A stretch of DNA of 64,000 nt from Boseongicola sp. SB0665_bin_10 (GTDB lineage: Bacteria; Pseudomonadota; Alphaproteobacteria; Rhodobacterales; Rhodobacteraceae). The DNA lies in the NCBI GenBank assembly GCA_009838075.1, contig VXSG01000044.1:26545-90544 (forward strand). Direction: 5' to 3'. Below the pieces are notes generated by a model. The model was given only the letters and a program-made list of their open reading frames with translations, was not told the origin of the DNA and did no database searches. Shown piece after piece: positions 1 through 64,000 of the stretch. Each line of letters starts with the position of its first letter. The stretch's first letter is position 1. The translations under genes were made by a program, and so were the position numbers.

Positions 1-221
1 ACTGAAACGAAGTCACCTTCGCCCGCCCGAAACCACCGCCATTCGATGATGTCGCGTGCGACCGGTCCCGCGCGCCGCGCTTCGGCGTGGGCCGAACTCC
101 AGTCGCCTGCATTCATGGCTTCGACCGCACGCTTGTAGCTTGCAATCTCGGCACTTGTCTGGGCAAGTCCGGCCGTTGTCCATCCGCTCAGGAGAATTGC
201 CGCAATCAGGGCCTTGAACAT
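1..221 (-). CDS. Lytic murein transglycosylase, N-terminal part (cut by window edge)
   Basis: Only the first 73 codons are in the window; the gene runs off the left edge on the minus strand. The start is the ATG at 219-221. The protein opens with a clear signal peptide (MFKALIAAILLSGWTTAGLA, then Q) and continues with a helical stretch (YKRAVEAMNAGDW ... RDIIEWRWFRAGEG) that resembles the superhelical N-terminal domain of soluble lytic transglycosylases, periplasmic enzymes that cleave peptidoglycan. In related Rhodobacterales such a gene sits divergent from dapA, as here. The catalytic domain is outside the window, so the family call is an inference from the short N-terminus and the context. 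Confidence 0.55.
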   Translation of the reverse strand, partial: MFKALIAAILLSGWTTAGLAQTSAEIASYKRAVEAMNAGDWSSAHAEARRAGPVARDIIEWRWFRAGEGDFVS

Positions 222-355
222 GAACTCAATCCGCTCTTTCGTGCCCCCCGGCACGGGCATGAAAGCACGTTAGGACAGTCTTGGCAATTCCCCGGGTGGA
301 CTATAGGTTGTGCGGGTCACGCAGCAATCACGTCGCGGCACGGCGGAGGCATGTC

Positions 356-1231
356 ATGATCCAAGGATCGATCCCGGCACTCGTGACCCCGTTCAAGGAT
401 GGGGCGCTGGACATCGCAGCGCTCAGATCGCTGGTCGAGTGGCAGATCGAGAGCGGCTCCGCCGGCCTGGTCGCCGTCGGCACGACGGGCGAAAGCCCGA
501 CGCTTTCGCATGAAGAGCACGAGACGGTGGTCGAGGAGGTCGTGAATGCCGCGAACGGCCGGGTTCCGGTGATTGCCGGGACGGGTTCGAACAACACGGC
601 AGAGGGCATCCGCCTCACGCAGCATGCCGCAAGGGTTGGCGCTGATGCGGCACTTGTCGTGACGCCCTATTACAACAAGCCGTCGCAGGAAGGCCTCTAC
701 CAGCATTTCAAGGAGATGCATGATTCTGCCGAGTTGCCGATCCTGATCTACAACATTCCCGGCCGCTCGGCCGTCGACATGTCCGTGGAGACCATGGCGA
801 GGCTGTCAAGTCTTCCGCGCATAGTCGGCGTCAAGGACGCCACCGGCGACCTGTCTCGCGTGCCGAAGCAGCGCATGGCCAGCGGCAAGGATTTCATCCA
901 GATCTCAGGCGAGGATGCGACCGCACTCGGATTCAATGCGCACGGAGGCACGGGATGCATCAGCGTGACGGCGAACGTGGCGCCCGCGCTCTGCGCAGGG
1001 ATGCAGGCGGCCACGCTTGCAGGCGACTACGGGACGGCGCTTGACATCACCGACCGACTCATGCCGCTGCACGTTTCGATCTTCATGGAGCCCGGGCTGG
1101 CGGGAGCGAAATACGGGCTCTCGTTGCTGGGCCGATGCAGCGAGGAGGTTCGCCTGCCGCTCGTGACACCCAGCGAACCGACCAGGAACTCGATTCGCGA
1201 AGCCATGGTCCGGGCCGGCATCCTGAACTAG
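356..1231 (+). CDS. dapA: 4-hydroxy-tetrahydrodipicolinate synthase
   Basis: DapA condenses pyruvate with aspartate semialdehyde, the first committed step to lysine and diaminopimelate, in the cytoplasm. The 291-residue length is normal. Visible motifs are the pyruvate-binding [10 protein letters not shown], the tyrosine region [21 protein letters not shown], and [10 protein letters not shown] with the Schiff-base lysine. The ATG at 356 is preferred over the upstream ATG at 281 because GGAGG (345-349) precedes it by six bases and because the protein then starts at [13 protein letters not shown], as the family does. It is divergent from the transglycosylase gene. smpB, which follows dapA in many relatives, is instead at 14.5 kb. 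Confidence 0.96.
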
Positions 1232-1627
1232 CCCGATCTCGTCCCGCGGCGTTGCAATCTCTTGACTGCGCGCGACTGCGTGACACCGCCAGTTGCCGCG
1301 ATTGTGCCACGCAGGTCCGCAGCGCTGTCGTGACCGTCCGCTCGCAGTTCCAGCGGCAGCGGTGGCCCGGCTCGCGATCAGGGCATTGGCGATCCTGGAC
1401 AGCCGGGTCGCAAGGAATGCAGGATTTGAAGCGGAATCCACGCGAGGGCGGGCGCGCGCTCCAGGCACCATGCGGCAAGAAAGCCGAAAGTCGTCAACGC
1501 GGCGGAAATTCGGCCTCGGACTTTCTGCTAGCATAAGTTCAAAAACGGATGCAGTGTTTGCATTTGGCTTTGATTCGGTGTGGCGGCCAAGCCGCCAGTG
1601 AGGATCGGCAACACATGGGAGGAAAAC
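1232..1627. other. Intergenic region, dapA to ABC binding-protein gene
   Basis: No gene is supported in these 396 bases. A perfect short inverted repeat (ATGCA-GTGTT-TGCAT, 1549-1563) lies about 65 bases before the binding-protein start and could be an operator for the transporter operon; this is only a guess from position and symmetry. The binding-protein gene has its ribosome site (GGGAGGAAAAC) just before 1628. Confidence 0.4.
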
Positions 1628-2836
1628 ATGTTGCACAGAAGTCTCGCAAACCTGGCTGCTGCAGGTGCATTGGCAGCCGGCCTCATGACGGCGGGCGCCG
1701 GGTTTGCCCAGGATGTCATCAAGGTGGGCGCGATCGCCCCCAAGACCGGTCCGCTCGCAGGCGGCGCGGTCGTCACGCAATGGCCGAACATTCGCTTGTG
1801 GGTTGAGCAGGTCAATGCCCGCGGCGGGCTGAATGTCGGTGGCACGAAAATGTCCATCGAGTTGATCGAGTACGACGACAAGACCAATCCGGGCGAACAC
1901 ATCAAGCTGGCTCAACGCCTTGCGGAGCAGGACAAGGTGGATTTCGTTGTCGCGCCTTACGGCACCGGGTTCAACATTGCCGCCGCGCCGATCTACGGTC
2001 GCTACGGCTATCCCATGGTCGCGGTCTCGGCCATCACCGACAAGATGGAGGAGCTTACGGCGCGGTACCCAAACCTCTTCTTCACGCTTGGCACGACGAC
2101 GGCCTTCGTCGAAGGCGTGAGGGACATCCTGGTGGAACAGCGCGAAGCGGGTGCCATCGGAAACGAAGTCGCAATGGTCAACGTTGCCGATGCCTTCGGG
2201 ATCGAACTGGCGGACCGCGCGCGCGAGCTCTTCGGCGAGGCGGGATTTGAGCTTGTCTATGACAAGTCGTACCCCCTTGGCACACCGGACCTGAGCCCGG
2301 TGATGAAGGGTGCCAAGGCCTCCGGCGCGAAGGCGTTCGTGGCTTGGTCCTATCCGCCGGACAGCTTTGGCCTGGCTGAACAGGCCATTGTCGAAGACCT
2401 CGATGTGGCCGTCTACTATTCGGCGGTTGCCACCAGCTTCCCGTCTTTCAGCGGCGCCTTTGGCAACAAGATCAACAACGTGCTTGGCGCCGGCGGCACC
2501 AACGTGGATGACCCGGCCATCGCGGAGTACCGCAATGCCCACATGGAAGTCACCGGAAAGGTTGCGGACTACTGGGCGTCTGCCAACACCTACGCGGCGC
2601 TGCAAATCCTGGAACAGGCGATTGTCGGGGCCGGCACGCTCGACCGGGACGCGGTGACCCAATACATCAAGGACAACAGCTTCGACACGGTGATGGGCAC
2701 GCTCAGCTTCAAGAACAACTTCTCCAACACCTTCTGGTCCGTGGGCCAGTGGCAGGACGGAGTGTTCCGCGGAGTCAAGGGCTCAAACGTCGAAGGTGCG
2801 GTGCCGGTGCGCCTGAAAGACGGCTGGGCCGAGTAA
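1628..2836 (+). CDS. Branched-chain-type ABC transporter, periplasmic substrate-binding protein
   Basis: This is the periplasmic receptor of a HAAT/LIV-type ABC importer (Peripla_BP_6 fold), 402 residues. The ATG at 1628 follows a strong GGAGG site and begins a signal peptide (MLHRSLANLAAAGALAAGLM ... FAQ); the mature start DVIKVGAIAPKTGPLAGG is the typical first strand and ligand loop of the family. It is the first gene of a set with two permeases and two ATPases on the same strand, but is separated from the permease by an extremely G/C-rich spacer. Family members bind amino acids, amides, urea or aromatic acids. The downstream alcohol and aldehyde dehydrogenases hint at an aromatic or other non-amino-acid substrate; the ligand cannot be read from sequence. 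Confidence 0.9.
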   Translation: MLHRSLANLAAAGALAAGLMTAGAGFAQDVIKVGAIAPKTGPLAGGAVVTQWPNIRLWVEQVNARGGLNVGGTKMSIELIEYDDKTNPGEHIKLAQRLAEQDKVDFVVAPYGTGFNIAAAPIYGRYGYPMVAVSAITDKMEELTARYPNLFFTLGTTTAFVEGVRDILVEQREAGAIGNEVAMVNVADAFGIELADRARELFGEAGFELVYDKSYPLGTPDLSPVMKGAKASGAKAFVAWSYPPDSFGLAEQAIVEDLDVAVYYSAVATSFPSFSGAFGNKINNVLGAGGTNVDDPAIAEYRNAHMEVTGKVADYWASANTYAALQILEQAIVGAGTLDRDAVTQYIKDNSFDTVMGTLSFKNNFSNTFWSVGQWQDGVFRGVKGSNVEGAVPVRLKDGWAE

Positions 2837-3012
2837 TCCCCGATACGGCCGTCCGGCGCGGCTGCGCCGGGCCGCCGCGGGGGGGCGCCCCCCGGGCGGG
2901 CCAGACGGGGCGCGGGGGGGGGCGGGGCGGCCGTAATCCCGGCGGGCCCGTTTAAGCCCGTATCGGCCGGTCGGGGGGGTAGGCGCCGGGCGGCCGCTTG
3001 CGGAAGCCGACG
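2837..3012. repeat. Extremely G/C-rich spacer with nested inverted repeats
   Basis: The 176 bases between the binding-protein stop and the permease start have long G and C runs unlike the rest of the window. They contain a perfect 14-base palindrome GGGGGGCGCCCCCC (2880-2893), and a nine-base inverted pair, CCGATACGG (2840-2848) and CCGTATCGG (2958-2966), that encloses almost the whole spacer. A highly stable RNA fold between the first and second genes of the operon is therefore likely. It could limit transcription or protect the 5' message so that more binding protein than permease is made. Mis-assembly at homopolymers is also possible. Confidence 0.6.
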
Positions 3013-3879
3013 ATGCTGGACATCCTGGTCTCTGGCCTCTTGCTGTCAGGCACCTACGCCCTGGTCGCAATGGGCCTGAACTTGCAGTACGGCGTGGCCC
3101 GGATCATGAATCTCGCGAATGGCGAGGTGCTGGTGCTGGGCGCGTTGGCGGCGTTCTGGCTCTATACGACCGCGCTGGTCAGCCCGCTCTTGACGGTGAT
3201 CCTCGTGATTCCCGTGAGCTTCGTCGGCAACTGGCTGGTCTATCGCTTCCTGCTGACACCACTCGTGCGCCGGGCCAGGTCGCAAGGTGCGCTGGAAGTG
3301 GATTCCATCCTCGCAACCTTTGGAATGTCGTTCATCATCATCGGCCTGATGATCTCGGTTGAGGGCGGGTTCTTTGCCTACAACTATCTCAGCGAACCTG
3401 TCTCGATCATGGGCTCGACAACTTCGCTGAACCGGGTGCTGGCCTTCGCAATTGCCGTCGTGATCGGGGCTGCCCTTTACCTTTGGCTCAACCTGAGCCG
3501 GCCCGGCGTTGCAGTGCGGGCCGTTTCGGTTTCGGCCGAGGCTTCCGGACTGGTCGGCATCAACGTCCCGCGCGTTTCGGCACTTGCCTTCGCGCTAGGC
3601 GGAGCGATCACCGCCGTGGGCGGGGCACTGATCTCGACGTTCATCACCCTTGATGCCTCCATCGGCGTGGTCTTCACCATGAAGGCGCTGATCATCGTGA
3701 TCATGGGCGGCGTTGGAGACATCCGCGGAGCCATCGTGGCTGCCGTCATCCTTGGCGTCGTGGAAACGGCGGTCGCCAGCCTCGTCGACCCGGGGCTTAC
3801 GCTCGCGGCCGCATACCTGATCTTCGTCCTGATCCTCCTCTTCCGACCGCAGGGCCTGTTCGGAAGGCGCGTGGCGTGA
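3013..3879 (+). CDS. Branched-chain-type ABC transporter permease, LivH class
   Basis: Integral membrane permease of the LIV-type importer, 288 residues and mostly hydrophobic, with about eight predicted membrane spans. The segment MGLNLQYGVARIMNLANGE near residue 20 is the standard LivH-class signature, and the C-terminal loop with GGVGDIRGAIVAA carries the coupling-helix region that contacts the ATPases. I chose the ATG at 3013 over an upstream TTG at 2998 because the family starts with MLDILVSGLL. The stop overlaps the GTG start of the next permease (GTGA), so the two are translationally coupled. It pairs with the LivM-class protein to form the channel. Confidence 0.93.
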   Translation: MLDILVSGLLLSGTYALVAMGLNLQYGVARIMNLANGEVLVLGALAAFWLYTTALVSPLLTVILVIPVSFVGNWLVYRFLLTPLVRRARSQGALEVDSILATFGMSFIIIGLMISVEGGFFAYNYLSEPVSIMGSTTSLNRVLAFAIAVVIGAALYLWLNLSRPGVAVRAVSVSAEASGLVGINVPRVSALAFALGGAITAVGGALISTFITLDASIGVVFTMKALIIVIMGGVGDIRGAIVAAVILGVVETAVASLVDPGLTLAAAYLIFVLILLFRPQGLFGRRVA

Positions 3880-4808
3880 AGTCCGCCAGTTGGACAGAGC
3901 TCCTGTGCGCAGCCATTCTCGTGGCGCTTGCAGCACTGTTTCCGCTGGGGGCGAACGGCTACTGGCTGTCCATCGGCGTGACGGCCATGATGTATGTGGC
4001 GCTGGCCACGTCCTGGGCGCTGTTTTCCGGTCCGACGCATTACATCTCGCTCGCCACCGGCGCATTCTTCGGCGTGGGTGGATACATCGTCGGCACGGGG
4101 ATGAGCGACTATGCCCAGTCCTTCTGGCTCATGGCCGCGGTCTCTCCGATTGTCGGGGCGATCCTCGCAGCGCTGATCGGCTTCGCCACCCTGCGCCTGT
4201 CGGGGGTCTACTTCGTGATCTTCACTCTCGGCCTGGCGGAGATGATCCGCAACGTCGTCAGCTGGGTGCAGAACAACTTCCTGGGCAGCCGCGGGCTCTA
4301 CGTGCTGACAGACCTGCGTGACCACCACATCTTCTGGATGCTGCTGGCCGTCGCCGCAGTGGTCTACCTGCTCGGCTGGTGGGTCAGCCGATCCCGAATC
4401 GGCTTTGCGCTTCGCATCATCGGCGGCGACGAAACCGTCGCGCGCCACGTGGGCATCAACACCGCGACGGCAAAGGTCATCCTCTTCACCACCACGGGCT
4501 TCTTCGCGGCCCTCGTCGGCGCCCTGATCGCGCCGAGATGGAGCTACATCGAACCGAACCAGGTCTTTTCCCCCCAGTTGAGCTTCCTCGTCGTCATCAT
4601 GGCGCTCCTGGGCGGGTCCGGCAGGCTCTGGGGGCCGCTGGTCGGCGTGATCCCCTTCACGATCATCTGGGAATGGGTCGCGGTCCAGTTCCCCAACCAG
4701 TCGACGCTCTTCCTCGGCGTCTGCTTCCTGCTGATCGTCTACGTCCTGCCCAACGGCGTCGTCGGGCGGATCGGAGAGTTGCACGCTCGGATCAGGGGGC
4801 GGACGTGA
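3876..4808 (+). CDS. Branched-chain-type ABC transporter permease, LivM class
   Basis: Second integral membrane permease of the importer, 310 residues. Motifs typical of the LivM class are visible: the early YVALATSWALFSGPTHYISLA region, GLYVLTDL in the periplasmic loop, and near the C-terminus MALLGGSGRLWGPLVG, the cytoplasmic coupling loop. It starts with GTG at 3876 overlapping the previous stop, and its own TGA overlaps the GTG start of the ATPase gene, so permeases and ATPase form one tightly coupled unit. It is partner of the LivH-class permease in the transmembrane channel. Confidence 0.93.
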   Translation: MKSASWTELLCAAILVALAALFPLGANGYWLSIGVTAMMYVALATSWALFSGPTHYISLATGAFFGVGGYIVGTGMSDYAQSFWLMAAVSPIVGAILAALIGFATLRLSGVYFVIFTLGLAEMIRNVVSWVQNNFLGSRGLYVLTDLRDHHIFWMLLAVAAVVYLLGWWVSRSRIGFALRIIGGDETVARHVGINTATAKVILFTTTGFFAALVGALIAPRWSYIEPNQVFSPQLSFLVVIMALLGGSGRLWGPLVGVIPFTIIWEWVAVQFPNQSTLFLGVCFLLIVYVLPNGVVGRIGELHARIRGRT

Positions 4809-5534
4809 GGCAGTCGGGTGCAGTCCTGTCCGTGAAGGGCGTGACCAAGCGCTTCGGCGGGCTGGTCGCCGTGTCCAACATGTCCTTCGACGTGGCGGAG
4901 CATCAGATGGTGGGGGTCATCGGCCCCAACGGTTCCGGCAAGACCACGGTCCTGAACATGATTTCGGGTGCGTTGAAGCCGACCGAGGGCCGAATCTCGA
5001 TGCGAGGCCGCAACATCTCCGACCTGCCTGCGCAAAAGATCGCGCGTGAAGGCGTTGGCCGGACATTCCAGCTGGTGCGACTCCTGCCGGGCCTGACCGT
5101 GCTGGAAAACGTGATCGCGGGCGCCGTCTACGGCCACCGCCGTCGATGGGGCCGAGAGGCGGAGGATTTCGCCCATGGCCTTCTCGACCGCGTGGGCATG
5201 GACGCGATGAGCCATGTGCCGATTTCGTCACTCACCTACATCGACCAGAAGCGGGTGGAACTCGCCCGCACGCTCGCCGGGGAACCACAGGTGCTGCTGC
5301 TTGACGAATGGCTTGCAGGGTTGAACCCGACCGAGCTGGAAACCGGAATCGAATTGATCCACGCCTTGCGTGAAGAGGGCCGCACCGTCGTGGTGGTCGA
5401 ACACGTGATGGACGCGATCCGCTCGCTCTGCGACCGCTGCGTCGTGATGTCGTCGGGCACCAAGATTGCCGAAGGCAGCCCCGATGAAGTGCTCAGCGAC
5501 CGGGACGTCATCCGCGCCTACCTGGGGGACGACG

Positions 5535-5542
<8 letters not shown>
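4805..5542 (+). CDS. Branched-chain-type ABC transporter ATP-binding protein, LivG class
   Basis: Cytoplasmic ATPase of the importer, 245 residues. Walker A is GPNGSGKTT, the Q-loop region follows in VGRTFQLVRLLPGLTV, Walker B is VLLLDEWLAGL and the switch histidine is in VVVVEHVMDAI. The usual ABC signature (LSGGQ) is not seen: the corresponding stretch reads SSLTYIDQKRVELART, a drift also found in some LivG-class proteins. The GTG start at 4805 overlaps the LivM stop; a much longer open frame upstream is only a shadow of livM. The end overlaps the start of the LivF-class gene by eight bases. Confidence 0.92.
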
Positions 5543-6665
<1,123 letters not shown>

Positions 6666-6666
6666 C

Positions 6667-8142
6667 ATGCTCGACCAGGCAAATGCCGCCCCAGACATCA
6701 AGGGCCTCTACATCAACGGCCAGTGGCAACAGACCGCCGGGCAGTTCGACGACCTCAACCCCTCGGACGGAAGCGTCTGGGCACGCGTGCCAGACGCCGG
6801 CGTGGCAGAGACCCGCGCCGCGATAGCGGCCGCTCATGCAGCCTTTCACGATTGGTCGAACCGGCCGTTTCAGGAGCGCGCGCACCTGCTGTCGAGAATT
6901 GCCGACGTCTGGGAAGCGCGTGTTCCCGATTTTGTGGCGGCAGTTCAGCACGAAGGTGGCGGTCACCACGGCAAGGGATTGTTCGAAGCAGGCCACGTGG
7001 CCGAGACCTTCCGCGCGGCGGGCGCGCTCTGTTACGCCGCGGTCGGGGAGGTTCTGCCCTCTCACCACGGAAAGGTGTCCACCGCCATGAAGGTGCCCAT
7101 GGGCGTGATCGGCGTCATCAGCCCGTGGAACGTGCCAGGCATCCTGACGTCGCGCGGGATTGCCTTTGCGCTTGGCGCAGGCAACACCACCGTGCTGAAA
7201 CCGTCCGAGGAAACACCCTATGCGGGCGGGCTGATCTTTGCCGAGGTGCTGGAGGAAGCAGGCGTGCCACCGGGCGTCTTCAACGTCATCACCGCGTCTC
7301 GCGACAGCACGCCTGCAGTCGGGGACGAGCTGATCGACAACCCGGCGGTGAAGGGGATTTCCTTCACCGGCTCAACCGCGGTCGGTCGCATGATCGCGGC
7401 CAAGTGCGGGGCGCATCTCAAGAAATGCTGCATCGAGCTCGGCGGCAAGGACAGCCTGATCGTGCTCGAAGACGCGGACATGGAGCGGGCGACCTCGTCG
7501 GCAAGCTTTGGATCGTTCATGCACCAGGGCCAGATCTGCATGAGCGTCGAAAAGGTGCTCGTCCAGGAAGGCGTCTACGCCGAATTCCTCCAGAAATTCG
7601 TCGCTCGCGGCGCCAGGCTGAAGACCGGCAACGTGGCCGACAAGTCCGTCACGATCGGCCCGCTGATCAACGACCGCCAGGTCGACCGCGTTGCCGCGCA
7701 GATCAAGGACGCCGTGGCGAAGGGCGCAAGGGTGGCGCTGGGCGGCACGGTGAACGGACGGTTCGTGGAGCCGACGATCCTGACGGACGTGACGCCGCAA
7801 ATGGACGTGTGGAACGAGGAGACATTCGGACCGCTCGCCGTCGTCGTGCCGTTCCGCACGGACGCGGAGGCGATCGCCATGTCAAACGACACGGAATACG
7901 GGCTGTCGGCCGGGATCATCTCGCGGAACGAGGATCGGGCCATGGCAATCGCCCGACAGCTTGAAACCGGCATGGCGCATGTCAACTGTTCGTCCATCAA
8001 CGATGAATGCCACGCGCCCTTTGGCGGCACCAAGGCCAGCGGCGTCGGCCGCCACGGGGGCAGGTGGGCGATGGAGACGTTCATGGAGACCCGCTGGATC
8101 ACGCTCGACAAGGGGGGCCGGCCGTATCCGCCGGCGTTTTAG
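6667..8142 (+). CDS. NAD(P)-dependent aldehyde dehydrogenase, aromatic-aldehyde-like
   Basis: Oxidises an aldehyde to the acid with NAD(P). It is 491 residues, the usual ALDH length. Visible motifs are the cofactor-binding ISPWNVPGILTSRGIAFALG and FTGSTAVGR, the general base in CIELGGKDS, the nucleophile cysteine in HQGQICMS, and the C-terminal EETFGP. QGQICMS is the form seen in vanillin, benzaldehyde and salicylaldehyde dehydrogenases, so an aromatic aldehyde is the best guess. The ATG at 6667 follows GAGAGGGA. It lies directly behind the ABC importer and three bases before an SDR alcohol dehydrogenase, suggesting an uptake plus alcohol-to-acid oxidation pathway. Confidence 0.88.
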   Translation: MLDQANAAPDIKGLYINGQWQQTAGQFDDLNPSDGSVWARVPDAGVAETRAAIAAAHAAFHDWSNRPFQERAHLLSRIADVWEARVPDFVAAVQHEGGGHHGKGLFEAGHVAETFRAAGALCYAAVGEVLPSHHGKVSTAMKVPMGVIGVISPWNVPGILTSRGIAFALGAGNTTVLKPSEETPYAGGLIFAEVLEEAGVPPGVFNVITASRDSTPAVGDELIDNPAVKGISFTGSTAVGRMIAAKCGAHLKKCCIELGGKDSLIVLEDADMERATSSASFGSFMHQGQICMSVEKVLVQEGVYAEFLQKFVARGARLKTGNVADKSVTIGPLINDRQVDRVAAQIKDAVAKGARVALGGTVNGRFVEPTILTDVTPQMDVWNEETFGPLAVVVPFRTDAEAIAMSNDTEYGLSAGIISRNEDRAMAIARQLETGMAHVNCSSINDECHAPFGGTKASGVGRHGGRWAMETFMETRWITLDKGGRPYPPAF

Positions 8143-8145
8143 GCC

Positions 8146-8934
8146 ATGAGAGACCTCGTCAAGGGCAAGCGCATCGTCGTCACCGGCTCCTCGTCAGGCA
8201 TCGGCTGGGAAACCGCGCGCATCCTGTCCGAACAGGGGGCTGAGGTTCTGGGCGTGGACCTCAACAAGAACTTCGACCACGTGGAGGAGTTCTACCGCGC
8301 CGACCTGTCGGACGAGGCGACGATCGACGCGCTGGTGGACGTGCTGCCCGACGGGATCGACGGCCTGGTGAACAACGCGGGCCTGCCGCCGACGAAAGAC
8401 GCAGACCTGTTGCTGAAGGTGAACTTGATCGGGCTGAAGCACCTGACCTACGGCCTGATCCCGAAACTCGGCGACGGCGCCAGCATCGTGAATGTCGCTT
8501 CGCTGGCCGGGTTCGGCTGGCCGCAGGCGGTCGATGCGATCAAGGCGTCCGACACGCTGGGCTTCCACAACGTGGACGACTTCATCGAACGATGGAAAGT
8601 TTCGAGCGAGGGCGGGCGGAGCTATTTCTTTTCCAAGGAGGCGCTGGTCGTCTGGACGATGCAGAACCGCTGGACCTGGCGCGACCGAGGAATCCGCATG
8701 AACGCGGTCAGCCCCGGCCCGGTGGACACGCCGATCCTGAAAGACTTTCTGCGCACGCTTGGGGCCCGGGCCGAAGAGGATCGCAAGGTCATGGATCGCC
8801 CCGGCACCACCGAAGACATCGCCCCGGTCATCATGTTCCTGCTGTCGGACATGACGACCTGGATCAGGGGCACGAACATCCCCGCGGACGGGGGCATGTC
8901 GTCCAACATCCTGTGCGGCATGCACGGTCTATAG
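8146..8934 (+). CDS. SDR-family oxidoreductase, coniferyl-alcohol-dehydrogenase-like
   Basis: Short-chain dehydrogenase of 262 residues. The cofactor motif TGSSSGIG is at about residue 11, NNAG near 76, the catalytic serine in NVASLAGFG, and the catalytic pair in YFFSKEAL. The long insert between Ser and Tyr (IKASDTLGFHNVDDFIERW) and the end, WIRGTNIPADGG, resemble coniferyl alcohol and 3-alpha-hydroxysteroid dehydrogenases rather than fatty-acid reductases. It starts three bases after the aldehyde dehydrogenase stop. Together the two could turn an aromatic alcohol into the acid; the precise substrate is an inference. Confidence 0.82.
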   Translation: MRDLVKGKRIVVTGSSSGIGWETARILSEQGAEVLGVDLNKNFDHVEEFYRADLSDEATIDALVDVLPDGIDGLVNNAGLPPTKDADLLLKVNLIGLKHLTYGLIPKLGDGASIVNVASLAGFGWPQAVDAIKASDTLGFHNVDDFIERWKVSSEGGRSYFFSKEALVVWTMQNRWTWRDRGIRMNAVSPGPVDTPILKDFLRTLGARAEEDRKVMDRPGTTEDIAPVIMFLLSDMTTWIRGTNIPADGGMSSNILCGMHGL

Positions 8935-8947
8935 AGGAGAAGGGAAG

Positions 8948-10471
8948 ATGGGCACGTTAGGCTGGATCATTCTCGTAGTCGTCGTTCTCGGGGTCGTCAT
9001 CGCGTTGGCGGCCTGGTGGTACAAGCGTGCCACGAACGAGGTCGCGCTCTTGCGCACCGGCATCGGCGGTCGGCGCGTGGTGATCGACGGCGGCGTGCTG
9101 GCGATCCCCTATTTCCACGAAATCAGCAAGGTGAACATGCAGACGCTCCGGCTGGACGTGGACCGACGCGGGGAATCCTCGCTCATCACGCAGGACCGGC
9201 TGCGCGTGGATGTCGGGGCGGAGTTCTACGTCTCGGTCATGCCGGATGCGGAGGCGATCACGCGCGCGGCGCAGACGCTTGGCAAGCGGACGTTCCAGCG
9301 CGACGAGCTGCGCAGCCTGATCGACGGAATGCTGGTCGACGCGCTGCGGTCGGTTGCGGCGCGCATGACGATGGATGAACTGCACGAAAACCGCGCGCAG
9401 TTCGTGGCGGACGTGCTCGACATGCTGAAAGCCACGCTCTCGCGCTACGGTCTTCAGCTCGACAGCGTATCGCTGACCGGGCTCGACCAGACGCCGTTCT
9501 CGGCGCTCGACGAAAACAATGCCTTCAACGCCGTTGGGATGCGCAAGCTGGCGGAAGTGATCGCCATGTCGAAGAAGGAGCGGGCGGAAATTGATGCGGA
9601 CAGCGAGGTGTCCGTGCGCCGCGCCGCCATGGAGGCTGCGCGCAAGCGCCTGGAGATCGATCTTGAGGAACGCCGGGCCGAGATCGCCCAGCAGCAGGAG
9701 ATCGAAACGCTCGCTGCCGCCCAGATTGCCGAAGTCGCCAGACGCAAGGCCGACAGCGAGCGGGCGGCGACAGAGGCCAGGATCGAGATGGAGCGCGGCA
9801 TTCAGGCCGCGGAGGTGGAGCGCGAACAGGCATTGGCCATCGCGGAGCAGGACCGCCAGATCGCGATAGCCGCCAAGAGCCAGGAAGAAAGCCGCGCGCA
9901 GATGGATGCGGACACCGCCCGGGCAGAGGCCGTGAGGGCTGCAGAGGCGGTGGAAACCGTCCGCGCCTTGGCAGATGCCGAACGCCGCGCGGAACTTGCT
10001 CGCGTCGCGGCCGAGGCAGAGGCAAAGAGTGCAGCGGCAACGGCAGCCATTGAGGCGGAGAGCGACAAGGCCACTGCCAAGGACAGGGCTGCCGCCCGGC
10101 GCGAGGCGGCTGAGGCCGAGAAGGCCGTCAAGCTTGCGGAGGCGGAGGCTGATCGTGCGCGGATCGAGGCGGAAAACGCCCGCACCGACGCGCTCGTCGC
10201 CATGGAGCTGGAAAAGGCGCGGCTCGAAGCCATGCCAAAGATCGTTGGCGAAATGGTCAAACCGGCCGAGAGGATCAACTCGATCAATGTCAATCACGTG
10301 ACAGGCCTGGGCAGCCAGGGCGGCGATGGCGCTTCACGAACACCCGTGGCCTCGGCCATGGACGCCATCATGGACATGGCGGTCCAGTTGCCGCTTCTGA
10401 AGAAGGTTGGCGATCAGATGGGCGTATCCTTCGACGAGGCCGCCGGCAACGACGCCAAGAAGGACAAGTGA
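8948..10471 (+). CDS. Flotillin-family (SPFH/band 7) membrane protein, YqiK-like
   Basis: 507-residue flotillin. An N-terminal membrane anchor (residues 4-24, LGWIILVVVVLGVVIALAAW) is followed by an SPFH domain to about residue 200 (TGIGGRRVVIDGG, RLRVDVGAEFYVSV) and then about 200 residues of Ala/Glu/Arg-rich coiled coil with dense EA repeats, ending with a flotillin C-terminal region. Flotillins scaffold membrane microdomains and help organise membrane complexes. The ribosome site AGGAGAAGGGAAG precedes the ATG. It follows the SDR gene by 13 bases and may be cotranscribed, but a functional link to the transporter is not evident. Confidence 0.9.
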   Translation: MGTLGWIILVVVVLGVVIALAAWWYKRATNEVALLRTGIGGRRVVIDGGVLAIPYFHEISKVNMQTLRLDVDRRGESSLITQDRLRVDVGAEFYVSVMPDAEAITRAAQTLGKRTFQRDELRSLIDGMLVDALRSVAARMTMDELHENRAQFVADVLDMLKATLSRYGLQLDSVSLTGLDQTPFSALDENNAFNAVGMRKLAEVIAMSKKERAEIDADSEVSVRRAAMEAARKRLEIDLEERRAEIAQQQEIETLAAAQIAEVARRKADSERAATEARIEMERGIQAAEVEREQALAIAEQDRQIAIAAKSQEESRAQMDADTARAEAVRAAEAVETVRALADAERRAELARVAAEAEAKSAAATAAIEAESDKATAKDRAAARREAAEAEKAVKLAEAEADRARIEAENARTDALVAMELEKARLEAMPKIVGEMVKPAERINSINVNHVTGLGSQGGDGASRTPVASAMDAIMDMAVQLPLLKKVGDQMGVSFDEAAGNDAKKDK

Positions 10472-10829
10472 GGCTGCCGCCAGGCAAGGAATGGGCGGGC
10501 AGCGTCCTTGGGTGACGCCTCGATGGAGCTCGCGTGGGGGCCAGCCCAGTTCTGGCCCGCCAGCGGCCTGGTGCTCCTGGGCCGGGAGCCTGCCACGGGT
10601 CGGATGGAGAGGCAGTTGCCGAGAAGCCTGGCCGGGAAGCCGTCGCTTTCAGGCAACGAAACGAATGGCGCGACAATCTGGATGAGGGTCTTGATTCGGG
10701 CATTCCTTCGACGTCGATGCCCGTGACCTCTCAGCCCGCGAGCAAGGAGCCGTCCTTGCAGCCCATCACGCCGGGAGCGACGAGAACCCCCCAGCTCAGG
10801 ACGTCGATGAAGCGCCGCGCGATCATGGC
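10472..10829. other. Intergenic region between flotillin and first HicAB
   Basis: No convincing gene. Short open frames exist on both strands but none has a recognisable fold, a good ribosome site or neighbours it would fit. Three open frames overlap here, which is usual in DNA of this GC content. Remnant DNA from an insertion is possible because the tandem toxin-antitoxin copies begin immediately after it. Confidence 0.4.
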
Positions 10830-10860
10830 TTGACCCCACACTGTGCCGTGCGCATATATT
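10830..10860 (+). promoter_or_regulatory. Candidate promoter of hicAB copy 1
   Basis: TTGACC (10830-10835) is followed by GCGCATATATT, giving CATATA with a 17-base spacer or TATATT with a 19-base spacer. The same layout is conserved at 11599-11629 in front of the second copy although the DNA between has diverged, which supports a promoter rather than a chance match. Confidence 0.45.
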
Positions 10861-11060
10861 CGCGCATCGCGCGTGAACGCAACAGCCGGAAGATCATCAA
10901 GCGGCTGAAGCGCGACGGTTGGGTCCTTCTCCGCACGAACGGCTCGCACCACGTGTTCGGGAAGGGCGCTCGACGCGTAAGCATCACCCACCCGAGGAAG
11001 GACCTTCCAATCGGAATGGTCCTGGAAATCGAGGAGGCGGCCGGTTGGAAAGGCAGGTAG
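10848..11060 (+). CDS. hicA: HicA-family mRNA interferase toxin, copy 1 (start uncertain)
   Basis: HicA toxins are small dsRBD-fold RNases that cut mRNA in the cell and are held in check by HicB. The core RNSRKIIKRLKRDGW, then TNGSHHVF with the catalytic histidine, and THPRKDLPIGMV are all present, so the domain is complete. The start is a problem: family members begin just before NSRK, where this copy has CGC, and the codon matching the ATG of copy 2 is ATC (10866). The nearest in-frame start is GTG at 10848, inside the candidate promoter. The toxin may therefore be poorly or not translated. HicB copy 1 begins 74 bases downstream. Confidence 0.75.
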   Translation: MRIYSRIARERNSRKIIKRLKRDGWVLLRTNGSHHVFGKGARRVSITHPRKDLPIGMVLEIEEAAGWKGR

Positions 11061-11134
11061 CGGATGCGGAGGGAAACACGGCAGCCGCGGCCTGCAGTCG
11101 CGCTTGCAAGACCGCCACAGAGAGGAAAGAGACG

Positions 11135-11545
11135 ATGACGCATTTCATTGGAGTCGTGGAAAAGGACCCCGGCAGTGCCTACGGCATCTGGTTCCCGGAC
11201 ATTCCAGGTTGTTTTTCGGCGGCGGACGACGAGGAGGACCTCTTTCCGAACGCCTGTCAGGCAATCATTCTTCACCTTGAGGGAGAGGAGATTCCCGAAC
11301 CGAGGAAAATCGCGGAAATTCGGCGCCTTGAAAATGTGCGCCGGGCGCACGCTCGTGGCGCATACCTCATGTCGGTGCCGTTCCTGCGCACCGGGGGACG
11401 CAAGGGGCGCCTCAACGTCACCGGCGACGAGGAAATGATAAGCGCGATTGCCGATGCGGCCCGGCAGCGCGGAATCACTCGCTCGGCATTTCTCATGCAG
11501 GCCGCGCGAAAAGAGATCATGAGCGGCGGCACAGAGGGCCCGTAA
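11135..11545 (+). CDS. hicB: HicB-family antitoxin, copy 1
   Basis: 136-residue antitoxin. The N-terminal HicB fold is evident from HFIGVVEKDP, YGIWFPDIPGCFSAADDEEDL and the following helix with ACQAIILHLEGEEIPEP. The C-terminus (ISAIADAARQRGITRSAFLM) is a ribbon-helix-helix DNA-binding domain for autoregulation of the operon. The ATG at 11135 follows AGAGGAAAGA. It pairs with the upstream HicA; its paralogue at 11805 has the same length and architecture, showing a tandem duplication of the whole pair. Confidence 0.9.
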   Translation: MTHFIGVVEKDPGSAYGIWFPDIPGCFSAADDEEDLFPNACQAIILHLEGEEIPEPRKIAEIRRLENVRRAHARGAYLMSVPFLRTGGRKGRLNVTGDEEMISAIADAARQRGITRSAFLMQAARKEIMSGGTEGP

Positions 11546-11598
11546 GGGACGCCCCGATCAGGCCGCCCATGGAGCACAGTGACGCCGCGAGGCATGGC

Positions 11599-11629
11599 TT
11601 GACCCCATTGCGCAGCAGGCGCATGTATT
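11599..11629 (+). promoter_or_regulatory. Candidate promoter of hicAB copy 2
   Basis: TTGACC (11599-11604) and GCGCATGTATT repeat the arrangement before copy 1 with the same spacing. The downstream ATG at 11635 is only a few bases past the -10 element, so the toxin message would be leaderless or start further downstream. Recognised by conservation between the two copies. Confidence 0.4.
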
Positions 11630-11634
11630 TGTGC

Positions 11635-11808
11635 ATGCCGTTGGAGACCGACAGCCGGATGGTCTTCAAGCGCCTGAAATCCGAAGCCTCGGCTTTCCGT
11701 GGTGCAAAGGGATCCCACCACCAGTTCGAGAAGGGCAAGTTGCGGGTGACCGTCGTGCACCCGCGCAAGGACATGTCGATCGGCACGGCCAGAAAGAGGG
11801 AACGATGA
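11635..11808 (+). CDS. HicA-family toxin, copy 2 (degenerate and truncated)
   Basis: Paralogue of the HicA at 10848. It keeps DSRMVFKRLKSE, KGSHHQFEKG with the catalytic histidine, and HPRKDMSIGT. It has lost the conserved Gly-Trp after the first helix (SEASAF where copy 1 has RDGWVL) and the last strand and helix: it ends ARKRER where copy 1 has ten further residues. ATG 11635 lines up with the normal family start; ATG 11623 and 11569 also lie in frame. The stop overlaps the antitoxin start (ATGA at 11805-11808). It is likely a weakened or inactive toxin. Confidence 0.7.
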   Translation: MPLETDSRMVFKRLKSEASAFRGAKGSHHQFEKGKLRVTVVHPRKDMSIGTARKRER

Positions 11809-12215
11809 CACGATTTGTGGGTGTGGCGAACAAGCAGCCGGAGACCGCCTGGGGAATCTGGTTTCCGGACGTCCCGGGATGCACGTCCGCAGCGGACAGC
11901 TTGGACGATCTCTTTCCGAACGCCTGCTTGGCGCTCGAGTTCCATCTCGAAGGCGCGGACGTTCCGGTTCCGCGCACCGCCGAGGAGATCATGAAGTTCC
12001 AGGACGTTCGCGATGACCTTGCCGGTGGCGCGGTCCTGTTGATGGTGCCGCCCCTGCGCGCCGAAAGCCGCAAGGTCAGGATGAACGTGACCGGCAACGC
12101 ATACCTGGTCGGCGCGATCGACGACGCGGCGCGGCTGCGAGGGAGCACCCGCTCGGCGCTTCTCATGCAGGCCGCTCGCAGGGAGATCATGGGCGGAGGC
12201 GCGGCGGCCGTGTAG
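11805..12215 (+). CDS. hicB: HicB-family antitoxin, copy 2
   Basis: 136 residues, same layout as copy 1: FVGVANKQPETAWGIWFPDVPGCTSAADS, then LFPNACLALEFHLEG, and a C-terminal ribbon-helix-helix (VGAIDDAARLRGSTRSALLM). It is translationally coupled to HicA copy 2 by an ATGA overlap. The antitoxin is intact while its toxin partner is shortened, a pattern expected when an orphaned antitoxin persists or silences the neighbouring copy. Cross-neutralisation of copy 1 is possible but not shown. Confidence 0.88.
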   Translation: MTRFVGVANKQPETAWGIWFPDVPGCTSAADSLDDLFPNACLALEFHLEGADVPVPRTAEEIMKFQDVRDDLAGGAVLLMVPPLRAESRKVRMNVTGNAYLVGAIDDAARLRGSTRSALLMQAARREIMGGGAAAV

Positions 12216-12243
12216 GCGTCAGCCGCAAGCATCCCGGCGCCTG

Positions 12244-12673
12244 TCAATCCAGCACACTCGAGTCCGTCTCCTCTTCTCCTTCCGACTTGCTTTCGTCCCA
12301 ATTCTGGATGGCCCGAAAGGCGATGACAGCACGGGGAAGGAACCAGACACCTTCCCAGAGCCATTGCGTTCCGGGCAGCGGCTGGCGCTTCGAGCGATGG
12401 AAGCCGGCCAACCCGCCAGGTGAGCACGGCGAAGTCGGTGACGGTCATCTCCGGCGGCACTCCAAGGCCCTTGAATCCGTGCTGTGCGGCGAGGGCGCGC
12501 GGTGCCGTAACGTCTTCCAAGGTGACATGCGGGATGGCCGGGTCGACCGCACTGTCGCAGGTCGGGAAGGACAGGTCCTGAACCCGGAACGCGGCAATCG
12601 TGTCAAAGGCGAGGTACACGCGCAGGTCGGCGCCCTCGTCAAGGCGGCGGTCCTCGATGCGGTCGTCCATCAT
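12244..12673 (-). pseudogene. Frame-disrupted gene of unknown function
   Basis: The minus strand here shows coding-like codon use (G or C at most third positions) but no single frame covers it. From ATG 12673 one frame gives DDRIEDRRLDEGADLRVYLAF ... VTDFAVLTW, where the coding signal then moves to the next frame at about 12415 and gives LPGTQWLWEGVWFLPRAVIAF and an acidic tail ending in SSVLD at the TGA 12244-12246. A third fragment (LTERDGALHGRV) in another frame lies just upstream, near 12740. I do not recognise the family. It follows the potassium channel gene on the same strand. A frameshifted pseudogene or sequencing errors would both explain it. Confidence 0.4.
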
Positions 12674-12780
12674 CGAGATCAAGAATCCCCAATTCTGCCT
12701 CAGCCGCGCCGCGCGCAATCCGGCGTGACCCTTCCGTGCAGCGCACCGTCTCTCTCCGTCAGATTGCAGGCGATACCAGA

Positions 12781-13299
12781 TCACTTCCGGCTTCGCTGTT
12801 TGAGCCGGGTGCCACGAATGGTCTCGACGAGAATTGCCGTGAGCAGGCCGAACAGCAAAAGCCCGTTGGCTGCCGCAATCCCGCCAAGCAGCCGCCATTC
12901 CGCGGGCAGCAGGATGTCACCGAATCCGAGCGTCGTGAACGACACAAGCGCGAAGTAGACCGACTCCTCGACGTTCGCGAAGACACCCAGACGATGGAAT
13001 GCCACGGCCCAGAACATGACCGCGACAGCAATCATGCAGAGCGTCCACAGCAGCGCAAGAACGAGAATCGCGATGAGCCGTGGCCCATGAGTCGGCCCGG
13101 TCGACCAGGCTTGCAGGCGAAGCAGCAGGGCCTCCAGCGCCCACCATGACAGTGCGACCACGAGAACGGTCGCGAGAGTCAGCACCGCGCCGAGCGCGAG
13201 TTGGACAAGCATGGTCCCGAGCCTTTCCTGAACGGAAGATGCCGTCAACTGGTCAAACGCGGTTGAATCCGGCGCAAGGGCGAATAGCGTCATGAACAT
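12781..13299 (-). CDS. Two-pore-helix potassium channel family protein
   Basis: 172-residue membrane protein with a pore motif. Hydrophobic spans lie at about 28-60, 75-100 and 140-160; between the last two is a pore helix and the selectivity filter TTLGFGD (residues 122-128), matching the Ion_trans_2 family of small K+ channels. It has no RCK or cyclic-nucleotide domain. The gene is divergent from the cytochrome P450 gene and the two start codons overlap (minus-strand ATG at 13297-13299 or 13291-13293; plus-strand ATG at 13292 or 13298), so each promoter must lie inside the other coding region. Confidence 0.87.
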   Translation of the reverse strand: MFMTLFALAPDSTAFDQLTASSVQERLGTMLVQLALGAVLTLATVLVVALSWWALEALLLRLQAWSTGPTHGPRLIAILVLALLWTLCMIAVAVMFWAVAFHRLGVFANVEESVYFALVSFTTLGFGDILLPAEWRLLGGIAAANGLLLFGLLTAILVETIRGTRLKQRSRK

Positions 13300-14452
13300 G
13301 GCAAGGGCACCGAAATTCCATATCGATCTCGCGAGCTTTGCGTCGGATCCCTACCCGGCTCTTGCCAGGATGCGAAAGGAGGCACCGATCGCGCATGTTC
13401 CCGAACTGGACGCTGTCCTGTTCACGCGGCGCGACGACATCCATCGCCATGAGAAGCGGGTGGACGTCCTGTCGTCCGACCAGCCAGGCGGCCTGATGAC
13501 TGTCCTCATGGGGCAGAACATGATGCGCAAGGACGGCGAAGCACACATGCAGGAGCGCCGTGCGCTGTTTCCCACGTTCAGTCCGCGCACCGTCGCCGAT
13601 CACTGGAAACCGAAATTCGAGGCGGCAGCGACATGCATCCTCGAAGGGATCCGGCCGCGCGGGCGCTGTGATCTTGTCAGAGACTTCGCATTGCCGGTCT
13701 CGGCGGAGGCTCTGAAGGCCATCACCGGCCTCGCCTCGATGACCGTCGAGGAAATGGACGGCAGTTCCCAAGGGATGATCGACGGATGCGCCAACTATGC
13801 CGGGGACGCCGATGTCGAGGCCCGGTGCCATGCGGCCACGGCCCTGATCGACAGCCACATCGATCGGCAGCTGGACGCCCCTCCCGAAATGTCGGCGCTT
13901 GCAGTTCAGCTCGAGGCGGGGCTGCCGATGGAAAGTGTCCGGGCGAACGTGAAACTGGTGATTTCCGGTGGCCAGAACGAGCCGAGAGACGCTATTGCAG
14001 GAACCGCCTGGGCACTTCTCGACCATCCGGACCAGCTGGAACTCGTGCGGAGCGGCGCCGCGACCTGGCAGATGGCCTTCTTCGAATACGCGCGCCTGCA
14101 CAGCCCGATCGGCATGTCGCCACGGCGGGTTGCGCGGCGCGACGAGATCAACGGCATCGTGCTTGAGGCGGAGACGCGGGCGTTCCTGATGTTCTCCTCC
14201 GCCGGCAGGGATGAGGCGCATTTCGATCGGGTCGACGCCTTCGACATCATGCGCGACACGTCCGCTGCCATTCCCTTTGGCGCGGGTCCGCATTTCTGCG
14301 CGGGTGCGGCCGCGTCGCGTTGCCTGATCTCGGAAGTTGCATTGCCGATGCTCTTTGACTCGCTGCCGGGACTCAGGCTGGCCGGAAATGTCAATTTGGT
14401 CGGCTGGGCTTTCCGAGGGCCTGTTGCGGTGCCTGTGGCCTGGGACGCCTGA
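13292..14452 (+). CDS. Cytochrome P450
   Basis: 386-residue soluble bacterial P450, a heme monooxygenase needing an external ferredoxin and reductase, not seen nearby. The heme loop [14 protein letters not shown] carries the cysteine ligand, the K-helix motif is EYAR, and the meander and N-terminal region ([20 protein letters not shown]) are normal. The I-helix, which usually has (A/G)Gx(D/E)T, reads [11 protein letters not shown], so the usual acid-alcohol pair is replaced. The substrate is unknown. Start ATG 13292 or 13298, overlapping the start of the divergent channel gene. Confidence 0.92.
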
Positions 14453-14499
14453 CGCGGATTCTGGACAGGGCCGACCGGACCCACTATCCCGGTCCGGCC

Positions 14500-14973
14500 A
14501 TGGCAAAGCCGACGGACAACCCGAACTACAAGGTGATCGCGGAGAACCGTCGCGCGCGCCGTGACTACGCGATCGAGAGCGACATCGAATGCGGCATCAT
14601 GCTCATGGGATCCGAGGTCAAGTCGCTTCGCACCGGACAGTCGAACATCGCCGAGAGCTACGCTGCGGTCGAGAACGGGGAGCTCTGGCTGGTCAATGCG
14701 TATATCGCGCCGTACGAGCAGGCCATGTTCGGCCATGAGGACCGCCGCAGGCGAAAGCTCCTTGTCTCAAGAAAGGAACTGGCGGGTCTCTGGAACGCGA
14801 ACCGGCGCAAGGGCATGACGCTCGTTCCCCTGGTCATGTACTTCAACCACAAGGGCATCGCGAAGATCAAGCTCGGCCTGGGCCGGGGCAGGAAGCAGCA
14901 CGACAAACGCGAGACCGAAGCCAAGCGCGACTGGAACCTCCGGAAGCGGAGATTGCTCAAGGAGCACGGTTGA
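14500..14973 (+). CDS. smpB: SsrA-binding protein
   Basis: SmpB carries tmRNA to stalled ribosomes for trans-translation. The 157-residue length is normal. Diagnostic stretches are [12 protein letters not shown], EAGIxLxGxEVKSLR seen here as [31 protein letters not shown], and the basic tail [20 protein letters not shown] that reads into the ribosomal mRNA channel. It sits 47 bases after the P450 gene and its own promoter probably lies within the P450 3' end. The ssrA gene itself is not in the window. Confidence 0.97.
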
Positions 14974-15001
14974 TGCAAAAGGGGCAGCCCGTGCAACCGG
15001 C

Positions 15002-15997
15002 CTAGTCGAAGAGGCCCCCAACCTTGCCCAGCAGCCTGAACGCCCGCGCAGTTCTCGTGTCCGCCAGCGCGGCAATTTCCTTGTTGGAAAGATGGTCGCT
15101 CATCTCGGAGAACGTCTTGTCGAAGTTGCGCAGAAAGTGCTCCGCGGCATCCCGGAAGATCGAATCCTGTTTCATTCGCCCGCCAACGAGATCCAGGCAC
15201 TCGCGATCAAGGTCCTTGCCAAGTTCCGCGATCTCGTTTCCGCGCCCGCCCTTGGCGTATTTTCGCCACGTCTCCGGCTGCGTGCGACCCGCGGCCAGGT
15301 CATCCATGTACAACGCATCACGGCTGAACAGCGTCAGGATGTCTTCGCTGGCGCGGATCAGGCCGCCAATTGTCTGGTCCCTGAGGCCCCGCCTGTACGC
15401 CGCCATCCCCTTCATGTCCTCGGCAGTGTCAGGAAAATTCATGGCCTGAATGAGCTCCGCAACGGTCAGTGGCTTGCCCTCTTCCTGCTCGAGCGTCGCG
15501 TGTTCCGGCTCCTGCCGCCGGAAGATCGCGGGCTTCCCCGCTTCCGATCTCGTCATGCCTTCCGCCTCGAGAATCCACGCCAGGGTTGCCTCGAGACGCT
15601 CCTGGCCGTCGGCGAGCTCGCCGATCCTTCGCTGGATGCCGGGATCAGCCGTCTCCTCTCGCCTGGCTTGGCTGGCCTGGGCCTCACGCATTGATCTCGC
15701 GGCATGAATGAGCCGCTCGATCTGCCCGCGCGAAACGCGCGCGTTCCTCAACGTGAACGCGATGATCCAGATCATTGCCGCCGGCAGCCCCGCGACCACG
15801 GCAAGAACGACATGGAGGAGCGGAACCTGAAAGACGCTTGCGAGAGATTCCGCGGACCACAAGAGCACCGCACACAGCACGACCCAGAGGACCGTGGCCA
15901 GGATTGCCGTCATGGTCTCAATGCCGAGCCAGGGTTCAGGCAATATGCCTGAATGGCGTTCAGGAACATTTGCGGATTGAATTGGCGCGTCGGGCAT
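15002..15997 (-). CDS. Hypothetical membrane protein with coiled-coil and C-terminal helical domain
   Basis: 331 residues, function not recognised. Two adjacent membrane spans lie at about residues 28-52 and 57-82 (TAILATVLWVVLCAVLLW; LHVVLAVVAGLPAAMIWIIA), followed by a charged helical linker likely to be coiled coil (QIERLIHAARSMREAQAS ... RIGELADGQERLEA) and a soluble C-terminal domain of mixed helices. The coding bias is good and it lies four bases downstream of greA on the same strand, so greA and this gene are probably cotranscribed. Start ATG 15997; an internal ATG at 15913 directly before the first span is an alternative. Confidence 0.7.
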   Translation of the reverse strand: MPDAPIQSANVPERHSGILPEPWLGIETMTAILATVLWVVLCAVLLWSAESLASVFQVPLLHVVLAVVAGLPAAMIWIIAFTLRNARVSRGQIERLIHAARSMREAQASQARREETADPGIQRRIGELADGQERLEATLAWILEAEGMTRSEAGKPAIFRRQEPEHATLEQEEGKPLTVAELIQAMNFPDTAEDMKGMAAYRRGLRDQTIGGLIRASEDILTLFSRDALYMDDLAAGRTQPETWRKYAKGGRGNEIAELGKDLDRECLDLVGGRMKQDSIFRDAAEHFLRNFDKTFSEMSDHLSNKEIAALADTRTARAFRLLGKVGGLFD

Positions 15998-16001
15998 CGG
16001 C

Positions 16002-16472
16002 TCAGACGAATTCGATCTTGAGGATTTCGTATCTCTTCTTGCCGCCCGGCGTGTTCACTTCGACGCTGTCGCCCTCGTCCTTGCCAATGAGGGCGCGTGC
16101 TAGCGGCGACCTGAGATTGAGGCGTCCGCTTTCGATATCGGCCTCCGGTTCGCCGACGATCTGGTAGGATCTTTCCTCCTCCGTAGCCTCGTCGAACAAC
16201 ATGACCGTGGCCCCGAACTTCACCGAGCCCGAGAGCGAGGCCGGATCGATCACGGCCGCCAGTGACAAGACCGCTTCCAGCTCCTTCACCCTGCCCTCAA
16301 TGAAGCTTTGCCGCTCGCGCGCCGCATGGTATTCCGCGTTTTCGCTCAGGTCGCCGTGCTCACGCGCTTCGGCGATCGCGCGGATGACTTTCGGGCGTTC
16401 GACGCTCTTCAGCCGCTTCAATTCGTCGTTCAGCGCGACGTGTCCCGCGCGGGTCAGCGGTATCTTGTCCAT
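16002..16472 (-). CDS. greA: Transcription elongation factor GreA
   Basis: GreA rescues backtracked RNA polymerase by promoting transcript cleavage through the secondary channel. The 156-residue protein has the N-terminal coiled coil with [20 protein letters not shown], whose acidic loop residues act at the active site, and the C-terminal FKBP-like domain ending in LKIEF. The start ATG 16472 ([10 protein letters not shown]) is preferred over TTG at 16499 because it matches the family start. It is followed by the membrane protein gene with a four-base gap. Confidence 0.96.
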
Positions 16473-16626
16473 GGCGCCCACGTTAGCTTGTTTCGCCAAC
16501 CCGTTCTAGCAAACCGGTGGCCCCGGGTCGAGCGGATGTCCTCGCAAGGGTTGCGCCCGAGCACCCGATTGACCGCGAGGCGAGGGATCAATAGGCATGG
16601 CCATACCAAACCCGGAAAAAGGAAAC

Positions 16627-18279
<1,653 letters not shown>

Positions 18280-18426
18280 CGGAAGGGCCTGCGAAACGGT
18301 GTGCCCGAATGTCGACGCGCGTGACCAGCCGCAGGACATGCCGGTTTTCCTGCCGTCGATGAGGCACGGGATTGCGAAGGCGTCTGCCGCACCTTAGGTT
18401 GCACAACGCGAAATCAGGAATCAGCA

Positions 18427-20148
18427 ATGCGTCTCGCCATCTTGACCCCGTTCCTTTTCCTGTCTGTCGGCACGTGGCATGCAACGGCCGACGTGGTTGC
18501 CGATGCAGGAAGCTACCTGGCCGGCCGGTCGGCCTTCAGGGCAAACGACTACGGCGCGGCCGTGGAGCATTTCTCCGAAGCCTTGGCCAGCGACCCGGCC
18601 AATCTTGCGCTTCTCGAAAGCACGGGCGCCGCGTTCCTGAGCCTTGGCGATCTCGAGAATGCCGCGCTGGTGCTGGAACGCATTGTCGCTGCCGACGAAA
18701 GCAGCCAGGTTGCAAGCCTGGTCCTTGTCGGAAAGGCCGCGCAAGACGAGGATTGGACAGGCCTTCTCGGTGCGCTGGACAATGGTCTCTCGGTCGGGCC
18801 GCTGTTTGACAACCTGTCCAGGCCATGGGCCAACTTTGGCGCAGGCCGCATGGCGGAAGCGCTTGAAGCCTTTGACGAGGTGGCGGAGCACGAGAACGAA
18901 TCCACGCGCATCTTCGGATTCTATCACAAGGCGCTCGCCCTCGCTTCGGCCGGCGACTTCGAGGGGGCGGCGCACATTCTGTCGGGCGACGCCGGCATGG
19001 TGCTTCGCCTTCCCCGGCGTGGAGTCGTGGCTTACGCGGAAGTTCTCAGCCAGCTTGAGCGCAACGCCGATGCACTGGACCTGATCGCGAAGAGCCAGAA
19101 CTCTTCGCTGGGCGATCCCTCCCTGGAAGCCCTGAGTGCCCGTCTCGAAGCGGGCGAGACGATTCCGTTCAACTCCGTTCGCGACGCCAGGGACGGGCTG
19201 GCGGAAGTATACCATTCCATCGCCAGCGCCCTGCGCCAGGAGCCGCAAAAGAGCTACACGCTCCTCTTCGCCAGGATGGCCGCGACGCTGCGTCCCGACC
19301 ACATCGACGCCCTGCTGCTGACGGCGGAACTGCTGGAGCAGCTGGACCAGCACGATCTCGCCACCGAGGTCTATGACATGGTTCCGCGAGACCATCCGGA
19401 GTTCCACGCCGCCGAGATGGGACGTGCCGAAGCGCTCCGCCAGTCAGGGCAGGAGGGTGCGGCCATCGAGGTGCTGCAGCAGCTCACCGAGAGTCACGGC
19501 CACCTGTTGCAGGTCCACGTCGCGCTCGCGGACCTGCTCCGCGAGCTTGAGAGGTACGAGGAATCAAGGGCACCTTACGACAACGCCCTTTCGATGATCA
19601 GCGAGCCGATGGAGCAACACTGGATCATCTACTTCACCAGGGGCATTGCACATGAGCGTACCGGCCAGTGGGACCTGGCCGAGGCGGACTTCCGCAAGGC
19701 GCTCGAACTCAAGCCGGACCAGCCGACTGTCCTGAACTATCTGGGCTATTCGCTGCTGGAACTGCAGACCGACCTTGAGGAAGCGCTTGCCCTGATTGAA
19801 CGCGCGGTCGAGCAGCGCCCGGATGCCGGACATATCATCGACTCGCTCGGCTGGGGCCTCTACCGCCTTGGCCGGTACGCGGAAGCGGTCCCGCACATGG
19901 AGCGTGCAGCCGAGCACTTGCCGATCGATCCAGTCGTCAATGATCACCTCGGCGACGTGTACTGGGCTGTCGGACGTCATCGCGAAGCCGAATTCCAGTG
20001 GCATCGAGCCCTGTCGTTCATAACCGACGAAACGGACCAGGCCGACGTCGACCCGGACCGCATCCGCCGCAAGCTTGAAGTCGGCCTCGACGCCGTCCTG
20101 GCTGAAGAGGGCGCCCCTCCGCTGAACGTGGCGAATGACGGCGGTTGA
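18427..20148 (+). CDS. Tetratricopeptide repeat protein, exported
   Basis: 573 residues with a signal peptide (MRLAILTPFLFLSVGTWHAT) and TPR repeats along its length. Clear repeats include AFRANDYGAAVEHFSEALAS near residue 40, and a C-terminal block of three from about 400 to 540 (AHERTGQWDLAEADFRKALE, LGYSLLELQ, LGRYAEAVPHMERAAEHLP). Such proteins are periplasmic or membrane-attached protein-interaction scaffolds common in alphaproteobacteria. The stop overlaps the ispE start by 14 bases, so the two are coupled. No enzyme domain is visible. Confidence 0.9.
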   Translation: MRLAILTPFLFLSVGTWHATADVVADAGSYLAGRSAFRANDYGAAVEHFSEALASDPANLALLESTGAAFLSLGDLENAALVLERIVAADESSQVASLVLVGKAAQDEDWTGLLGALDNGLSVGPLFDNLSRPWANFGAGRMAEALEAFDEVAEHENESTRIFGFYHKALALASAGDFEGAAHILSGDAGMVLRLPRRGVVAYAEVLSQLERNADALDLIAKSQNSSLGDPSLEALSARLEAGETIPFNSVRDARDGLAEVYHSIASALRQEPQKSYTLLFARMAATLRPDHIDALLLTAELLEQLDQHDLATEVYDMVPRDHPEFHAAEMGRAEALRQSGQEGAAIEVLQQLTESHGHLLQVHVALADLLRELERYEESRAPYDNALSMISEPMEQHWIIYFTRGIAHERTGQWDLAEADFRKALELKPDQPTVLNYLGYSLLELQTDLEEALALIERAVEQRPDAGHIIDSLGWGLYRLGRYAEAVPHMERAAEHLPIDPVVNDHLGDVYWAVGRHREAEFQWHRALSFITDETDQADVDPDRIRRKLEVGLDAVLAEEGAPPLNVANDGG

Positions 20149-21010
20149 AGTCGCCGCACCGGCCAAGGTCAACCTGGCGCTCCACGTTACCGGACAGCGG
20201 AAGGACGGCTATCACCTGATCGATTCGCTGGTTGCGTTCGCCCCGGTCCACGACCGCCTTGTCATCAAGAGCGGACCCTCGCTGGAACTGGAAGTGACGG
20301 GGGCGGAATCGGACATGGTTCCATCCGGAAAGCAAAACCTTGCGCTGAAGGCGGCCGCTCTCGTGCAGGGCGGCGCGGGTTCATCCGTGCTGCTCGAAAA
20401 GCGCCTGCCGGTTGCGGCGGGTGTCGGCGGAGGGTCCGCGGATGCGGCCGCAGTGCTCAGGGGACTTGCGGCGCACCACGAAGACCCGCCCGCCCTTGCA
20501 CGGAGCGCCCTCGCACTCGGCGCAGACGTTCCAATGTGCCTTGCATGCAGGCCCTGCCGCGTGGGCGGTATCGGCGAGAAGATCAAGTACATCGATCTTC
20601 CGTCGATTCCTGCCGTCCTGGTCAACCCGCGAACCCCCGTGTCGACTGCCAGGGTCTTCGCCAGACTGGCACGGCGGGACAACGTGCAAATGTCCGGCGG
20701 CCCGCCACCTGCCCGGGACATGCCGGACGTAATTGAATGGCTTTCGGAACAGCGCAACGATCTGGAACCGGCGGCCCTGGAAGAGGCACCGGTGATTGCC
20801 GACGTGCTCGCGTTGCTGCGCACGAGCCCGGGATGCGGACTGGCCCGCGTGTCAGGATCGGGCGCGACATGCTTTGGGCTCTTTGATGACGAAGGGCCTG
20901 CACGCGAGGCGGAAGCCCGGATTGCGGCGCTCCATCCCGATTGGTGGCTCGCGTCCGGACGGCTCGGCGACCAGTCCGAACTGGCCTCGCCGCGCGCCTG
21001 TCCGGGTTGA
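20135..21010 (+). CDS. ispE: 4-diphosphocytidyl-2-C-methyl-D-erythritol kinase
   Basis: IspE phosphorylates CDP-methylerythritol in the non-mevalonate isoprenoid pathway. The 291-residue GHMP kinase shows the N-terminal AKVNLALHVTGQRKDGYHL, the ATP-binding loop LPVAAGVGGGSADAAAVLRG and the C-terminal motif ARVSGSGATCFGLF. The ATG at 20135 lies inside the end of the TPR gene. Downstream and convergent is a polyprenyl diphosphate synthase gene that would use the isoprenoid units made here. Confidence 0.96.
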   Translation: MTAVEVAAPAKVNLALHVTGQRKDGYHLIDSLVAFAPVHDRLVIKSGPSLELEVTGAESDMVPSGKQNLALKAAALVQGGAGSSVLLEKRLPVAAGVGGGSADAAAVLRGLAAHHEDPPALARSALALGADVPMCLACRPCRVGGIGEKIKYIDLPSIPAVLVNPRTPVSTARVFARLARRDNVQMSGGPPPARDMPDVIEWLSEQRNDLEPAALEEAPVIADVLALLRTSPGCGLARVSGSGATCFGLFDDEGPAREAEARIAALHPDWWLASGRLGDQSELASPRACPG

Positions 21011-21031
21011 GGCTCCGGGACTTCCGGTCTT

Positions 21032-22036
21032 TCACACGAGACGCACGACGACGTATTCCGTGAGGTCATGCAGCATGTCGCGCAACTCGTGGTCGGGCAG
21101 GCGTTCCAAGGCGCCCTTCGCCCTGGTCGACCATTCAAGCGCCTGTTCCCGCGCAGCGGCCGCCGCGCCGTGCCGGGCGATCAGTTCCAGTGCCCGTTCC
21201 AGGTCGCCGTCCTTCTGCTCTCCCCTCTCGATCGTGCGTTGCCAGAAGGCGCGCTCCTCTGCGCTCGCGCTTGCGACCGCCTTGATCACCGGCAGGGTCA
21301 ACTTCCGCTCGCGGAAGTCGTTGCCCGGTTCCTTTCCGGTGGCGTCGGCATCGCCAAAGTAGTCAAGCAGGTCGTCGGCGATCTGGAACGCGATGCCGAA
21401 TGCGTCACCGAACTCCCGAAGGGCCGCCACCTGTCGTGCGTCAGCGCCTGCAACAATGCCGCCAACTTCCGCGGCGGCGGCAAAGAGCGCTGCCGTCTTC
21501 CCGCGAAGGATGCTCAGGTGCATTTCTTCCGAAGTCTCCAGGCTGGCCGCCGCCGACAGCTGAAGGACCTCGCTCTCGGCAAGAATTGCGGCAGCCTGGG
21601 AAAGTACGCCAAGCACCGGCAGGGAACCGGTCTCGACCATCAACTGGAACGATCTCGCGAAAAGGTAGTCGCCGACAAGAACCGAGGACTTGTTGTCCCA
21701 AAGCAGGTTTGCGGACGGGCGTCCACGCCGCTGCCGGCTTTCGTCCACGACATCGTCATGGAGAAGTGTCGCCGTGTGAATGAACTCCACCGTCGCGGCC
21801 AGCCGGTGATGGTCCTCGCCCCGGTAGCCGAAGAGCCGCGCGACCGCGAGGGTCAGCATCGGGCGCACGCGCTTGCCGCCCGCTTCAACGAGATGCGCGG
21901 CAATCTCCGGAATGAGCGGTGCGTTCCTTGATTGCATCCGCTCCTGGATCAACCGGTCCATTGCGGCGAGGTCATCTTGCAGCGCTTCCGCAAGCAGATG
22001 GTACGGTTTTGCCGAGACGTAGGTATCCAGACTCAT
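21032..22036 (-). CDS. Polyprenyl diphosphate synthase (ubiquinone side-chain type)
   Basis: Trans-isoprenyl diphosphate synthase of 334 residues that builds the long prenyl tail, most likely for ubiquinone. The first aspartate-rich motif is LLHDDVVDESRQRRGRPSAN, preceded by GGKRVRPMLTL, and the second is IADDLLDYFGD. The start ATG 22036 gives the family-like beginning MSLDTYVSAKPYHLLAEAL; the open frame continues upstream only as a shadow. It is divergent from the DUF2007 gene with a 54-base gap that must carry both promoters. Chain length (octa- or decaprenyl) cannot be read with certainty. Confidence 0.93.
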   Translation of the reverse strand: MSLDTYVSAKPYHLLAEALQDDLAAMDRLIQERMQSRNAPLIPEIAAHLVEAGGKRVRPMLTLAVARLFGYRGEDHHRLAATVEFIHTATLLHDDVVDESRQRRGRPSANLLWDNKSSVLVGDYLFARSFQLMVETGSLPVLGVLSQAAAILAESEVLQLSAAASLETSEEMHLSILRGKTAALFAAAAEVGGIVAGADARQVAALREFGDAFGIAFQIADDLLDYFGDADATGKEPGNDFRERKLTLPVIKAVASASAEERAFWQRTIERGEQKDGDLERALELIARHGAAAAAREQALEWSTRAKGALERLPDHELRDMLHDLTEYVVVRLV

Positions 22037-22090
22037 CACACGCCCGTCAGAGGGGTCGACAAACAACTGGGTCTGCCATTTATTCATTTC

Positions 22091-22306
22091 ATGAGAGAGC
22101 TCATGCGCACGAACGACCCCACGTTGATCGCTTTCGCGACGGCCCTCCTTGAGGGCGAGGATATAGACTGCTTTCAGATGGACGTCCACATGAGTGTACT
22201 GGAAGGCTCGATCGGGGTCCTGCCGCGTCGCCTGATGGTTCAAGACAAGGATTACTTCATTGCAAGCAGGATCTTGAAGGACAACGACCTGCCCGTCGTT
22301 CCATGA
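22091..22306 (+). CDS. DUF2007 family protein
   Basis: Small 71-residue protein with the DUF2007 pattern: RELMRTNDPTLIAFATALLE, then EDIDCFQMDVHMSVLEGSIG and RLMVQDKDYFIASRIL. The family is annotated only as putative signal-transducing and its role is unknown. ATG 22091 is used because the domain begins there. The stop overlaps the start of the methyltransferase gene (ATGA), a pairing common in alphaproteobacteria. Confidence 0.85.
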   Translation: MRELMRTNDPTLIAFATALLEGEDIDCFQMDVHMSVLEGSIGVLPRRLMVQDKDYFIASRILKDNDLPVVP

Positions 22307-23055
22307 GTAATATTGTCGCGGACGCCTTCCTGGGGGGCCGCCTGAGAATTCGCCAGCCCGTGACAGGATACCGTGCCGGGTCCGACCCGGTGTTTCTGGC
22401 GGCGTCCGTGCCCGCATCGCCCGGCGACTCGGTTCTCGATCTCGGCACGGGTGCCGGAACCGCGCTGCTCTGCCTGATGGCGCGGGTGCCGGATCTGGCC
22501 GTGACCGGCATAGACTGCAACCCGGACCATGTCAGCCTGGCCCGCGACAATCTCGGTCTCAACCGCCTGGCCGGCACGATTGTCGAAGCCGACATCGCGT
22601 GCTTGCCGGGGAGCGTCACGTCGCGGCGCTTCGACCACGTGATGTTCAATCCGCCGTACTTTGACCGAAGGACCGGGAGCGCTTCCCCGGAGCCGGCGCG
22701 CGAGACCAGCCGAAGCGGGGAGACGGGAACGGAGGCTTGGATTGACGCCGGACTGCGCCGGGCAAGGCCGGGCGGCACCCTGACGTTCATCCAGCGCATT
22801 GAACACTTGCCGCGCATGCTGGCGGGTGTCGGCACGCGCCTGGGAGGCATCCGCGTCCTCCCGATGCAGCCGAGACGCGCCCGCCCGGCGAAGCTCTTCA
22901 TCCTCCAGGGCCGGACAGGCTCGAAGGGCAGGTTTCGCCTGCTTCCACCGATCATCCTGCATGAAGGCGACCGCCATCATCCGGACGGTGGCGACCGTAC
23001 CGAGGCTGCAAACGCGATCCTTCGCGACGCCGCCGCACTCGCCCTCGACGGATGA
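22303..23055 (+). CDS. tRNA1(Val) A37 N6-methyltransferase-like protein
   Basis: SAM-dependent methyltransferase, 250 residues. The SAM site is SVLDLGTGAGTALLCL, the acidic residue after strand 2 is in VTGIDCNPDHV, and the catalytic NPPY motif typical of N6-adenine enzymes is in HVMFNPPYFDRR. The N-terminus, FLGGRLRIRQPVTGYRAGSDPVFL, matches the TrmN6/YfiC family, which methylates A37 of valine tRNA. It is coupled to DUF2007 by a four-base overlap. Confidence 0.87.
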   Translation: MSNIVADAFLGGRLRIRQPVTGYRAGSDPVFLAASVPASPGDSVLDLGTGAGTALLCLMARVPDLAVTGIDCNPDHVSLARDNLGLNRLAGTIVEADIACLPGSVTSRRFDHVMFNPPYFDRRTGSASPEPARETSRSGETGTEAWIDAGLRRARPGGTLTFIQRIEHLPRMLAGVGTRLGGIRVLPMQPRRARPAKLFILQGRTGSKGRFRLLPPIILHEGDRHHPDGGDRTEAANAILRDAAALALDG

Positions 23056-23251
23056 TCGCGCAACGAGGGCCGGTCCCCTTGAGGACATCGCCCCGACGGC
23101 GACTTCACGAGTTCCGCCGAACGGAATTCAGGCGCTTGCCCAAGTCCGGGGCTTCCCGTCCGTCGCGCCGGTACGGGCGCAGGCGGGGCGGCGAAGGGCG
23201 GCCGGCAAGGCCATGCGCCGGGATCGGGTCGGGCCGGACACGGTCCCGGGC

Positions 23252-23280
23252 TGGTTTCCACCCTGGAATCGGCTTTTTTT
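23252..23280 (+). terminator. Candidate intrinsic terminator after the methyltransferase gene
   Basis: TTTCCA-CCC-TGGAA (23255-23268) can form a short hairpin and is followed within five bases by seven T residues (23274-23280). The stem is short with an imperfect extension, so this is only a moderate call. It lies about 200 bases after the methyltransferase stop and before the DUF465 gene. Confidence 0.4.
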
Positions 23281-23349
23281 GGCCATCACGGCGTGACACG
23301 AATCGCATTTCGTGCTCGACTGGCATCACCGAAAAAGAAGGGGAAGCAA

Positions 23350-23520
23350 ATGAACTTGAGTTCGCATCTTCAGGAACTCCGCAAAAGGCACCAGGAACTC
23401 TCGATCGAAGTCGAAACGGCGCAGCGTCGCCCTTCATTCGACGACCTGGCGATCACCGCGCTCAAGAAGCAAAAGCTGAAGATCAAAGAGGAAATCGAGC
23501 GGCTCAGTCACCAGTCATAG
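23350..23520 (+). CDS. DUF465 (YdcH-like) small protein
   Basis: 56-residue protein, NLSSHLQELRKRHQELSIEV ... ALKKQKLKIKEEIERLS. This is the whole DUF465 helical hairpin, with the conserved L..KH..L.......R and LKK.KL..K.. pattern. Function is unknown; members are widespread in proteobacteria. The ATG at 23350 follows GGGGAAGC. It is convergent with the phaB gene. Confidence 0.85.
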   Translation: MNLSSHLQELRKRHQELSIEVETAQRRPSFDDLAITALKKQKLKIKEEIERLSHQS

Positions 23521-23778
23521 ACGACGACACGCTCCGGAACCGGGGGCAGCCTGCAGGCCCTCGCAGAAGCCGACCGACCCCGCCTGCCTCTCGGCCGGTC
23601 AGGCCGGGAAACCAGGCGGCGATTCGGACAAGGTTCCGAATGGCTTGGCACGCCCCTCGGGGCATTGCCAGTAATCTCGCATAGACGGCCGCCAGGTCCA
23701 ACCGTCGCGACGACGCAAGAAGGCCCTCCCGGGAACGCCTGGAACCCAAGGCATCCCCCGGCATGGCTTGGGTCCGCC

Positions 23779-24501
23779 CTACACGAAGAACTGCGCGCCG
23801 TTGGCCGAAATGGTCGAGCCGTTTATGAAACCGGCTCCCTCCGATGCCAGGAACGTCACGCAGCGCGCGATCTCGTCCGGCGCGCCAAGGCGTCCGGCGG
23901 GAATGCCCGCGACGATCTTCTCGCGAATGCCCTCGTCTATCGCCATCACCATCTCGGTCGCGATGTAGCCGGGGCAGACGGCGTTCGCGGTGATCCCCGC
24001 GCGTGCGCCTTCCTGCGCCAGCGACTTCACGATTCCCAGGTCGCCCGCCTTGGTCGCAGCGTAGTTCACCTGCCCGAACTGCCCCTTCTGCCCGTTGATC
24101 GAGCTGATGACGATCACTCGGCCAAACTTCCGTTCCCGCATGCCCGGCCAGACCGGATGCACCGTGTTGAACACGCCGGTCAGATTCGTGGCGACGACGT
24201 CGTTCCATTGCTCTGGCGTCATTCTGTGGAAAGGCGCGTCCCGGGTGATGCCGGCATTGGCCACGATCGTGTCGATCGGTCCGATATCGTTTTCCACGTC
24301 GGCGATTCCGGCGACCGATGCCTCGTAGTCCGCGACGTTCCACTTGTACGTCTTGATGCCGGTCTCGGACGTGAACGCTGCCGCCTTTTCGTCGTTTCCG
24401 GCATATGTCGCGGCAACCTTGTACCCCTCCGCCTTCAATGCCTTCGAAATCGCTTCGCCGATTCCCCGGCTCCCGCCGGTCACAAGTGCTGTACGTGCCA
24501 T
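23779..24501 (-). CDS. phaB: Acetoacetyl-CoA reductase
   Basis: PhaB reduces acetoacetyl-CoA to (R)-3-hydroxybutyryl-CoA with NADPH for polyhydroxybutyrate synthesis. The 240-residue SDR has [24 protein letters not shown], the serine in [16 protein letters not shown] and the pair in [10 protein letters not shown], and it ends with the typical NGAQFFV. The start ATG 24501 follows GGAGGTAGAA. It lies downstream of phaA on the same strand with a 120-base gap. The pathway also feeds the ethylmalonyl-CoA route, one enzyme of which is at 46.3 kb. Confidence 0.94.
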
Positions 24502-24621
24502 TTCTACCTCCAACATGGTCTGGCAATGCCAAGGCGCCGTCCGGCACCTCCAGGCTCGAATTCGGTGCGCTCCGAGGCGGATGGCCGAATGCCGTCCCGG
24601 GCCGCGGCCCCGGTCACGTCT

Positions 24622-25797
24622 TCACGGCCGCTCCACGCAGAGCGCAACGCCCATCCCGCCGCCGATGCAAAGCGTGGCGAGGCCCTTCTTCGCGTCGCGG
24701 CGCTTCATCTCGAAGAGCAGCGTGTTCAGGACCCGTGCGCCGGAAGCACCGATCGGATGACCGATGGCGATCGCGCCGCCGTTGACGTTCACGATCCCGG
24801 GATCCCAGCCCATGTCCTTGTTGACGGCGCAGGCCTGCGCAGCGAATGCCTCGTTCGCTTCGATCAGGTCCAGGTCGTCGATCTTCCACCCCGCCTTTTC
24901 GAGCGCCTTGCGGCTTGCGTAGATCGGCCCGACGCCCATGATCGAGGGATCCAGTCCGGCCGTGGCGTAGGACACGATGCGAGCCAGTGGCTCGATGCCG
25001 CGCCGTTCGGCCTCCTCCGCGCTCATGAGAAGGACGCCGGCGGCGCCGTCATTGATGCCCGAGGCGTTGCCGGCCGTCACCGACCCTTCCCTGCTGAAGG
25101 CCGGCCTGAGCTTTTGCATGTTCTCGATCGTCGCGCCGTGGCGGACATATTCGTCCTTGTCGACCACGATGTCGCCCTTCCGGGTCTTGACCGTGAAAGG
25201 AACGATTTCGTCGTCAAACTTGCCCGCCTTCTGCGCCGCCTCGGCCTTGTTCTGGCTCGCCACCGCGAACTCATCCTGCTGGTCGCGGCTGATCTGCCAC
25301 TTTTCCGCGACGTTCTCGGCCGTCTGTCCCATGTGATAGCCATGGAACGCGTCCAGCAGTCCATCGCTGAGCATCGTGTCGACAAGCTTCACGTCACCCA
25401 TTTTCTTGCCCGAACGAAGGGCCTGCGCATGTGGGCTGATCGACATGTTTTCCTGTCCGCCCGCAGCCACGATCCCGGCATCTCCCAGCTGAATGTGCTG
25501 CGCCCCGATCGCCACGGCGCGCAAGCCGGAACCGCAGAGCTGGTTGATTCCCCACGCCGCGCTCTCGACCGGAAGGCCGGCATTCACGTGCGCCTGCCGG
25601 GCCGGGTTCTGGCCCTGCCCCGCATTCAGCACTTGACCCAATATGGTCTCGGACACCTCGTCCTTTTCGACGCCGGCGCGCGACACGAGCTCTTCAAGAA
25701 CCGCGGTTCCCAGGTCGTGGGCCGGCGTGTCGGCGAAACTGCCGTTGAAGCTGCCGACCGGAGTGCGGGCCGCAGATGCGATGACGACATTGGTCAT
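24622..25797 (-). CDS. phaA: Acetyl-CoA C-acetyltransferase
   Basis: Thiolase that joins two acetyl-CoA to acetoacetyl-CoA, the first step of polyhydroxybutyrate synthesis. The 391-residue protein has the nucleophile cysteine in [11 protein letters not shown], the histidine in [14 protein letters not shown] and the second cysteine in [13 protein letters not shown] 25797 follows GGAGGAATTCACC; the open frame continues upstream without another good site. It is followed by phaB, and the pair is a standard phaAB unit. The polymerase phaC is not in the window. Confidence 0.95.
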
Positions 25798-25894
25798 TGG
25801 TGAATTCCTCCTGGCTTGCCTGCGGGTCAACTGCTTCACCCGCGACTTCGCGCGCACATTATGCAGGTGCAGAAAAAATTCAACGGGCGAATCG

Positions 25895-26791
25895 TCACCC
25901 CCTGCGCATACCCGTCATGTCCCAGCGTCCGTAGTATTGGGCCACCACGTGGCGCGCCTCCGCAAAGAACAGCCATCTCTGGATCAAGGCGCCCAGAAGA
26001 TGGCTTGCCGCCGCAGGAACCACGAGAAAATGCGTGAACGGCAGGAGCAGCAAGACAACCGGAATCACCGTGAACAGCAGTACCGATGCGACCTTCAGTG
26101 CCAGCGCGTGCCTGCGCGCGACCTGAAACACCATTTCCCGGGTCAGGTAGCTTTCTCCCGTATGGGGCGACTCGAACGCCCGAACCCTTCCGACATGACC
26201 AAGACCCGTCGCCGTCGCCAAGTCCGTTTCGGTCGCCTTCTCGCGTCGTTCCTGATCGATCCAGGCGGCGACCTGAACGACGCCCAGGAGCGGTAACGCC
26301 CACAGCGCCACGGACACGCGACCCGTCATGAGCGCACCTCCTGCCAGCGCGAATCCCAGGAAGAGCGCGGGCGGCGACCAATGGTTCCAGCGAGGCACCG
26401 TTCGCATCTGCAGATAGATCATGGACGTCGCAAACACGGTTGCGACGGAAAGAACACCGCCGGCAACGCCCGGCACGCGCCAGGCCTGGTCCAGGAAGAC
26501 GAGGCCGATTCCATACGGCGCCATCGCGGACAATGCGAGCAGCGACACCCAGGCCTCGCGGCTCAGCCAGGATGATCGCCATTGCGTGAACGCCTTGAGC
26601 GCCCTTTCGGGATGGCCCAGGTGAAATGTCGACGCGAGGAGACCGCTGACAGCAAGTGAATAGGCGACAAAAAGGAAGGCAAACGCGGACCAGCCCATTG
26701 GTGGCACGGGATCAAGCCCGAGAAACGCCAGCATGCCGAAGCCAAGGCCCGACAGCGTCGTGAACAGGATGATGGACGGCGCCGGATGCAT
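25895..26791 (-). CDS. Membrane anchor subunit of DMSO-reductase-family enzyme, SoeC/DmsC-like
   Basis: 298-residue integral membrane protein with about eight hydrophobic spans, starting [20 protein letters not shown] and containing [28 protein letters not shown], a stretch typical of DmsC-type quinone-interacting anchors. It links the cytoplasmic FeS and molybdopterin subunits to the quinone pool. Its start overlaps the stop of the FeS-subunit gene by one base. With the two upstream genes it forms a three-subunit complex; the best match to the architecture is the SoeABC sulfite dehydrogenase, but a generic DMSO-reductase-like enzyme cannot be excluded. Confidence 0.82.
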
Positions 26792-27540
26792 CAGGGCAGC
26801 GTTGACAGCGTGCGATCAAGCCAGCCGACAAACCCCTTGGAATCCTCTGCAACCGGTTCAAGGAAGGGCGCGAGAACGTCCAGTTCGGGCACCTCGTCCT
26901 TCGGACGGGGCGGCAGATAGCGGTTGACGGGCGCCGTTCCCTGCTCGGGCATGAGCTCGATTCCTCCGCGCTCGGCGACCAGCCTGGAGACATCGCTCTC
27001 GGGATCCGAAAGGTCCCCGAAATGCCTCGCGCCGGCCGGGCAGGTGCGGACGCAGGCAGGCTGGCGGTCCTCCTCGGGCAGGTTCTCGTTGTAGATGCGG
27101 TCCACGCAAAGGGTGCATTTCTTCATTACCTGCTCTTCCGGATCCATCTCCCGGGCGCCGTAAGGGCAGGCCCAGGCGCAAAGCCCGCAGCCGATGCAGT
27201 CACTCTCGTTGACGAGCACGATCCCGTCTTCCGCGCGCTTGTAGCTGGCACCGGTCGGGCAAACCGTGACGCAGGGCGCATCGGCGCAATGAAGGCAGCT
27301 CTTCGGGAAGTGGACGACCTGCGCCGGACCCGTCGCAGGCTGAATCTCGTAGGAGTGGATCCGGTTGAGAAAGCTGCCCACCGGATTCGGGCCGTAGGCG
27401 TCGGCATCCGCAAGCGGCGCGCCGTAGTTTTCGGTGTTCCATCCCTTGCAGGCCGTGACGCAGGCATGGCACCCGACACAGGTGTCCAGGTCGATGACAA
27501 GGCCAAGCGACCTTTCCGTATGGCTGGGCAGGGACGTCAC
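26791..27540 (-). CDS. 4Fe-4S ferredoxin-type subunit, SoeB/DmsB-like
   Basis: Electron-transfer subunit with four 4Fe-4S clusters, 249 residues. Cysteine clusters are visible in order: CVGCHACVTAC, CLHCADAPCVTVC, CIGCGLCAWAC, CTLCVDRIYNE and CVRTC. The GTG at 27540 gives VTSLPSHTERSLGLVIDLDTC, which matches how such subunits begin; the frame stays open upstream to about 27650, so a longer form is possible. It transfers electrons between the molybdopterin subunit and the membrane anchor. Confidence 0.88.
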   Translation of the reverse strand: MTSLPSHTERSLGLVIDLDTCVGCHACVTACKGWNTENYGAPLADADAYGPNPVGSFLNRIHSYEIQPATGPAQVVHFPKSCLHCADAPCVTVCPTGASYKRAEDGIVLVNESDCIGCGLCAWACPYGAREMDPEEQVMKKCTLCVDRIYNENLPEEDRQPACVRTCPAGARHFGDLSDPESDVSRLVAERGGIELMPEQGTAPVNRYLPPRPKDEVPELDVLAPFLEPVAEDSKGFVGWLDRTLSTLP

Positions 27541-27649
27541 GCCGGAATCTCGCAAGTCACGCCAGCCGGACCGGCCCAAGGGCACCGCAAGAGCCGGAGC
27601 GGCAGGGGGCTTCCGCTGCGACGCGCAGCCACGGCCGTAGGACCTTGCA

Positions 27650-30457
27650 TCATGCGCCGCTCTTCTGGGCGACGAACGCCGGGGCCTTGGCGACCGGGCT
27701 CGCCTGGGGCGGATGGCTCGGCTGTGTCTCGACGGGCGCGGCGACCTTTTCGATCCTGACCCGCAAGTCGAACCAGGCAGCCTGGCCGGTGACCGGATCG
27801 GAATTGGCCCAGCGCAGCCCGTCGCCCCGCGGCGGCAGCAATTCGTGGATGAGGTGGTTGAGCAGGAACCCCCTTGTCGCCTCCGGCGCGTTCTCATGCA
27901 GCGACCAGGCGCCCTTTCGCTTTCCGATCGCGTTCCAGGTCCAGACCGTGTTCTCGTTCAGCGCCGCCATGTGCGCGACGGGCACGACAACCTCTCCGTG
28001 CGGCGAGCTGAGGCGCGCCCAGTCGCCGTCCCGAAACCCCTCGGCCTCCCAGATCTTCGTCGGGACATAGAGCGGGTTTCGGCCGTGGATCTGTCTCAGC
28101 CACGCGTTTTGGGAGCCCCAGGAATGATACATCGCCATCGGCCGCTGCGTGACCGCATGGACGTCGTAGCCGGTCTCGCCCGACGCGTGTGGCGGATACC
28201 ACAGCGGAAGGGGATCCATCACCTCCGCGTAGCGGGCCTTCAGGTGCTCCGGCGGAGAGAGGCGATGACGACCTTCGGCAGCCAGCTGGAAGCGGCGCAA
28301 CGGCTCGCACCAGAGGCTGAACAGGTAAGGGGCGGGTCCGTTGGCAAGTCCCATGGAGACCGCCCAGTCCTGATACTCCATGTTCCACGGCTTGTAGAAC
28401 GCGGCCTGTTCCGGGACGTGTCCGATCCAGAAACCGCCGTTCTCGACGTATTTCGAGACCTGGTTCCGATTCGGGGCGCCACGCCCATGTTCCGCGCCCG
28501 CGCCGCGCCAGCCGGCAAGCGGGCCGATGCCGGGCGCCCGTTCGTGGCTCTGAATGTAGTCGGCGTAGTCCTTGTACGTTGGCGATCCGTCCGCGTTCAC
28601 GAATCCGGGCAGGCCAAGCCGGGCGCCAAGGTCACAAAGGACCGACTGGAAGCCGCGCACGTCGCGGTCCGGTTCGACCACAGGCCAGCGGATGGCGTCG
28701 GCGACCGCATCGGGCTCGCAGATGGGACGGTCAAGGAGCGAAATGCAGTCATGCCGCTCGAGATACGTGGTGTCGGGCAGGATCAGGTCCGCGTAGGCCA
28801 CCATCTCCGACGAGTAGGCGTCCGAGTAGATTATCCGGGGGATCACGTATTCGCCGCTGTCATCCCTGTCGGTCAGCATCTTCATGACGCCGGACGTGTT
28901 CATCGACGAGTTCCATGCCATGTTCGCCATGTAGAGAAGCATGGTGTCGATCCTGTAGGGATCTCCGGCATGCGCGTTCGAGATGAGCATGTGCATGAGT
29001 CCGTGGGCGCTCATCGGGTTCTCCCACGAAAACGCCTTGTCGATGCGCCTGGGCCTGCCGTCCTCGTCGACCAGGAGATCATCGGGTCCATGGACAAAGC
29101 CGAGCAATGGTCCGTCGAGCGGCTGACCTGGCGTCACGCCTGCATGGGGCTTCGGGTGAATCGTCGCGGGCTTTGGATATGGCGGCTTGAACCGGAAGCC
29201 GCCGGGAACCTCGACGCTGCCCAGAATGATCTGCAGGAGATGCAGCGCCCGGCAGGTCTGGAAGCCGTTGGCGTGCGCGCTGATCCCGCGCATGGCATGG
29301 AAGCTGACCGGGCGGCCGATCATCCTTGAATGGGTTTCGCCCCGAAAGTCGGTCCACTCCCGCTCAAGCTCGATCGCCTCGTCAAATGCGACGCGGGCAA
29401 GCTCCGCCGCGACTGCACGAATGCGGTCCGCCTCGATTCCGACCCTTGATGCCACGGCCTCCGGCGCGAATTCGTCGCTCAGGTACTTGTCGGCCATGTG
29501 CTGCAGCACGGTGCGGTGCGAAGCCCCTCCGGCACGGTGAACGGCCGAAAGGTCAGGCTGGATCCCCGGCGCGTCATGGGCCGCGATCTCTCCGGTCCGA
29601 CGGTCGATGACGAGCTTCTTGCCGGCCTCGTTGGCCAGGAGCAGCCCGAACTCGTCGGACGTGCTGTCGCCGTTCACGAGGCATGGCGCGTCCGTGAAAC
29701 GCGCGAGATAGTCAAGATCGATCCGGCCGGCCTTCATCAGGCAATGGACCAGCGACAGTATGAACAGCCCGTCCGTTCCCGGCGTTATGCCCAGCCATTC
29801 ATCTGCGACCGCATTGTATCCGGTTCGAACGGGATTGACCCCGATGATCCGTGCGCCCCGCGCCTTCAGCTTGCCGATGCCCATCTTGATGGGGTTTGAA
29901 TCGTGATCCTCGGCAACGCCGAAGATCATGAAGAGTTTCGTGCGGTCCCAGTCGGGCTGACCGAATTCCCAGAAGGCCCCGCCCATCGTGTAGATGCCGG
30001 CTGCCGCCATGTTGACGGAACAGAATCCGCCGTGCGCAGCGTAATTCGGGGTCCCGAATGCCTGCGCCCAGTAGGACGTGAGGCTCTGCGACTGGTCCCG
30101 TCCGGTGAAGAACGCGAACCGCGACTGATCGGTCTCGCGCAACGGTTTCAGCCAGGACACGGCGGTCTCAAGGGCCTCGTCCCAGGAAATCTCCTCGAAC
30201 CGGCCGGAGCCTCTCGGCCCGGCACGCTTCATCGGAGCTCGCAGCCTGGCGGGGGAGAGATGCTGCATTATGCCCGAAGAGCCCTTCGCGCAAAGGACGC
30301 CCCTGTTGACGGGATGGTCCCTGTTGCCCTCGATGTAGGCGACCCGGCCAGCCTTCATGTGAACGTTGATGCCGCAGCGGCAGGCGCACATGTAGCACGT
30401 GGTCTTGCGGACCTCGTCGGACACCTTGGGCGATGTATCGACTTTCGGCGCGTTCAT
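27650..30457 (-). CDS. Molybdopterin oxidoreductase catalytic subunit, SoeA-like
   Basis: 935-residue member of the DMSO reductase superfamily. The N-terminal 4Fe-4S cysteines are C21, C24, C28 and C56 (TCYMCACRCG; VLCAKG). There is no Tat signal, so the enzyme is cytoplasmic. The region GGFCSVNMAAAGIYTMGGA offers a cysteine as candidate Mo ligand. The C-terminal molybdopterin dinucleotide domain includes YHSWGSQNAW and RLSSPHGEVVVPV. Lack of a Tat signal plus FeS and membrane subunits fits SoeABC, the cytoplasmic membrane-bound sulfite dehydrogenase of roseobacters and purple sulfur bacteria. Substrate assignment is an inference. Confidence 0.85.
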   Translation of the reverse strand: MNAPKVDTSPKVSDEVRKTTCYMCACRCGINVHMKAGRVAYIEGNRDHPVNRGVLCAKGSSGIMQHLSPARLRAPMKRAGPRGSGRFEEISWDEALETAVSWLKPLRETDQSRFAFFTGRDQSQSLTSYWAQAFGTPNYAAHGGFCSVNMAAAGIYTMGGAFWEFGQPDWDRTKLFMIFGVAEDHDSNPIKMGIGKLKARGARIIGVNPVRTGYNAVADEWLGITPGTDGLFILSLVHCLMKAGRIDLDYLARFTDAPCLVNGDSTSDEFGLLLANEAGKKLVIDRRTGEIAAHDAPGIQPDLSAVHRAGGASHRTVLQHMADKYLSDEFAPEAVASRVGIEADRIRAVAAELARVAFDEAIELEREWTDFRGETHSRMIGRPVSFHAMRGISAHANGFQTCRALHLLQIILGSVEVPGGFRFKPPYPKPATIHPKPHAGVTPGQPLDGPLLGFVHGPDDLLVDEDGRPRRIDKAFSWENPMSAHGLMHMLISNAHAGDPYRIDTMLLYMANMAWNSSMNTSGVMKMLTDRDDSGEYVIPRIIYSDAYSSEMVAYADLILPDTTYLERHDCISLLDRPICEPDAVADAIRWPVVEPDRDVRGFQSVLCDLGARLGLPGFVNADGSPTYKDYADYIQSHERAPGIGPLAGWRGAGAEHGRGAPNRNQVSKYVENGGFWIGHVPEQAAFYKPWNMEYQDWAVSMGLANGPAPYLFSLWCEPLRRFQLAAEGRHRLSPPEHLKARYAEVMDPLPLWYPPHASGETGYDVHAVTQRPMAMYHSWGSQNAWLRQIHGRNPLYVPTKIWEAEGFRDGDWARLSSPHGEVVVPVAHMAALNENTVWTWNAIGKRKGAWSLHENAPEATRGFLLNHLIHELLPPRGDGLRWANSDPVTGQAAWFDLRVRIEKVAAPVETQPSHPPQASPVAKAPAFVAQKSGA

Positions 30458-30604
30458 CCCGTCTCTTGGTCCCCAACCGTCCTGCCGCAGGTGTCGCCAA
30501 GGGCTGGGCGATGCAAGGATCAGATCATTCCCTCCCGACCCCGGTCATCGCTTGCCATTCGCGCGCAGCACTGCAAGACCTGCGACAGAAAGCGGGGAAT
30601 CGCA

Positions 30605-32257
30605 ATGGAAATGCGACACGCCGGACGTCTCCTTGTCGAATGCCTTGAGGTGCTTGGCGTGAAGCACGTTTTCGGCGTGCCCGGCGAGTCGTACCTTTCG
30701 GTGCTTGACGGGATGTTCCAGTCGCCGATCACCTTCGTGAACTCCCGGAACGAAGGCGGCGCAGGCTTCATGGCCGCAGCCTACGGAAAGCTGACGGGAC
30801 GGCCCGGACTCTGCTTCGTGACGCGCGGGCCGGGCGCCACGAACGCCTCGATCGGGGTTCACACCGCAATGCAGGACAGTTCGCCGATGATCCTCTTTGT
30901 CGGGCAGATCGAGACGACCGCCCGCGAGCGCGAAGTGTTCCAGGAGGTCGACTACCGCGCCTTCTTCGGGAACCTGGCAAAATGGGCAACGGAGATCGAG
31001 CATGCCGAGCGCATCCCGGAAACCGTCTCGCGCGCCTGGTCGACGGCGCTATCGGGCCGCCCCGGCCCCGTGGTCGTGGCATTGCCCGAGAACGTCCTGA
31101 CCGCCAACACCGACGTCGCCCCGATCGCCCGTGCTCCCGCCCTGCCAGCGCCCTCGCCGTCGGACGACGTCATTTGCGAGATCCGTACGGCCATTGAGAA
31201 GGCCGCACGGCCAGTCATCCTGGTCGGAGGCGGTGGCTGGACGCCGTCCGGCAAGGACGCACTTGCGCGCTTTGCCCAAGGCTCGGGCATTCCGGTGGTG
31301 ACGGCGTTCCGGTTCCAGGATCTCCACGACAACACGCTGGACACATATGCAGGCGAAGCCGGGGTCGGCATGCTGCCGGAGGTCCGGGAGACGCTTGCGA
31401 ACTCCGACCTCGTTCTCGCGCTCAACGTGCGCTTCGGCGAAATGACGACGGACAACTACGCGCTGTTCGATCTCCCGGACATGCGCCAGACGCTGATCCA
31501 CTCGCATCCTTCCTCGGCAGAGATCGGGAAGATATACCAGCCCGACATCGCGGTGCAGTCATGCCCGAACGCCCTTGCCCACGCACTTGCCGAAATGCCG
31601 GTCAAGGCAAGCTGGCCCGGCTGGAGGCACGCCGCGCGCCAAAGGTACGAGGCAACGTTCGACCTGCCGACCCTGCCCGGCCCGGTGAACATGGTCGAGG
31701 TGGTGCGGCACTTGCAGGACCGGCTCGACGACAACGCGATTCTCACCAACGGCGCCGGAAATTTCTCGATCTGGCACAGCAAGTATTTCCGCTACGGCGC
31801 CGGTCATCGTCTCCTGGCGCCGCAGTCCGGGGCGATGGGTTACGGACTGCCTGCCGCGATCATGGCCAAGATCGTTCACCCGGAGCGACAGGTCGTGTGC
31901 CTTGCCGGCGACGGCGACTTCCAGATGAACTGCCCGGAACTCGGCACGGCGATGCAGGCGGGGGCGGCGCCCGTGATCCTGGTCCTGAACAACCGGAGCT
32001 ACGGCACCATCCGGATGCACCAGGAACGGCACTTTCCGTTCCGCGTGTCAGGCACGGAGCTCACCAATCCGGATTTCGCGTCCCTTGCCCGGGCGTACGG
32101 GATGCTGGGCGACAAGATCGCGCAGACGGCGGATTTCGCGCCGGCCTTCGAGCGCGCCCTTGCCAGCCCCACGGGCGCCCTGCTCGAAATCCCGATCGCG
32201 ACCGAAGCGTTGACGCCCCACGTTACGATCGCCGACCTTCGCGAAGCTCCGAATTGA
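30605..32257 (+). CDS. Thiamine-pyrophosphate-dependent enzyme, acetolactate-synthase-like superfamily
   Basis: 550-residue TPP enzyme. The N-terminal PYR domain has FGVPGESYLSVLDG and the catalytic glutamate region EGGAGFMAAAYGKLTG, the central domain follows, and the C-terminal PP domain has the TPP motif GDGDFQMN ... LNNRSYGTI. It is shorter than sulfoacetaldehyde acetyltransferase and lacks an evident ilvN partner, so true acetolactate synthase activity is uncertain. It is divergent from the SoeA-like gene with 147 bases between starts. The ATG at 30605 follows a weak GGGAATC; ATG 30611 is also possible. Confidence 0.8.
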   Translation: MEMRHAGRLLVECLEVLGVKHVFGVPGESYLSVLDGMFQSPITFVNSRNEGGAGFMAAAYGKLTGRPGLCFVTRGPGATNASIGVHTAMQDSSPMILFVGQIETTAREREVFQEVDYRAFFGNLAKWATEIEHAERIPETVSRAWSTALSGRPGPVVVALPENVLTANTDVAPIARAPALPAPSPSDDVICEIRTAIEKAARPVILVGGGGWTPSGKDALARFAQGSGIPVVTAFRFQDLHDNTLDTYAGEAGVGMLPEVRETLANSDLVLALNVRFGEMTTDNYALFDLPDMRQTLIHSHPSSAEIGKIYQPDIAVQSCPNALAHALAEMPVKASWPGWRHAARQRYEATFDLPTLPGPVNMVEVVRHLQDRLDDNAILTNGAGNFSIWHSKYFRYGAGHRLLAPQSGAMGYGLPAAIMAKIVHPERQVVCLAGDGDFQMNCPELGTAMQAGAAPVILVLNNRSYGTIRMHQERHFPFRVSGTELTNPDFASLARAYGMLGDKIAQTADFAPAFERALASPTGALLEIPIATEALTPHVTIADLREAPN

Positions 32258-32580
32258 CTGGCCGCGGCGGGTTCCAGCGGAACCCTGGCGCTGCTTCATC
32301 GCGTCAACGCCACCCGCCTCTGCCTGCCCTGCGGGCCGCGACTTGCGGGCTTGCCCGTTTCCGTCCTCTCGGGCGTAACAACGTTCAGACGGACGCGGCC
32401 GGGAATCCGGATGACGTGCATGGGCGAGGATACCTGCGATTCGGACAGCGGCGCCGGCGGAACGGGCCCGTGGCCAGGGACGCCGTGCAGCATCTGAACG
32501 TCCGCCCTGGGCCCGAAGCGCACGCTTCCGCGCTGTTCCGAGATCCTCGTTTCAGCAGGACCGGAAGCCGCTCCGAGCTG
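32258..32580. other. Region between convergent TPP-enzyme and TauD-like genes
   Basis: No supported gene. On the minus strand the frame of the TauD-like protein stays open for 94 codons beyond its TGA (32581-32583), down to the next stop at 32296, giving a Pro- and Arg-rich peptide with G/C-ending codons. I do not recognise it and it has no ribosome site, so I do not call it. The region is clearly more GC-rich than the adjacent dioxygenase gene. Confidence 0.4.
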
Positions 32581-33447
32581 TCATTCAAACCAGCTCCGCA
32601 GCAGCCACCTTGGTGGATGGTCCGGATGGTTCTCGAATCCGTCGCGTGCGTGCAACATCATCCTGTTGTTCACTACGATGATGTCGCCCCGACCTAGCAT
32701 CACCGTAATGCGCAGCTCTTTCATGAGGTTGCGCGTTGCATCGATTGCCTCTTGAACCTTGTCGTTCCAGTGCTTGGTGAAGGGGCGTCCGTTCTCCAAG
32801 AATGCGTGCATCCACCTGAAGTCGAGATTTCCCTTGTCGTCGTAGGATACGATGGGTGCCTCGACCCTTTCGCCGCGCGCCGTGTCGAAGCAGAAGGGCC
32901 GCAGGAGCACTTCGACATGGCCGGGATCGATTCCTGCCAGACTGTCCAGCAACGTGTACGCGTTCACAAAGCGGCTCGCACCACCCTTGTATGCGGGATG
33001 AATGCTGTGCAGCAGAAATGCTCCGATGGGGTTCGGCAGTTCAGTCGACTCGGTGTGCTCGACGGCTTCCTGGTTGGACGAACTGAAGTTCTGGTCCTTG
33101 CTGCTCTTGAAACGCACTCCTGCGTCCTTGACGTTCGTCACGAGATCCTGCTTCAAATGTCTGGAATGGTGGACAATGGGATTGCCAAGGCACGGCGCGA
33201 GGCGCTTCGTCATGTGGATGCGCTGGTCAGGGTCGAGGCAAGGATAGCTGCTGCCATCAATGATGAAGAACCCGTTGCAACTGTAGACGTGTTGATCCAT
33301 GAGCGTTGAAGCCCAGTCTCTTGTGGCAACCGCCACGCACTGATCCTCATCGCCCATCAGATCGTCCAGTATTGCCTCTGGCAACGGAACAATGGCGCTG
33401 CTGAGGTCGAAGTGACCGTTTGGCCAAAGTGAAAATGTTGATGCCAT
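32581..33447 (-). CDS. TauD/TfdA-like Fe(II)/2-oxoglutarate dioxygenase
   Basis: 288-residue protein of the clavaminate-synthase-like fold. The metal site seems to be formed by HTES (first His and Glu) and the distal LHARDGFENH, with the 2-oxoglutarate-binding arginine in RWLLRSWF at the C-terminus. Family members hydroxylate or desulfonate small molecules (TauD acts on taurine), but this one is of no known subclass. Base composition is visibly lower in GC than neighbours and codons are mixed, so it was probably acquired. It stands alone on the minus strand next to a VapBC pair. Confidence 0.8.
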   Translation of the reverse strand: MASTFSLWPNGHFDLSSAIVPLPEAILDDLMGDEDQCVAVATRDWASTLMDQHVYSCNGFFIIDGSSYPCLDPDQRIHMTKRLAPCLGNPIVHHSRHLKQDLVTNVKDAGVRFKSSKDQNFSSSNQEAVEHTESTELPNPIGAFLLHSIHPAYKGGASRFVNAYTLLDSLAGIDPGHVEVLLRPFCFDTARGERVEAPIVSYDDKGNLDFRWMHAFLENGRPFTKHWNDKVQEAIDATRNLMKELRITVMLGRGDIIVVNNRMMLHARDGFENHPDHPPRWLLRSWFE

Positions 33448-33940
33448 CTCGGCGGACCCGTTTTTGGCGACCTGTCATGGAGTCGGGATTGCAAGCCTGA
33501 CCCGACTGAACAGTTCAGTGACGCAATTTCTATCAATTCCTGTCCACTTTGGACACTGGTTTTGGATGAAGTCTGGAATGTGCCACTGCGATAGGACAAT
33601 TCGGCGAATCAATGTTCCCCGTCCGCAACCTTCTGCAATGAGGTCCCACGACAGAAGGACACCCGAAACACAGCTCTGCGCAGAGGCGCGACGGTTTGAG
33701 CTCCCTCTTCTTGGGCGTACGGCACCGGTCGCCATGTTGGTGCTGCCCGGTCCCGTGCTCGTTTGCGCTTGCCCAATCGTTCTTGCCAAGCAGGACTGTG
33801 ACATCGGAAACTCCTTGTCCGTTCTTCGCTCCTCTCATGCCCGCATTCGAATTCCTGTTAGCCCGCCCATGTGCAGACGTTGCCGCAAGTAGCGAGAACA
33901 GCTATGGTAGACATATCGTGATTCTTCTACCCGAAAAGCC
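33448..33940. other. Lower-GC intergenic region between dioxygenase and VapB
   Basis: No gene is supported in 493 bases. A perfect inverted repeat, TGTCCA-CTT-TGGACA (33541-33555), lies 94 bases before the dioxygenase start and could be an operator. The composition matches the adjoining dioxygenase gene, so the whole patch probably arrived together. Confidence 0.45.
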
Positions 33941-34198
33941 ATGGGCCTCAACATCAAGAACAAGGAAACCTGTTCGCTAGCCAGCGAACTCGCCAGTCTG
34001 ACCGGCGAATCCAAAACAGCCGCGATCACCGTCGCGCTGCGCGAACGATTGGAACACGTGCGTCGACTACGTGGCTTGGAAGCCCGCACCCAAGAACTTC
34101 GCGCCATCGCCGGACGCTGCGCGAAGCTCATGGGGCCAGAATCAGCGGACATTGATCACGGCGAATTGCTTTATGACGACCTGGGTCTGCCCAAGTGA
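33941..34198 (+). CDS. VapB-family antitoxin (Rv0623 type)
   Basis: 85-residue antitoxin. The N-terminal ribbon-helix-helix (GLNIKNKETCSLASELASLTGESKTAAITVALRERL is the domain, residues 1-35 or so) matches the Rv0623-type PSK antitoxins, followed by a basic helix and an acidic tail (HGELLYDDLGLPK) that binds the toxin active site. It overlaps the toxin gene by four bases (GTGA). It autoregulates and neutralises the VapC below. Confidence 0.88.
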   Translation: MGLNIKNKETCSLASELASLTGESKTAAITVALRERLEHVRRLRGLEARTQELRAIAGRCAKLMGPESADIDHGELLYDDLGLPK

Positions 34199-34617
34199 TC
34201 GTCGACAGTTCCGCCTTGCTTGCGATCCTGATTCGCGAACCGGATGCAACACGTTACGAGGAGGCGATCCTGACCGCAACGACGTGCAGCATGTCTGTAG
34301 CGAACGTGCTGGAAACATCGATCGTCGTTGAGAGCAGAGGCGGCGTGCAGGCCGGTCATGAGTTGACCGCGTTCCTGGAAGTCGCCGAAATCCGGCCAGC
34401 TCCCGTCACTGCCGAACAACTGGAGGCGGCGCGCCAGGCATGGAGGAGATTTGGAAAGGGCCGGCATCCGGCAGCCTTGAACTTCGGAGACTGTTTCGCC
34501 TACGCACTCGCTCGAGTGACCTCTGAGCCGCTTCTGTACAAAGGCAACGACTTTGCCCTCACTGACATTCTCGCAGCGATGCCACCTGCGCATGGGCCAG
34601 CTGGCTCATCGAGCTGA
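34195..34617 (+). CDS. VapC-family PIN-domain ribonuclease toxin
   Basis: 140-residue PIN-domain toxin. Acidic active-site residues appear in MIVDSSALLAIL (Asp near the start), in NVLETSIVVE, and in LNFGDCFAYALA plus LLYKGNDFALTDI at the C-terminus. VapC toxins cleave tRNA or rRNA. The GTG start at 34195 overlaps the antitoxin stop. The pair lies between the transferred dioxygenase and a LacI regulator. Confidence 0.88.
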   Translation: MIVDSSALLAILIREPDATRYEEAILTATTCSMSVANVLETSIVVESRGGVQAGHELTAFLEVAEIRPAPVTAEQLEAARQAWRRFGKGRHPAALNFGDCFAYALARVTSEPLLYKGNDFALTDILAAMPPAHGPAGSSS

Positions 34618-34690
34618 CCGCGTGTGCTGGCATCGGCAGACCATGCCCGTGCATGACCGATGAAGCAGCCGGCCCGAAACTCATCGGCAG

Positions 34691-35755
34691 TCACATGCCC
34701 TTCCTCTTCAACGTGTCCCCGAATTGGATCTGCGGCGTCAGTTCCACCCTGCGCCGCCCGGAACCCTTTCCCTCGGCGTTGCGCTCCACGATGATCTCGG
34801 CAGCCTTGCGCCCGGTTTCCCGGCGACCTGCATCCATGGTAGCGAGCCTGACAGAAATCCCGTCCAACAGTTCCGAGCCGTTGAATCCCGCGAGGCCGAT
34901 CTGGCCGGGCACGTCGATTCCCCTGTCCAGCAGGTACAGCAGCCCGCCCGCACCGATCATGTCGTTGGAATAGTAGATGAAGTCGAGATCGGGGCACCGG
35001 GTCAGGATGCACTCGGTCAGCTCGCGCCCCTTCAAGAGCGACGAGCCGCCTTCGTAGAATTCCTGGGCCGCGACCTCGATGCCTTCCTTTGCCAAGGTCT
35101 CCGTAAAGCCCTCGAACCGCTTTCGCGCACGGTGGTCCATTGGCATCTTCGTGCCAAGAAAGCCGATCCTTCGATATCCGTAACGTGCGATCTGGGCCGC
35201 CATTTCGCGTCCCGCCCTTCGATGGCTGATGCCGACAACGGAGTCGATGCACTCGCCGTCGGTGTCCATGATCTCGACCACCGGTATGCCCGACGCGGCC
35301 AGCATGGCACGCGAGGCGTCCGAATGCTCGATCCCGGCGATGATGACTCCGGACGGTCGCCAGGACAGCATCTGGAACAGCACCTGTTCCTCCTTCTCCG
35401 GCAGGTAGTTGGTCACGCCGACGACCGACTGAAGCGGCGTCTCTTCCAGGGCTTCGGAAATTCCGGTCAGGACTTCCGGGAACACCATGTTCGACAGGCT
35501 TGGGATGATGACCGCCACCAGATTGACCTTGTTCGACGCAAGAGCGCCCGCAATCCTGTTCGGCACGTAGCCAAGCGCCTTCGCCGCCCTCAGGACCTTT
35601 TCCCGTGTGGCGTCCGAGACATCCCCGCGGTTCCTCAAGACCCTGCTGACCGTCATTTCGGAAACGCCCGAAGCCGAGGACACGTCCTTCAGCGTCAACG
35701 GCCGCGTTGGCGCCCTGGAGTCCTTCGTCAACGGAATGATCTTGTCATCGCTCAT
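34691..35755 (-). CDS. LacI-family transcriptional regulator
   Basis: 354-residue repressor. A flexible N-terminal tail leads to the LacI helix-turn-helix (TLKDVSSASGVSEMTVSRVL) and hinge helix (GYVPNRIAGALAS), then a periplasmic-binding-protein-like sensor domain ending with PQIQFGDTLKRKGM, a form seen in the GntR gluconate branch. No sugar catabolic genes lie beside it, so its target is elsewhere or unknown. Start ATG 35755 (MSDDK) rather than 35773. A tRNA gene lies upstream. Confidence 0.9.
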   Translation of the reverse strand: MSDDKIIPLTKDSRAPTRPLTLKDVSSASGVSEMTVSRVLRNRGDVSDATREKVLRAAKALGYVPNRIAGALASNKVNLVAVIIPSLSNMVFPEVLTGISEALEETPLQSVVGVTNYLPEKEEQVLFQMLSWRPSGVIIAGIEHSDASRAMLAASGIPVVEIMDTDGECIDSVVGISHRRAGREMAAQIARYGYRRIGFLGTKMPMDHRARKRFEGFTETLAKEGIEVAAQEFYEGGSSLLKGRELTECILTRCPDLDFIYYSNDMIGAGGLLYLLDRGIDVPGQIGLAGFNGSELLDGISVRLATMDAGRRETGRKAAEIIVERNAEGKGSGRRRVELTPQIQFGDTLKRKGM

Positions 35756-35852
35756 CTGATCGCCTCGCTGCAATGGCCCTCATGCCGTTGCCCGAAGGCA
35801 ATGGCGCAAGCCGCTTGATCACGCCGCCAGAAAAAGGGAAAAGCGCTGAAGC

Positions 35853-35928
35853 GGCCTCGTAGCTCAGAGGATAGAGCAACCGCCTCCTAAGCGGTAGGTC
35901 ATAGGTTCGACTCCTATCGGGGCCGCCA
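35853..35928 (+). tRNA. tRNA-Arg (anticodon CCT)
   Basis: Complete 76-base cloverleaf with encoded CCA. Acceptor stem GGCCTCG/CGGGGCC (one T-G pair), TA at 8-9, D-arm GCTC...GAGC, anticodon stem ACCGC/GCGGT with loop CTCCTAA and anticodon CCT at 35886-35888, T-arm ATAGG-TTCGACT-CCTAT, discriminator G and CCA at 35926-35928. It reads AGG arginine codons. It is located between the LacI gene and the winged-helix gene, both on the other strand. Confidence 0.96.
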
Positions 35929-36117
35929 CTCTCTCGCCGGTTCACGTCCCGACCCGCGTGCGCATGGGCGGAAACGCCGGGCATCACGAGGAATTCGGGC
36001 ACCCGCGACGCCAGGCCACGGACCATGGAACCGGCACCGCGCACGGATCTCGCGACCTGCTGACGCCCGTGTCCGGCATCGTGTCGGCGTCCTGTCCTTC
36101 GAGCGCTCCGGATCGCG

Positions 36118-36822
36118 TCAGGCCACTCGAATCGCGTTCCGGTTGATGTCCAGCACGTAGCCTTGCCTGGCGACGGTCTTGATCAGCAACTCGGCCACGA
36201 TCTGGTTGCCAAGGGCGTCCCTCAAGCGCTTGATCCGCGTGGCGCCGGAAGCTTCCTCGCAATCTTCCGGCGACCGGCCGGAAATCACTGCCTCGATCTC
36301 GGCACCGCTGAGAACTTCCCCGTCCATGCGCGCTTCCGCGAGCACGGAGATCGTCTCGACCGCCGCACTCGTCAGCTTGAACTCCATGTCGTTGATGATC
36401 ACGAAGTTCCCTTCACGGTCTATCGTGAGCGAAGACACCTGGATGCCCTGCCTCTCGATCATGCCGACCCGGCGATTGAGAAGGATGATCGTGGCGACGA
36501 ATGCGAGGCACGCGACGAGAAGCCCGGTTGCGAAGAGCATGAGAACAAAGATCACGAGGCGATATCCGGCGAGAACGTCGGAAAACGCGGTGCCTGACTG
36601 GGCGAGGACTTCAAGAAGCTTGATCTCCGCCTCCGAAGTCAGGTCCGCGTTGTCGACGAAGAGCTGCTCAACACGCGCATTGAAGGCGTTCGCATCGGGC
36701 AGGTTCAGCAGGAGGAACGCTCCCGCGCCGCCGAGTATCAGGACGATCGCGACGATGCCAAGGACGACGACGCGCGCACCAGCGACCCTCGCTTCAGAAG
36801 CGGAGGAAGTACTGTCCCGCAT
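36118..36822 (-). CDS. Membrane-anchored winged-helix protein
   Basis: 234 residues. Two hydrophobic spans (about 20-42, VVVLGIVAIVLILGGAGAFL; and 90-115, LVIFVLMLFATGLLVACLAF) flank a periplasmic segment of about 45 residues. The C-terminus has the fold of an OmpR-type winged helix: FKLTSAAVETISVLAEA, then ATRIKRLRDALGN and ARQGYVLDI. Unlike ToxR or CadC, where the DNA-binding domain is N-terminal to a single span, the domain here follows two spans. ATG 36822 follows GGAGGAAGG with almost no gap. It overlaps the end of the exported-protein gene upstream by 29 bases, so they are probably cotranscribed. Confidence 0.72.
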   Translation of the reverse strand: MRDSTSSASEARVAGARVVVLGIVAIVLILGGAGAFLLLNLPDANAFNARVEQLFVDNADLTSEAEIKLLEVLAQSGTAFSDVLAGYRLVIFVLMLFATGLLVACLAFVATIILLNRRVGMIERQGIQVSSLTIDREGNFVIINDMEFKLTSAAVETISVLAEARMDGEVLSGAEIEAVISGRSPEDCEEASGATRIKRLRDALGNQIVAELLIKTVARQGYVLDINRNAIRVA

Positions 36823-37087
36823 CCTTCCTCCTTTGCTCCAGCCCGCTGTCGTCAAACACCGACTGCACTTGCAGCAGTTTCCATCCGGACGCTTTCAGCC
36901 TCTCCGCGACGTCCTGCAGCACCTGATCCGACATGGTGCAGGGTTCCGCGTCGATCCGGACCACGCCGTAGTGAAGCTTGAGCGGATCTTCGCGGCTGGC
37001 CTTGTAGTCGGCGTAGCAGACGGCCTGCGCCTGTCCCGCCAAGCAAAGAAATGCCGCGAATGCGCAGGTCATGAAACGTGCATACAT
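36794..37087 (-). CDS. Small exported protein of unknown function
   Basis: 97 residues with a signal peptide (FMTCAFAAFLCLAGQAQA) and a mature domain with two cysteines (VCYADYKASREDPLKLHYGV; AEPCTMSDQVLQDVAERL). I do not recognise a named domain; it looks like a periplasmic protein conserved with its neighbour. It overlaps the membrane winged-helix gene, and could serve as its periplasmic partner; this is inferred only from the linkage. Start ATG 37087, with ATG 37072 as an alternative. Confidence 0.65.
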   Translation of the reverse strand: MYARFMTCAFAAFLCLAGQAQAVCYADYKASREDPLKLHYGVVRIDAEPCTMSDQVLQDVAERLKASGWKLLQVQSVFDDSGLEQRRKDAGQYFLRF

Positions 37088-37257
37088 GCCGCCAGTGTTT
37101 CCGCGCGCCAGCGAAAAATCAATATCATCCGACCCTTGGTCGCCCGTTATCCCATGTCAACGGGCTGATATTGGGTGTCCCGATCAATGCGTTCCACCCT
37201 GCAATCATGAAGCGGCAACATGGGTCGCCGCACGACATCCAAGATTGGAGAACACTC

Positions 37258-37773
37258 ATGGCCAGCAGAATAGCCCTTGCGGCATCAGCCGTCGTCGCAC
37301 TCGCCTTGACGCTCCCGCCAGCCCCGGTCCGGGCCGACCCCGATGACTTTGGCAGGATTCTGGCGGGCCTCGCGATGTTTGGATTGCTTGCCGTCGCCCT
37401 CGACGACATCGACGACGAGGCGGAAACCGCCATGGTGAAGAAACGCTGGCCACCGCAGGGGCACCATGGCTTCCGAAACCGTCACCGGCCGTCCTCGGAG
37501 GCCCAGGTCTTGAACGGACGGATTCTCCGGCGAAACCCGGCAGGTCTCCACGACTACAGGAGCATGCCCCTTCCCGATCGCTGCCGGCGCATCGTGAATT
37601 CGGGCCATGGGCATCGCGCGGTCTATTCGGCCACCTGCCTGGATCGGAAGTACCGACACGCTTCACGCTTGCCCGAAAGGTGTGAACGCATTGTCCGCAC
37701 TGCCCGCAAGGACCTGATCGTCTACGGCGCACGCTGCCTGGCGCGCGAAAGCTGGCGTGTCCGCCTGCGTTGA
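37258..37773 (+). CDS. Exported protein with two cysteine-pair repeats
   Basis: 171 residues, signal peptide MASRIALAASAVVALALTLP ... VRA. A hydrophobic stretch follows (FGRILAGLAMFGLLAVALDD), and then two related repeats: DRCRRIVNSGHGHRAVYSATC and ERCERIVRTARKDLIVYGARC, each bracketed by two cysteines about 19 apart. This suggests a repeated disulfide-stabilised unit. The function is unknown. ATG 37258 follows GGAGAACACTC. Confidence 0.7.
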   Translation: MASRIALAASAVVALALTLPPAPVRADPDDFGRILAGLAMFGLLAVALDDIDDEAETAMVKKRWPPQGHHGFRNRHRPSSEAQVLNGRILRRNPAGLHDYRSMPLPDRCRRIVNSGHGHRAVYSATCLDRKYRHASRLPERCERIVRTARKDLIVYGARCLARESWRVRLR

Positions 37774-38020
37774 GGAACGGCGTGCGGCGAAAGCCTGGCG
37801 GCCCGGCCAACTGAAGGCGAGGGTTCGCGAGCATCGCGAAGGTCGCGTCGGGAGCTGTCGCACAAGCGCGCCCGCAGCCCAGGCCATCCGGCCAGGCGGT
37901 GGTGGCTGGCGGACCGACTCGATCGAGCCTGTCCGACCGCGCCCGAACGCGACCTTGCAAGAGCGGCGACACGCGCCTTCGTCCCGCCCGCGGGCGATCG
38001 GGGCAGGGCTGGTCCGGCGC

Positions 38021-39196
38021 CTACTGCAAGTCCGAAAACGCGCGCTCGATCCGGTCGATCGCGGACATCAATGTCGGACGCGGCAGTGCCAGGTTGAACC
38101 GCATGTGACCCGAGCCACCGGTTCCGAACTGGGTGCCGGGGCTCGGCGCCACCTTCACGGCGAGCAGACGCTCCAGCAGCTCTTCGTCGGACATGCCGAG
38201 AGCGGTGAAGTCCACCCATGCCAGATATGTCGATTCCATCTCCATGACGCCGACACCGGGAATTGCGGCGACCCGCCGGGCAAAGGCGCGGAAATTCTCG
38301 GCAAGATAGGCCCGTGCCGCCTCGGACCAGTCACCGCTTTGCGCGAAGGCGGCGGTGAGCATCGCCATGCCGAAGCGGTTGGGCGAGGACTCTCGGTCAG
38401 CCAGCACCCTGTCGACCCGTGCCCGAACGTCCGGATCCGGGGCGACAAGAAGTCCCGTCTCGCCGCCGGCGATGTTGAAGCCCTTTGACGCGGCGGTCAG
38501 CACGACCAGCCGGTCGATGTGCCCTGGCGCCGCCACGGCCGTCGGCACGAACTTCGCATCCGGAAAGGCCAGGTCCATGTGAATCTCGTCGGAGATCAGC
38601 ATCAGGTCGTTAGCCTCGCAAAACTCCGCCAAGGCCCTGATTTCCTCCGCCGCCCAAAGCCGTCCGCCCGGATTGTGCGGCGTGCAGAAGGTCACGATCC
38701 GCTCGCGGCCGGTCAAGGATGACTGCAAGGCGTCCAGATCCATGCGAAACTGGCCGTCCTGAACCTCCAGGCGGCTTTCCACGATTTCCCGGTCCATGTT
38801 TCGCACCTGGCGATAGAACGCGTGGTACACCGGAGAGAATACGACAATGGAGTCCCCCGGTTCGCTGAACGTCGCGATCACGTCGCCATAGCCGCTCACG
38901 ACGCCATGGGTGTAGCGAACCCAGCCGGGATCGATGTCATCCCATCCGTGGCGGGACCTGTACCATGCCGCCACGGCCTGACTGGCAGCGCCTGCATTTC
39001 CGAAATACCCGCAGTACCCCAGGTCCACTTCGGCCTGAAGCGCCGCGCGGATGGCGGGCGCTGCAGGAAAGTCCATGTCCGCGACCCACATGGGAATGAT
39101 CTCCGGGTCATCCACGCCGAAGGCCTGCGCAAGGTTGTCATACTTGGCCGAATGCGAGCCGCGAATCACGAGCTGGGTATCGAGGTCATGGGTCAT
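38021..39196 (-). CDS. MalY/PatB-family PLP-dependent C-S lyase or aminotransferase
   Basis: 391-residue fold-type-I PLP enzyme. Motifs: WVADMDFPAAPAIRAAL at the N-terminus, CTPHNPGGRLW and ISDEIHMDLAF, and the PLP lysine in TAASKGFNIAGG. This matches the MalY/PatB class, which includes cystathionine beta-lyases that release homocysteine, ammonia and pyruvate. ATG 39196 is preferred over 39265 as the family begins at this position. It is divergent from def. A role in sulfur metabolism would suit the wider gene set, but the linkage is loose. Confidence 0.88.
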   Translation of the reverse strand: MTHDLDTQLVIRGSHSAKYDNLAQAFGVDDPEIIPMWVADMDFPAAPAIRAALQAEVDLGYCGYFGNAGAASQAVAAWYRSRHGWDDIDPGWVRYTHGVVSGYGDVIATFSEPGDSIVVFSPVYHAFYRQVRNMDREIVESRLEVQDGQFRMDLDALQSSLTGRERIVTFCTPHNPGGRLWAAEEIRALAEFCEANDLMLISDEIHMDLAFPDAKFVPTAVAAPGHIDRLVVLTAASKGFNIAGGETGLLVAPDPDVRARVDRVLADRESSPNRFGMAMLTAAFAQSGDWSEAARAYLAENFRAFARRVAAIPGVGVMEMESTYLAWVDFTALGMSDEELLERLLAVKVAPSPGTQFGTGGSGHMRFNLALPRPTLMSAIDRIERAFSDLQ

Positions 39197-39276
39197 GCCT
39201 CGACCTATCCAGTCAGTCGCAGGCCTGCAAGCAAGGTCGGCTTGCCGCCGACCCCGCCTTCTCATAGACGAAGCCC

Positions 39277-39798
39277 ATGGCCATTCGGGATATCCTTATC
39301 CACCCCGATCCTCGCCTGAAAACGGTCGCAAACCCTGTCACCAAGTTCGATGACGGGCTGCGCGCGCTTGCAGATGACATGCTTGAAACCATGTATGCGG
39401 CTCCTGGCGTCGGACTTGCCGCACCACAGGTTGGCGTATTGAAGAGGCTTCTGGTGATGGACTGCGTCAAGGAAGAGGAAGCTCCGCCCAGGCCGATGGT
39501 CCTGATCAATCCTGCGGTGACCTGGACCTCGGAGGATCGCTGCACGCACGAGGAAGGCTGCCTTTCGATTCCCGAACAATTCGCCGAAATCGAACGGCCT
39601 GCCGAAGTCGAAGTGACCTGGAGCGACTTCGAGGGCAGGCAAGAGGTCGAACGCTTCGAGGGCCTTTGGGCAACCTGCGTCCAGCACGAAATCGATCATC
39701 TGGACGGCAAGCTCTTCATCGACTACCTGAAACCGCTTCGACGCCAGATGATCACCCGAAAGATGAAGAAGCTGAAGCGCGAGCGGGAACGGGCGTAG
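39277..39798 (+). CDS. def: Peptide deformylase
   Basis: Removes the formyl group from the initiator methionine of nascent chains. The 173-residue metalloenzyme has all three motifs: GVGLAAPQVG, EEGCLSIPE (metal-binding Cys) and QHEIDHLDG (two His and the catalytic Glu). It begins MAIRDILIHPDPRL. It is followed six bases later by fmt, whose product adds the formyl group; def-fmt is a classic operon. Confidence 0.97.
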   Translation: MAIRDILIHPDPRLKTVANPVTKFDDGLRALADDMLETMYAAPGVGLAAPQVGVLKRLLVMDCVKEEEAPPRPMVLINPAVTWTSEDRCTHEEGCLSIPEQFAEIERPAEVEVTWSDFEGRQEVERFEGLWATCVQHEIDHLDGKLFIDYLKPLRRQMITRKMKKLKRERERA

Positions 39799-39804
39799 GG
39801 GGAT

Positions 39805-40716
39805 ATGGGCGCACCGATGCGGATCGTGTTCATGGGCACACCCGAGTTCTCGGTGCCTGCGCTCGACGCGGTGCGCGAGGCCGGGCACGAAATCGTGGCA
39901 GTCTACACCCGGGCTGCCCGACCGGCCGGGCGCGGCATGAAGGCACGGCCTTGTCCCGTCCAGGTTCGCGCGGAAGCGCTCGGGCTGCCCGTGCACACAC
40001 CCGGGGACTTCCGGTCGGCCAGAACCTGCGACAGCTTTCGCGCTCACCACCCGGATGCAGCCGTTGTCGTTGCCTATGGCCTGATCCTGCCCGAAGCCAT
40101 TCTGGCGGGCCCGCGTCTTGGCTGCCTCAACATCCACGCGTCTCTCCTGCCGCGCTGGCGCGGTGCCGCCCCGATCCACCGGGCGGTCATGTCGGGAGAC
40201 AAAGAGACCGGCATCTCCATTATGGTCATGGATGCCGGACTCGACACGGGGCCCGTGCTGCTCCGCGAGGCCATGCCCATCAGGCCCGACGACACGACCG
40301 GGCGGCTTCATGACAGGCTGGCATTGCTTGGCGCCCGGCTTGTCGTCGAAGCGCTCGACGGCATCGACGGCATCGAGCCGGCTCCGCAGCCGCAAGACGG
40401 CGTGTCCTATGCCCGGAAAGTGCACAAGGCGGAAGCCCGGATCGACTGGTCAAGGCCCGCCGACGAAATCGACCGTCACATCCGCGGCCTGTCGCCGTTT
40501 CCCGGGGCGTGGTGCAAGGTCCATGGCGAGCGCACGAAACTCCTCAATTCCCGCCTCGCCGATGGCGCGGGGGAACCCGGCGCTCATCTTGGCGGCTGCC
40601 GCATTGCCTGCGGGACGGGCGCGGTCGAGATGACGGAAGTCCAGCGCCAGGGCGGAAGACCCGTGTCCGGCGCGGAATTCCTTCGCGGCATTCACGCGCC
40701 CGACAGGTTCGAATGA
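39805..40716 (+). CDS. fmt: Methionyl-tRNA formyltransferase
   Basis: Formylates initiator Met-tRNA. The 303-residue protein has the N-terminal formyl-transferase domain ([38 protein letters not shown], with catalytic Asn and His) and the C-terminal tRNA-binding domain, seen at [14 protein letters not shown] and [15 protein letters not shown] 39805 follows AGGGGGAT at short spacing; ATG 39817, directly at [11 protein letters not shown], is an equally good alternative. It is coupled to def. Confidence 0.97.
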
Positions 40717-40887
40717 ACTTCGCGCAGGTCGGCTGCGCACGAACCTTCACGCCGCGCGGCCCGGGCTTGCATCGATGCCTGGCAATGCCAGCGCCGGTCC
40801 GCCTCCAGGACCCGTCCCGGCAAAACGGCCCGCTTCGGGCCTTCCGATCCGGCAAGGCATGGAAACCGGCTCGGCATGGACAGGATT

Positions 40888-42225
40888 CTAACCCATCAAC
40901 GCCGGGTCGAAAGGGTAGGACGTCAGGTTCTCGTATCCGTCTTCGGTGACCAGAACCTGGTCTTCCAGCTTGATCGAGAAGTCGCCGCCCGTTTCGCCGA
41001 CCAGCGCTTCGACGCAGAGAACCATGCCCGCTTCCAGTTCGTAATCGAAGGCGCCGGGGACCATCTTGTCGGGATAGGCGACGAGAGGCCACTCGTCGCA
41101 AAGTCCGACGCCGTGCATCATGCAGCCGTATTTCTGCTCCTGGTACTTCTCCGCGAGCCGGTGGCCGTTCCGGCTCATGTCCTCGATCCGCACACCGGGG
41201 CGAAGAAGTTCCATGTTCGTCATGATGTGCTCATGCGCATGCTGCATCGCCTCGATCATGTCGGGCCTGGGAGCATGGTCGCCGATCCACAGCGTCCGGC
41301 TGATGTCGGTGCATATGCCGTAGCTCCCCACCAAGTCGGTGTCGAAGGCGACAATCTCGTTCATCCGGACAGTGCGTGGGCCGCATTCCTGGAACCACGG
41401 ATTCGTTCGCGGGCCGCTGGTCAGCAACCGTGTCTCGATCCACTCTCCCCCGCGCCTGATGTTCTCCGCATGCAGGACCGACCAGATGTCGTCCTCGCTG
41501 ACATTGCCGCCGGGCACCTCGACCCGCGCGAATTCCTCCATTGCGCGAACGGCGGTCTCGCAAGCATGGATGGAGCAGCGCATGGCCTTGATTTCGTCCG
41601 GGCCCTTGACGGCGCGCGCCTTCTCCGTGACCTCCTCGCCTTCCCTGACCTCGAAGCCCAATGCCTCCAGCGCCCTCAAGGCGTGCAGCATCGCCTTGTC
41701 GACCGCGAGGCGCATGTTTCCGCCACCATGCGCCTTGATCAGCTCGCGAACCTGCTCGCTGAAGACGACTGCCGCGTCGTGCGCCCTGTCCCCCCTGTCG
41801 AAATAGAAGAAGTCCGCACCGGAACGGACCTCGCGAACATGCGGATTGAACGAGGAGAGAAACGGACTGTTCTTGTATTCCCAGAGCACCATGTACCCAT
41901 CGGCGCACAGCAGAACTGCCCGAAACGGGTTATGGGTGTTCCAAAGCTGCATGTTGGTGGAATCGGTAGCATAGCGTATGTTCAGGGGATCGAAGACCAG
42001 CAAGCCGCCATAGTCGCGCGCAACCACATGTTCGGTCAGCCGCTGCCATCTGTAGCGCCGCATCTCCTGCAGGTCGGGCAAGGCGAGCCCGGCAGCCGCC
42101 CATTCATCGAAAGCAAGCCGCGGCGGGCCAATCTCGATCCGGTCGCCAACATTCGGCGTGTTGTCCCCGAGAAGCGTGCCGCGCGTCGGGTCGATCTTTC
42201 GTGCATCTCGATGATAGTCGTCCAT
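40888..42225 (-). CDS. dddP: Dimethylsulfoniopropionate (DMSP) lyase, M24-peptidase fold
   Basis: DddP cleaves the marine osmolyte DMSP to dimethyl sulfide and acrylate. The 445-residue protein has the characteristic N-terminus (GTLLGDNTPN, RIEIGPPRLAFDEWAAAGL), the conserved NIRYATDSTNMQLWNTHNPF and ECGPRTVRMNEIVAFDTDL. Metal ligands are apparent as the two Asp in AFDTDLVG and ICTDISRT, His in MHGVGLCDEWP, and Glu in CVEALVGE and IKLEDQVL. These distinguish DddP from aminopeptidase P, its fold relative. It stands alone on the minus strand, facing fmt, with no acrylate genes adjacent. Confidence 0.93.
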   Translation of the reverse strand: MDDYHRDARKIDPTRGTLLGDNTPNVGDRIEIGPPRLAFDEWAAAGLALPDLQEMRRYRWQRLTEHVVARDYGGLLVFDPLNIRYATDSTNMQLWNTHNPFRAVLLCADGYMVLWEYKNSPFLSSFNPHVREVRSGADFFYFDRGDRAHDAAVVFSEQVRELIKAHGGGNMRLAVDKAMLHALRALEALGFEVREGEEVTEKARAVKGPDEIKAMRCSIHACETAVRAMEEFARVEVPGGNVSEDDIWSVLHAENIRRGGEWIETRLLTSGPRTNPWFQECGPRTVRMNEIVAFDTDLVGSYGICTDISRTLWIGDHAPRPDMIEAMQHAHEHIMTNMELLRPGVRIEDMSRNGHRLAEKYQEQKYGCMMHGVGLCDEWPLVAYPDKMVPGAFDYELEAGMVLCVEALVGETGGDFSIKLEDQVLVTEDGYENLTSYPFDPALMG

Positions 42226-42374
42226 GGCGCGACAATCGGTCTGGCACCACTTGCATGCTCGTGCGAATACGACATTTCAGGACTTCGGCTGCGACATCCA
42301 TGGACTGGCAGTTCACATTTAGTCCCGCATGCGCCGGACCTGTCTCAACCAGAAATCAGGGAATCGTGGCACGT

Positions 42375-42821
42375 TCATCGACTTTCGATTGCGCTAGTTT
42401 CCGCATTCGCGTGCCATGGGTTGATGACCTCAACGCCTGCCGCCTCAAACGGGGAGGCATCGCGCGTGGCGATGGCGGCCTTGCGATGGACGGCGATTGC
42501 CGCGATCAGGCCGTCCTGAAAGCCGATGGCGCGCCCCCGGCGGCGCGCAAAGTCCAGGACTTCACCATACAGAAGCGCGGCGCCAAGGTCGAAAGGGAAC
42601 AACCGGTCAGAGAACAGTTCGACGGTGTCCGTCAGCCTGCGCCCAAGATCGTCACGACGCCTGCCTGCTTCCAGCTTGTGAACGCCTGCGCTGATTTCAG
42701 CAATGGTGACCGTCGTCAGGTACAAGGCATCTTCGGCTTGCCGGTCGAGCCATGCGAGAACCGGCGGCGAGGAGTCGGACTTCGTGACCTCGGAAATGAC
42801 GTTCGTGTCGAGAATGATCAT
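42375..42821 (-). CDS. PIN-domain toxin, FitB/VapC-like
   Basis: 148-residue PIN-domain ribonuclease. The N-terminal acidic motif is IILDTNVISEVTKS, then TVTIAEISAGVHKLE, and the C-terminal residues are in GFQDGLIAAIAVHRKAAIATRD. These match the FitB branch of VapC toxins. The start overlaps the antitoxin stop (ATGA on the minus strand). The short IS605 remnant begins about 350 bases upstream. Confidence 0.88.
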   Translation of the reverse strand: MIILDTNVISEVTKSDSSPPVLAWLDRQAEDALYLTTVTIAEISAGVHKLEAGRRRDDLGRRLTDTVELFSDRLFPFDLGAALLYGEVLDFARRRGRAIGFQDGLIAAIAVHRKAAIATRDASPFEAAGVEVINPWHANAETSAIESR

Positions 42822-43057
42822 CGCAGATCCAGCGGTTCGTATGGCGTCCGGTCACGTTCCAGGTCGACGTCCGAAAGATCGGCACCGGCCCATAGGGCTG
42901 AGATGCGACTCCCAAGACCGGTGCGCGATTCCGGCACCAGGGTGCTTTCGAGAATCTCGCGGGCCAGGGACTCCGCGCTGCGGTTCTGCTGTCGTGCGCG
43001 CGCCTTCAATGCGCGGTGCGCTTCCGAGGCCAGCTGACGGACCAGGATCTGCGGCAT
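42818..43057 (-). CDS. FitA-like ribbon-helix-helix antitoxin
   Basis: 79-residue antitoxin. The N-terminus PQILVRQLASEAHRALKARA, followed by RSAESLAREILES, is the FitA ribbon-helix-helix; the C-terminal tail binds the PIN toxin. The start ATG 43057 follows GAAGGAGGAACAGC, an excellent ribosome site, and is preferred over the upstream frame start at 43090. It is coupled to the FitB-like toxin by a four-base overlap. Confidence 0.88.
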   Translation of the reverse strand: MPQILVRQLASEAHRALKARARQQNRSAESLAREILESTLVPESRTGLGSRISALWAGADLSDVDLERDRTPYEPLDLR

Positions 43058-43172
43058 GCTGTTCCTCCTTCGGTCGCCCAATGCTATCACATTTTATGAC
43101 TGATAGCAAGATCTGCGGTTATGCGGTAGTGTATCACTTTGACATTTTGGCGATGTTTGGCAGGATGAATCC

Positions 43173-43415
43173 ATGTTCCTGACGATGAAATACCGGCTGT
43201 CGCCTTCAAGGGCGAAGCTTCGAAGGTTGACAGAACTTGTCGATGACCAGCGGTTGCTCTACAACGCCGCGCTCGAAGAACGCATCGACTGCTACCGGAA
43301 GACCGGAAAGAGCCTGACATATTTCGATCAGACGAAGGCGTTGACTGAGTGCAGGCGAGAGTTGCCGGAAATGAGCGGCATTCCTGGGCAACTTCAGCGC
43401 GGGACGCTCTGTTAA
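43173..43415 (+). mobile_element. IS200/IS605-type OrfB transposase remnant (N-terminal)
   Basis: Only the N-terminal helix-turn-helix region of an OrfB/TnpB-like protein remains: MKYRLSPSRAKLRRLTELVD, QRLLYNAALEERI, and YRKTGKSLTYFDQTKALTE. A full protein has about 350-400 residues, so the catalytic RuvC-like part is absent. The frame stops at 43415 and the DNA then looks unrelated. The start may be ATG 43173 or 43185. It lies between the FitAB pair and the GST gene. Confidence 0.75.
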
Positions 43416-43565
43416 CGGGGACTTCAGGTCATCAGACACCCGCACCCTTGGGAATGCGGATCCGAACGATTTCCCGAATCCCCATGATCTTGTCGCCATC
43501 GCTCACGAGCAGCAAGGCGCCGGCAGAGGCGGCCGCGCGCATCACGCGCCCGTTGAGGGCACCTG

Positions 43566-44432
43566 TCAGGCCTGGAACAGGTCCATGAAGGCGGGCCAGG
43601 CCTCCGGGTCGGCGACGGTCTTGTCGCGGCAGAACGGATTGCAGAAGCCGAAGATCCGGCCGTCCAGTTCAAGGAAATGGGCGACCGGCCTTCCCGAATA
43701 CGGGCACTTCGCGTTCTCGGAGCGACCGGAATCCGCCGCCACTGCGGGCAACGGCACGGGCCCGGGCCAGGCGCACCGTGCATGGTCGCGCGCGATTCGA
43801 GCCAGGTCGGGACCGTCCACGAGCCCCATGGCACGCCAGCGCCGGAAGGCGGGATCAGCCAGATGGGCTTCGACATACGATCTTGCACCGGACCCGACCG
43901 GAAGACCGTAGCCGGCAAGGCGTGCGGCCACCGGGGCAAAGAAGGCATCCGCGACGGAATAGCCGCCACAGAGCCACGGACCGCCAAAGGCGTCTAGCGC
44001 ATGGGCCCAGATCGTCTCGATCCGGGCAAGGTCGTTCAGGACATCTTCTGACGGGACGTAGTCCTTGTAGGCGCAACGCAGGTTCATTGGACAACCTTCG
44101 CGCAGCGCTGCGAAGCCTGAATGCATCTCGGCGGAGAGGCTGCGCGACATGGCTCGGGCTCGAGGAATGTCGGGCCAGAGCCCCGCATCCGGATGCCGCG
44201 TCGCCAGTTCCTCCGCGATGGCAAGCGAATCGCAGATTACCGCACCGTCGTCCGCAACGAGCGTCGGGACAGAACGTGCCGGCGGGTAGGCGGCGAGCCG
44301 TTCGGCAACCTTGCCGTCGCCAAGCCTGACAAAGCGGACATCCGCCGGGATGCCGTAGCGCTCCAAAAGAAGCCAGGCGCGAAGGGACCAGCTGGAATAG
44401 GCCCGGTCGCCAAGTATGAGTTCGTACGCCAT
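43566..44432 (-). CDS. Glutathione S-transferase family protein
   Basis: 288 residues. The N-terminal thioredoxin-like GST domain is clear: YELILGDRAYSSWSLRAWLL, then VPTLVADDGAVICDSLAIAE with the cis-Pro and glutathione-binding Asp-Ser. The C-terminal helical domain (LCGGYSVADAFFAPVAARL) follows. After it comes an extra tail with cysteines (KCPYSGRPVAHF; FCNPFCRDK), resembling a small metal-binding YHS-like element and unusual for a GST. ATG 44432 follows GGAGGCGCAGG. A 37-codon open frame after the gene (43432-43545) is not recognised. Confidence 0.88.
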   Translation of the reverse strand: MAYELILGDRAYSSWSLRAWLLLERYGIPADVRFVRLGDGKVAERLAAYPPARSVPTLVADDGAVICDSLAIAEELATRHPDAGLWPDIPRARAMSRSLSAEMHSGFAALREGCPMNLRCAYKDYVPSEDVLNDLARIETIWAHALDAFGGPWLCGGYSVADAFFAPVAARLAGYGLPVGSGARSYVEAHLADPAFRRWRAMGLVDGPDLARIARDHARCAWPGPVPLPAVAADSGRSENAKCPYSGRPVAHFLELDGRIFGFCNPFCRDKTVADPEAWPAFMDLFQA

Positions 44433-45079
44433 GCCTGCGCCTCCTGCAACGGTCGCGACCTGATCGGCATACGGTGTGCCACCCGGTTCGGGATGCGACA
44501 TCTTGAATCGCCGGGCAGTCCGGGCAGGCCGCCAAGGCGTCGACGCGACAACCCTGCATTGCAAAGCGAATCGACGGGGCACGGGAAAATCCGGACAACC
44601 CGCTCGCGGGCCGTATCATTCTGCGCGCTGAACGTCCAACAGGACTCCTGGCCCATGCTCTCGACGAAACCGGACTGCCGACGATGCGCTCCCGCGGTTC
44701 ATCGTGCCTCTCGATGTGGCAGCACAAGTGCGCCTCGTCCGAAACCGGTCACGCATCGGCGGGCATGGCGGCATCTCCTCTTGGTCCAGCGCGCAGGCGT
44801 CGAACTGCCGAACCGGCTCCAGGCAGCGGTCCGGGTCGACCTCGGCGCGAGGCCTGTACTTGCCGATGTCGAGCCGCGGACGAACCACGGCTGAACCTCT
44901 GTCTCTCGAACGAGGTCACGGGCAAACCCGCGCCATCCGTGACAGAAGCCGATCATGGTTCGGACCTGGCTGCAGTCCGGGCGACTGGGCATGCCATCGC
45001 GTCGGCCGCTTCAACTGCCCTGGCCATCCCGGAGCTCGCACGCTTGGCCACGAGGCCGCAGGCGCCGACGCGCCAGCCC
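44433..45079. other. Region without an identified gene, coding-like traces on the minus strand
   Basis: No full gene is supported. The minus strand at about 44780-44890 has coding-like codons (RPRLDIGKYRPRAEVDP, then FDACALDQEE) but only a short frame without a known match; it could be a remnant of a lost gene. The decayed TauE copy follows at 45080, so this region is likely an eroding segment. Confidence 0.4.
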
Positions 45080-45330
45080 CAATCTGCCCTGCGTCCGAGG
45101 TTCAGTCAGGCAAGCACGAGAACTGCAAGAACAACCGTCCGGAATCTCTCCAGATCCGGCCGGTCCTGCATGGCAACGCCTGCGGCAGCCCCAGCCAATG
45201 CCGGGAGGACACGGAAGACTGACAGGTTGAGGCCCAAGCCGGACAGCGCGCCGGATTGCGGATGCGCCGGTGTCAGCGTCACGGCGCCAGCGCCTTGGAC
45301 GGCACCCCGGATGCGGACATGCTAGACCGG
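45080..45330 (-). pseudogene. Decayed C-terminal copy of a TauE/SafE exporter gene
   Basis: Read on the minus strand, this stretch aligns along about 80 codons with the C-terminus of the intact TauE/SafE gene at 45399-46169: HVRIRGAVQGAGAV against HVRIQGAVYGAGAA, and DRPDLERFRTVVLAVLVLA against DRLDQERFRTLVLLVLVLA. It carries a TAG where the intact gene has a Glu codon just before HVRI, and a TGA in place of the Gly codon after VLVLA. The N-terminal two-thirds is missing. It is a partial, decayed tandem duplicate next to its parent. Confidence 0.8.
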
Positions 45331-45398
45331 CCCAAGCTGCCTCGCCGCGGTCTGCCTCGGCGCGGACATGACAATCCCGAAATGAGCGTCAGAAGACG

Positions 45399-46169
45399 CT
45401 AACCAAAAACTGCCCTCCTTACGAGATTCAGTCCCGCCAGCACGAGAACCAGCAAAACAAGTGTCCGGAACCTCTCCTGATCCAGGCGATCCTGTATGGT
45501 AACGCCAACGACCGCCCCTGCCATTGCCGGAAGGACGAGGGCAATTGACAGGCCCAGGCCCGCGCCGGACAGCACGCCGGACTTCAGATGCGCCAGCGTC
45601 AACATCGCCGCACCGGCACCATAGACGGCGCCCTGGATGCGGACATGCTCCGTTCTCGGCACGCCCAAGGCAGTCAGGTACAGCGCCGTCGGCGGCCCCC
45701 AGGTTCCGGTCAGGCCGCCAAGAAATCCGGCCACGGCTCCGGTGCCAATCTCGGTCCGCCGCTGATGCCGCGCCGACACCTTCGGCCGCCAACCAGCGAG
45801 CTGCAGCGACGCGAAGAACGTGATCGTCGCTCCGAGGATCAGGAACAGCAGCCCTGCCGGAATGCTCAGGACGACCTGGCTGCCGAGGACCAGGAACGCC
45901 AGCATCGTTGCAACGTAGCGCCAGTGCGTTCGCACGGACTGGAGCGCGGCCCTGGCGCCTTGCCGAAACGCCTGAAGAAGATTGATGACAAGGGCCGGAA
46001 GGATCATGCCCGCCAGCGCCAGTTCCGGAGACAGAAAGGACCCAAGTCCGGAGACCAGGATCGTCGGCAAGGCAAATCCCGTCATGCCCTTCACGACACC
46101 CGCCAGAAGGGCAAGGACCAGCGCCGCGCCCAACGCGAAGGTTCCCATCGCCGCCAGTTCCGCAATCAT
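45399..46169 (-). CDS. Sulfite exporter TauE/SafE family protein
   Basis: 256-residue membrane protein with about eight spans. It has the TauE/SafE layout of two repeats, each with a small-residue motif: GVVKGMTGFALPTILVSGLG near residue 25 and GGLTGTWGPPTALYLTALG near residue 150. The family exports sulfite, sulfoacetate or other organic anions. ATG 46169 (MIAELAAMGTF) is chosen over 46229. With DddP, the SoeABC-like enzyme and a TauD-like protein in the window, export of sulfite is plausible but unproven. It is divergent from mcd. Confidence 0.88.
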   Translation of the reverse strand: MIAELAAMGTFALGAALVLALLAGVVKGMTGFALPTILVSGLGSFLSPELALAGMILPALVINLLQAFRQGARAALQSVRTHWRYVATMLAFLVLGSQVVLSIPAGLLFLILGATITFFASLQLAGWRPKVSARHQRRTEIGTGAVAGFLGGLTGTWGPPTALYLTALGVPRTEHVRIQGAVYGAGAAMLTLAHLKSGVLSGAGLGLSIALVLPAMAGAVVGVTIQDRLDQERFRTLVLLVLVLAGLNLVRRAVFG

Positions 46170-46337
46170 TCCCGTCTCGTATCGGCTCGCCCCTTCGCAA
46201 GAAAGCGAAATCGCAAACGACATTATCATTCAAAATGTCGCACTCTCTTGAAATCTTCTTGCGCTGCACCTGCAAGAGCCCTAGCGTTCGCGCGCGCAGA
46301 AACTCGGGTCGCGAGAGCCCGCAAGTCCGGCAGGAGC

Positions 46338-47996
46338 ATGACTGAGCCGATTGTCCCCAAGGGCCTTCTGGAGCTGGCCAGATCAGCCACGGAGTCTATC
46401 GATGCGCTCCTGGCACGGGCAATCGAGCGCGTGCGGGATCTCGTGAGCGAGAATGGCACGGTCGATCCGGACTTGCTGGACCGCCAACAGACAGCCGCGC
46501 ATGGGCTTGCGTGGTTTGCAACCTGCGCGGAAGCCATGCGGAAAATGCAGGAATGGGCCGAGCTGCTCGAAGGCAAGGGACGTTTCGGCGAAGTCGAGCA
46601 ACTGACCCACCAGATCGCGTTCGGGGAGTACCTCTCCCAGATCATTGGTGGAATTCCGATGAGCCAGCACGAAATCGTGCGACCCTGGGACCTGGGCCTC
46701 TCGTCCGAAGACCTGAAGGGCGCGCTCACACCTGAAGTGCTCGAGCTGACCCGGAAGGGAAACTCCCAAGCCGCACGGATGCGACTCGTGGACATGATAC
46801 GGGCCGTCAACGGCGAAATCGTCTACGGCGCCACGGGGCTTGACGACGAACTCGAAATGATCCGCGAACAGTTTCGCCGCTTCGCCCGGGACCGCATCGA
46901 GCCGTTCGCCCATGACTGGCATCTCAACGACGAGCTCATCCCGATGGACGTCATCGAGGAACTCGCGGAAATGGGCGTCTTCGGGTTGACGATTCCCGAG
47001 CAATACGGCGGGGTCGGCCTCTCCCGCACCGCCATGGTCGTGGTCTCGGAAGAACTGTCGCGGGGCTACATCGGCGCCGGTTCGCTGGGCACGCGTTCGG
47101 AAATCGCTGCCGAACTCATCCTCACCGGGGGCACCGAGGCGCAGAAGGCACGGTGGCTGCCCGGGCTTGCGTCGGGAGAGATCCTTCCGACTGCGGTCTT
47201 TACCGAGCCAGACACGGGATCCGACCTTGGATCTCTCAGGACAAGGGCGGAGCGTGACGGGGCGGGCTGGACGATATCCGGCAACAAGACCTGGATCACC
47301 CACGCGGCGCGCAGCAACCTGATGGCCGTGCTCGCACGCACCGATCCCGAAACGTCGGACTATCGCGGACTGTCGATGTTCCTGGCCGCAAAGACGCCGG
47401 GCTCCGACGAGAAGCCCTTCGTGGACGACGGCCTTTCGGGCGGAGAGATCAAGGTCCTCGGATACCGGGGCATGAAGGAATACACGGTCAATTTTGACGG
47501 CTTCCGGATCAACGACGAGAACCTGCTTGGCGGAGCGGAAGGCCAGGGATTCAAGCAACTGATGCAAACGTTCGAAAGCGCGCGCATCCAGACAGCGGCG
47601 CGGGCGATCGGCGTCGCGCAGTCAGCTCTCGACGCAGGCCTTCAATATGCCGAGGACCGCAAGCAGTTCGGCCGTTCCCTGATCGCGTTTCCGCGCGTCG
47701 CCTCGAAGCTCGCCATCATGGCCGTCGAAATCTCGACAGCACGGCAACTCGCATATCATGCCGCACGGCAGAAGGACGCGAACAGGCGCTGCGACCTCGA
47801 GGCCGGCATGGCCAAGCTCCTGGGCGCGCGTGTTGCCTGGGCTGCGGCGGACAACGCACTTCAGATTCACGGCGGCAACGGATTCGCGCTTGAATACGTC
47901 ATCAGCCGGATTCTTTGTGATGCACGGATCCTCAACATATTCGAGGGCGCCGCCGAAATACAGGCGCAGGTCATCGCGCGGCGCTTGCTGAGCTGA
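46338..47996 (+). CDS. mcd: (2S)-methylsuccinyl-CoA dehydrogenase (acyl-CoA dehydrogenase with N-terminal extension)
   Basis: Flavoprotein that oxidises methylsuccinyl-CoA to mesaconyl-CoA in the ethylmalonyl-CoA pathway of acetyl-CoA assimilation. The 552-residue length, about 150 more than ordinary acyl-CoA dehydrogenases, and the N-terminal domain with ERVRDLVSENG, AAHGLAWFATCAEAMRKM and YLSQIIGGIPMSQHEIVRP, are the hallmarks of Mcd. The dehydrogenase core shows PTAVFTEPDTGSDL, ITHAARSN, YAEDRKQFGR and IFEGAAEIQ. The ATG at 46338 follows CAGGAGC. The other pathway genes (ccr, ecm) are not here; ETF-QO at 16.6 kb would take its electrons. Confidence 0.92.
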   Translation: MTEPIVPKGLLELARSATESIDALLARAIERVRDLVSENGTVDPDLLDRQQTAAHGLAWFATCAEAMRKMQEWAELLEGKGRFGEVEQLTHQIAFGEYLSQIIGGIPMSQHEIVRPWDLGLSSEDLKGALTPEVLELTRKGNSQAARMRLVDMIRAVNGEIVYGATGLDDELEMIREQFRRFARDRIEPFAHDWHLNDELIPMDVIEELAEMGVFGLTIPEQYGGVGLSRTAMVVVSEELSRGYIGAGSLGTRSEIAAELILTGGTEAQKARWLPGLASGEILPTAVFTEPDTGSDLGSLRTRAERDGAGWTISGNKTWITHAARSNLMAVLARTDPETSDYRGLSMFLAAKTPGSDEKPFVDDGLSGGEIKVLGYRGMKEYTVNFDGFRINDENLLGGAEGQGFKQLMQTFESARIQTAARAIGVAQSALDAGLQYAEDRKQFGRSLIAFPRVASKLAIMAVEISTARQLAYHAARQKDANRRCDLEAGMAKLLGARVAWAAADNALQIHGGNGFALEYVISRILCDARILNIFEGAAEIQAQVIARRLLS

Positions 47997-48272
47997 GTGC
48001 CGACGCCGATGCAAGGCGCCACGCGATCGTCGTTGCGCGGCAAATTTCGCCAAGTCCGCGATCCTCACGTCCGGCCCTGCCGTGCATCGCCCTCTTTGCC
48101 CGCGTCCTGGGCGCGCCCGGGGGCAAGACGTCTCACCGATTCTTCAAGACGCCTCGCCTTCCGTCCCGACGATCGAAATTCCGAAACAGGACGGTCGCCG
48201 GGTTGCCTTGATCCCTGGTTCCAGGGGGTCCACCGAGGAAAGGGAGCACGGGTGGACGGAAGGGAGACCGGG
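47997..48272. other. Region after mcd without an identified gene
   Basis: No gene is supported. All frames are short or shadowed. The IS21-like fragment begins immediately after, so this region is probably scrambled insertion DNA. Confidence 0.35.
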
Positions 48273-48464
48273 ATGTTGCCGAAGCGCCAACTCGACCAAG
48301 GCGTCTCGAAGCGGGAGCTGCCGCGGCAGTCCGGGATCAACCGCACGACGGTCCTCCGCCAGGCGGCGTTCCCGGCTGCCCGGGAAGGCACACCGTGCGC
48401 GTCTCGGCAAGGTTGGCGGTCGAAAGGTCCCGGTCGGCAACGACGCCCGTTGCAGGTTCTCTGA
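48273..48464 (+). mobile_element. IS21-like transposase helix-turn-helix remnant
   Basis: A fragment, MLPKRQLDQGVSKRELPRQS then GINRTTVLRQ, has the pattern of the N-terminal helix-turn-helix of an IS21 IstA transposase (compare G.SKREIAR.LGI.R.TVR). The rest of the transposase is absent, and the frame ends in unrelated residues at 48464. Match by eye to a short motif, so moderate to low confidence. Confidence 0.4.
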
Positions 48465-48973
48465 CGACCCGGTTCGCCGGGTCGGCGCGGTCAGTGACCT
48501 TGACGCCCGCCCCGACGGCGCTCTCGGCGCTTTCGTTCTCCGGTCAGGGCTTGCCGTCATGCTGAGATCCTCGACGCGCCCCTGTGCAGGACATTGACGT
48601 GACTCCGGAAGGCGCCAACGTGAAAGCAACAGAGATGGCGTTCATTTGGCTGCGCCATCCGCCATGCCGGCGAAAGAGACCGCGATCTCCGCCCCCGGGC
48701 ACCAATCGGGTCCGCAGCGACCGCGACAAACACGCTCTGGCGCCTGCCGCCTCCCAAGAACCCGGCGTGCCGCGGCCGCGTCAAAATTGCCTGCAGGAAG
48801 CCGCCGAATCCTGCATGTCGGGTCGCGCCGCAGCCGGACCGCCCAAGTTCTCCCTCCCCGCACGCGCGCTTGCGCAACACGGCGCTGGCCGCCATTAGGT
48901 GCGCGTCATGCCCCCGCCGCGTCGGCGGGACGATGGTCCGCGTGCCCCGTGATCCGAACAAGGGAGTCCACGA
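48465..48973. other. Gene-poor region before the GAF fragment
   Basis: No gene is supported in about 500 bases; long open frames on the minus strand have shadow-like composition. GC is high with no recognisable repeats. Together with the fragments on both sides it looks like an eroded insertion site. Confidence 0.4.
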
Positions 48974-49552
48974 TTGGCGAAACCCGGCGACCTGAAGCGG
49001 GAGAACGACGCCCTGCGCCGGAGGATCGCCACGCTGAACGCGACCATCCTCCGGACAAACGCGAGCCTCGACCTCGACACCGTGCTCGAAGAGGTCGTGG
49101 AAAGCGCCCGGGCGCTCACGGGCGCCCGCTGGGGTGTCATCGCGACCGTCGACGAGGCAGGCGCGCCCCTTGACTGCGCGTTCTCGGGATTCACGTCCGA
49201 GGAACAGCGCGAGCTCTACAACTGGCCCGAACGCGCGCGGCTGTTCGCGCACTTCCACGAGTTGCCGGGGCCGCTGCGGGTCGACGACCTCGCGGGCTAC
49301 GTCCGCGCGCTCGGCATCGATCCCGCCCTGGCCTTCTCCCGCAGCTTCCAGGGCACGCCGATGCGCCACCGCGGCGCCGACGTCGGCAGCTTCTTCCTCG
49401 CCAACAAGGTGGACGGGGAGGCGTTCACCGATGAGGACGAGGAGGTGATGACCCTGTTCGCCTCCCAAGCCGCGTCCGTGATCCCCAACGCGCGCGCCCA
49501 CCGCGACGAACGCCACGCCCGGGCCGATCTCGAGGCCCTGGTCGAGAGCAGG
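48974..49552 (+). pseudogene. GAF-domain regulator, truncated
   Basis: From a TTG start at 48974 (after AAGGGAGTCC), a protein begins with a coiled coil (DLKRENDALRRRIATLNATI) and a GAF domain (LDLDTVLEEVVESARALTGA; GVIATVDEAG; GSFFLANKVDGEAFTDEDEE; LFASQAASVIPNARAHRDER). After RADLEALVE, near residue 193, family-like sequence stops; in full-length relatives a PAS, response or output domain follows here. The frame stays open to 50017 but that part is antisense to recO and has no protein character. So this is most likely the surviving N-terminal half of a signalling gene. Confidence 0.6.
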
Positions 49553-49776
49553 TCCGTTCACGGTCCGGGCCGAAAGATGCCGCACCCCAAGCCCTTCCAA
49601 GGTGCCGCCAGATCTCTTCCAGGTCGCGGCGTGGCACCCGGAGCGTCTTCGGCCGCGCACGAAGCAGCGGCCTGGGGCTTGCAAATTTCCACTGCCGCGG
49701 CGCCACGGCGCGCAACGCAACAGCGGGATCGTCTGCGGCATGCGCCGCAGGTTCCAAACCCGTTTCAGCCGGACGG

Positions 49777-50502
49777 TCAGGACTCGCGCGCCAGGATTTC
49801 CGCCAACCGATCGCGAGCCTCGGGCAAGCGGCGGTTTCCGAGCGCAGGCGCCAGCCGCGACTTCAGGAAATGGCAGGTCGTCATCAGGCCGTCACGGATT
49901 TCGGCAGCGGTGCCGTCACCCTGGCCAAGAAGGGATGGCGACAGCGGCAGCAGGTTCGGTTTCCACGCCCCGGCCCCGGCGTCCGAGACCGCACGGCCGG
50001 ACTTCGGCGAAACATAGACAAGCCCCTCGGTCGCTCCTGTCACGGCGCATCTGGACAGGTCAAGACCGAAGCCAAGCTCTTCGAGCAACGCGAGTTCCCA
50101 CCGCACGTAGGCCAACGGCCAGAAAGGGCCGTCGCACATCATTTCAAGCACTGTCAGAGTTCCGTCATACAGCGCGGGATGCGGTTCCCGCTCCGGCAGC
50201 GCGTAGGAAAGCAGGGCCGTGACTGCGTTCAACCCGGCAAGTGTCCGGCGTTCGCCCATGAGCAATGCGGCGCGGGCCAGGACCGGCTCAACCTCGAAAC
50301 TGCCCAGATGTTCCGGCAGACGCGCACGCCATGCAACCTGTACCTGGTTGCCCGGCTCCAGGATCGGCGCCATCCGACGCGACCCGCCGCCCCGGACAAT
50401 TCCGACATGTCGACCATGGCCGCGCGCGAACACCTCGATGATCAAGGCATTTTCCCCGTGACGGCGACGTGAAAGGACGACACCCTCTTCGCGCCATTCC
50501 AT
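49777..50502 (-). CDS. recO: DNA repair protein RecO
   Basis: RecO works with RecF and RecR to load RecA on gapped DNA. The 241-residue protein has the N-terminal OB fold (WREEGVVLSRRRHGENALII; GRHVGIVRGG) and the helical C-terminal domain (YVRWELALLEELGFGLDLSRC). The Cys-rich zinc motif of some RecO proteins is reduced, as in other alphaproteobacteria. ATG 50502 gives MEWREEGVVL, the family start; the longer open frame is not used. It is convergent with the truncated GAF gene. Confidence 0.94.
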   Translation of the reverse strand: MEWREEGVVLSRRRHGENALIIEVFARGHGRHVGIVRGGGSRRMAPILEPGNQVQVAWRARLPEHLGSFEVEPVLARAALLMGERRTLAGLNAVTALLSYALPEREPHPALYDGTLTVLEMMCDGPFWPLAYVRWELALLEELGFGLDLSRCAVTGATEGLVYVSPKSGRAVSDAGAGAWKPNLLPLSPSLLGQGDGTAAEIRDGLMTTCHFLKSRLAPALGNRRLPEARDRLAEILARES

Positions 50503-50770
50503 CAACTTGCCTTCGCTGCCGCAACGCGTGCGCACCACGCAACCGTGCATCGACCGGAATCGGGAATGACGCAGTCTTCCTCTCGCATGGATCCTTCTCG
50601 CTTCCGCCCGAAGCAAAGAATGTCGAATCGTCCGAATGACATCAAGCGGGACAGCCCGGACCCGCCGTCACCTGGAACCGGACGCGCCATGAACAGCAGG
50701 CGAGTCTTGCAGGGTGACAAGCACCTGGCGACCCGATAAGAGAGCGCCAAAGCAAGCAGTGTGCGTGTCC

Positions 50771-51691
50771 ATGACTCACAAGATATTCGGCCACAAGTCA
50801 CCTGACACCGACTCCACCGGGTCGCCCATCATCTGGGCCTGGTACCTGAACGAGTGCCGCAACGTCCCGGCTGAGGCGCGACTGCTTGGCGAACCGAATG
50901 CCGAGGCCCTGTTCGTGCTCGAGCGCTGGAATCTCGACAAGCCGGAGATCCTTGAAGATGTGGGGCCGGGTGACAGCTGCATCATCGTCGACACGAACAA
51001 CGTCGCGGAACTGCCTGAGGGCATCAACGACGCCGACGTGATCGAGGTGATTGATCACCACATGCTGCAAGGCGGGCTGAAGACGAGGACGCCGATCGCC
51101 ATCACTGTCCGCCCGCTGGCCTGCACGGCCACGATCATGCACGACCTGATGGGCGACGATGCCTCCAGGATGCCGCATGCGATCAAGGGCGCGATGCTCT
51201 CCTGCATCCTGAGCGACACGCTTGAGTTTCGTTCTCCGACAACGACCGACGCCGACCGGGCGGTGGCGGAACGTCTTGCCGGGGAACTGGGACTCGACAT
51301 TGCGGAATACGCGAAGGAGATGTTTGCCGCCAAGTCCGACGTCTCCGGCTACACGGACGCGGAATTGCTGCGCGTGGATGCCAAGGTCTACGAAGTGGAC
51401 GGCACGAGCCTCCGAATCTCGGTTTTTGAGACGACATCGCCGTCGAGCGTGCTGGACCGGAAAGCGGGCCTGATGACGGAGATGGAGACCGTAGCCAAGG
51501 AAGACGGCGTCGACCAAGTCCTGTTCTTCCTCGTGGACATCCTGTCCGAGGAGGCCACCCTCTTCATTACGAATGACATTGTGCGGCGCATCGCCGCCAA
51601 GAGCTTCGGGGTCGAGGCCGACGGCGACCTTGCCACGCTGCCTGGAGTGGTCAGCCGCAAGAAGCAGATCATTCCGGTGTTGAAAATCTGA
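50771..51691 (+). CDS. ppaC: Manganese-dependent inorganic pyrophosphatase (family II)
   Basis: Hydrolyses pyrophosphate to phosphate. The 306-residue protein has the DHH-family motifs: IFGHKSPDTDS near the N-terminus, CIIVDTNN, EVIDHHMLQGG, and the C-terminal DHHA2 domain with VLDRKAGLMTEME and SRKKQIIPVL, where the basic residues bind substrate. ATG 50771 (MTHKIFGHKSPDTDS) is preferred over upstream starts. The HAD hydrolase gene follows three bases later, and the two are presumably cotranscribed. Confidence 0.95.
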   Translation: MTHKIFGHKSPDTDSTGSPIIWAWYLNECRNVPAEARLLGEPNAEALFVLERWNLDKPEILEDVGPGDSCIIVDTNNVAELPEGINDADVIEVIDHHMLQGGLKTRTPIAITVRPLACTATIMHDLMGDDASRMPHAIKGAMLSCILSDTLEFRSPTTTDADRAVAERLAGELGLDIAEYAKEMFAAKSDVSGYTDAELLRVDAKVYEVDGTSLRISVFETTSPSSVLDRKAGLMTEMETVAKEDGVDQVLFFLVDILSEEATLFITNDIVRRIAAKSFGVEADGDLATLPGVVSRKKQIIPVLKI

Positions 51692-51694
51692 GGC

Positions 51695-52567
51695 ATGGTT
51701 CCGATAGTCGACAGCCTGTCGGAGATCGCCGACCGCTACGACGCGCTGTTCTGCGATCTATGGGGATGCGTGCATGACGGTGTGAGGGGCTTTCCCGAGG
51801 CCATCGATGCGCTCCGCGCCTTTCGCGCCGAGGGCGGCAAGGTCGTGCTCCTGACAAACGCTCCGCGCCCGCGCGCGGGCGTGGAGCGGCAACTGGAGGC
51901 ACTTGGGGTTCCACCTGATTGCTGGGACACGATTTCCACGAGCGGTGACAGCGCCCGGGTTGCGATGTTTCGCGGCGTCATCGGCAATCGCGTCTGGTTC
52001 ATGGGGCAGGACCACGACCTGCCGTTCTTCGAACCGCCTGCAATCGTCCTCGACCCCGTTGACGTGCGCCTCGCCGAACTCGAGGACGCGACCGGCATTG
52101 CGTGCCTCGGCCCGTTTGACGCGCATGCGGACCCGTCCGAGAACCGCCCCGAATTCCTCCATGCCAAGCAGAAGGGCCTGAAGCTTCTCTGCGCGAACCC
52201 TGACCTGGTGGTTGACCGCGGCGAACACCGCGAATGGTGTGCCGGCGCGCTTGCCCAGCTCTACACGGAAATGGGTGGCGAGAGCCTGTATTTCGGCAAG
52301 CCGCACCCGCCGGTCTACGCCTTGGCGAGGGAAAGGCTGACGCAGATCGGGGAGCAGGTGCCGGACGAGCGGATCCTGTGCATCGGCGACGGCATTCAGA
52401 CCGACATCCGGGGCGCCTTGGGAGAGGATCTCGACTCCCTGTTCGTGACAGGAGGGTTGGCGCGCGCGCAAACGGCAACCACTCGCCAGCCGGAGCGGGG
52501 CGCCCTCGACGCATTCATCGCTGAAGCCCGGATGACACCGACATATGCCGTCGGCTATCTCAGATAG
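51695..52567 (+). CDS. HAD-superfamily hydrolase, TIGR01459-like (NagD/class IIA type)
   Basis: 290-residue HAD phosphatase. Motif I is FCDLWGCVHDG, with a DxWG variant typical of the subfamily, motif II VVLLTNAPRP, motif III lysine in YFGKPHPPVYALA, and motif IV ILCIGDGIQTDIRGA. The cap insert between motifs II and III places it in class IIA. The physiological substrate is unknown. It follows ppaC with a three-base gap and overlaps the next transporter gene by 23 bases. Confidence 0.88.
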   Translation: MVPIVDSLSEIADRYDALFCDLWGCVHDGVRGFPEAIDALRAFRAEGGKVVLLTNAPRPRAGVERQLEALGVPPDCWDTISTSGDSARVAMFRGVIGNRVWFMGQDHDLPFFEPPAIVLDPVDVRLAELEDATGIACLGPFDAHADPSENRPEFLHAKQKGLKLLCANPDLVVDRGEHREWCAGALAQLYTEMGGESLYFGKPHPPVYALARERLTQIGEQVPDERILCIGDGIQTDIRGALGEDLDSLFVTGGLARAQTATTRQPERGALDAFIAEARMTPTYAVGYLR

Positions 52568-53441
52568 GATCGATGTCCCGGCAATTCTTGGCGGGCTGGC
52601 CTTTGCCATCATCTGGTCTTCTGCATTCACGTCGGCCAAGATCATCGTCACCAACGCCCCGCCCCTGGCGGCCTCAGCGGTCCGGTTCCTCATTGCGGGC
52701 CTGATCGCCCTGGCGTTGGCCCGCATCCTCGGGCAGAGATTCACGTTGACTCGCCAGCAATGGCAGATGACGGTCCTCTTCGGAATTTGCCAGAACGGCC
52801 TCTATCTGGGCCTGAACTTCGTCGCCCTGAAGACGGTTGAAGCTTCCCTGGCATCCATCATTGCGTCCACACTGCCCCTGCTGGTCGCGTTTGCCGGCTG
52901 GCTCATCTCGAAAGAGACCCTGCGACCACTGGGCATTGCGGGGCTGATCGGCGGTATGGCGGGGGTCATCCTGATCATGGGAACGCGGCTGACCCAGGGA
53001 GTCGATCCGGTCGGCATTGCGCTGTGCGGGATCGGGGCGCTGGCCCTGACCTTTGCCACGCTTGCGGTCAAGGGCGCATCCTCGGGTGGCAACGTCATGG
53101 TGGTCGTGGGGTTCCAGATGCTGATCGGGAGCGTCGTGCTCTGGGTGCCTGCGTTGGCGCTCGAGACCTGGGTCGTCAACTGGTCGGTCACGTTCGTGGC
53201 CGCATTCCTCTACACGCTTTTCCTGCCTGGACTGCTAGCGACGCTGGTCTGGTTCTGGCTGGTCCGCCGCATTGGCGCTACGCGAGCCGCCACGTTCCAT
53301 TTCATGAACCCGTTCCTCGGCGTGGCCATCGCTGCGGCCTTGCTGGGCGAGGCCATTGGCGTTCTCGACGTCATTGGTGTCGCGATCATTGCGCTGGCCA
53401 TTCTCGCCGTGCAACTCTCCAAGTCGGAGACAGCGACGTAA
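52545..53441 (+). CDS. EamA-family (DMT superfamily) transporter
   Basis: 298-residue inner-membrane protein with ten predicted spans in two EamA repeats (starting near GLAFAIIWSSAFTSAKIIV and, in the second half, GALALTFATLAVKGASSGG). The end of the second repeat, FHFMNPFLGVAIAAALLGEA, is a standard signature. EamA proteins export amino acids or other metabolites. The start lies inside the HAD gene; a GTG-type junction is not needed as ATG 52545 is in frame. The first of the two 24-bp direct repeats begins six bases after its stop. Confidence 0.9.
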   Translation: MPSAISDRIDVPAILGGLAFAIIWSSAFTSAKIIVTNAPPLAASAVRFLIAGLIALALARILGQRFTLTRQQWQMTVLFGICQNGLYLGLNFVALKTVEASLASIIASTLPLLVAFAGWLISKETLRPLGIAGLIGGMAGVILIMGTRLTQGVDPVGIALCGIGALALTFATLAVKGASSGGNVMVVVGFQMLIGSVVLWVPALALETWVVNWSVTFVAAFLYTLFLPGLLATLVWFWLVRRIGATRAATFHFMNPFLGVAIAAALLGEAIGVLDVIGVAIIALAILAVQLSKSETAT

Positions 53442-53446
53442 CGCCC

Positions 53447-53470
53447 TTCGGCAAGATGCGGCTCGCGATC
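53447..53470 (+). repeat. 24-bp direct repeat, left copy
   Basis: Begins TTCGGCAAGATGCGG and ends CTCGCGATC. It is identical over 24 bases to 55683-55706. The copies bracket the DUF488/dual-OB module, which has a lower GC content than the DNA outside. Sequences beyond the repeats differ. This is what one expects for duplicated target or attachment sites, though a dispersed genomic repeat is also possible. Confidence 0.75.
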
Positions 53471-53576
53471 ACGGCCCAGGCTGCGCGCCTTGCGCCCGCC
53501 CTCAGTGACGGTCAACGCACGGTCGCTGAACCGCATGAAGATCCCTGCGGACGCTGTCAGCCCCGTCGGGCAGAAC

Positions 53577-54044
53577 TCATGACGCCGAGTGCCCTTTGCG
53601 ATTGTTCATCCCAAGGTGCTCGACTTCCAATCCACCCCAATGCCTGTTCAGGTACTCTGCGACAAGCCGACGATGACAATGGTGCGGCTGGTCCTCGCTG
53701 CAAAGCAGACAACCGTCGCGCACATCCTCCCTTGACAGCTCGGTCTCGATCCTCCGCTCCTTCATCAGGGCATTGAACCGGGTTTCGTAGGAGTCCCAAC
53801 TGATGTGACCCTGTCGATATCCGCTCAACAATTCCTTCGTGGGCGCCAAGCTCGGCACATGCACATAGTCGATGCCGCAAAGCTCGCGCGCGAACCAAGC
53901 GAGATCGGCCTTCTTTGCGAATCCGGCAAGCTGCGAAGCATTGTGGAGCCTCACGTCCACAATGCGCCTGGCACCCGAATCGCGCAGAAGCTCGAAGAAC
54001 TGCTTGGCTGACTTCTTGGTAAAGCCAATGGTCAATACCTTCAT
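53577..54044 (-). CDS. DUF488 family protein (second of two)
   Basis: 155 residues, DUF488 fold. Characteristic parts are MKVLTIGFTKKSAKQFFELL at the N-terminus, RRIVDVRLHNASQLAGFAKK, YVHVPSLAPTKELLSGY, and the cysteine motif CLLCSEDQPHHCHRRLVAEYL. The CxE..P..CHR motif is invariant in the family and suggests a metal or nucleotide site, but no activity is established. The start overlaps the stop of the other DUF488 gene (ATGA), so both are translated together. Lower GC than the flanking genes. Confidence 0.88.
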   Translation of the reverse strand: MKVLTIGFTKKSAKQFFELLRDSGARRIVDVRLHNASQLAGFAKKADLAWFARELCGIDYVHVPSLAPTKELLSGYRQGHISWDSYETRFNALMKERRIETELSREDVRDGCLLCSEDQPHHCHRRLVAEYLNRHWGGLEVEHLGMNNRKGHSAS

Positions 54045-54688
54045 GGAGCCTCCATCTCAGCCAATTCGCTCTCACGTTCGACGGCATGGCCGACGTTCTT
54101 GGCCTGAAGGTCAATGGCCCTCCTGACACGCTCCATGCGCGGTTCGTCCCGATTGATCAGATCGTAGTCGTCAAGACCGAACTTTGCGAGCAGACGATCC
54201 ATTGCGTCCGCATGCGGTTCTAGAGGCTTGTCAGGCAATATGTGGGCGACATCGACGCCGAGCCTGTCCAGCTCGTGCCCAACGAGAAGCGTTCGATGAC
54301 AGTCAAGTGGTTCCTTCTCCGCGCACATCAAGGCGATGCGGTAGTCTTCCGCACCACGCACAATTCTCTCCAGACCATCGCGAAATCGCGCAGTGTTCGA
54401 GAGCCTGTCGTAGCGAATGCGACCGCGTTCATAATGTGAACGGTCGTCAGAACGCCCGCCCAATTCCCGTCCAAGATACACGTAACTGATTCCCGAACCC
54501 TTGAGCGATTCAGCAAGCCGCTCACGATTGAATTGCGAATTGAAGCGGCTATACGGCGACGAGCGCACGTCCACGAGGGCAGTCACGCAATGCGCGTCAA
54601 GCAGCCCGACGAAGAACTCCAAGTCATGGTTCGAGTGACCGACCGTCAGGATGGTTTCTGCAATTTCACTCATGGTGTCATCATCCAT
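54041..54688 (-). CDS. DUF488 family protein (first of two)
   Basis: 215 residues. Features are ILTVGHSNHDLEFFVGLLDA, VTALVDVRSSPYSRFNSQF, YVYLGRELGG, and the motif LMCAEKEPLDCHRTLLVGHEL, matching the second DUF488 protein in the module; this one has a C-terminal helical extension of about 60 residues. ATG 54688 overlaps the end of the dual-OB gene; ATG 54673 is an alternative. Part of a three-gene module with the broken dual-OB gene. Function is unknown. Confidence 0.88.
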   Translation of the reverse strand: MDDDTMSEIAETILTVGHSNHDLEFFVGLLDAHCVTALVDVRSSPYSRFNSQFNRERLAESLKGSGISYVYLGRELGGRSDDRSHYERGRIRYDRLSNTARFRDGLERIVRGAEDYRIALMCAEKEPLDCHRTLLVGHELDRLGVDVAHILPDKPLEPHADAMDRLLAKFGLDDYDLINRDEPRMERVRRAIDLQAKNVGHAVERESELAEMEAP

Positions 54689-55354
54689 CAGATTTGATTA
54701 TGGCAGCAATGAACTTGTATATGTAGTCCTCGAACTGTTCCCCAATGCTGACTGTGAGATGGCATTTGCCGTATCTATAGGTGCCGTCGCGCTTTGCCAG
54801 AAAGTGTCGCTCGCAAACCGGGTCGGTAATCCAAAACGCATAGTTCTGATCAGCATGACGGAAACTGCCCTGAACGCGTCTCTTGGAGTTGCCGAACGCT
54901 TCACCGGGCGCAAAAACGCTCAGTGTGACGGCATTGGCCGAAATCAGCCGCAGGGAACTGGTATCTGTCCGCTCGCCTTGACAGGAATCCTGTCGTTGCA
55001 TCCATGATAGGTGCTGTAGCCATCAACCCAAAGCGGCTTCACCGGATCAACCAGTGAGGGAAGATCCGATGGCAAGTGGACACCGATCTTCCTCCAGTAA
55101 CTTGCCGGATCAAGCAGCCAGTTCTCCGTTTGACAGCCAACAGGCTTCGGCCCCAACATTGGAACTTCCATGATGTCGAGAACCCGTGGGTCACTCCCGT
55201 CCTCCTATTGGCGTTCGTCCTCCGACACCTCCTGATTCTCGCGTTCGCTTACAGGTCGAATCCAGCATCCCCCTGCCTTTCCTGGCCCCAACCGCTTGCC
55301 CGCGATGCACCGGCCCTTCAGCTTTCGGGAATTTGCAAGGCACACCATCTGCAT
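54681..55354 (-). pseudogene. Dual-OB-domain-type protein, broken by a stop and a frameshift
   Basis: A protein of about 220 residues can be rebuilt from three pieces. From ATG 55354: VCLANSRKLKGRCIAGKRLG, GGCWIRPVSERENQEVSEDE, then an in-frame TAG at 55205-55207. After it the same frame continues with GSDPRVLDIMEVPMLGPKP, QTENWLLDPASYWRK, and LVDPVKPLWVDGYSTYHG, and ends at 54944. The coding signal moves to the next frame around 54965 and runs on: SLRLISANAVTLSVF, EAFGNSKRRVQGSFRHADQ, ITDPVCERHFLAKRDG, ending at 54681. I recognise it as the protein often encoded beside DUF488 genes and named for two OB-like domains. Sequencing error cannot be excluded. Confidence 0.7.
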
Positions 55355-55682
55355 CGACGCTTTCTCTTTCTGCGAGACACCCAAGGTGCCGGTCCTGAAA
55401 TCTCCGCAACGGCACACTGTTTGAGGTTCCGGAAATGTTGCAAGAAGCCACACCCGAGTGTGCCGGAGAAGGGCTGCGACAGAGCCGGTGGAGAATGTTG
55501 GTTTGACAGAATGGCCGCTGAAAGGCTCTCCAATGCCATAAGTTCAATCGGGTGGCTCTTCATGCAGTCACGCCAGGCAGGCTTGCCGGTCCCTGCCAAG
55601 TGCGCAAGCCGCCCGTTGGCGGGTGTCAGCCCGCGACGGTGGCCTTCTTTGTGTGCTGCCCGTTCCGAAAGCCAGGACACCT

Positions 55683-55706
55683 TTCGGCAAGATGCGGCTC
55701 GCGATC
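55683..55706 (+). repeat. 24-bp direct repeat, right copy
   Basis: Identical to 53447-53470 over 24 bases, same orientation, 2,236 bases apart. Located 154 bases before the end of the HU gene. See the left copy for interpretation. Confidence 0.75.
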
Positions 55707-55814
55707 GCGGTTCATGCCTGCCCGGACGCGGCGGGGTTTCATGGGTTGATCACTCGGTGCTTCCCGCCATCCTTGCAGGTCAGGTGCGGGATCAGCGCCT
55801 CCGGAACAGGAAAG

Positions 55815-55840
55815 CGGGCCGCGCGACTGCGGCCCGTTTT
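55815..55840. terminator. Hairpin terminator downstream of HU
   Basis: Perfect eight-base stem CGGGCCGC (55815-55822) and GCGGCCCG (55829-55836) with loop GCGACT, followed by TTTT (55837-55840) on the plus strand; on the minus strand the stem is followed by CTTTCC. It can end HU transcription on the minus strand and anything arriving on the plus strand. Confidence 0.7.
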
Positions 55841-55859
55841 GCGTCACCGCTTTCGGCGA

Positions 55860-56147
55860 TCAACTGTTCAAGCTGTCCTTGAGCGCCTTGGCGATTGTCA
55901 TCTTCACCACCTTGTCGGCGTCCTTGTGGATTTGCTGGCCAGTCGCAGGATTGCGAACCATGCGCGCGGGACGTTCGCGGCAGTAGATCTTGCCAACGCC
56001 AGGCAATGCCACGGCCCCGCCGGAAGACACTTCTCTCGAGATGACGGAAATGATCGCGTCCAGTGCCGCGGCTGCCGCCTTCTTTTCACTGCCAAGTTCG
56101 TCGGCGAGCGCCGCGACAAGCTGCGTCTTGGTTAATGCCTTTGCCAT
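55860..56147 (-). CDS. HU-family DNA-binding protein
   Basis: 95-residue nucleoid protein. Recognised by LTKTQLVAALADELG, KKAAAAALDAIISVI, the G.V.LPG(V/F)G.. stretch (GGAVALPGVGKIY), and RPARMVRNPATGQQI, the DNA-contacting arm. HU dimers bend DNA and shape the chromosome. ATG 56147 follows GAGGAGGTTCAGC. A strong hairpin terminator lies 20 bases past the stop. Confidence 0.94.
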   Translation of the reverse strand: MAKALTKTQLVAALADELGSEKKAAAAALDAIISVISREVSSGGAVALPGVGKIYCRERPARMVRNPATGQQIHKDADKVVKMTIAKALKDSLNS

Positions 56148-56277
56148 GCTGAACCTCCTCGTTCCGGCCACTATTGTAGCGCATCGGCCTTATTTTACTG
56201 GATATTGAGGCGTTACGCAAGCTCTTGAGGAACGATTCCTCGTTTGCACCACATTTCGCATGATTTTTCCGTTCATT

Positions 56278-57756
56278 TCAAAGGAATGCAGTCTCCTCGA
56301 AGCTGCGCAGCTTGCGGGAATGTATGCGTTCCAGCGGCATCTCGCGGAGTCTTTCCATGGCACGTATGCCTACCAGGAGATGTTGCGCAACCTGCGTCTT
56401 GTAGAAATCTGACGCCATTCCCGGCAGCTTCAGCTCGCCATGCAACGGCTTGTCGGAGACGCAGAGCAACGTGCCATAGGGCACGCGAAACCTGAATCCA
56501 TTGGCCGCGATGGTCGCGGACTCCATGTCGAGCGCGATGGCGCGGCTCTGGCTCAGCCGCTGAACCGGTCCGGACTGGTCCCGAAGTTCCCAGTTCCTGT
56601 TGTCGATCGTGGCAACAGTGCCGGTTCGCATGATCTGCTTGAGGTCGTAGCCTTCGTATCTGGTCACGTCCGCGACCGCGTCTTCCAGCGCCACCTGGAT
56701 TTCCGCGAGCGCCGGAATGGGCATCCAGACCGGCAGGTCGTCATCCAGGACATGGTCCTCGCGCAGGTATCCGTGCGCCAGGACGAAATCCCCGAGTTGC
56801 TGCGAATTCCGAAGCCCCGCGCAATGTCCGAGCATCAGCCACGCATGGGGTCGCAGCACCGCAATATGGTCGGTGGCCGTCTTCGCGTTCGACGGACCCA
56901 CGCCGATGTTCACCAAGGTTATGCCGGCGCGGTCTGGGCGCTTGAGATGAAACGCCGGCATCTGGGGCAGGTTGGCGGGACGGTCGAGCGGCGCATCGGC
57001 GGAAGTGATCTCGAAGTTGCCCGGACCAACGAAAGACGTGTATCCGCTGTCCGGGTCGGCAAGCATCTTGCGCGCAAAGGCCTCGAATTCGTCCACGTAG
57101 AACTGGTAGTTCGTGAACAGAACGTAGTTCTGGAAGTGATCGGCATTCGTCGCCATGTAGTGGGACAGCCGCGCCAGGGAGTAGTCGATCCTCTGGGCCG
57201 TGAACGGCGCCAGGGGATGCGATCCGTCCTCATAGGTGAAGCCGTGGCCATTGACGATGTCGTCGTTGATCGTTGCAAGTTCCGGCACGTCGAAGACGTT
57301 GCGCAGCGACTGTTCCACGGTGCCGCCCTTCGGAATCTGGAGCGACCCGCCGCTGCCGACGGCAAAGTGCACGGGGATCGGTGTCGTCGAGACCCCGACC
57401 TGCACCGGGACCTTGTGGTGCTCGATCAGGAGCCCGATCTGCTGGATCAGGTAGTTCCCGAACAGCTCCGGGCGCGTGATGGTCGTGGAATAGCGCCCCG
57501 GTTCGATCACGTGGCCAAAGCTCAGCCGCGTGTCCTTCGTCGCGTAGATCTTGGTCGTCAGCCGCAGCTCCGGGTAATATGCGCGCATGCGACGGCGCGG
57601 CATGCCGTTGGCGACGGCGTCATCGAAGCGACCGCGCAGAAACCCGGCGGACACCTGGTACAGGTGAACCAGTCGCTCGACCGCGTCCCCGGCGTTGGCA
57701 AATTCCTCGAATTCCGGAAATTCCGGCGTCTCGATGTGCTGGTTCTCGCCTGTCAT
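56278..57756 (-). CDS. amn: AMP nucleosidase
   Basis: Splits AMP to adenine and ribose 5-phosphate. The 492-residue length is the family norm. Visible parts: N-terminal domain (FRYPELRLTT-like RAYYPELRLTTKIYAT), STTITRPELFGNYLIQQI, and the C-terminal nucleosidase domain with NIGVGPSNAKTATDHIAVLR, LMLGHCAGLRNSQ, and ALDMESATIAANGFRF, which carries the catalytic acidic residues. Its start overlaps the stop of the adenine deaminase gene (ATGA), so AMP is split and the released adenine deaminated by a coupled pair. Confidence 0.95.
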   Translation of the reverse strand: MTGENQHIETPEFPEFEEFANAGDAVERLVHLYQVSAGFLRGRFDDAVANGMPRRRMRAYYPELRLTTKIYATKDTRLSFGHVIEPGRYSTTITRPELFGNYLIQQIGLLIEHHKVPVQVGVSTTPIPVHFAVGSGGSLQIPKGGTVEQSLRNVFDVPELATINDDIVNGHGFTYEDGSHPLAPFTAQRIDYSLARLSHYMATNADHFQNYVLFTNYQFYVDEFEAFARKMLADPDSGYTSFVGPGNFEITSADAPLDRPANLPQMPAFHLKRPDRAGITLVNIGVGPSNAKTATDHIAVLRPHAWLMLGHCAGLRNSQQLGDFVLAHGYLREDHVLDDDLPVWMPIPALAEIQVALEDAVADVTRYEGYDLKQIMRTGTVATIDNRNWELRDQSGPVQRLSQSRAIALDMESATIAANGFRFRVPYGTLLCVSDKPLHGELKLPGMASDFYKTQVAQHLLVGIRAMERLREMPLERIHSRKLRSFEETAFL

Positions 57757-59552
57757 GCCGCGTCCTCGAAGAGCCCGGTCACTTCGAACCGGTCAACATC
57801 GACCAGTCCCACGTCCGAGATGCGCAGGGCGGGGATCACCACCAGGGCCAGGAGCGAGTGCTGCATGAAGGCATTGTTCAGTTCACAGCCGCACGCCGCC
57901 ATCGCGGCCACCATCCGTTCCGCCCTTGCTGCAACTTCACGGGCCGGGCTGCCTGACATGAGCCCGGCGATCGGCAGTTCGACGAGAGCAATCTCCGCTC
58001 CATCCTTCCAGACCGTCACGCCTCCTCCAACCTCGCCCAGCCGGTTGGCGGCCGCCGCCATGCAGGCGCGATCGGTGCCAACGACAATCATGTGGTGGCT
58101 GTCATGCGCCACGGTCGAGGCCATGGCCATGCGCCCGGTGTAGCCGAACCCGGAGACGAAACCGTTCACGACCCGTCCGGTGGCCCTATGCCGTTCCACG
58201 AGCGCGATCTGCGCCACGCCGTCCCGTGCCTCCACCACCCCGTCAATGACCGGCAACCTTGCCTTCAACGCCTCGGTAGGCGCCTGGTTCTCGACGACGC
58301 CGATCACCTTCGCGACCACGCTGTCTGTTGCCTGCGGAGCCTTCACCTCGAAATCTTCGGCCGCGAGCGACCGGCCCAGATGCACGGTCGCTCGTGTCTC
58401 CGGCGGCCAGTCAAGATGCGGACATTCGACTTTCAACTCGCCTGCTTCGGCGACCGTCACGCCGCGCGCGATCACGTGTTCGATCGGCAGCGATTCCAGG
58501 TCGGAAGTCAGGATCACGTCCGCCCGCCGGCCGGGAGCGATCGAGCCGAGCTCGCGCTCAAGCCCGAAATGCGTCGCCGTGTTCACTGTCGCCATCTGGA
58601 GCGCGACCAGGGGATCGGCGCCGCATTCGATGGCGTGGCGAACAACGCGATTCATGTGGCCGTCGTTCACGAGCGTGCCCGAATGGCAGTCATCCGTGCA
58701 GAGAATGAAGTTTCTCGGGTCAAGGCCGTGTTCGGTCACGGCCGTGATCTGGCTTTCGACGTCGTGCCAGGCGCTCCCGAGGCGCAGCATTGCCCGCATG
58801 CCCTGACGCGCCCGGGCGATCGCGTCGGTCTCTGCCGTCCCCTCGTGGTCGTCCGCTGCACCGCCCGCGGCATATGCGTGAAAGGGCACGCCAAGATCGG
58901 GACTCGCATAATGCCCGCCCACCGTCCGCCCTGCCGCCTGCGTCGCAGCGATTTCGGCAAGCATTTTCGGATCCCCGGCGATGACGCCGGGGAAGTTCAT
59001 CATCTCGCCCAGCCCCACGATTCCGGGCCATCCCATGGCTTCCGTCACGTCGGCAGCCGTGATTTCGTGGCCCGTGGTTTCCAGGCCGGGCGCCGACGGC
59101 GCGCAGGAGGGCATTTGCGTGAAAATGTTGATCGGCTGAAGCAGCGACTCGTCGTGCATCAACCGGACCCCCTTGAGCCCGAGCACGTTGGCGATCTCGT
59201 GCGGATCATGGAACATGGTCGTCGTGCCGTGGGGAATGACGGCGGCGGCGAACCCTGCCGGCGTCAGCATGCCGCTCTCGATGTGCATGTGGCCGTCGCA
59301 GAGACCGGGTATCAGGTAGCGTCCATCGGCGTCAATCAGCCTGGTGTCGTCGCCAATCGTGTGCGAGGCATCCGGACCGACATAGGCAAACCGGCCGACG
59401 GCAATGGCGACGTCCCATCCGTCAAGCACCTCGCGTGACTGAACATTGACGACCTTTCCGCACCGAATCACGAGATCGGCAGGTTCGCGTCCGGCGGCCA
59501 CCGCCACCAGGCGGGCACCGGACTTCGCCCAGGACTCCAGGGAATGAATCAT
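57753..59552 (-). CDS. ade: Adenine deaminase
   Basis: Converts adenine to hypoxanthine, an amidohydrolase of 599 residues. The metal-binding motif is GLCDGHMHIESGML, followed by TMFHDPHEIANVLG, GEMMNFPGV, HY and the ICTDDCHSGTLVNDGHMN stretch with catalytic aspartates, then C-terminal parts GFGYTGRMAMASTVAHDSHH and GCELNNAFMQ. It lies upstream of and overlaps amn on the minus strand. Together they move AMP into hypoxanthine salvage. Confidence 0.95.
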   Translation of the reverse strand: MIHSLESWAKSGARLVAVAAGREPADLVIRCGKVVNVQSREVLDGWDVAIAVGRFAYVGPDASHTIGDDTRLIDADGRYLIPGLCDGHMHIESGMLTPAGFAAAVIPHGTTTMFHDPHEIANVLGLKGVRLMHDESLLQPINIFTQMPSCAPSAPGLETTGHEITAADVTEAMGWPGIVGLGEMMNFPGVIAGDPKMLAEIAATQAAGRTVGGHYASPDLGVPFHAYAAGGAADDHEGTAETDAIARARQGMRAMLRLGSAWHDVESQITAVTEHGLDPRNFILCTDDCHSGTLVNDGHMNRVVRHAIECGADPLVALQMATVNTATHFGLERELGSIAPGRRADVILTSDLESLPIEHVIARGVTVAEAGELKVECPHLDWPPETRATVHLGRSLAAEDFEVKAPQATDSVVAKVIGVVENQAPTEALKARLPVIDGVVEARDGVAQIALVERHRATGRVVNGFVSGFGYTGRMAMASTVAHDSHHMIVVGTDRACMAAAANRLGEVGGGVTVWKDGAEIALVELPIAGLMSGSPAREVAARAERMVAAMAACGCELNNAFMQHSLLALVVIPALRISDVGLVDVDRFEVTGLFEDAA

Positions 59553-59724
59553 TCCTGGAATCTACACCCATCGCGCAGGAACGGCGACCCCTGACGACCA
59601 GATGTCGCAATTGAGCGCGAATCGCGACGATCTCGATCGGACCATCGAAGCCGTCGCACGGCGCAAGCAAGACAGGGGTCCACGTCAACGAGGCCGCTCT
59701 TGCCTGGAATCGGGAGACATCACA

Positions 59725-60717
59725 TTGGCCGACACCTTCAACGACCCGGAATCCGATCGCTGGAACCATCACCCTGGCAAGGTTCAGCTGAGTCCGTTCT
59801 TTGCATGGCCGCCCAGGCCCATGGACAGCCTGAAGTGGCTCTCCGGCGCGTGGCTTGTCCTCTCGACAACCACGCTTGCCCTTGTCCTGGCTGGTCTCGC
59901 CTACGTGACGCTGCTGCCCCCGCTCGCGGAAATGGCTTCGCTTTCCCCGAACTGGGTCCTTCGCCTCTGGCTTGCCAACCTGATCCCGCATTGCGTGCTG
60001 GCCGGCACGCTTCACTGGTGGCTGCACATGCGTCGCGGGCAGGAGCGGCGCACGAAATTCGACACTCGCGAGCAGGCGCGGGACAACGGCACGTTCACCT
60101 TCCGGAGCCAGGTGCGCGACAACATGTTCTGGACGGTCGCAAGCGGCATTACGCTCTGGACATTCATGCAGGCGCTCGTCTTCTGGGCGATGGCCAACGG
60201 GCTCGCTCCCAAGGCGTTCTTCCCGTCGAATCCGGTCTGGTTCGCGCTGTGGTTCGTGCTCATTCCAATCTGGTCCAGCCTTCATTTCTACTGGATACAC
60301 CGTTTGCTGCACTGGCCGCCGCTCTACCGGATCGCCCATGCGCTCCATCACAGGAACGTAAATGTCGGACCGTGGTCGGGCATCTCGATGCATCCGGTCG
60401 AACACCTGCTCTTCTACACCAATTTCCTCATTCACCTCGTCGTGCCGTCGCACCCGCTCCACATCATGTTCCACGGGTACATGCAGTCGGTTCACCCGAT
60501 CTTTTCGCACTCGGGATTCGAGAAGCTCATCGTGTCCGACAAGGATCGCGCGCGGATGGGCGATTTCTTCCACCAGCTCCACCACAGGTATTTCGAGTGC
60601 AACTACGGTACCGTCGACATGCCCTGGGATCGCTGGTTCGGCTCGTTTCACGATGGAACGGCCAAGGCCACCGAAACGACGCGGAACCGGAAGAGCCGCA
60701 TGCACGCGGGGGCTTGA
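59725..60717 (+). CDS. Fatty acid hydroxylase/sterol desaturase family protein
   Basis: Membrane-bound di-iron enzyme of about 330 residues. Histidine boxes: LHFYWIHRLLH, IAHALHHRNVNVG, and FFHQLHHRYFECNYG, with membrane spans at about 35-58, 78-100 and 140-180. The family hydroxylates or desaturates lipids such as hopanoids, carotenoids or ornithine lipids; the substrate here is unknown. The TTG at 59725 follows CGGGAGACATCAC and matches relatives starting just before D-W-N-H; ATG 59602 upstream and ATG 59821 downstream are alternatives. It is divergent from ade. Confidence 0.87.
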   Translation: MADTFNDPESDRWNHHPGKVQLSPFFAWPPRPMDSLKWLSGAWLVLSTTTLALVLAGLAYVTLLPPLAEMASLSPNWVLRLWLANLIPHCVLAGTLHWWLHMRRGQERRTKFDTREQARDNGTFTFRSQVRDNMFWTVASGITLWTFMQALVFWAMANGLAPKAFFPSNPVWFALWFVLIPIWSSLHFYWIHRLLHWPPLYRIAHALHHRNVNVGPWSGISMHPVEHLLFYTNFLIHLVVPSHPLHIMFHGYMQSVHPIFSHSGFEKLIVSDKDRARMGDFFHQLHHRYFECNYGTVDMPWDRWFGSFHDGTAKATETTRNRKSRMHAGA

Positions 60718-60747
60718 TCCCGGCCGGGATCGAACCATCCTGACCGG

Positions 60748-61614
60748 ATGAAGAACACGCTTCTTTCCATCGGGCACGGATTCTCGGCACGGGCCCTTGC
60801 CCGGCTGCTGCTTGGCAAGGGATGGCGAGTCATCGGCACCACGCGAAGCGCCGAGAAGGCGGACACGCTTCGCGGCGAAGGGGTGGACGCCCTCAAATGG
60901 CCGGGCGAGCCGCTTCCTCTTGCGGAAGCAACGCATCTCCTTGTTTCGGTTGCGCCCGTCGGGTCCGGCGACCCTGTGCTCGAGCTGGCCGGAAACCAGA
61001 TCAGCGCAGCGCGGCATTTGCAGTGGGCTGGATACCTTTCCACGACGGCCGTGTACGGCGACCACAAGGGGGGCTGGGTCGACGAAACCACGCCACTCGC
61101 GCCCAGCACCGAACGCGGAAAGGCCCGCGCAAGGGCGGAATCGCTCTGGGCGGCGCTCGGCCTGCCCCTGCACATCTTCCGGCTTGCCGGAATCTACGGG
61201 CCCGGCCGAGGACCCCTGGCAAAGGTCCGTCGCGGCACCGCACGGAGGATCGTCAAGGAGGGGCAGGTGTTCAGCCGGATCCATGTCGAGGACATCGCGG
61301 CAGTGCTTGCGGCATCGATCGAGCGGCCCAATCCTGGCGCGATCTACAACGTCTGTGACGACAGCCCGTCACCACCGGACGACGTGATCGAGCACGCCGC
61401 CCGGCTGCTTGGGCTTCCCTTGCCGCCCACCGTCGACCTCGACTCTGCCGAGGTCTCGCCCATGGCAAGGAGCTTCTACGCCGAGTCGAAGCGGGTGCGG
61501 AACAACCGGATCAAGGACGAACTCGGCGTTACCCTCAAGTATCCCGACTACAGGTCGGGGCTCGCAGCCCTGCTGGACGCGGAGGCAGACAAGGACTCTT
61601 CGAGCGGATGCTGA
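60748..61614 (+). CDS. NAD-dependent epimerase/dehydratase (atypical SDR, YeeZ-like)
   Basis: 288 residues. The N-terminal nucleotide motif is LLSIGHGFSARALARLLLGKG (a GxGxxG variant), with STTAVYGDHKGGWVDE, FRLAGIYGPGRGPLAKVR, and HVEDIAAVLAASIER, as in the YeeZ/HSCARG type of extended SDR. The catalytic YxxxK is not evident, as is common in this subgroup. ATG 60748 is 30 bases after the desaturase-family stop. The gene ends at the border of the mobile region. Confidence 0.87.
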   Translation: MKNTLLSIGHGFSARALARLLLGKGWRVIGTTRSAEKADTLRGEGVDALKWPGEPLPLAEATHLLVSVAPVGSGDPVLELAGNQISAARHLQWAGYLSTTAVYGDHKGGWVDETTPLAPSTERGKARARAESLWAALGLPLHIFRLAGIYGPGRGPLAKVRRGTARRIVKEGQVFSRIHVEDIAAVLAASIERPNPGAIYNVCDDSPSPPDDVIEHAARLLGLPLPPTVDLDSAEVSPMARSFYAESKRVRNNRIKDELGVTLKYPDYRSGLAALLDAEADKDSSSGC

Positions 61615-61761
61615 AAGGGATACCTAACCCGGCAAAGCCGGAACCAAATCCTTCCGAGATGATATGCTGGATCCTGCGTCCTTGCGAGGGAGTTGGATCA
61701 TGGCATGCCCATTTGTCGAGCGTCACCAGGCTCTCTGCCGGACATCGGCCATGCCCGGGCG

Positions 61762-62218
61762 ATGGAGAGCCGGCTGCGCATCCACCAGGTTCGGTTGGCG
61801 GACTACCCGCGCTGGGCCGAGCCGATGCGCGAGGAGATCCGTGACAACGCCATGAAGGTTGCTGCAGAGGCCGGTGTCCAGATCGAGTTCATCCGCAGGC
61901 TCAAGGCCTTTCGCAAGGAGGATCGGGTCAAGAGGGTCCTCGAGGAGCGCGGTGACGCGCCGGGCCACGGCACATCTTTTCGGCGATGGAGAGCTGAACG
62001 TCGTTCCGCCACTGGCGGGATCCGAAGTCCGGCATCGTTGCGCGGGTCGAATGCACCACCAACGATGCCTCGTTCATCAAGCTTCACCGCGACGTGAAAC
62101 AGCGCGACGGAACCTCCGCGTTCAAGCTCGCCCCCTTGCGCAAGTCGATCTACAGCCTGCGCGACCTCGCCACCTGCATGATATATGTTGCGGTCCGGGA
62201 TATGTTGCGAAGCTTTCG
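61762..62218 (+). pseudogene. Conserved protein of unknown function, frameshifted and stop-interrupted
   Basis: The first frame (ATG 61762) gives AMREEIRDNA-like PMREEIRDNAMKVAAEAGVQ, EFIRRLKAFRKEDRVKRVLE, RGDAPG, then breaks near 61970. The coding signal moves to another frame as HIFSAMES, a TGA at 61995-61997, and TSFRHWRDPKSGIVARVECTT, DASFIKLHRDVKQRDGT, APLRKSIYSLRDLA. The two parts join as a family I recall only as unnamed proteins with a RGDAPGLVHIFSAMESC core. So this is a decayed copy, probably part of a mobile segment. End is uncertain. Confidence 0.5.
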
Positions 62219-62263
62219 CATCGGCCTGCCACGCTTGGGGAACCCTCCGTCTGGCCGCAACAT
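62183..62263. repeat. Direct and inverted repeats next to the recombinase gene
   Basis: ATATGTTGCG occurs at 62183-62192 and again at 62200-62209 in the same direction, and CCGCAACAT (62255-62263) is the inverted match of ATGTTGCGG (62185-62193). This array directly precedes the end of the tyrosine recombinase gene and could be its recombination site or the element end. A short match, so only suggestive. Confidence 0.35.
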
Positions 62264-62275
62264 AATCTTTTGCGG

Positions 62276-63295
62276 TCAGAGCGTGTCAAGGAAGGCCGGC
62301 AGCCCCGTGTCCTCCTTCCAGGGACGGTCGGGCCCTTCTTCCGTCGCGTCGCACAGCGCCATCGCCCTTGCCTTCGTCTCAAGATCGATCTCGGCGTAGA
62401 CATTGGTGGTGTCGAGGCTCTCATGACCCTGCCATGCACGGATCGTGTTCAGGTCGATCCTGGACTTGAGCATGACGCAGGCGCTCGAATGGAGAATCAG
62501 GTGAGGCGTCACTCTCCTCCCTTCCAGCTCCGGCACGCGGGCGGCACAGCGTTCCACGAGCCGGTAGACCCCGAACCGGGTGTACGGTCTCCGCTGCCGG
62601 CTGAGGAAGACGGCATCGCCGTCGGCCCGGCCTTGCAGCAGGCCGGAAAGCGCGCGCTCGGTCCGGGGCCAGAGCGGACACTGCCGGCGCTTTCCGCCCT
62701 TGCCGTGGATCGTCACGAGCGCATGGCGGCCGTCGCGCCGCCCGATCTCCAGGTCTCCCTTCACGAGGCCGGTCGCCTCGGAGACGCGCACCGCGGAGTT
62801 GAAGAGGAACAGCAGCAGGGCGTGTTCCGTCAGGCCGCGTCGGGTGCCGCGGTCGGGGACCTTGATGAGCGCCTCCATCTCCGCCTTGCTCAGCCAGCCG
62901 ACCGGCTGCGGCGTCGCCTTCTTCAAGGCGATCGAGCGGATCCCGGCGCTCCATTCCAGGCGGGCGGGGTCGCGGCTGGCGACGAAACGGGCGAAGGCCC
63001 GGACCGCGGTCAGTCGCTGGTTGCGGGTTTGCACGGAGCAGCCGCGGCCTTCCTCCAGGTGGGCAAGGAACTCGAGCACGCGCCGGGGCGTGAGATCGTC
63101 CAGCGCGATCCGCTCGGCCGGCTTGCGGGCCTTTGCGCCCACGAACGGGACCAGCAGCTTGAAGGTGTCGCGGTAGCTGAGCTGGGTGTTGCGCGCGAGG
63201 TTGCGCTCGGTGACGACGTGCTCGGCCAGGGGCCGAGCGTGCGATGTGCCCGATCTGCTCTTCCTTAGTGGTTGATGCAAAACAAAGGAGTCCAT
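62276..63295 (-). CDS. Tyrosine-type site-specific recombinase, catalytic arginine replaced
   Basis: 339-residue phage-integrase-family protein. N-terminal SAM-like domain: LARNTQLSYRDTFKLLVPF; catalytic domain: LFNSAVRVSEATGL (first Arg), IHGKGGKRRQCPL (Lys), VTPHLILHSSACVMLKS (box II), WQGHESLDTTNVYAE with the His and tyrosine nucleophile. In box II the usual HxLRH reads HLILH, so the second catalytic arginine is missing; this predicts weak or no activity. ATG 63295 is used; the open frame continues to 63364. It lies against the IS630 transposase, transcribed apart. Confidence 0.82.
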   Translation of the reverse strand: MDSFVLHQPLRKSRSGTSHARPLAEHVVTERNLARNTQLSYRDTFKLLVPFVGAKARKPAERIALDDLTPRRVLEFLAHLEEGRGCSVQTRNQRLTAVRAFARFVASRDPARLEWSAGIRSIALKKATPQPVGWLSKAEMEALIKVPDRGTRRGLTEHALLLFLFNSAVRVSEATGLVKGDLEIGRRDGRHALVTIHGKGGKRRQCPLWPRTERALSGLLQGRADGDAVFLSRQRRPYTRFGVYRLVERCAARVPELEGRRVTPHLILHSSACVMLKSRIDLNTIRAWQGHESLDTTNVYAEIDLETKARAMALCDATEEGPDRPWKEDTGLPAFLDTL

Positions 63296-63363
63296 TCTCT
63301 CGCGAGGCGTGATACTGTCCTCCCCGCCGCCGTCATGCGGCCAATGACAGGGAGACAGGAGCA

Positions 63364-64000
63364 ATGGGCAGGAAGTCGACGCGACAGGAAATCGAACTCT
63401 CGGACGGAGACCGCGAGCGTCTCGAAGGGATCGTCAACAACCCGAAGAGCCTGCAGAAGCACGTGTGGCGGGCCCGCATCGTCCTGGCGCTCGGCTCGGG
63501 CCGCGGGCTGGCCGAGACCATGCGGCGGACGGGCATGTCGAAGCCGACGGTCTGGCGCTGGTGGGACCGCTTCCTCGCCGAGGGCGTCGACGGGCTTCTC
63601 CGGGACGCCACCCGCCCTCCGGGGAGGAAGCCGGTCTCCGAGGACCGGGTGAAGGCCGTGGTCGCGCTGGCGATGTCGCCGCCCCCGGAACACGCCCGGC
63701 ACTGGACGCTCAAGGCCCTGGCCGAGGAAATGGGCGACATGGTCATCTCCACGGTTCGCAACATCCTCCTCCGTCACGGCCTCAGGCCGCACCAGGTGAA
63801 GACCTTCAAGGTCTCGCGCGATCCGAGGTTCGAGATCAAGGTGCGCGACGTCGTCGGCCTCTACGTCGACCCGCCCGACCACGCGGTGGTGCTTTCGGTT
63901 GACGAGAAGACGCAGATCCAGGCGCTCGGGCGGACGCAGAGGCCGCTGCCCATGAAGCCGGGCCATGCCGAGACGAGGACGCACGACTGCAGGCGGAACG
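63364..64000 (+). mobile_element. IS630-family transposase, cut by the window edge
   Basis: The first 212 codons of an IS630-type DDE transposase run off the right end. The helix-turn-helix region is AETMRRTGMSKPTVWRWWDR, then FLAEGVDGLLRDATRPPGRK, a winged-helix part (ALAEEMGDMVISTVRNILLR) and the first catalytic Asp in VVLSVDEKTQIQAL. The ATG at 63364 follows ACAGGAGC. No terminal inverted repeats could be delimited because the right end is missing. The insertion lies 68 bases from the start of the tyrosine recombinase. Confidence 0.9.

What the first reader, a model, noticed from the sequence alone, without database searches (positions are those of the whole stretch)
53447..55706. DUF488-DUF488-dual-OB module bracketed by identical 24-bp direct repeats
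A 2.2-kb lower-GC segment carries exactly three overlapping genes: two DUF488 proteins, both with a CxEKxPxxCHR-type motif, and a dual-OB-type protein. Direct repeats identical over 24 bases (53447-53470, 55683-55706) sit at both ends, with no sequence identity beyond them. The overlaps (ATGA, and a dual-OB end inside the DUF488 start) show a functional unit. DUF488 has no known activity, so a mobile accessory system, for example in defence or nucleic-acid handling, is possible. The function is speculation.
Basis: partly seen in the sequence, partly recalled or inferred. Interest (0 to 1): 0.72.

Follow-up and report, generated by a model that had tools for sequence, protein, structure and literature searches.

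The report
Decaying DUF488 defence-candidate gene cassette
A bacterium carries a partly broken copy of a three-gene cassette that occurs in many bacterial phyla and is already listed as a candidate anti-phage system; it sits between two short repeats found nowhere else in the assembled genome, and intact copies are predicted to bind and process nucleic acids.

Summary
The repeats and gene layout are real. The 24-bp repeat occurs only twice in the genome. The three genes match PADLOC's candidate system PDC-M45 (A = DuOB, B and C = DUF488); of 80 loci kept for B, 55 also hold A and C. Two corrections. The DuOB gene is a pseudogene here (one TAG, one frameshift). The unit does not look recently mobile: it or its remains lie at the same EamA|HU site in six of the genus's eight genomes, own included, and its synonymous divergence scales with that of host genes. 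Seventeen of 57 loci with DuOB beside B add an upstream Schlafen-AlbA_2/HATPase gene, absent here. Fold matches for DUF488 (PTP phosphatases, diphthine synthase) are weak but agree with a published classification that I recall and could not read. A C-type DUF488 also sits between uvrA and frmR on many plasmids, so DNA repair is a live rival to defence. Verdict: a degraded member of a known candidate system; function untested.

The parts
53447..53470 (+). left copy of the 24-bp direct repeat (45-bp similarity 53440-53484), starting 5 bases after the EamA stop codon
   Evidence: a like copy stands beside EamA in other genomes of the genus
55683..55706 (+). right copy of the 24-bp direct repeat
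   Evidence: a strong right copy was found only in G000, G002 and G003
53577..54044 (-). DUF488 gene C (PDC-M45C; Pfam DUF488 and DUF488-N3a), 155 aa, open
   Evidence: PDC-M45C 2e-68; invariant T5, G7, F8, D30, R32, C112, C115, E117, C123, H124, R125 among others over 61 rows
54041..54688 (-). DUF488 gene B (PDC-M45B), 215 aa, open; stop overlaps the C start (ATGA)
   Evidence: PDC-M45B 6.5e-75; invariant G17-H18-S19, D40-V41-R42, C122, E124, C130-H131-R132 among others over 69 rows
54681..55354 (-). DuOB gene A (PDC-M45A) as a pseudogene: TAG at 55205-55207, frameshift near 54959-54965; its end overlaps the B start by 8 bp. The start at 55354 is my reading: the ATG at the first residue of the Pfam match
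   Evidence: PADLOC was given only the last piece, 54681-55001 (1.3e-31); the open relative is in G002/L094
52545..53441 (+). EamA transporter gene, left border of the site
55860..56171 (-). HU-family gene, right border of the site (convergent with EamA)

Best explanation
This is a decaying copy of the DuOB-DUF488-DUF488 cassette that PADLOC lists as the candidate defence system PDC-M45, found at one chromosomal site in much of its genus, and intact copies are predicted to bind nucleic acids through DuOB and chemically process them with two cysteine-based DUF488 enzymes, likely against phages or other invading DNA. Shown: the three PDC-M45 matches, recurrence of the gene set, the broken DuOB, low pairwise dN/dS in B and C, a repeat specific to this site, and divergence in step with the host. 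Inferred: DuOB (OB folds resembling BrxL, SSB and RPA) would hold a nucleic-acid strand. The two tightly coupled DUF488 proteins would act as a heteromer with an active site built from the loop after strand 1, the D-x-R after strand 2 and the C-x2-E...C-H-R loop, transferring or removing phosphate or sugar groups at nucleic-acid ends. Where present, the upstream Schlafen-AlbA_2/HATPase protein would be an extra RNase effector. In this genome the loss of DuOB probably leaves the original function impaired. The repeats are best read as an old scar of the event that placed the cassette beside EamA. My confidence is about 0.9 in the identity as a degraded PDC-M45, about 0.5 in old insertion with vertical inheritance plus repeat scar, and about 0.35 in the biochemical mechanism.
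Confidence: 0.5

Rival explanations
1. The cassette is a DNA-damage or aldehyde-stress repair module, not a defence system: DuOB holds damaged single strands and the DUF488 enzymes clean DNA ends or adducts alongside excision repair.
For: A DUF488 57% identical to gene C lies between uvrA and frmR on plasmids, 82 records holding at least 80% of that segment, and beside uvrB and the same formaldehyde-detoxification genes in a Comamonas plasmid. OB-fold matches include SSB and RPA. B and C show low dN/dS in genomes where DuOB is broken.
Against: Most of the 82 plasmid records look near-identical (85 of the 494 matching records are at 99% or more), so they count as few events. Of nine plasmid query proteins, UvrA, UvrB and FrmA included, only the DuOB-like one found relatives in the 80 B loci at E 1e-15. 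Sporadic distribution (B in 26 of 398, C in 9 of 398 genomes of the phylum, own genome counted) and restriction neighbours fit an accessory conflict role.
Confidence: 0.27
2. The 24-bp repeats are attL and attR of a currently mobile element that moves the three genes as a unit.
For: One repeat copy stays beside EamA even in G007, which lacks the cassette, and two copies bracket it in G000 and G002, and in G003 with the left one damaged. A second, unrelated host (L153, Latescibacteria) has a genome-unique 37-bp repeat closely around the same three genes. Control flank pairs reached at most 14 bp in 236 comparisons.
Against: No recombinase recognised in the unit. Divergence follows the host. G005 has the cassette but no strong right copy. 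The right flank beyond the repeat differs between genomes and no exact empty site was seen. Only 1 of 48 tested loci (L153) gave a clear unique pair; L126 is a repeat array and L146 and L101 have extra copies.
Confidence: 0.12
3. The repeats have nothing to do with the cassette: the EamA|HU junction is a genus-specific rearrangement hotspot, and the repeats are relics of rearrangement there.
For: In 16 of 23 family loci outside the genus, an HU gene lies upstream of EamA on the same strand within the 1.5 kb held, so the convergent arrangement here looks derived. Other genomes have different cargo at the site: a 28-kb block with metabolic genes (G005), an AAA plus AAA-TPR gene pair (G004), a RelE plus HTH pair (G007).
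Against: The two copies enclose little besides the three genes in G000 and G002, and a strong right copy is seen only in genomes that hold the cassette.
Confidence: 0.35
4. DuOB is the toxic part and the DUF488 pair restrains it, as in a toxin-antitoxin set; hence DuOB is lost first.
For: DuOB is split in 7 of 55 three-gene loci; C looked truncated in one, at a contig end, by a test that would miss some lesions. In the genus DuOB is broken, partial or not found in every cassette-bearing genome but G002.
Against: B was the search query, so B lesions are under-sampled. Many hits are metagenome bins where assembly errors occur. DUF488, not DuOB, has the enzyme-like invariant residues.
Confidence: 0.1

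Closest known systems
PDC-M45, candidate multi-gene defence system of PADLOC-DB 2.0.0 (models PDC-M45A, B, C)
   Same: All three components, strong model matches, same gene order as in 54 of 80 B loci
   Different: DuOB is a pseudogene in the window. The model names met here cover A, B and C only, whereas 17 of 57 loci with DuOB beside B carry an upstream Schlafen gene that the window lacks
[quoted passage not shown] content recalled, paper not held; title seen in a reference list)
   Same: DUF488 domain; weak structural matches to PTP-fold phosphatases and diphthine synthase, which I recall that paper placing in the same superfamily; C-type DUF488 also occurs with an mSLOG-DUF4326 protein
Bacterial Schlafen (SLFN_AlbA_2 plus HATPase_c_4) genes linked to BREX (PMC12839542, passages seen)
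   Same: The gene upstream of DuOB in relatives has a Schlafen-AlbA_2 and a C-terminal HATPase domain
   Different: Here linked to DuOB and DUF488; no such gene beside the cassette in this genus
Plasmid uvrA-DUF488-frmR clusters
   Same: DUF488 57% identical to gene C
   Different: No DuOB and no B gene in the two stretches read, formaldehyde-detoxification context

Membership tests
PDC-M45 (PADLOC candidate) | matches to models M45A, M45B and M45C | tested here: met
   A 1.3e-31 (only the C-terminal piece was submitted), B 6.5e-75, C 2e-68
PDC-M45 (PADLOC candidate) | the three genes adjacent, in order A-B-C on one strand | tested here: met
   same order in 54 of 80 B loci, L169 being B-C-A
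PDC-M45 (PADLOC candidate) | all three genes intact | tested here: not met
   DuOB carries a TAG and a frameshift; so this is a degraded member
PDC-M45 (PADLOC candidate) | protects against phage | not testable with these tools
   no experiment; no held paper has 'PDC-M45' or 'DUF488' with 'dual OB'; 25 papers with 'DUF488' were seen as a listing, one of them opened
rhodanese-phosphatase superfamily | fold | tested here: inconclusive
rhodanese-phosphatase superfamily | invariant cysteine and arginine at the strand-to-helix loop | tested here: met
   C115 and R125 in C (61 rows), C122 and R132 in B (69 rows); strand 111-115 and helix 124-136 in the C model. That they are catalytic is not tested
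integron gene cassette | integron integrase in the genome and attC-like folding repeats | tested here: not met
   no TIGR02249 match at E 1e-30 in G000, G002 or G003; the repeat regions fold no better than shuffles
self-mobile integrated element | encodes its own recombinase | tested here: not met
   only the two DUF488 genes and the DuOB remnant were recognised among the ORFs scanned between the repeats

The most novel reading that the evidence does not exclude
PDC-M45 is a Schlafen-armed DNA-end-processing defence module whose C-type DUF488 enzyme has been recruited separately, together with UvrA or UvrB, into plasmid formaldehyde-resistance clusters, so that one thiol enzyme serves both antiphage defence and repair of aldehyde-damaged DNA.
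Probability: 0.2. Interest if true: 0.65.

Novelty: new member of a known kind. Interest (0 to 1): 0.33.

Why it matters
The window's copy adds a degraded case with a readable natural history to an uncharacterised candidate system. Its relatives suggest two concrete leads for DUF488, a family for which no solved relative was found by sequence: the Schlafen gene that heads many copies, and a plasmid arrangement with uvrA and frmR that may tie the enzyme to DNA damage. Either gives a direct assay for a domain whose activity is only predicted.

Tried and rejected
Dispersed-repeat origin of the 24-bp sequence: rejected (in one search the tool scored 150 of 2,501-3,817 first-look candidates per genome and listed only part of the weak matches). 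Integron cassette for the window: no integrase match, no attC-like fold. Programmed frameshift in DuOB: lesion sites in relatives are scattered (about residues 54-60, 65-66, 80-82, 87-89, 112-117, 129-135), so ordinary decay is likelier. Phage carriage: gene C has no match at E 1e-10 in 50,697 phage records, though a structural search of viral models finds distant DUF488-like proteins (4 at E 0.001 or better, among them PhiPA3 and CampHawk). Clean empty site: looked for in the genus and in 23 family loci; none seen. Solved homologues by sequence: none credible for B, C or DuOB. Domain fusions of DuOB: the 120 hits listed of 2,769 all carry PF22557 alone, within the search's length limits. Literature: 'DUF488' is in 25 held papers, seen as a listing; one concerns CRISPR-Cas in P. 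aeruginosa and was not opened; one was opened for a passage (PMC12704722: a ParB-CTPase-fold protein fused to DUF488-HTH in archaea binds CTP). 'DUF488' with 'dual OB' 0, 'PDC-M45' 0, formaldehyde with uvrA, frmR and plasmid 0; one search was too broad to tell anything; one search gave one paper, not opened. The PADLOC neighbour comparison gave only family counts, so I do not lean on it. Host-gene dN/dS was partly wrong (some loci read on the wrong strand) and was redone, which then stopped on a script error before its last part; that part was rerun. Part of the output was cut; the G005 island was listed again.

Full report
What is there. The window holds, on the minus strand between a convergent EamA gene (52545-53441, plus) and an HU gene (55860-56171, minus), two open DUF488 genes and the remains of a dual-OB (DuOB) gene. 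The DUF488 genes overlap by ATGA, and the end of the DuOB gene overlaps the start of the first by 8 bp. A 24-bp direct repeat brackets them. A 27-bp pattern holding it gave no match in 100 shuffles of the window at up to three mismatches. The genome, 4.8 Mb in 124 contigs, holds only these two copies.

The DuOB gene is broken. Its Pfam profile is met in three pieces (profile 1-45, 59-121 and 126-210): a TAG ends the first frame at 55205-55207, and a frameshift follows near 54959-54965. Two separate lesions make a single assembly error unlikely, but raw reads were not available.

It is a catalogued unit. PADLOC's models for the candidate system PDC-M45 match all three genes (of DuOB only the last piece was submitted). 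A scan of the genome collection (one genome for each of 84,980 species) for relatives of B returned 80 loci, the best of 111. Of the 80, 55 hold A, B and C on one strand, 54 of them in that order (L169 is B-C-A), 7 hold B and C, 2 hold A and B, and 16 hold B only. Pfam later found a DuOB gene in one of the seven B-C loci, L134. A maximum-likelihood tree of 69 B proteins mixes phyla (16 label changes for Pseudomonadota, 9 for Acidobacteriota, fewer than shuffled labels need), which suggests wide exchange over long times; the tool warns that this is no proof of transfer. In 398 genomes of the phylum, B is met in 26 at E 1e-20 and C in 9 at E 1e-15, the own genome counted in both.

A fourth gene. 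In 17 of the 57 loci that have A together with B (some loci hold little upstream sequence), an SLFN_AlbA_2 plus HATPase_c_4 protein lies directly upstream of A; two further loci gave weak or distant matches. Pfam counts these two domains in 13 of 134 upstream genes scanned, and one such protein was checked alone. The four nearest rows outside the genus in the B tree (L095, L096, L097, L099) all have it. The window and its genus lack it beside the cassette; one distant copy (39% identity) sits elsewhere in G001. [quoted passage not shown]

History at the site. Eight genomes of the genus are held, own included. B and C lie at EamA|HU in G000, G002, G003 and G005; G004 has a DuOB piece with a TGA about 5 kb from HU; G006 has only the start of DuOB beside EamA; G007 has a RelE plus HTH pair instead; G001 is broken by contig ends and shows neither A nor B. 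All three genes are open only in G002. G003 has B in two frames and no DuOB match; G005 has a DuOB remnant, and its C protein differs at the end. In G005 the cassette lies inside a 28-kb block; G004 has an AAA plus AAA-TPR pair between HU and DuOB. The site is thus a plastic region. Synonymous divergence of B from G000 is 0.33, 0.72 and 0.73 to G005, G002 and G003, against 0.19, 0.41 and 0.43 for EamA and 0.18, 0.35 and 0.31 for HU. The steady ratio to EamA (1.7-1.8) speaks for vertical inheritance since the common ancestor; why B is faster than its neighbours was not tested. dN/dS is 0.18-0.25 for B in all six pairs and 0.28, 0.10 and 0.12 for the first 135 codons of C from G000 to G005, G002 and G003, so both DUF488 genes were under constraint for much of this time; these averages cannot say whether they still are since DuOB broke.

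The repeats. A 45-bp model built from eight copies gave eight hits at E below 1e-8 over the eight genomes; these are the eight training copies, all at this site, and the next hits have E about 1e-3. A copy beside EamA is present in G000, G002, G005, G006 and G007, cut by the contig end in G001, and damaged by a small deletion in G003. A second strong copy was found only in G000, G002 and G003, all of which hold the cassette. This fits an insertion flanked by a duplicated or recombined target, but also a scar of rearrangement: in 16 of 23 family loci outside the genus an HU gene lies upstream of EamA on the same strand within the 1.5 kb held, so the convergent junction here looks derived, and no clean empty site was seen. 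In a test of 48 other three-gene loci, four had flanking exact repeats of 17 bp or more; 236 mismatched flank pairs reached at most 14. Of the four, L153 is a genome-unique 37-bp pair closely around the three genes. L126 belongs to an array (five copies in the locus, nine matches in that genome) beside terminator-like sequence, L146 is coding-like with a third partial copy, and L101 is a 17-mer with three copies.

Defence or repair. For defence: the PADLOC listing, type I methylase and specificity genes beside L125, a type IIG enzyme beside L132 and a CARF protein beside L131 (4 of 10 chosen proteins, 3 of 7 loci), and single BrxHI and BrxD matches among 125 downstream neighbours. For repair: a C-type DUF488 (57% identical) occurs in plasmids, 120 records matched and 78 of them predicted conjugative. 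In one arrangement it sits between uvrA and frmR, with 82 records holding at least 80% of that segment; in a Comamonas plasmid it sits beside uvrB and the same detoxification genes. DuOB was found in 3 plasmid records and B in 21. A third arrangement, a DuOB-like gene, a C-type DUF488 and a DUF4326 gene, is on plasmid pLNU-11 and in two genomes (L204, L207; in L207 the DuOB match is just below Pfam's cut-off); the mSLOG domain was checked on the plasmid protein only. So gene C occurs in settings without B, and the defence label is not secure.

Verdict. It is a degraded member of a known, untested candidate system, not a new kind. The leads from its relatives (the Schlafen gene and the uvrA-frmR plasmids) are of more interest than the window's copy itself.

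Noticed in passing
L201:5158-9072 (plasmid of Kosakonia radicincitans) and near-identical records: uvrA, a C-type DUF488 gene and frmR lie together on Enterobacterales plasmids; 82 records hold 80% or more of the segment. A possible link between DUF488 and aldehyde-damaged DNA.
   Followed up: partly
L153:4182-4218 and 6052-6088: A genome-unique 37-bp perfect direct repeat brackets the same three genes in a Latescibacteria chromosome; DuOB is split there too.
   Followed up: partly
L126 (Aquaspirillum serpens), 243, 1120, 4024, 6385, 7252: The cassette is one unit of an array of genes separated by repeats with terminator-like hairpins, integron-like in look; no TIGR02249 integrase was found in that genome at E 1e-30.
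   Followed up: partly
L180 (G004:C522) 1028-4721: An AAA protein and an AAA-TPR-HTH protein lie between HU and the DuOB remnant in a congener.
   Followed up: no
L054 (G007) 7811-8594: A RelE-type gene with an HTH partner occupies the same EamA|HU site in a congener without the cassette.
   Followed up: no
L052 and L063 (G005:C58:12625-41107): A 28-kb block with what look like metabolic and transport genes separates EamA and HU, with the cassette inside it.
   Followed up: no
L199:8001-9046, L204, L207: C-type DUF488 is followed by a DUF4326 gene in a plasmid and two genomes, with a DuOB-like gene upstream.
   Followed up: partly
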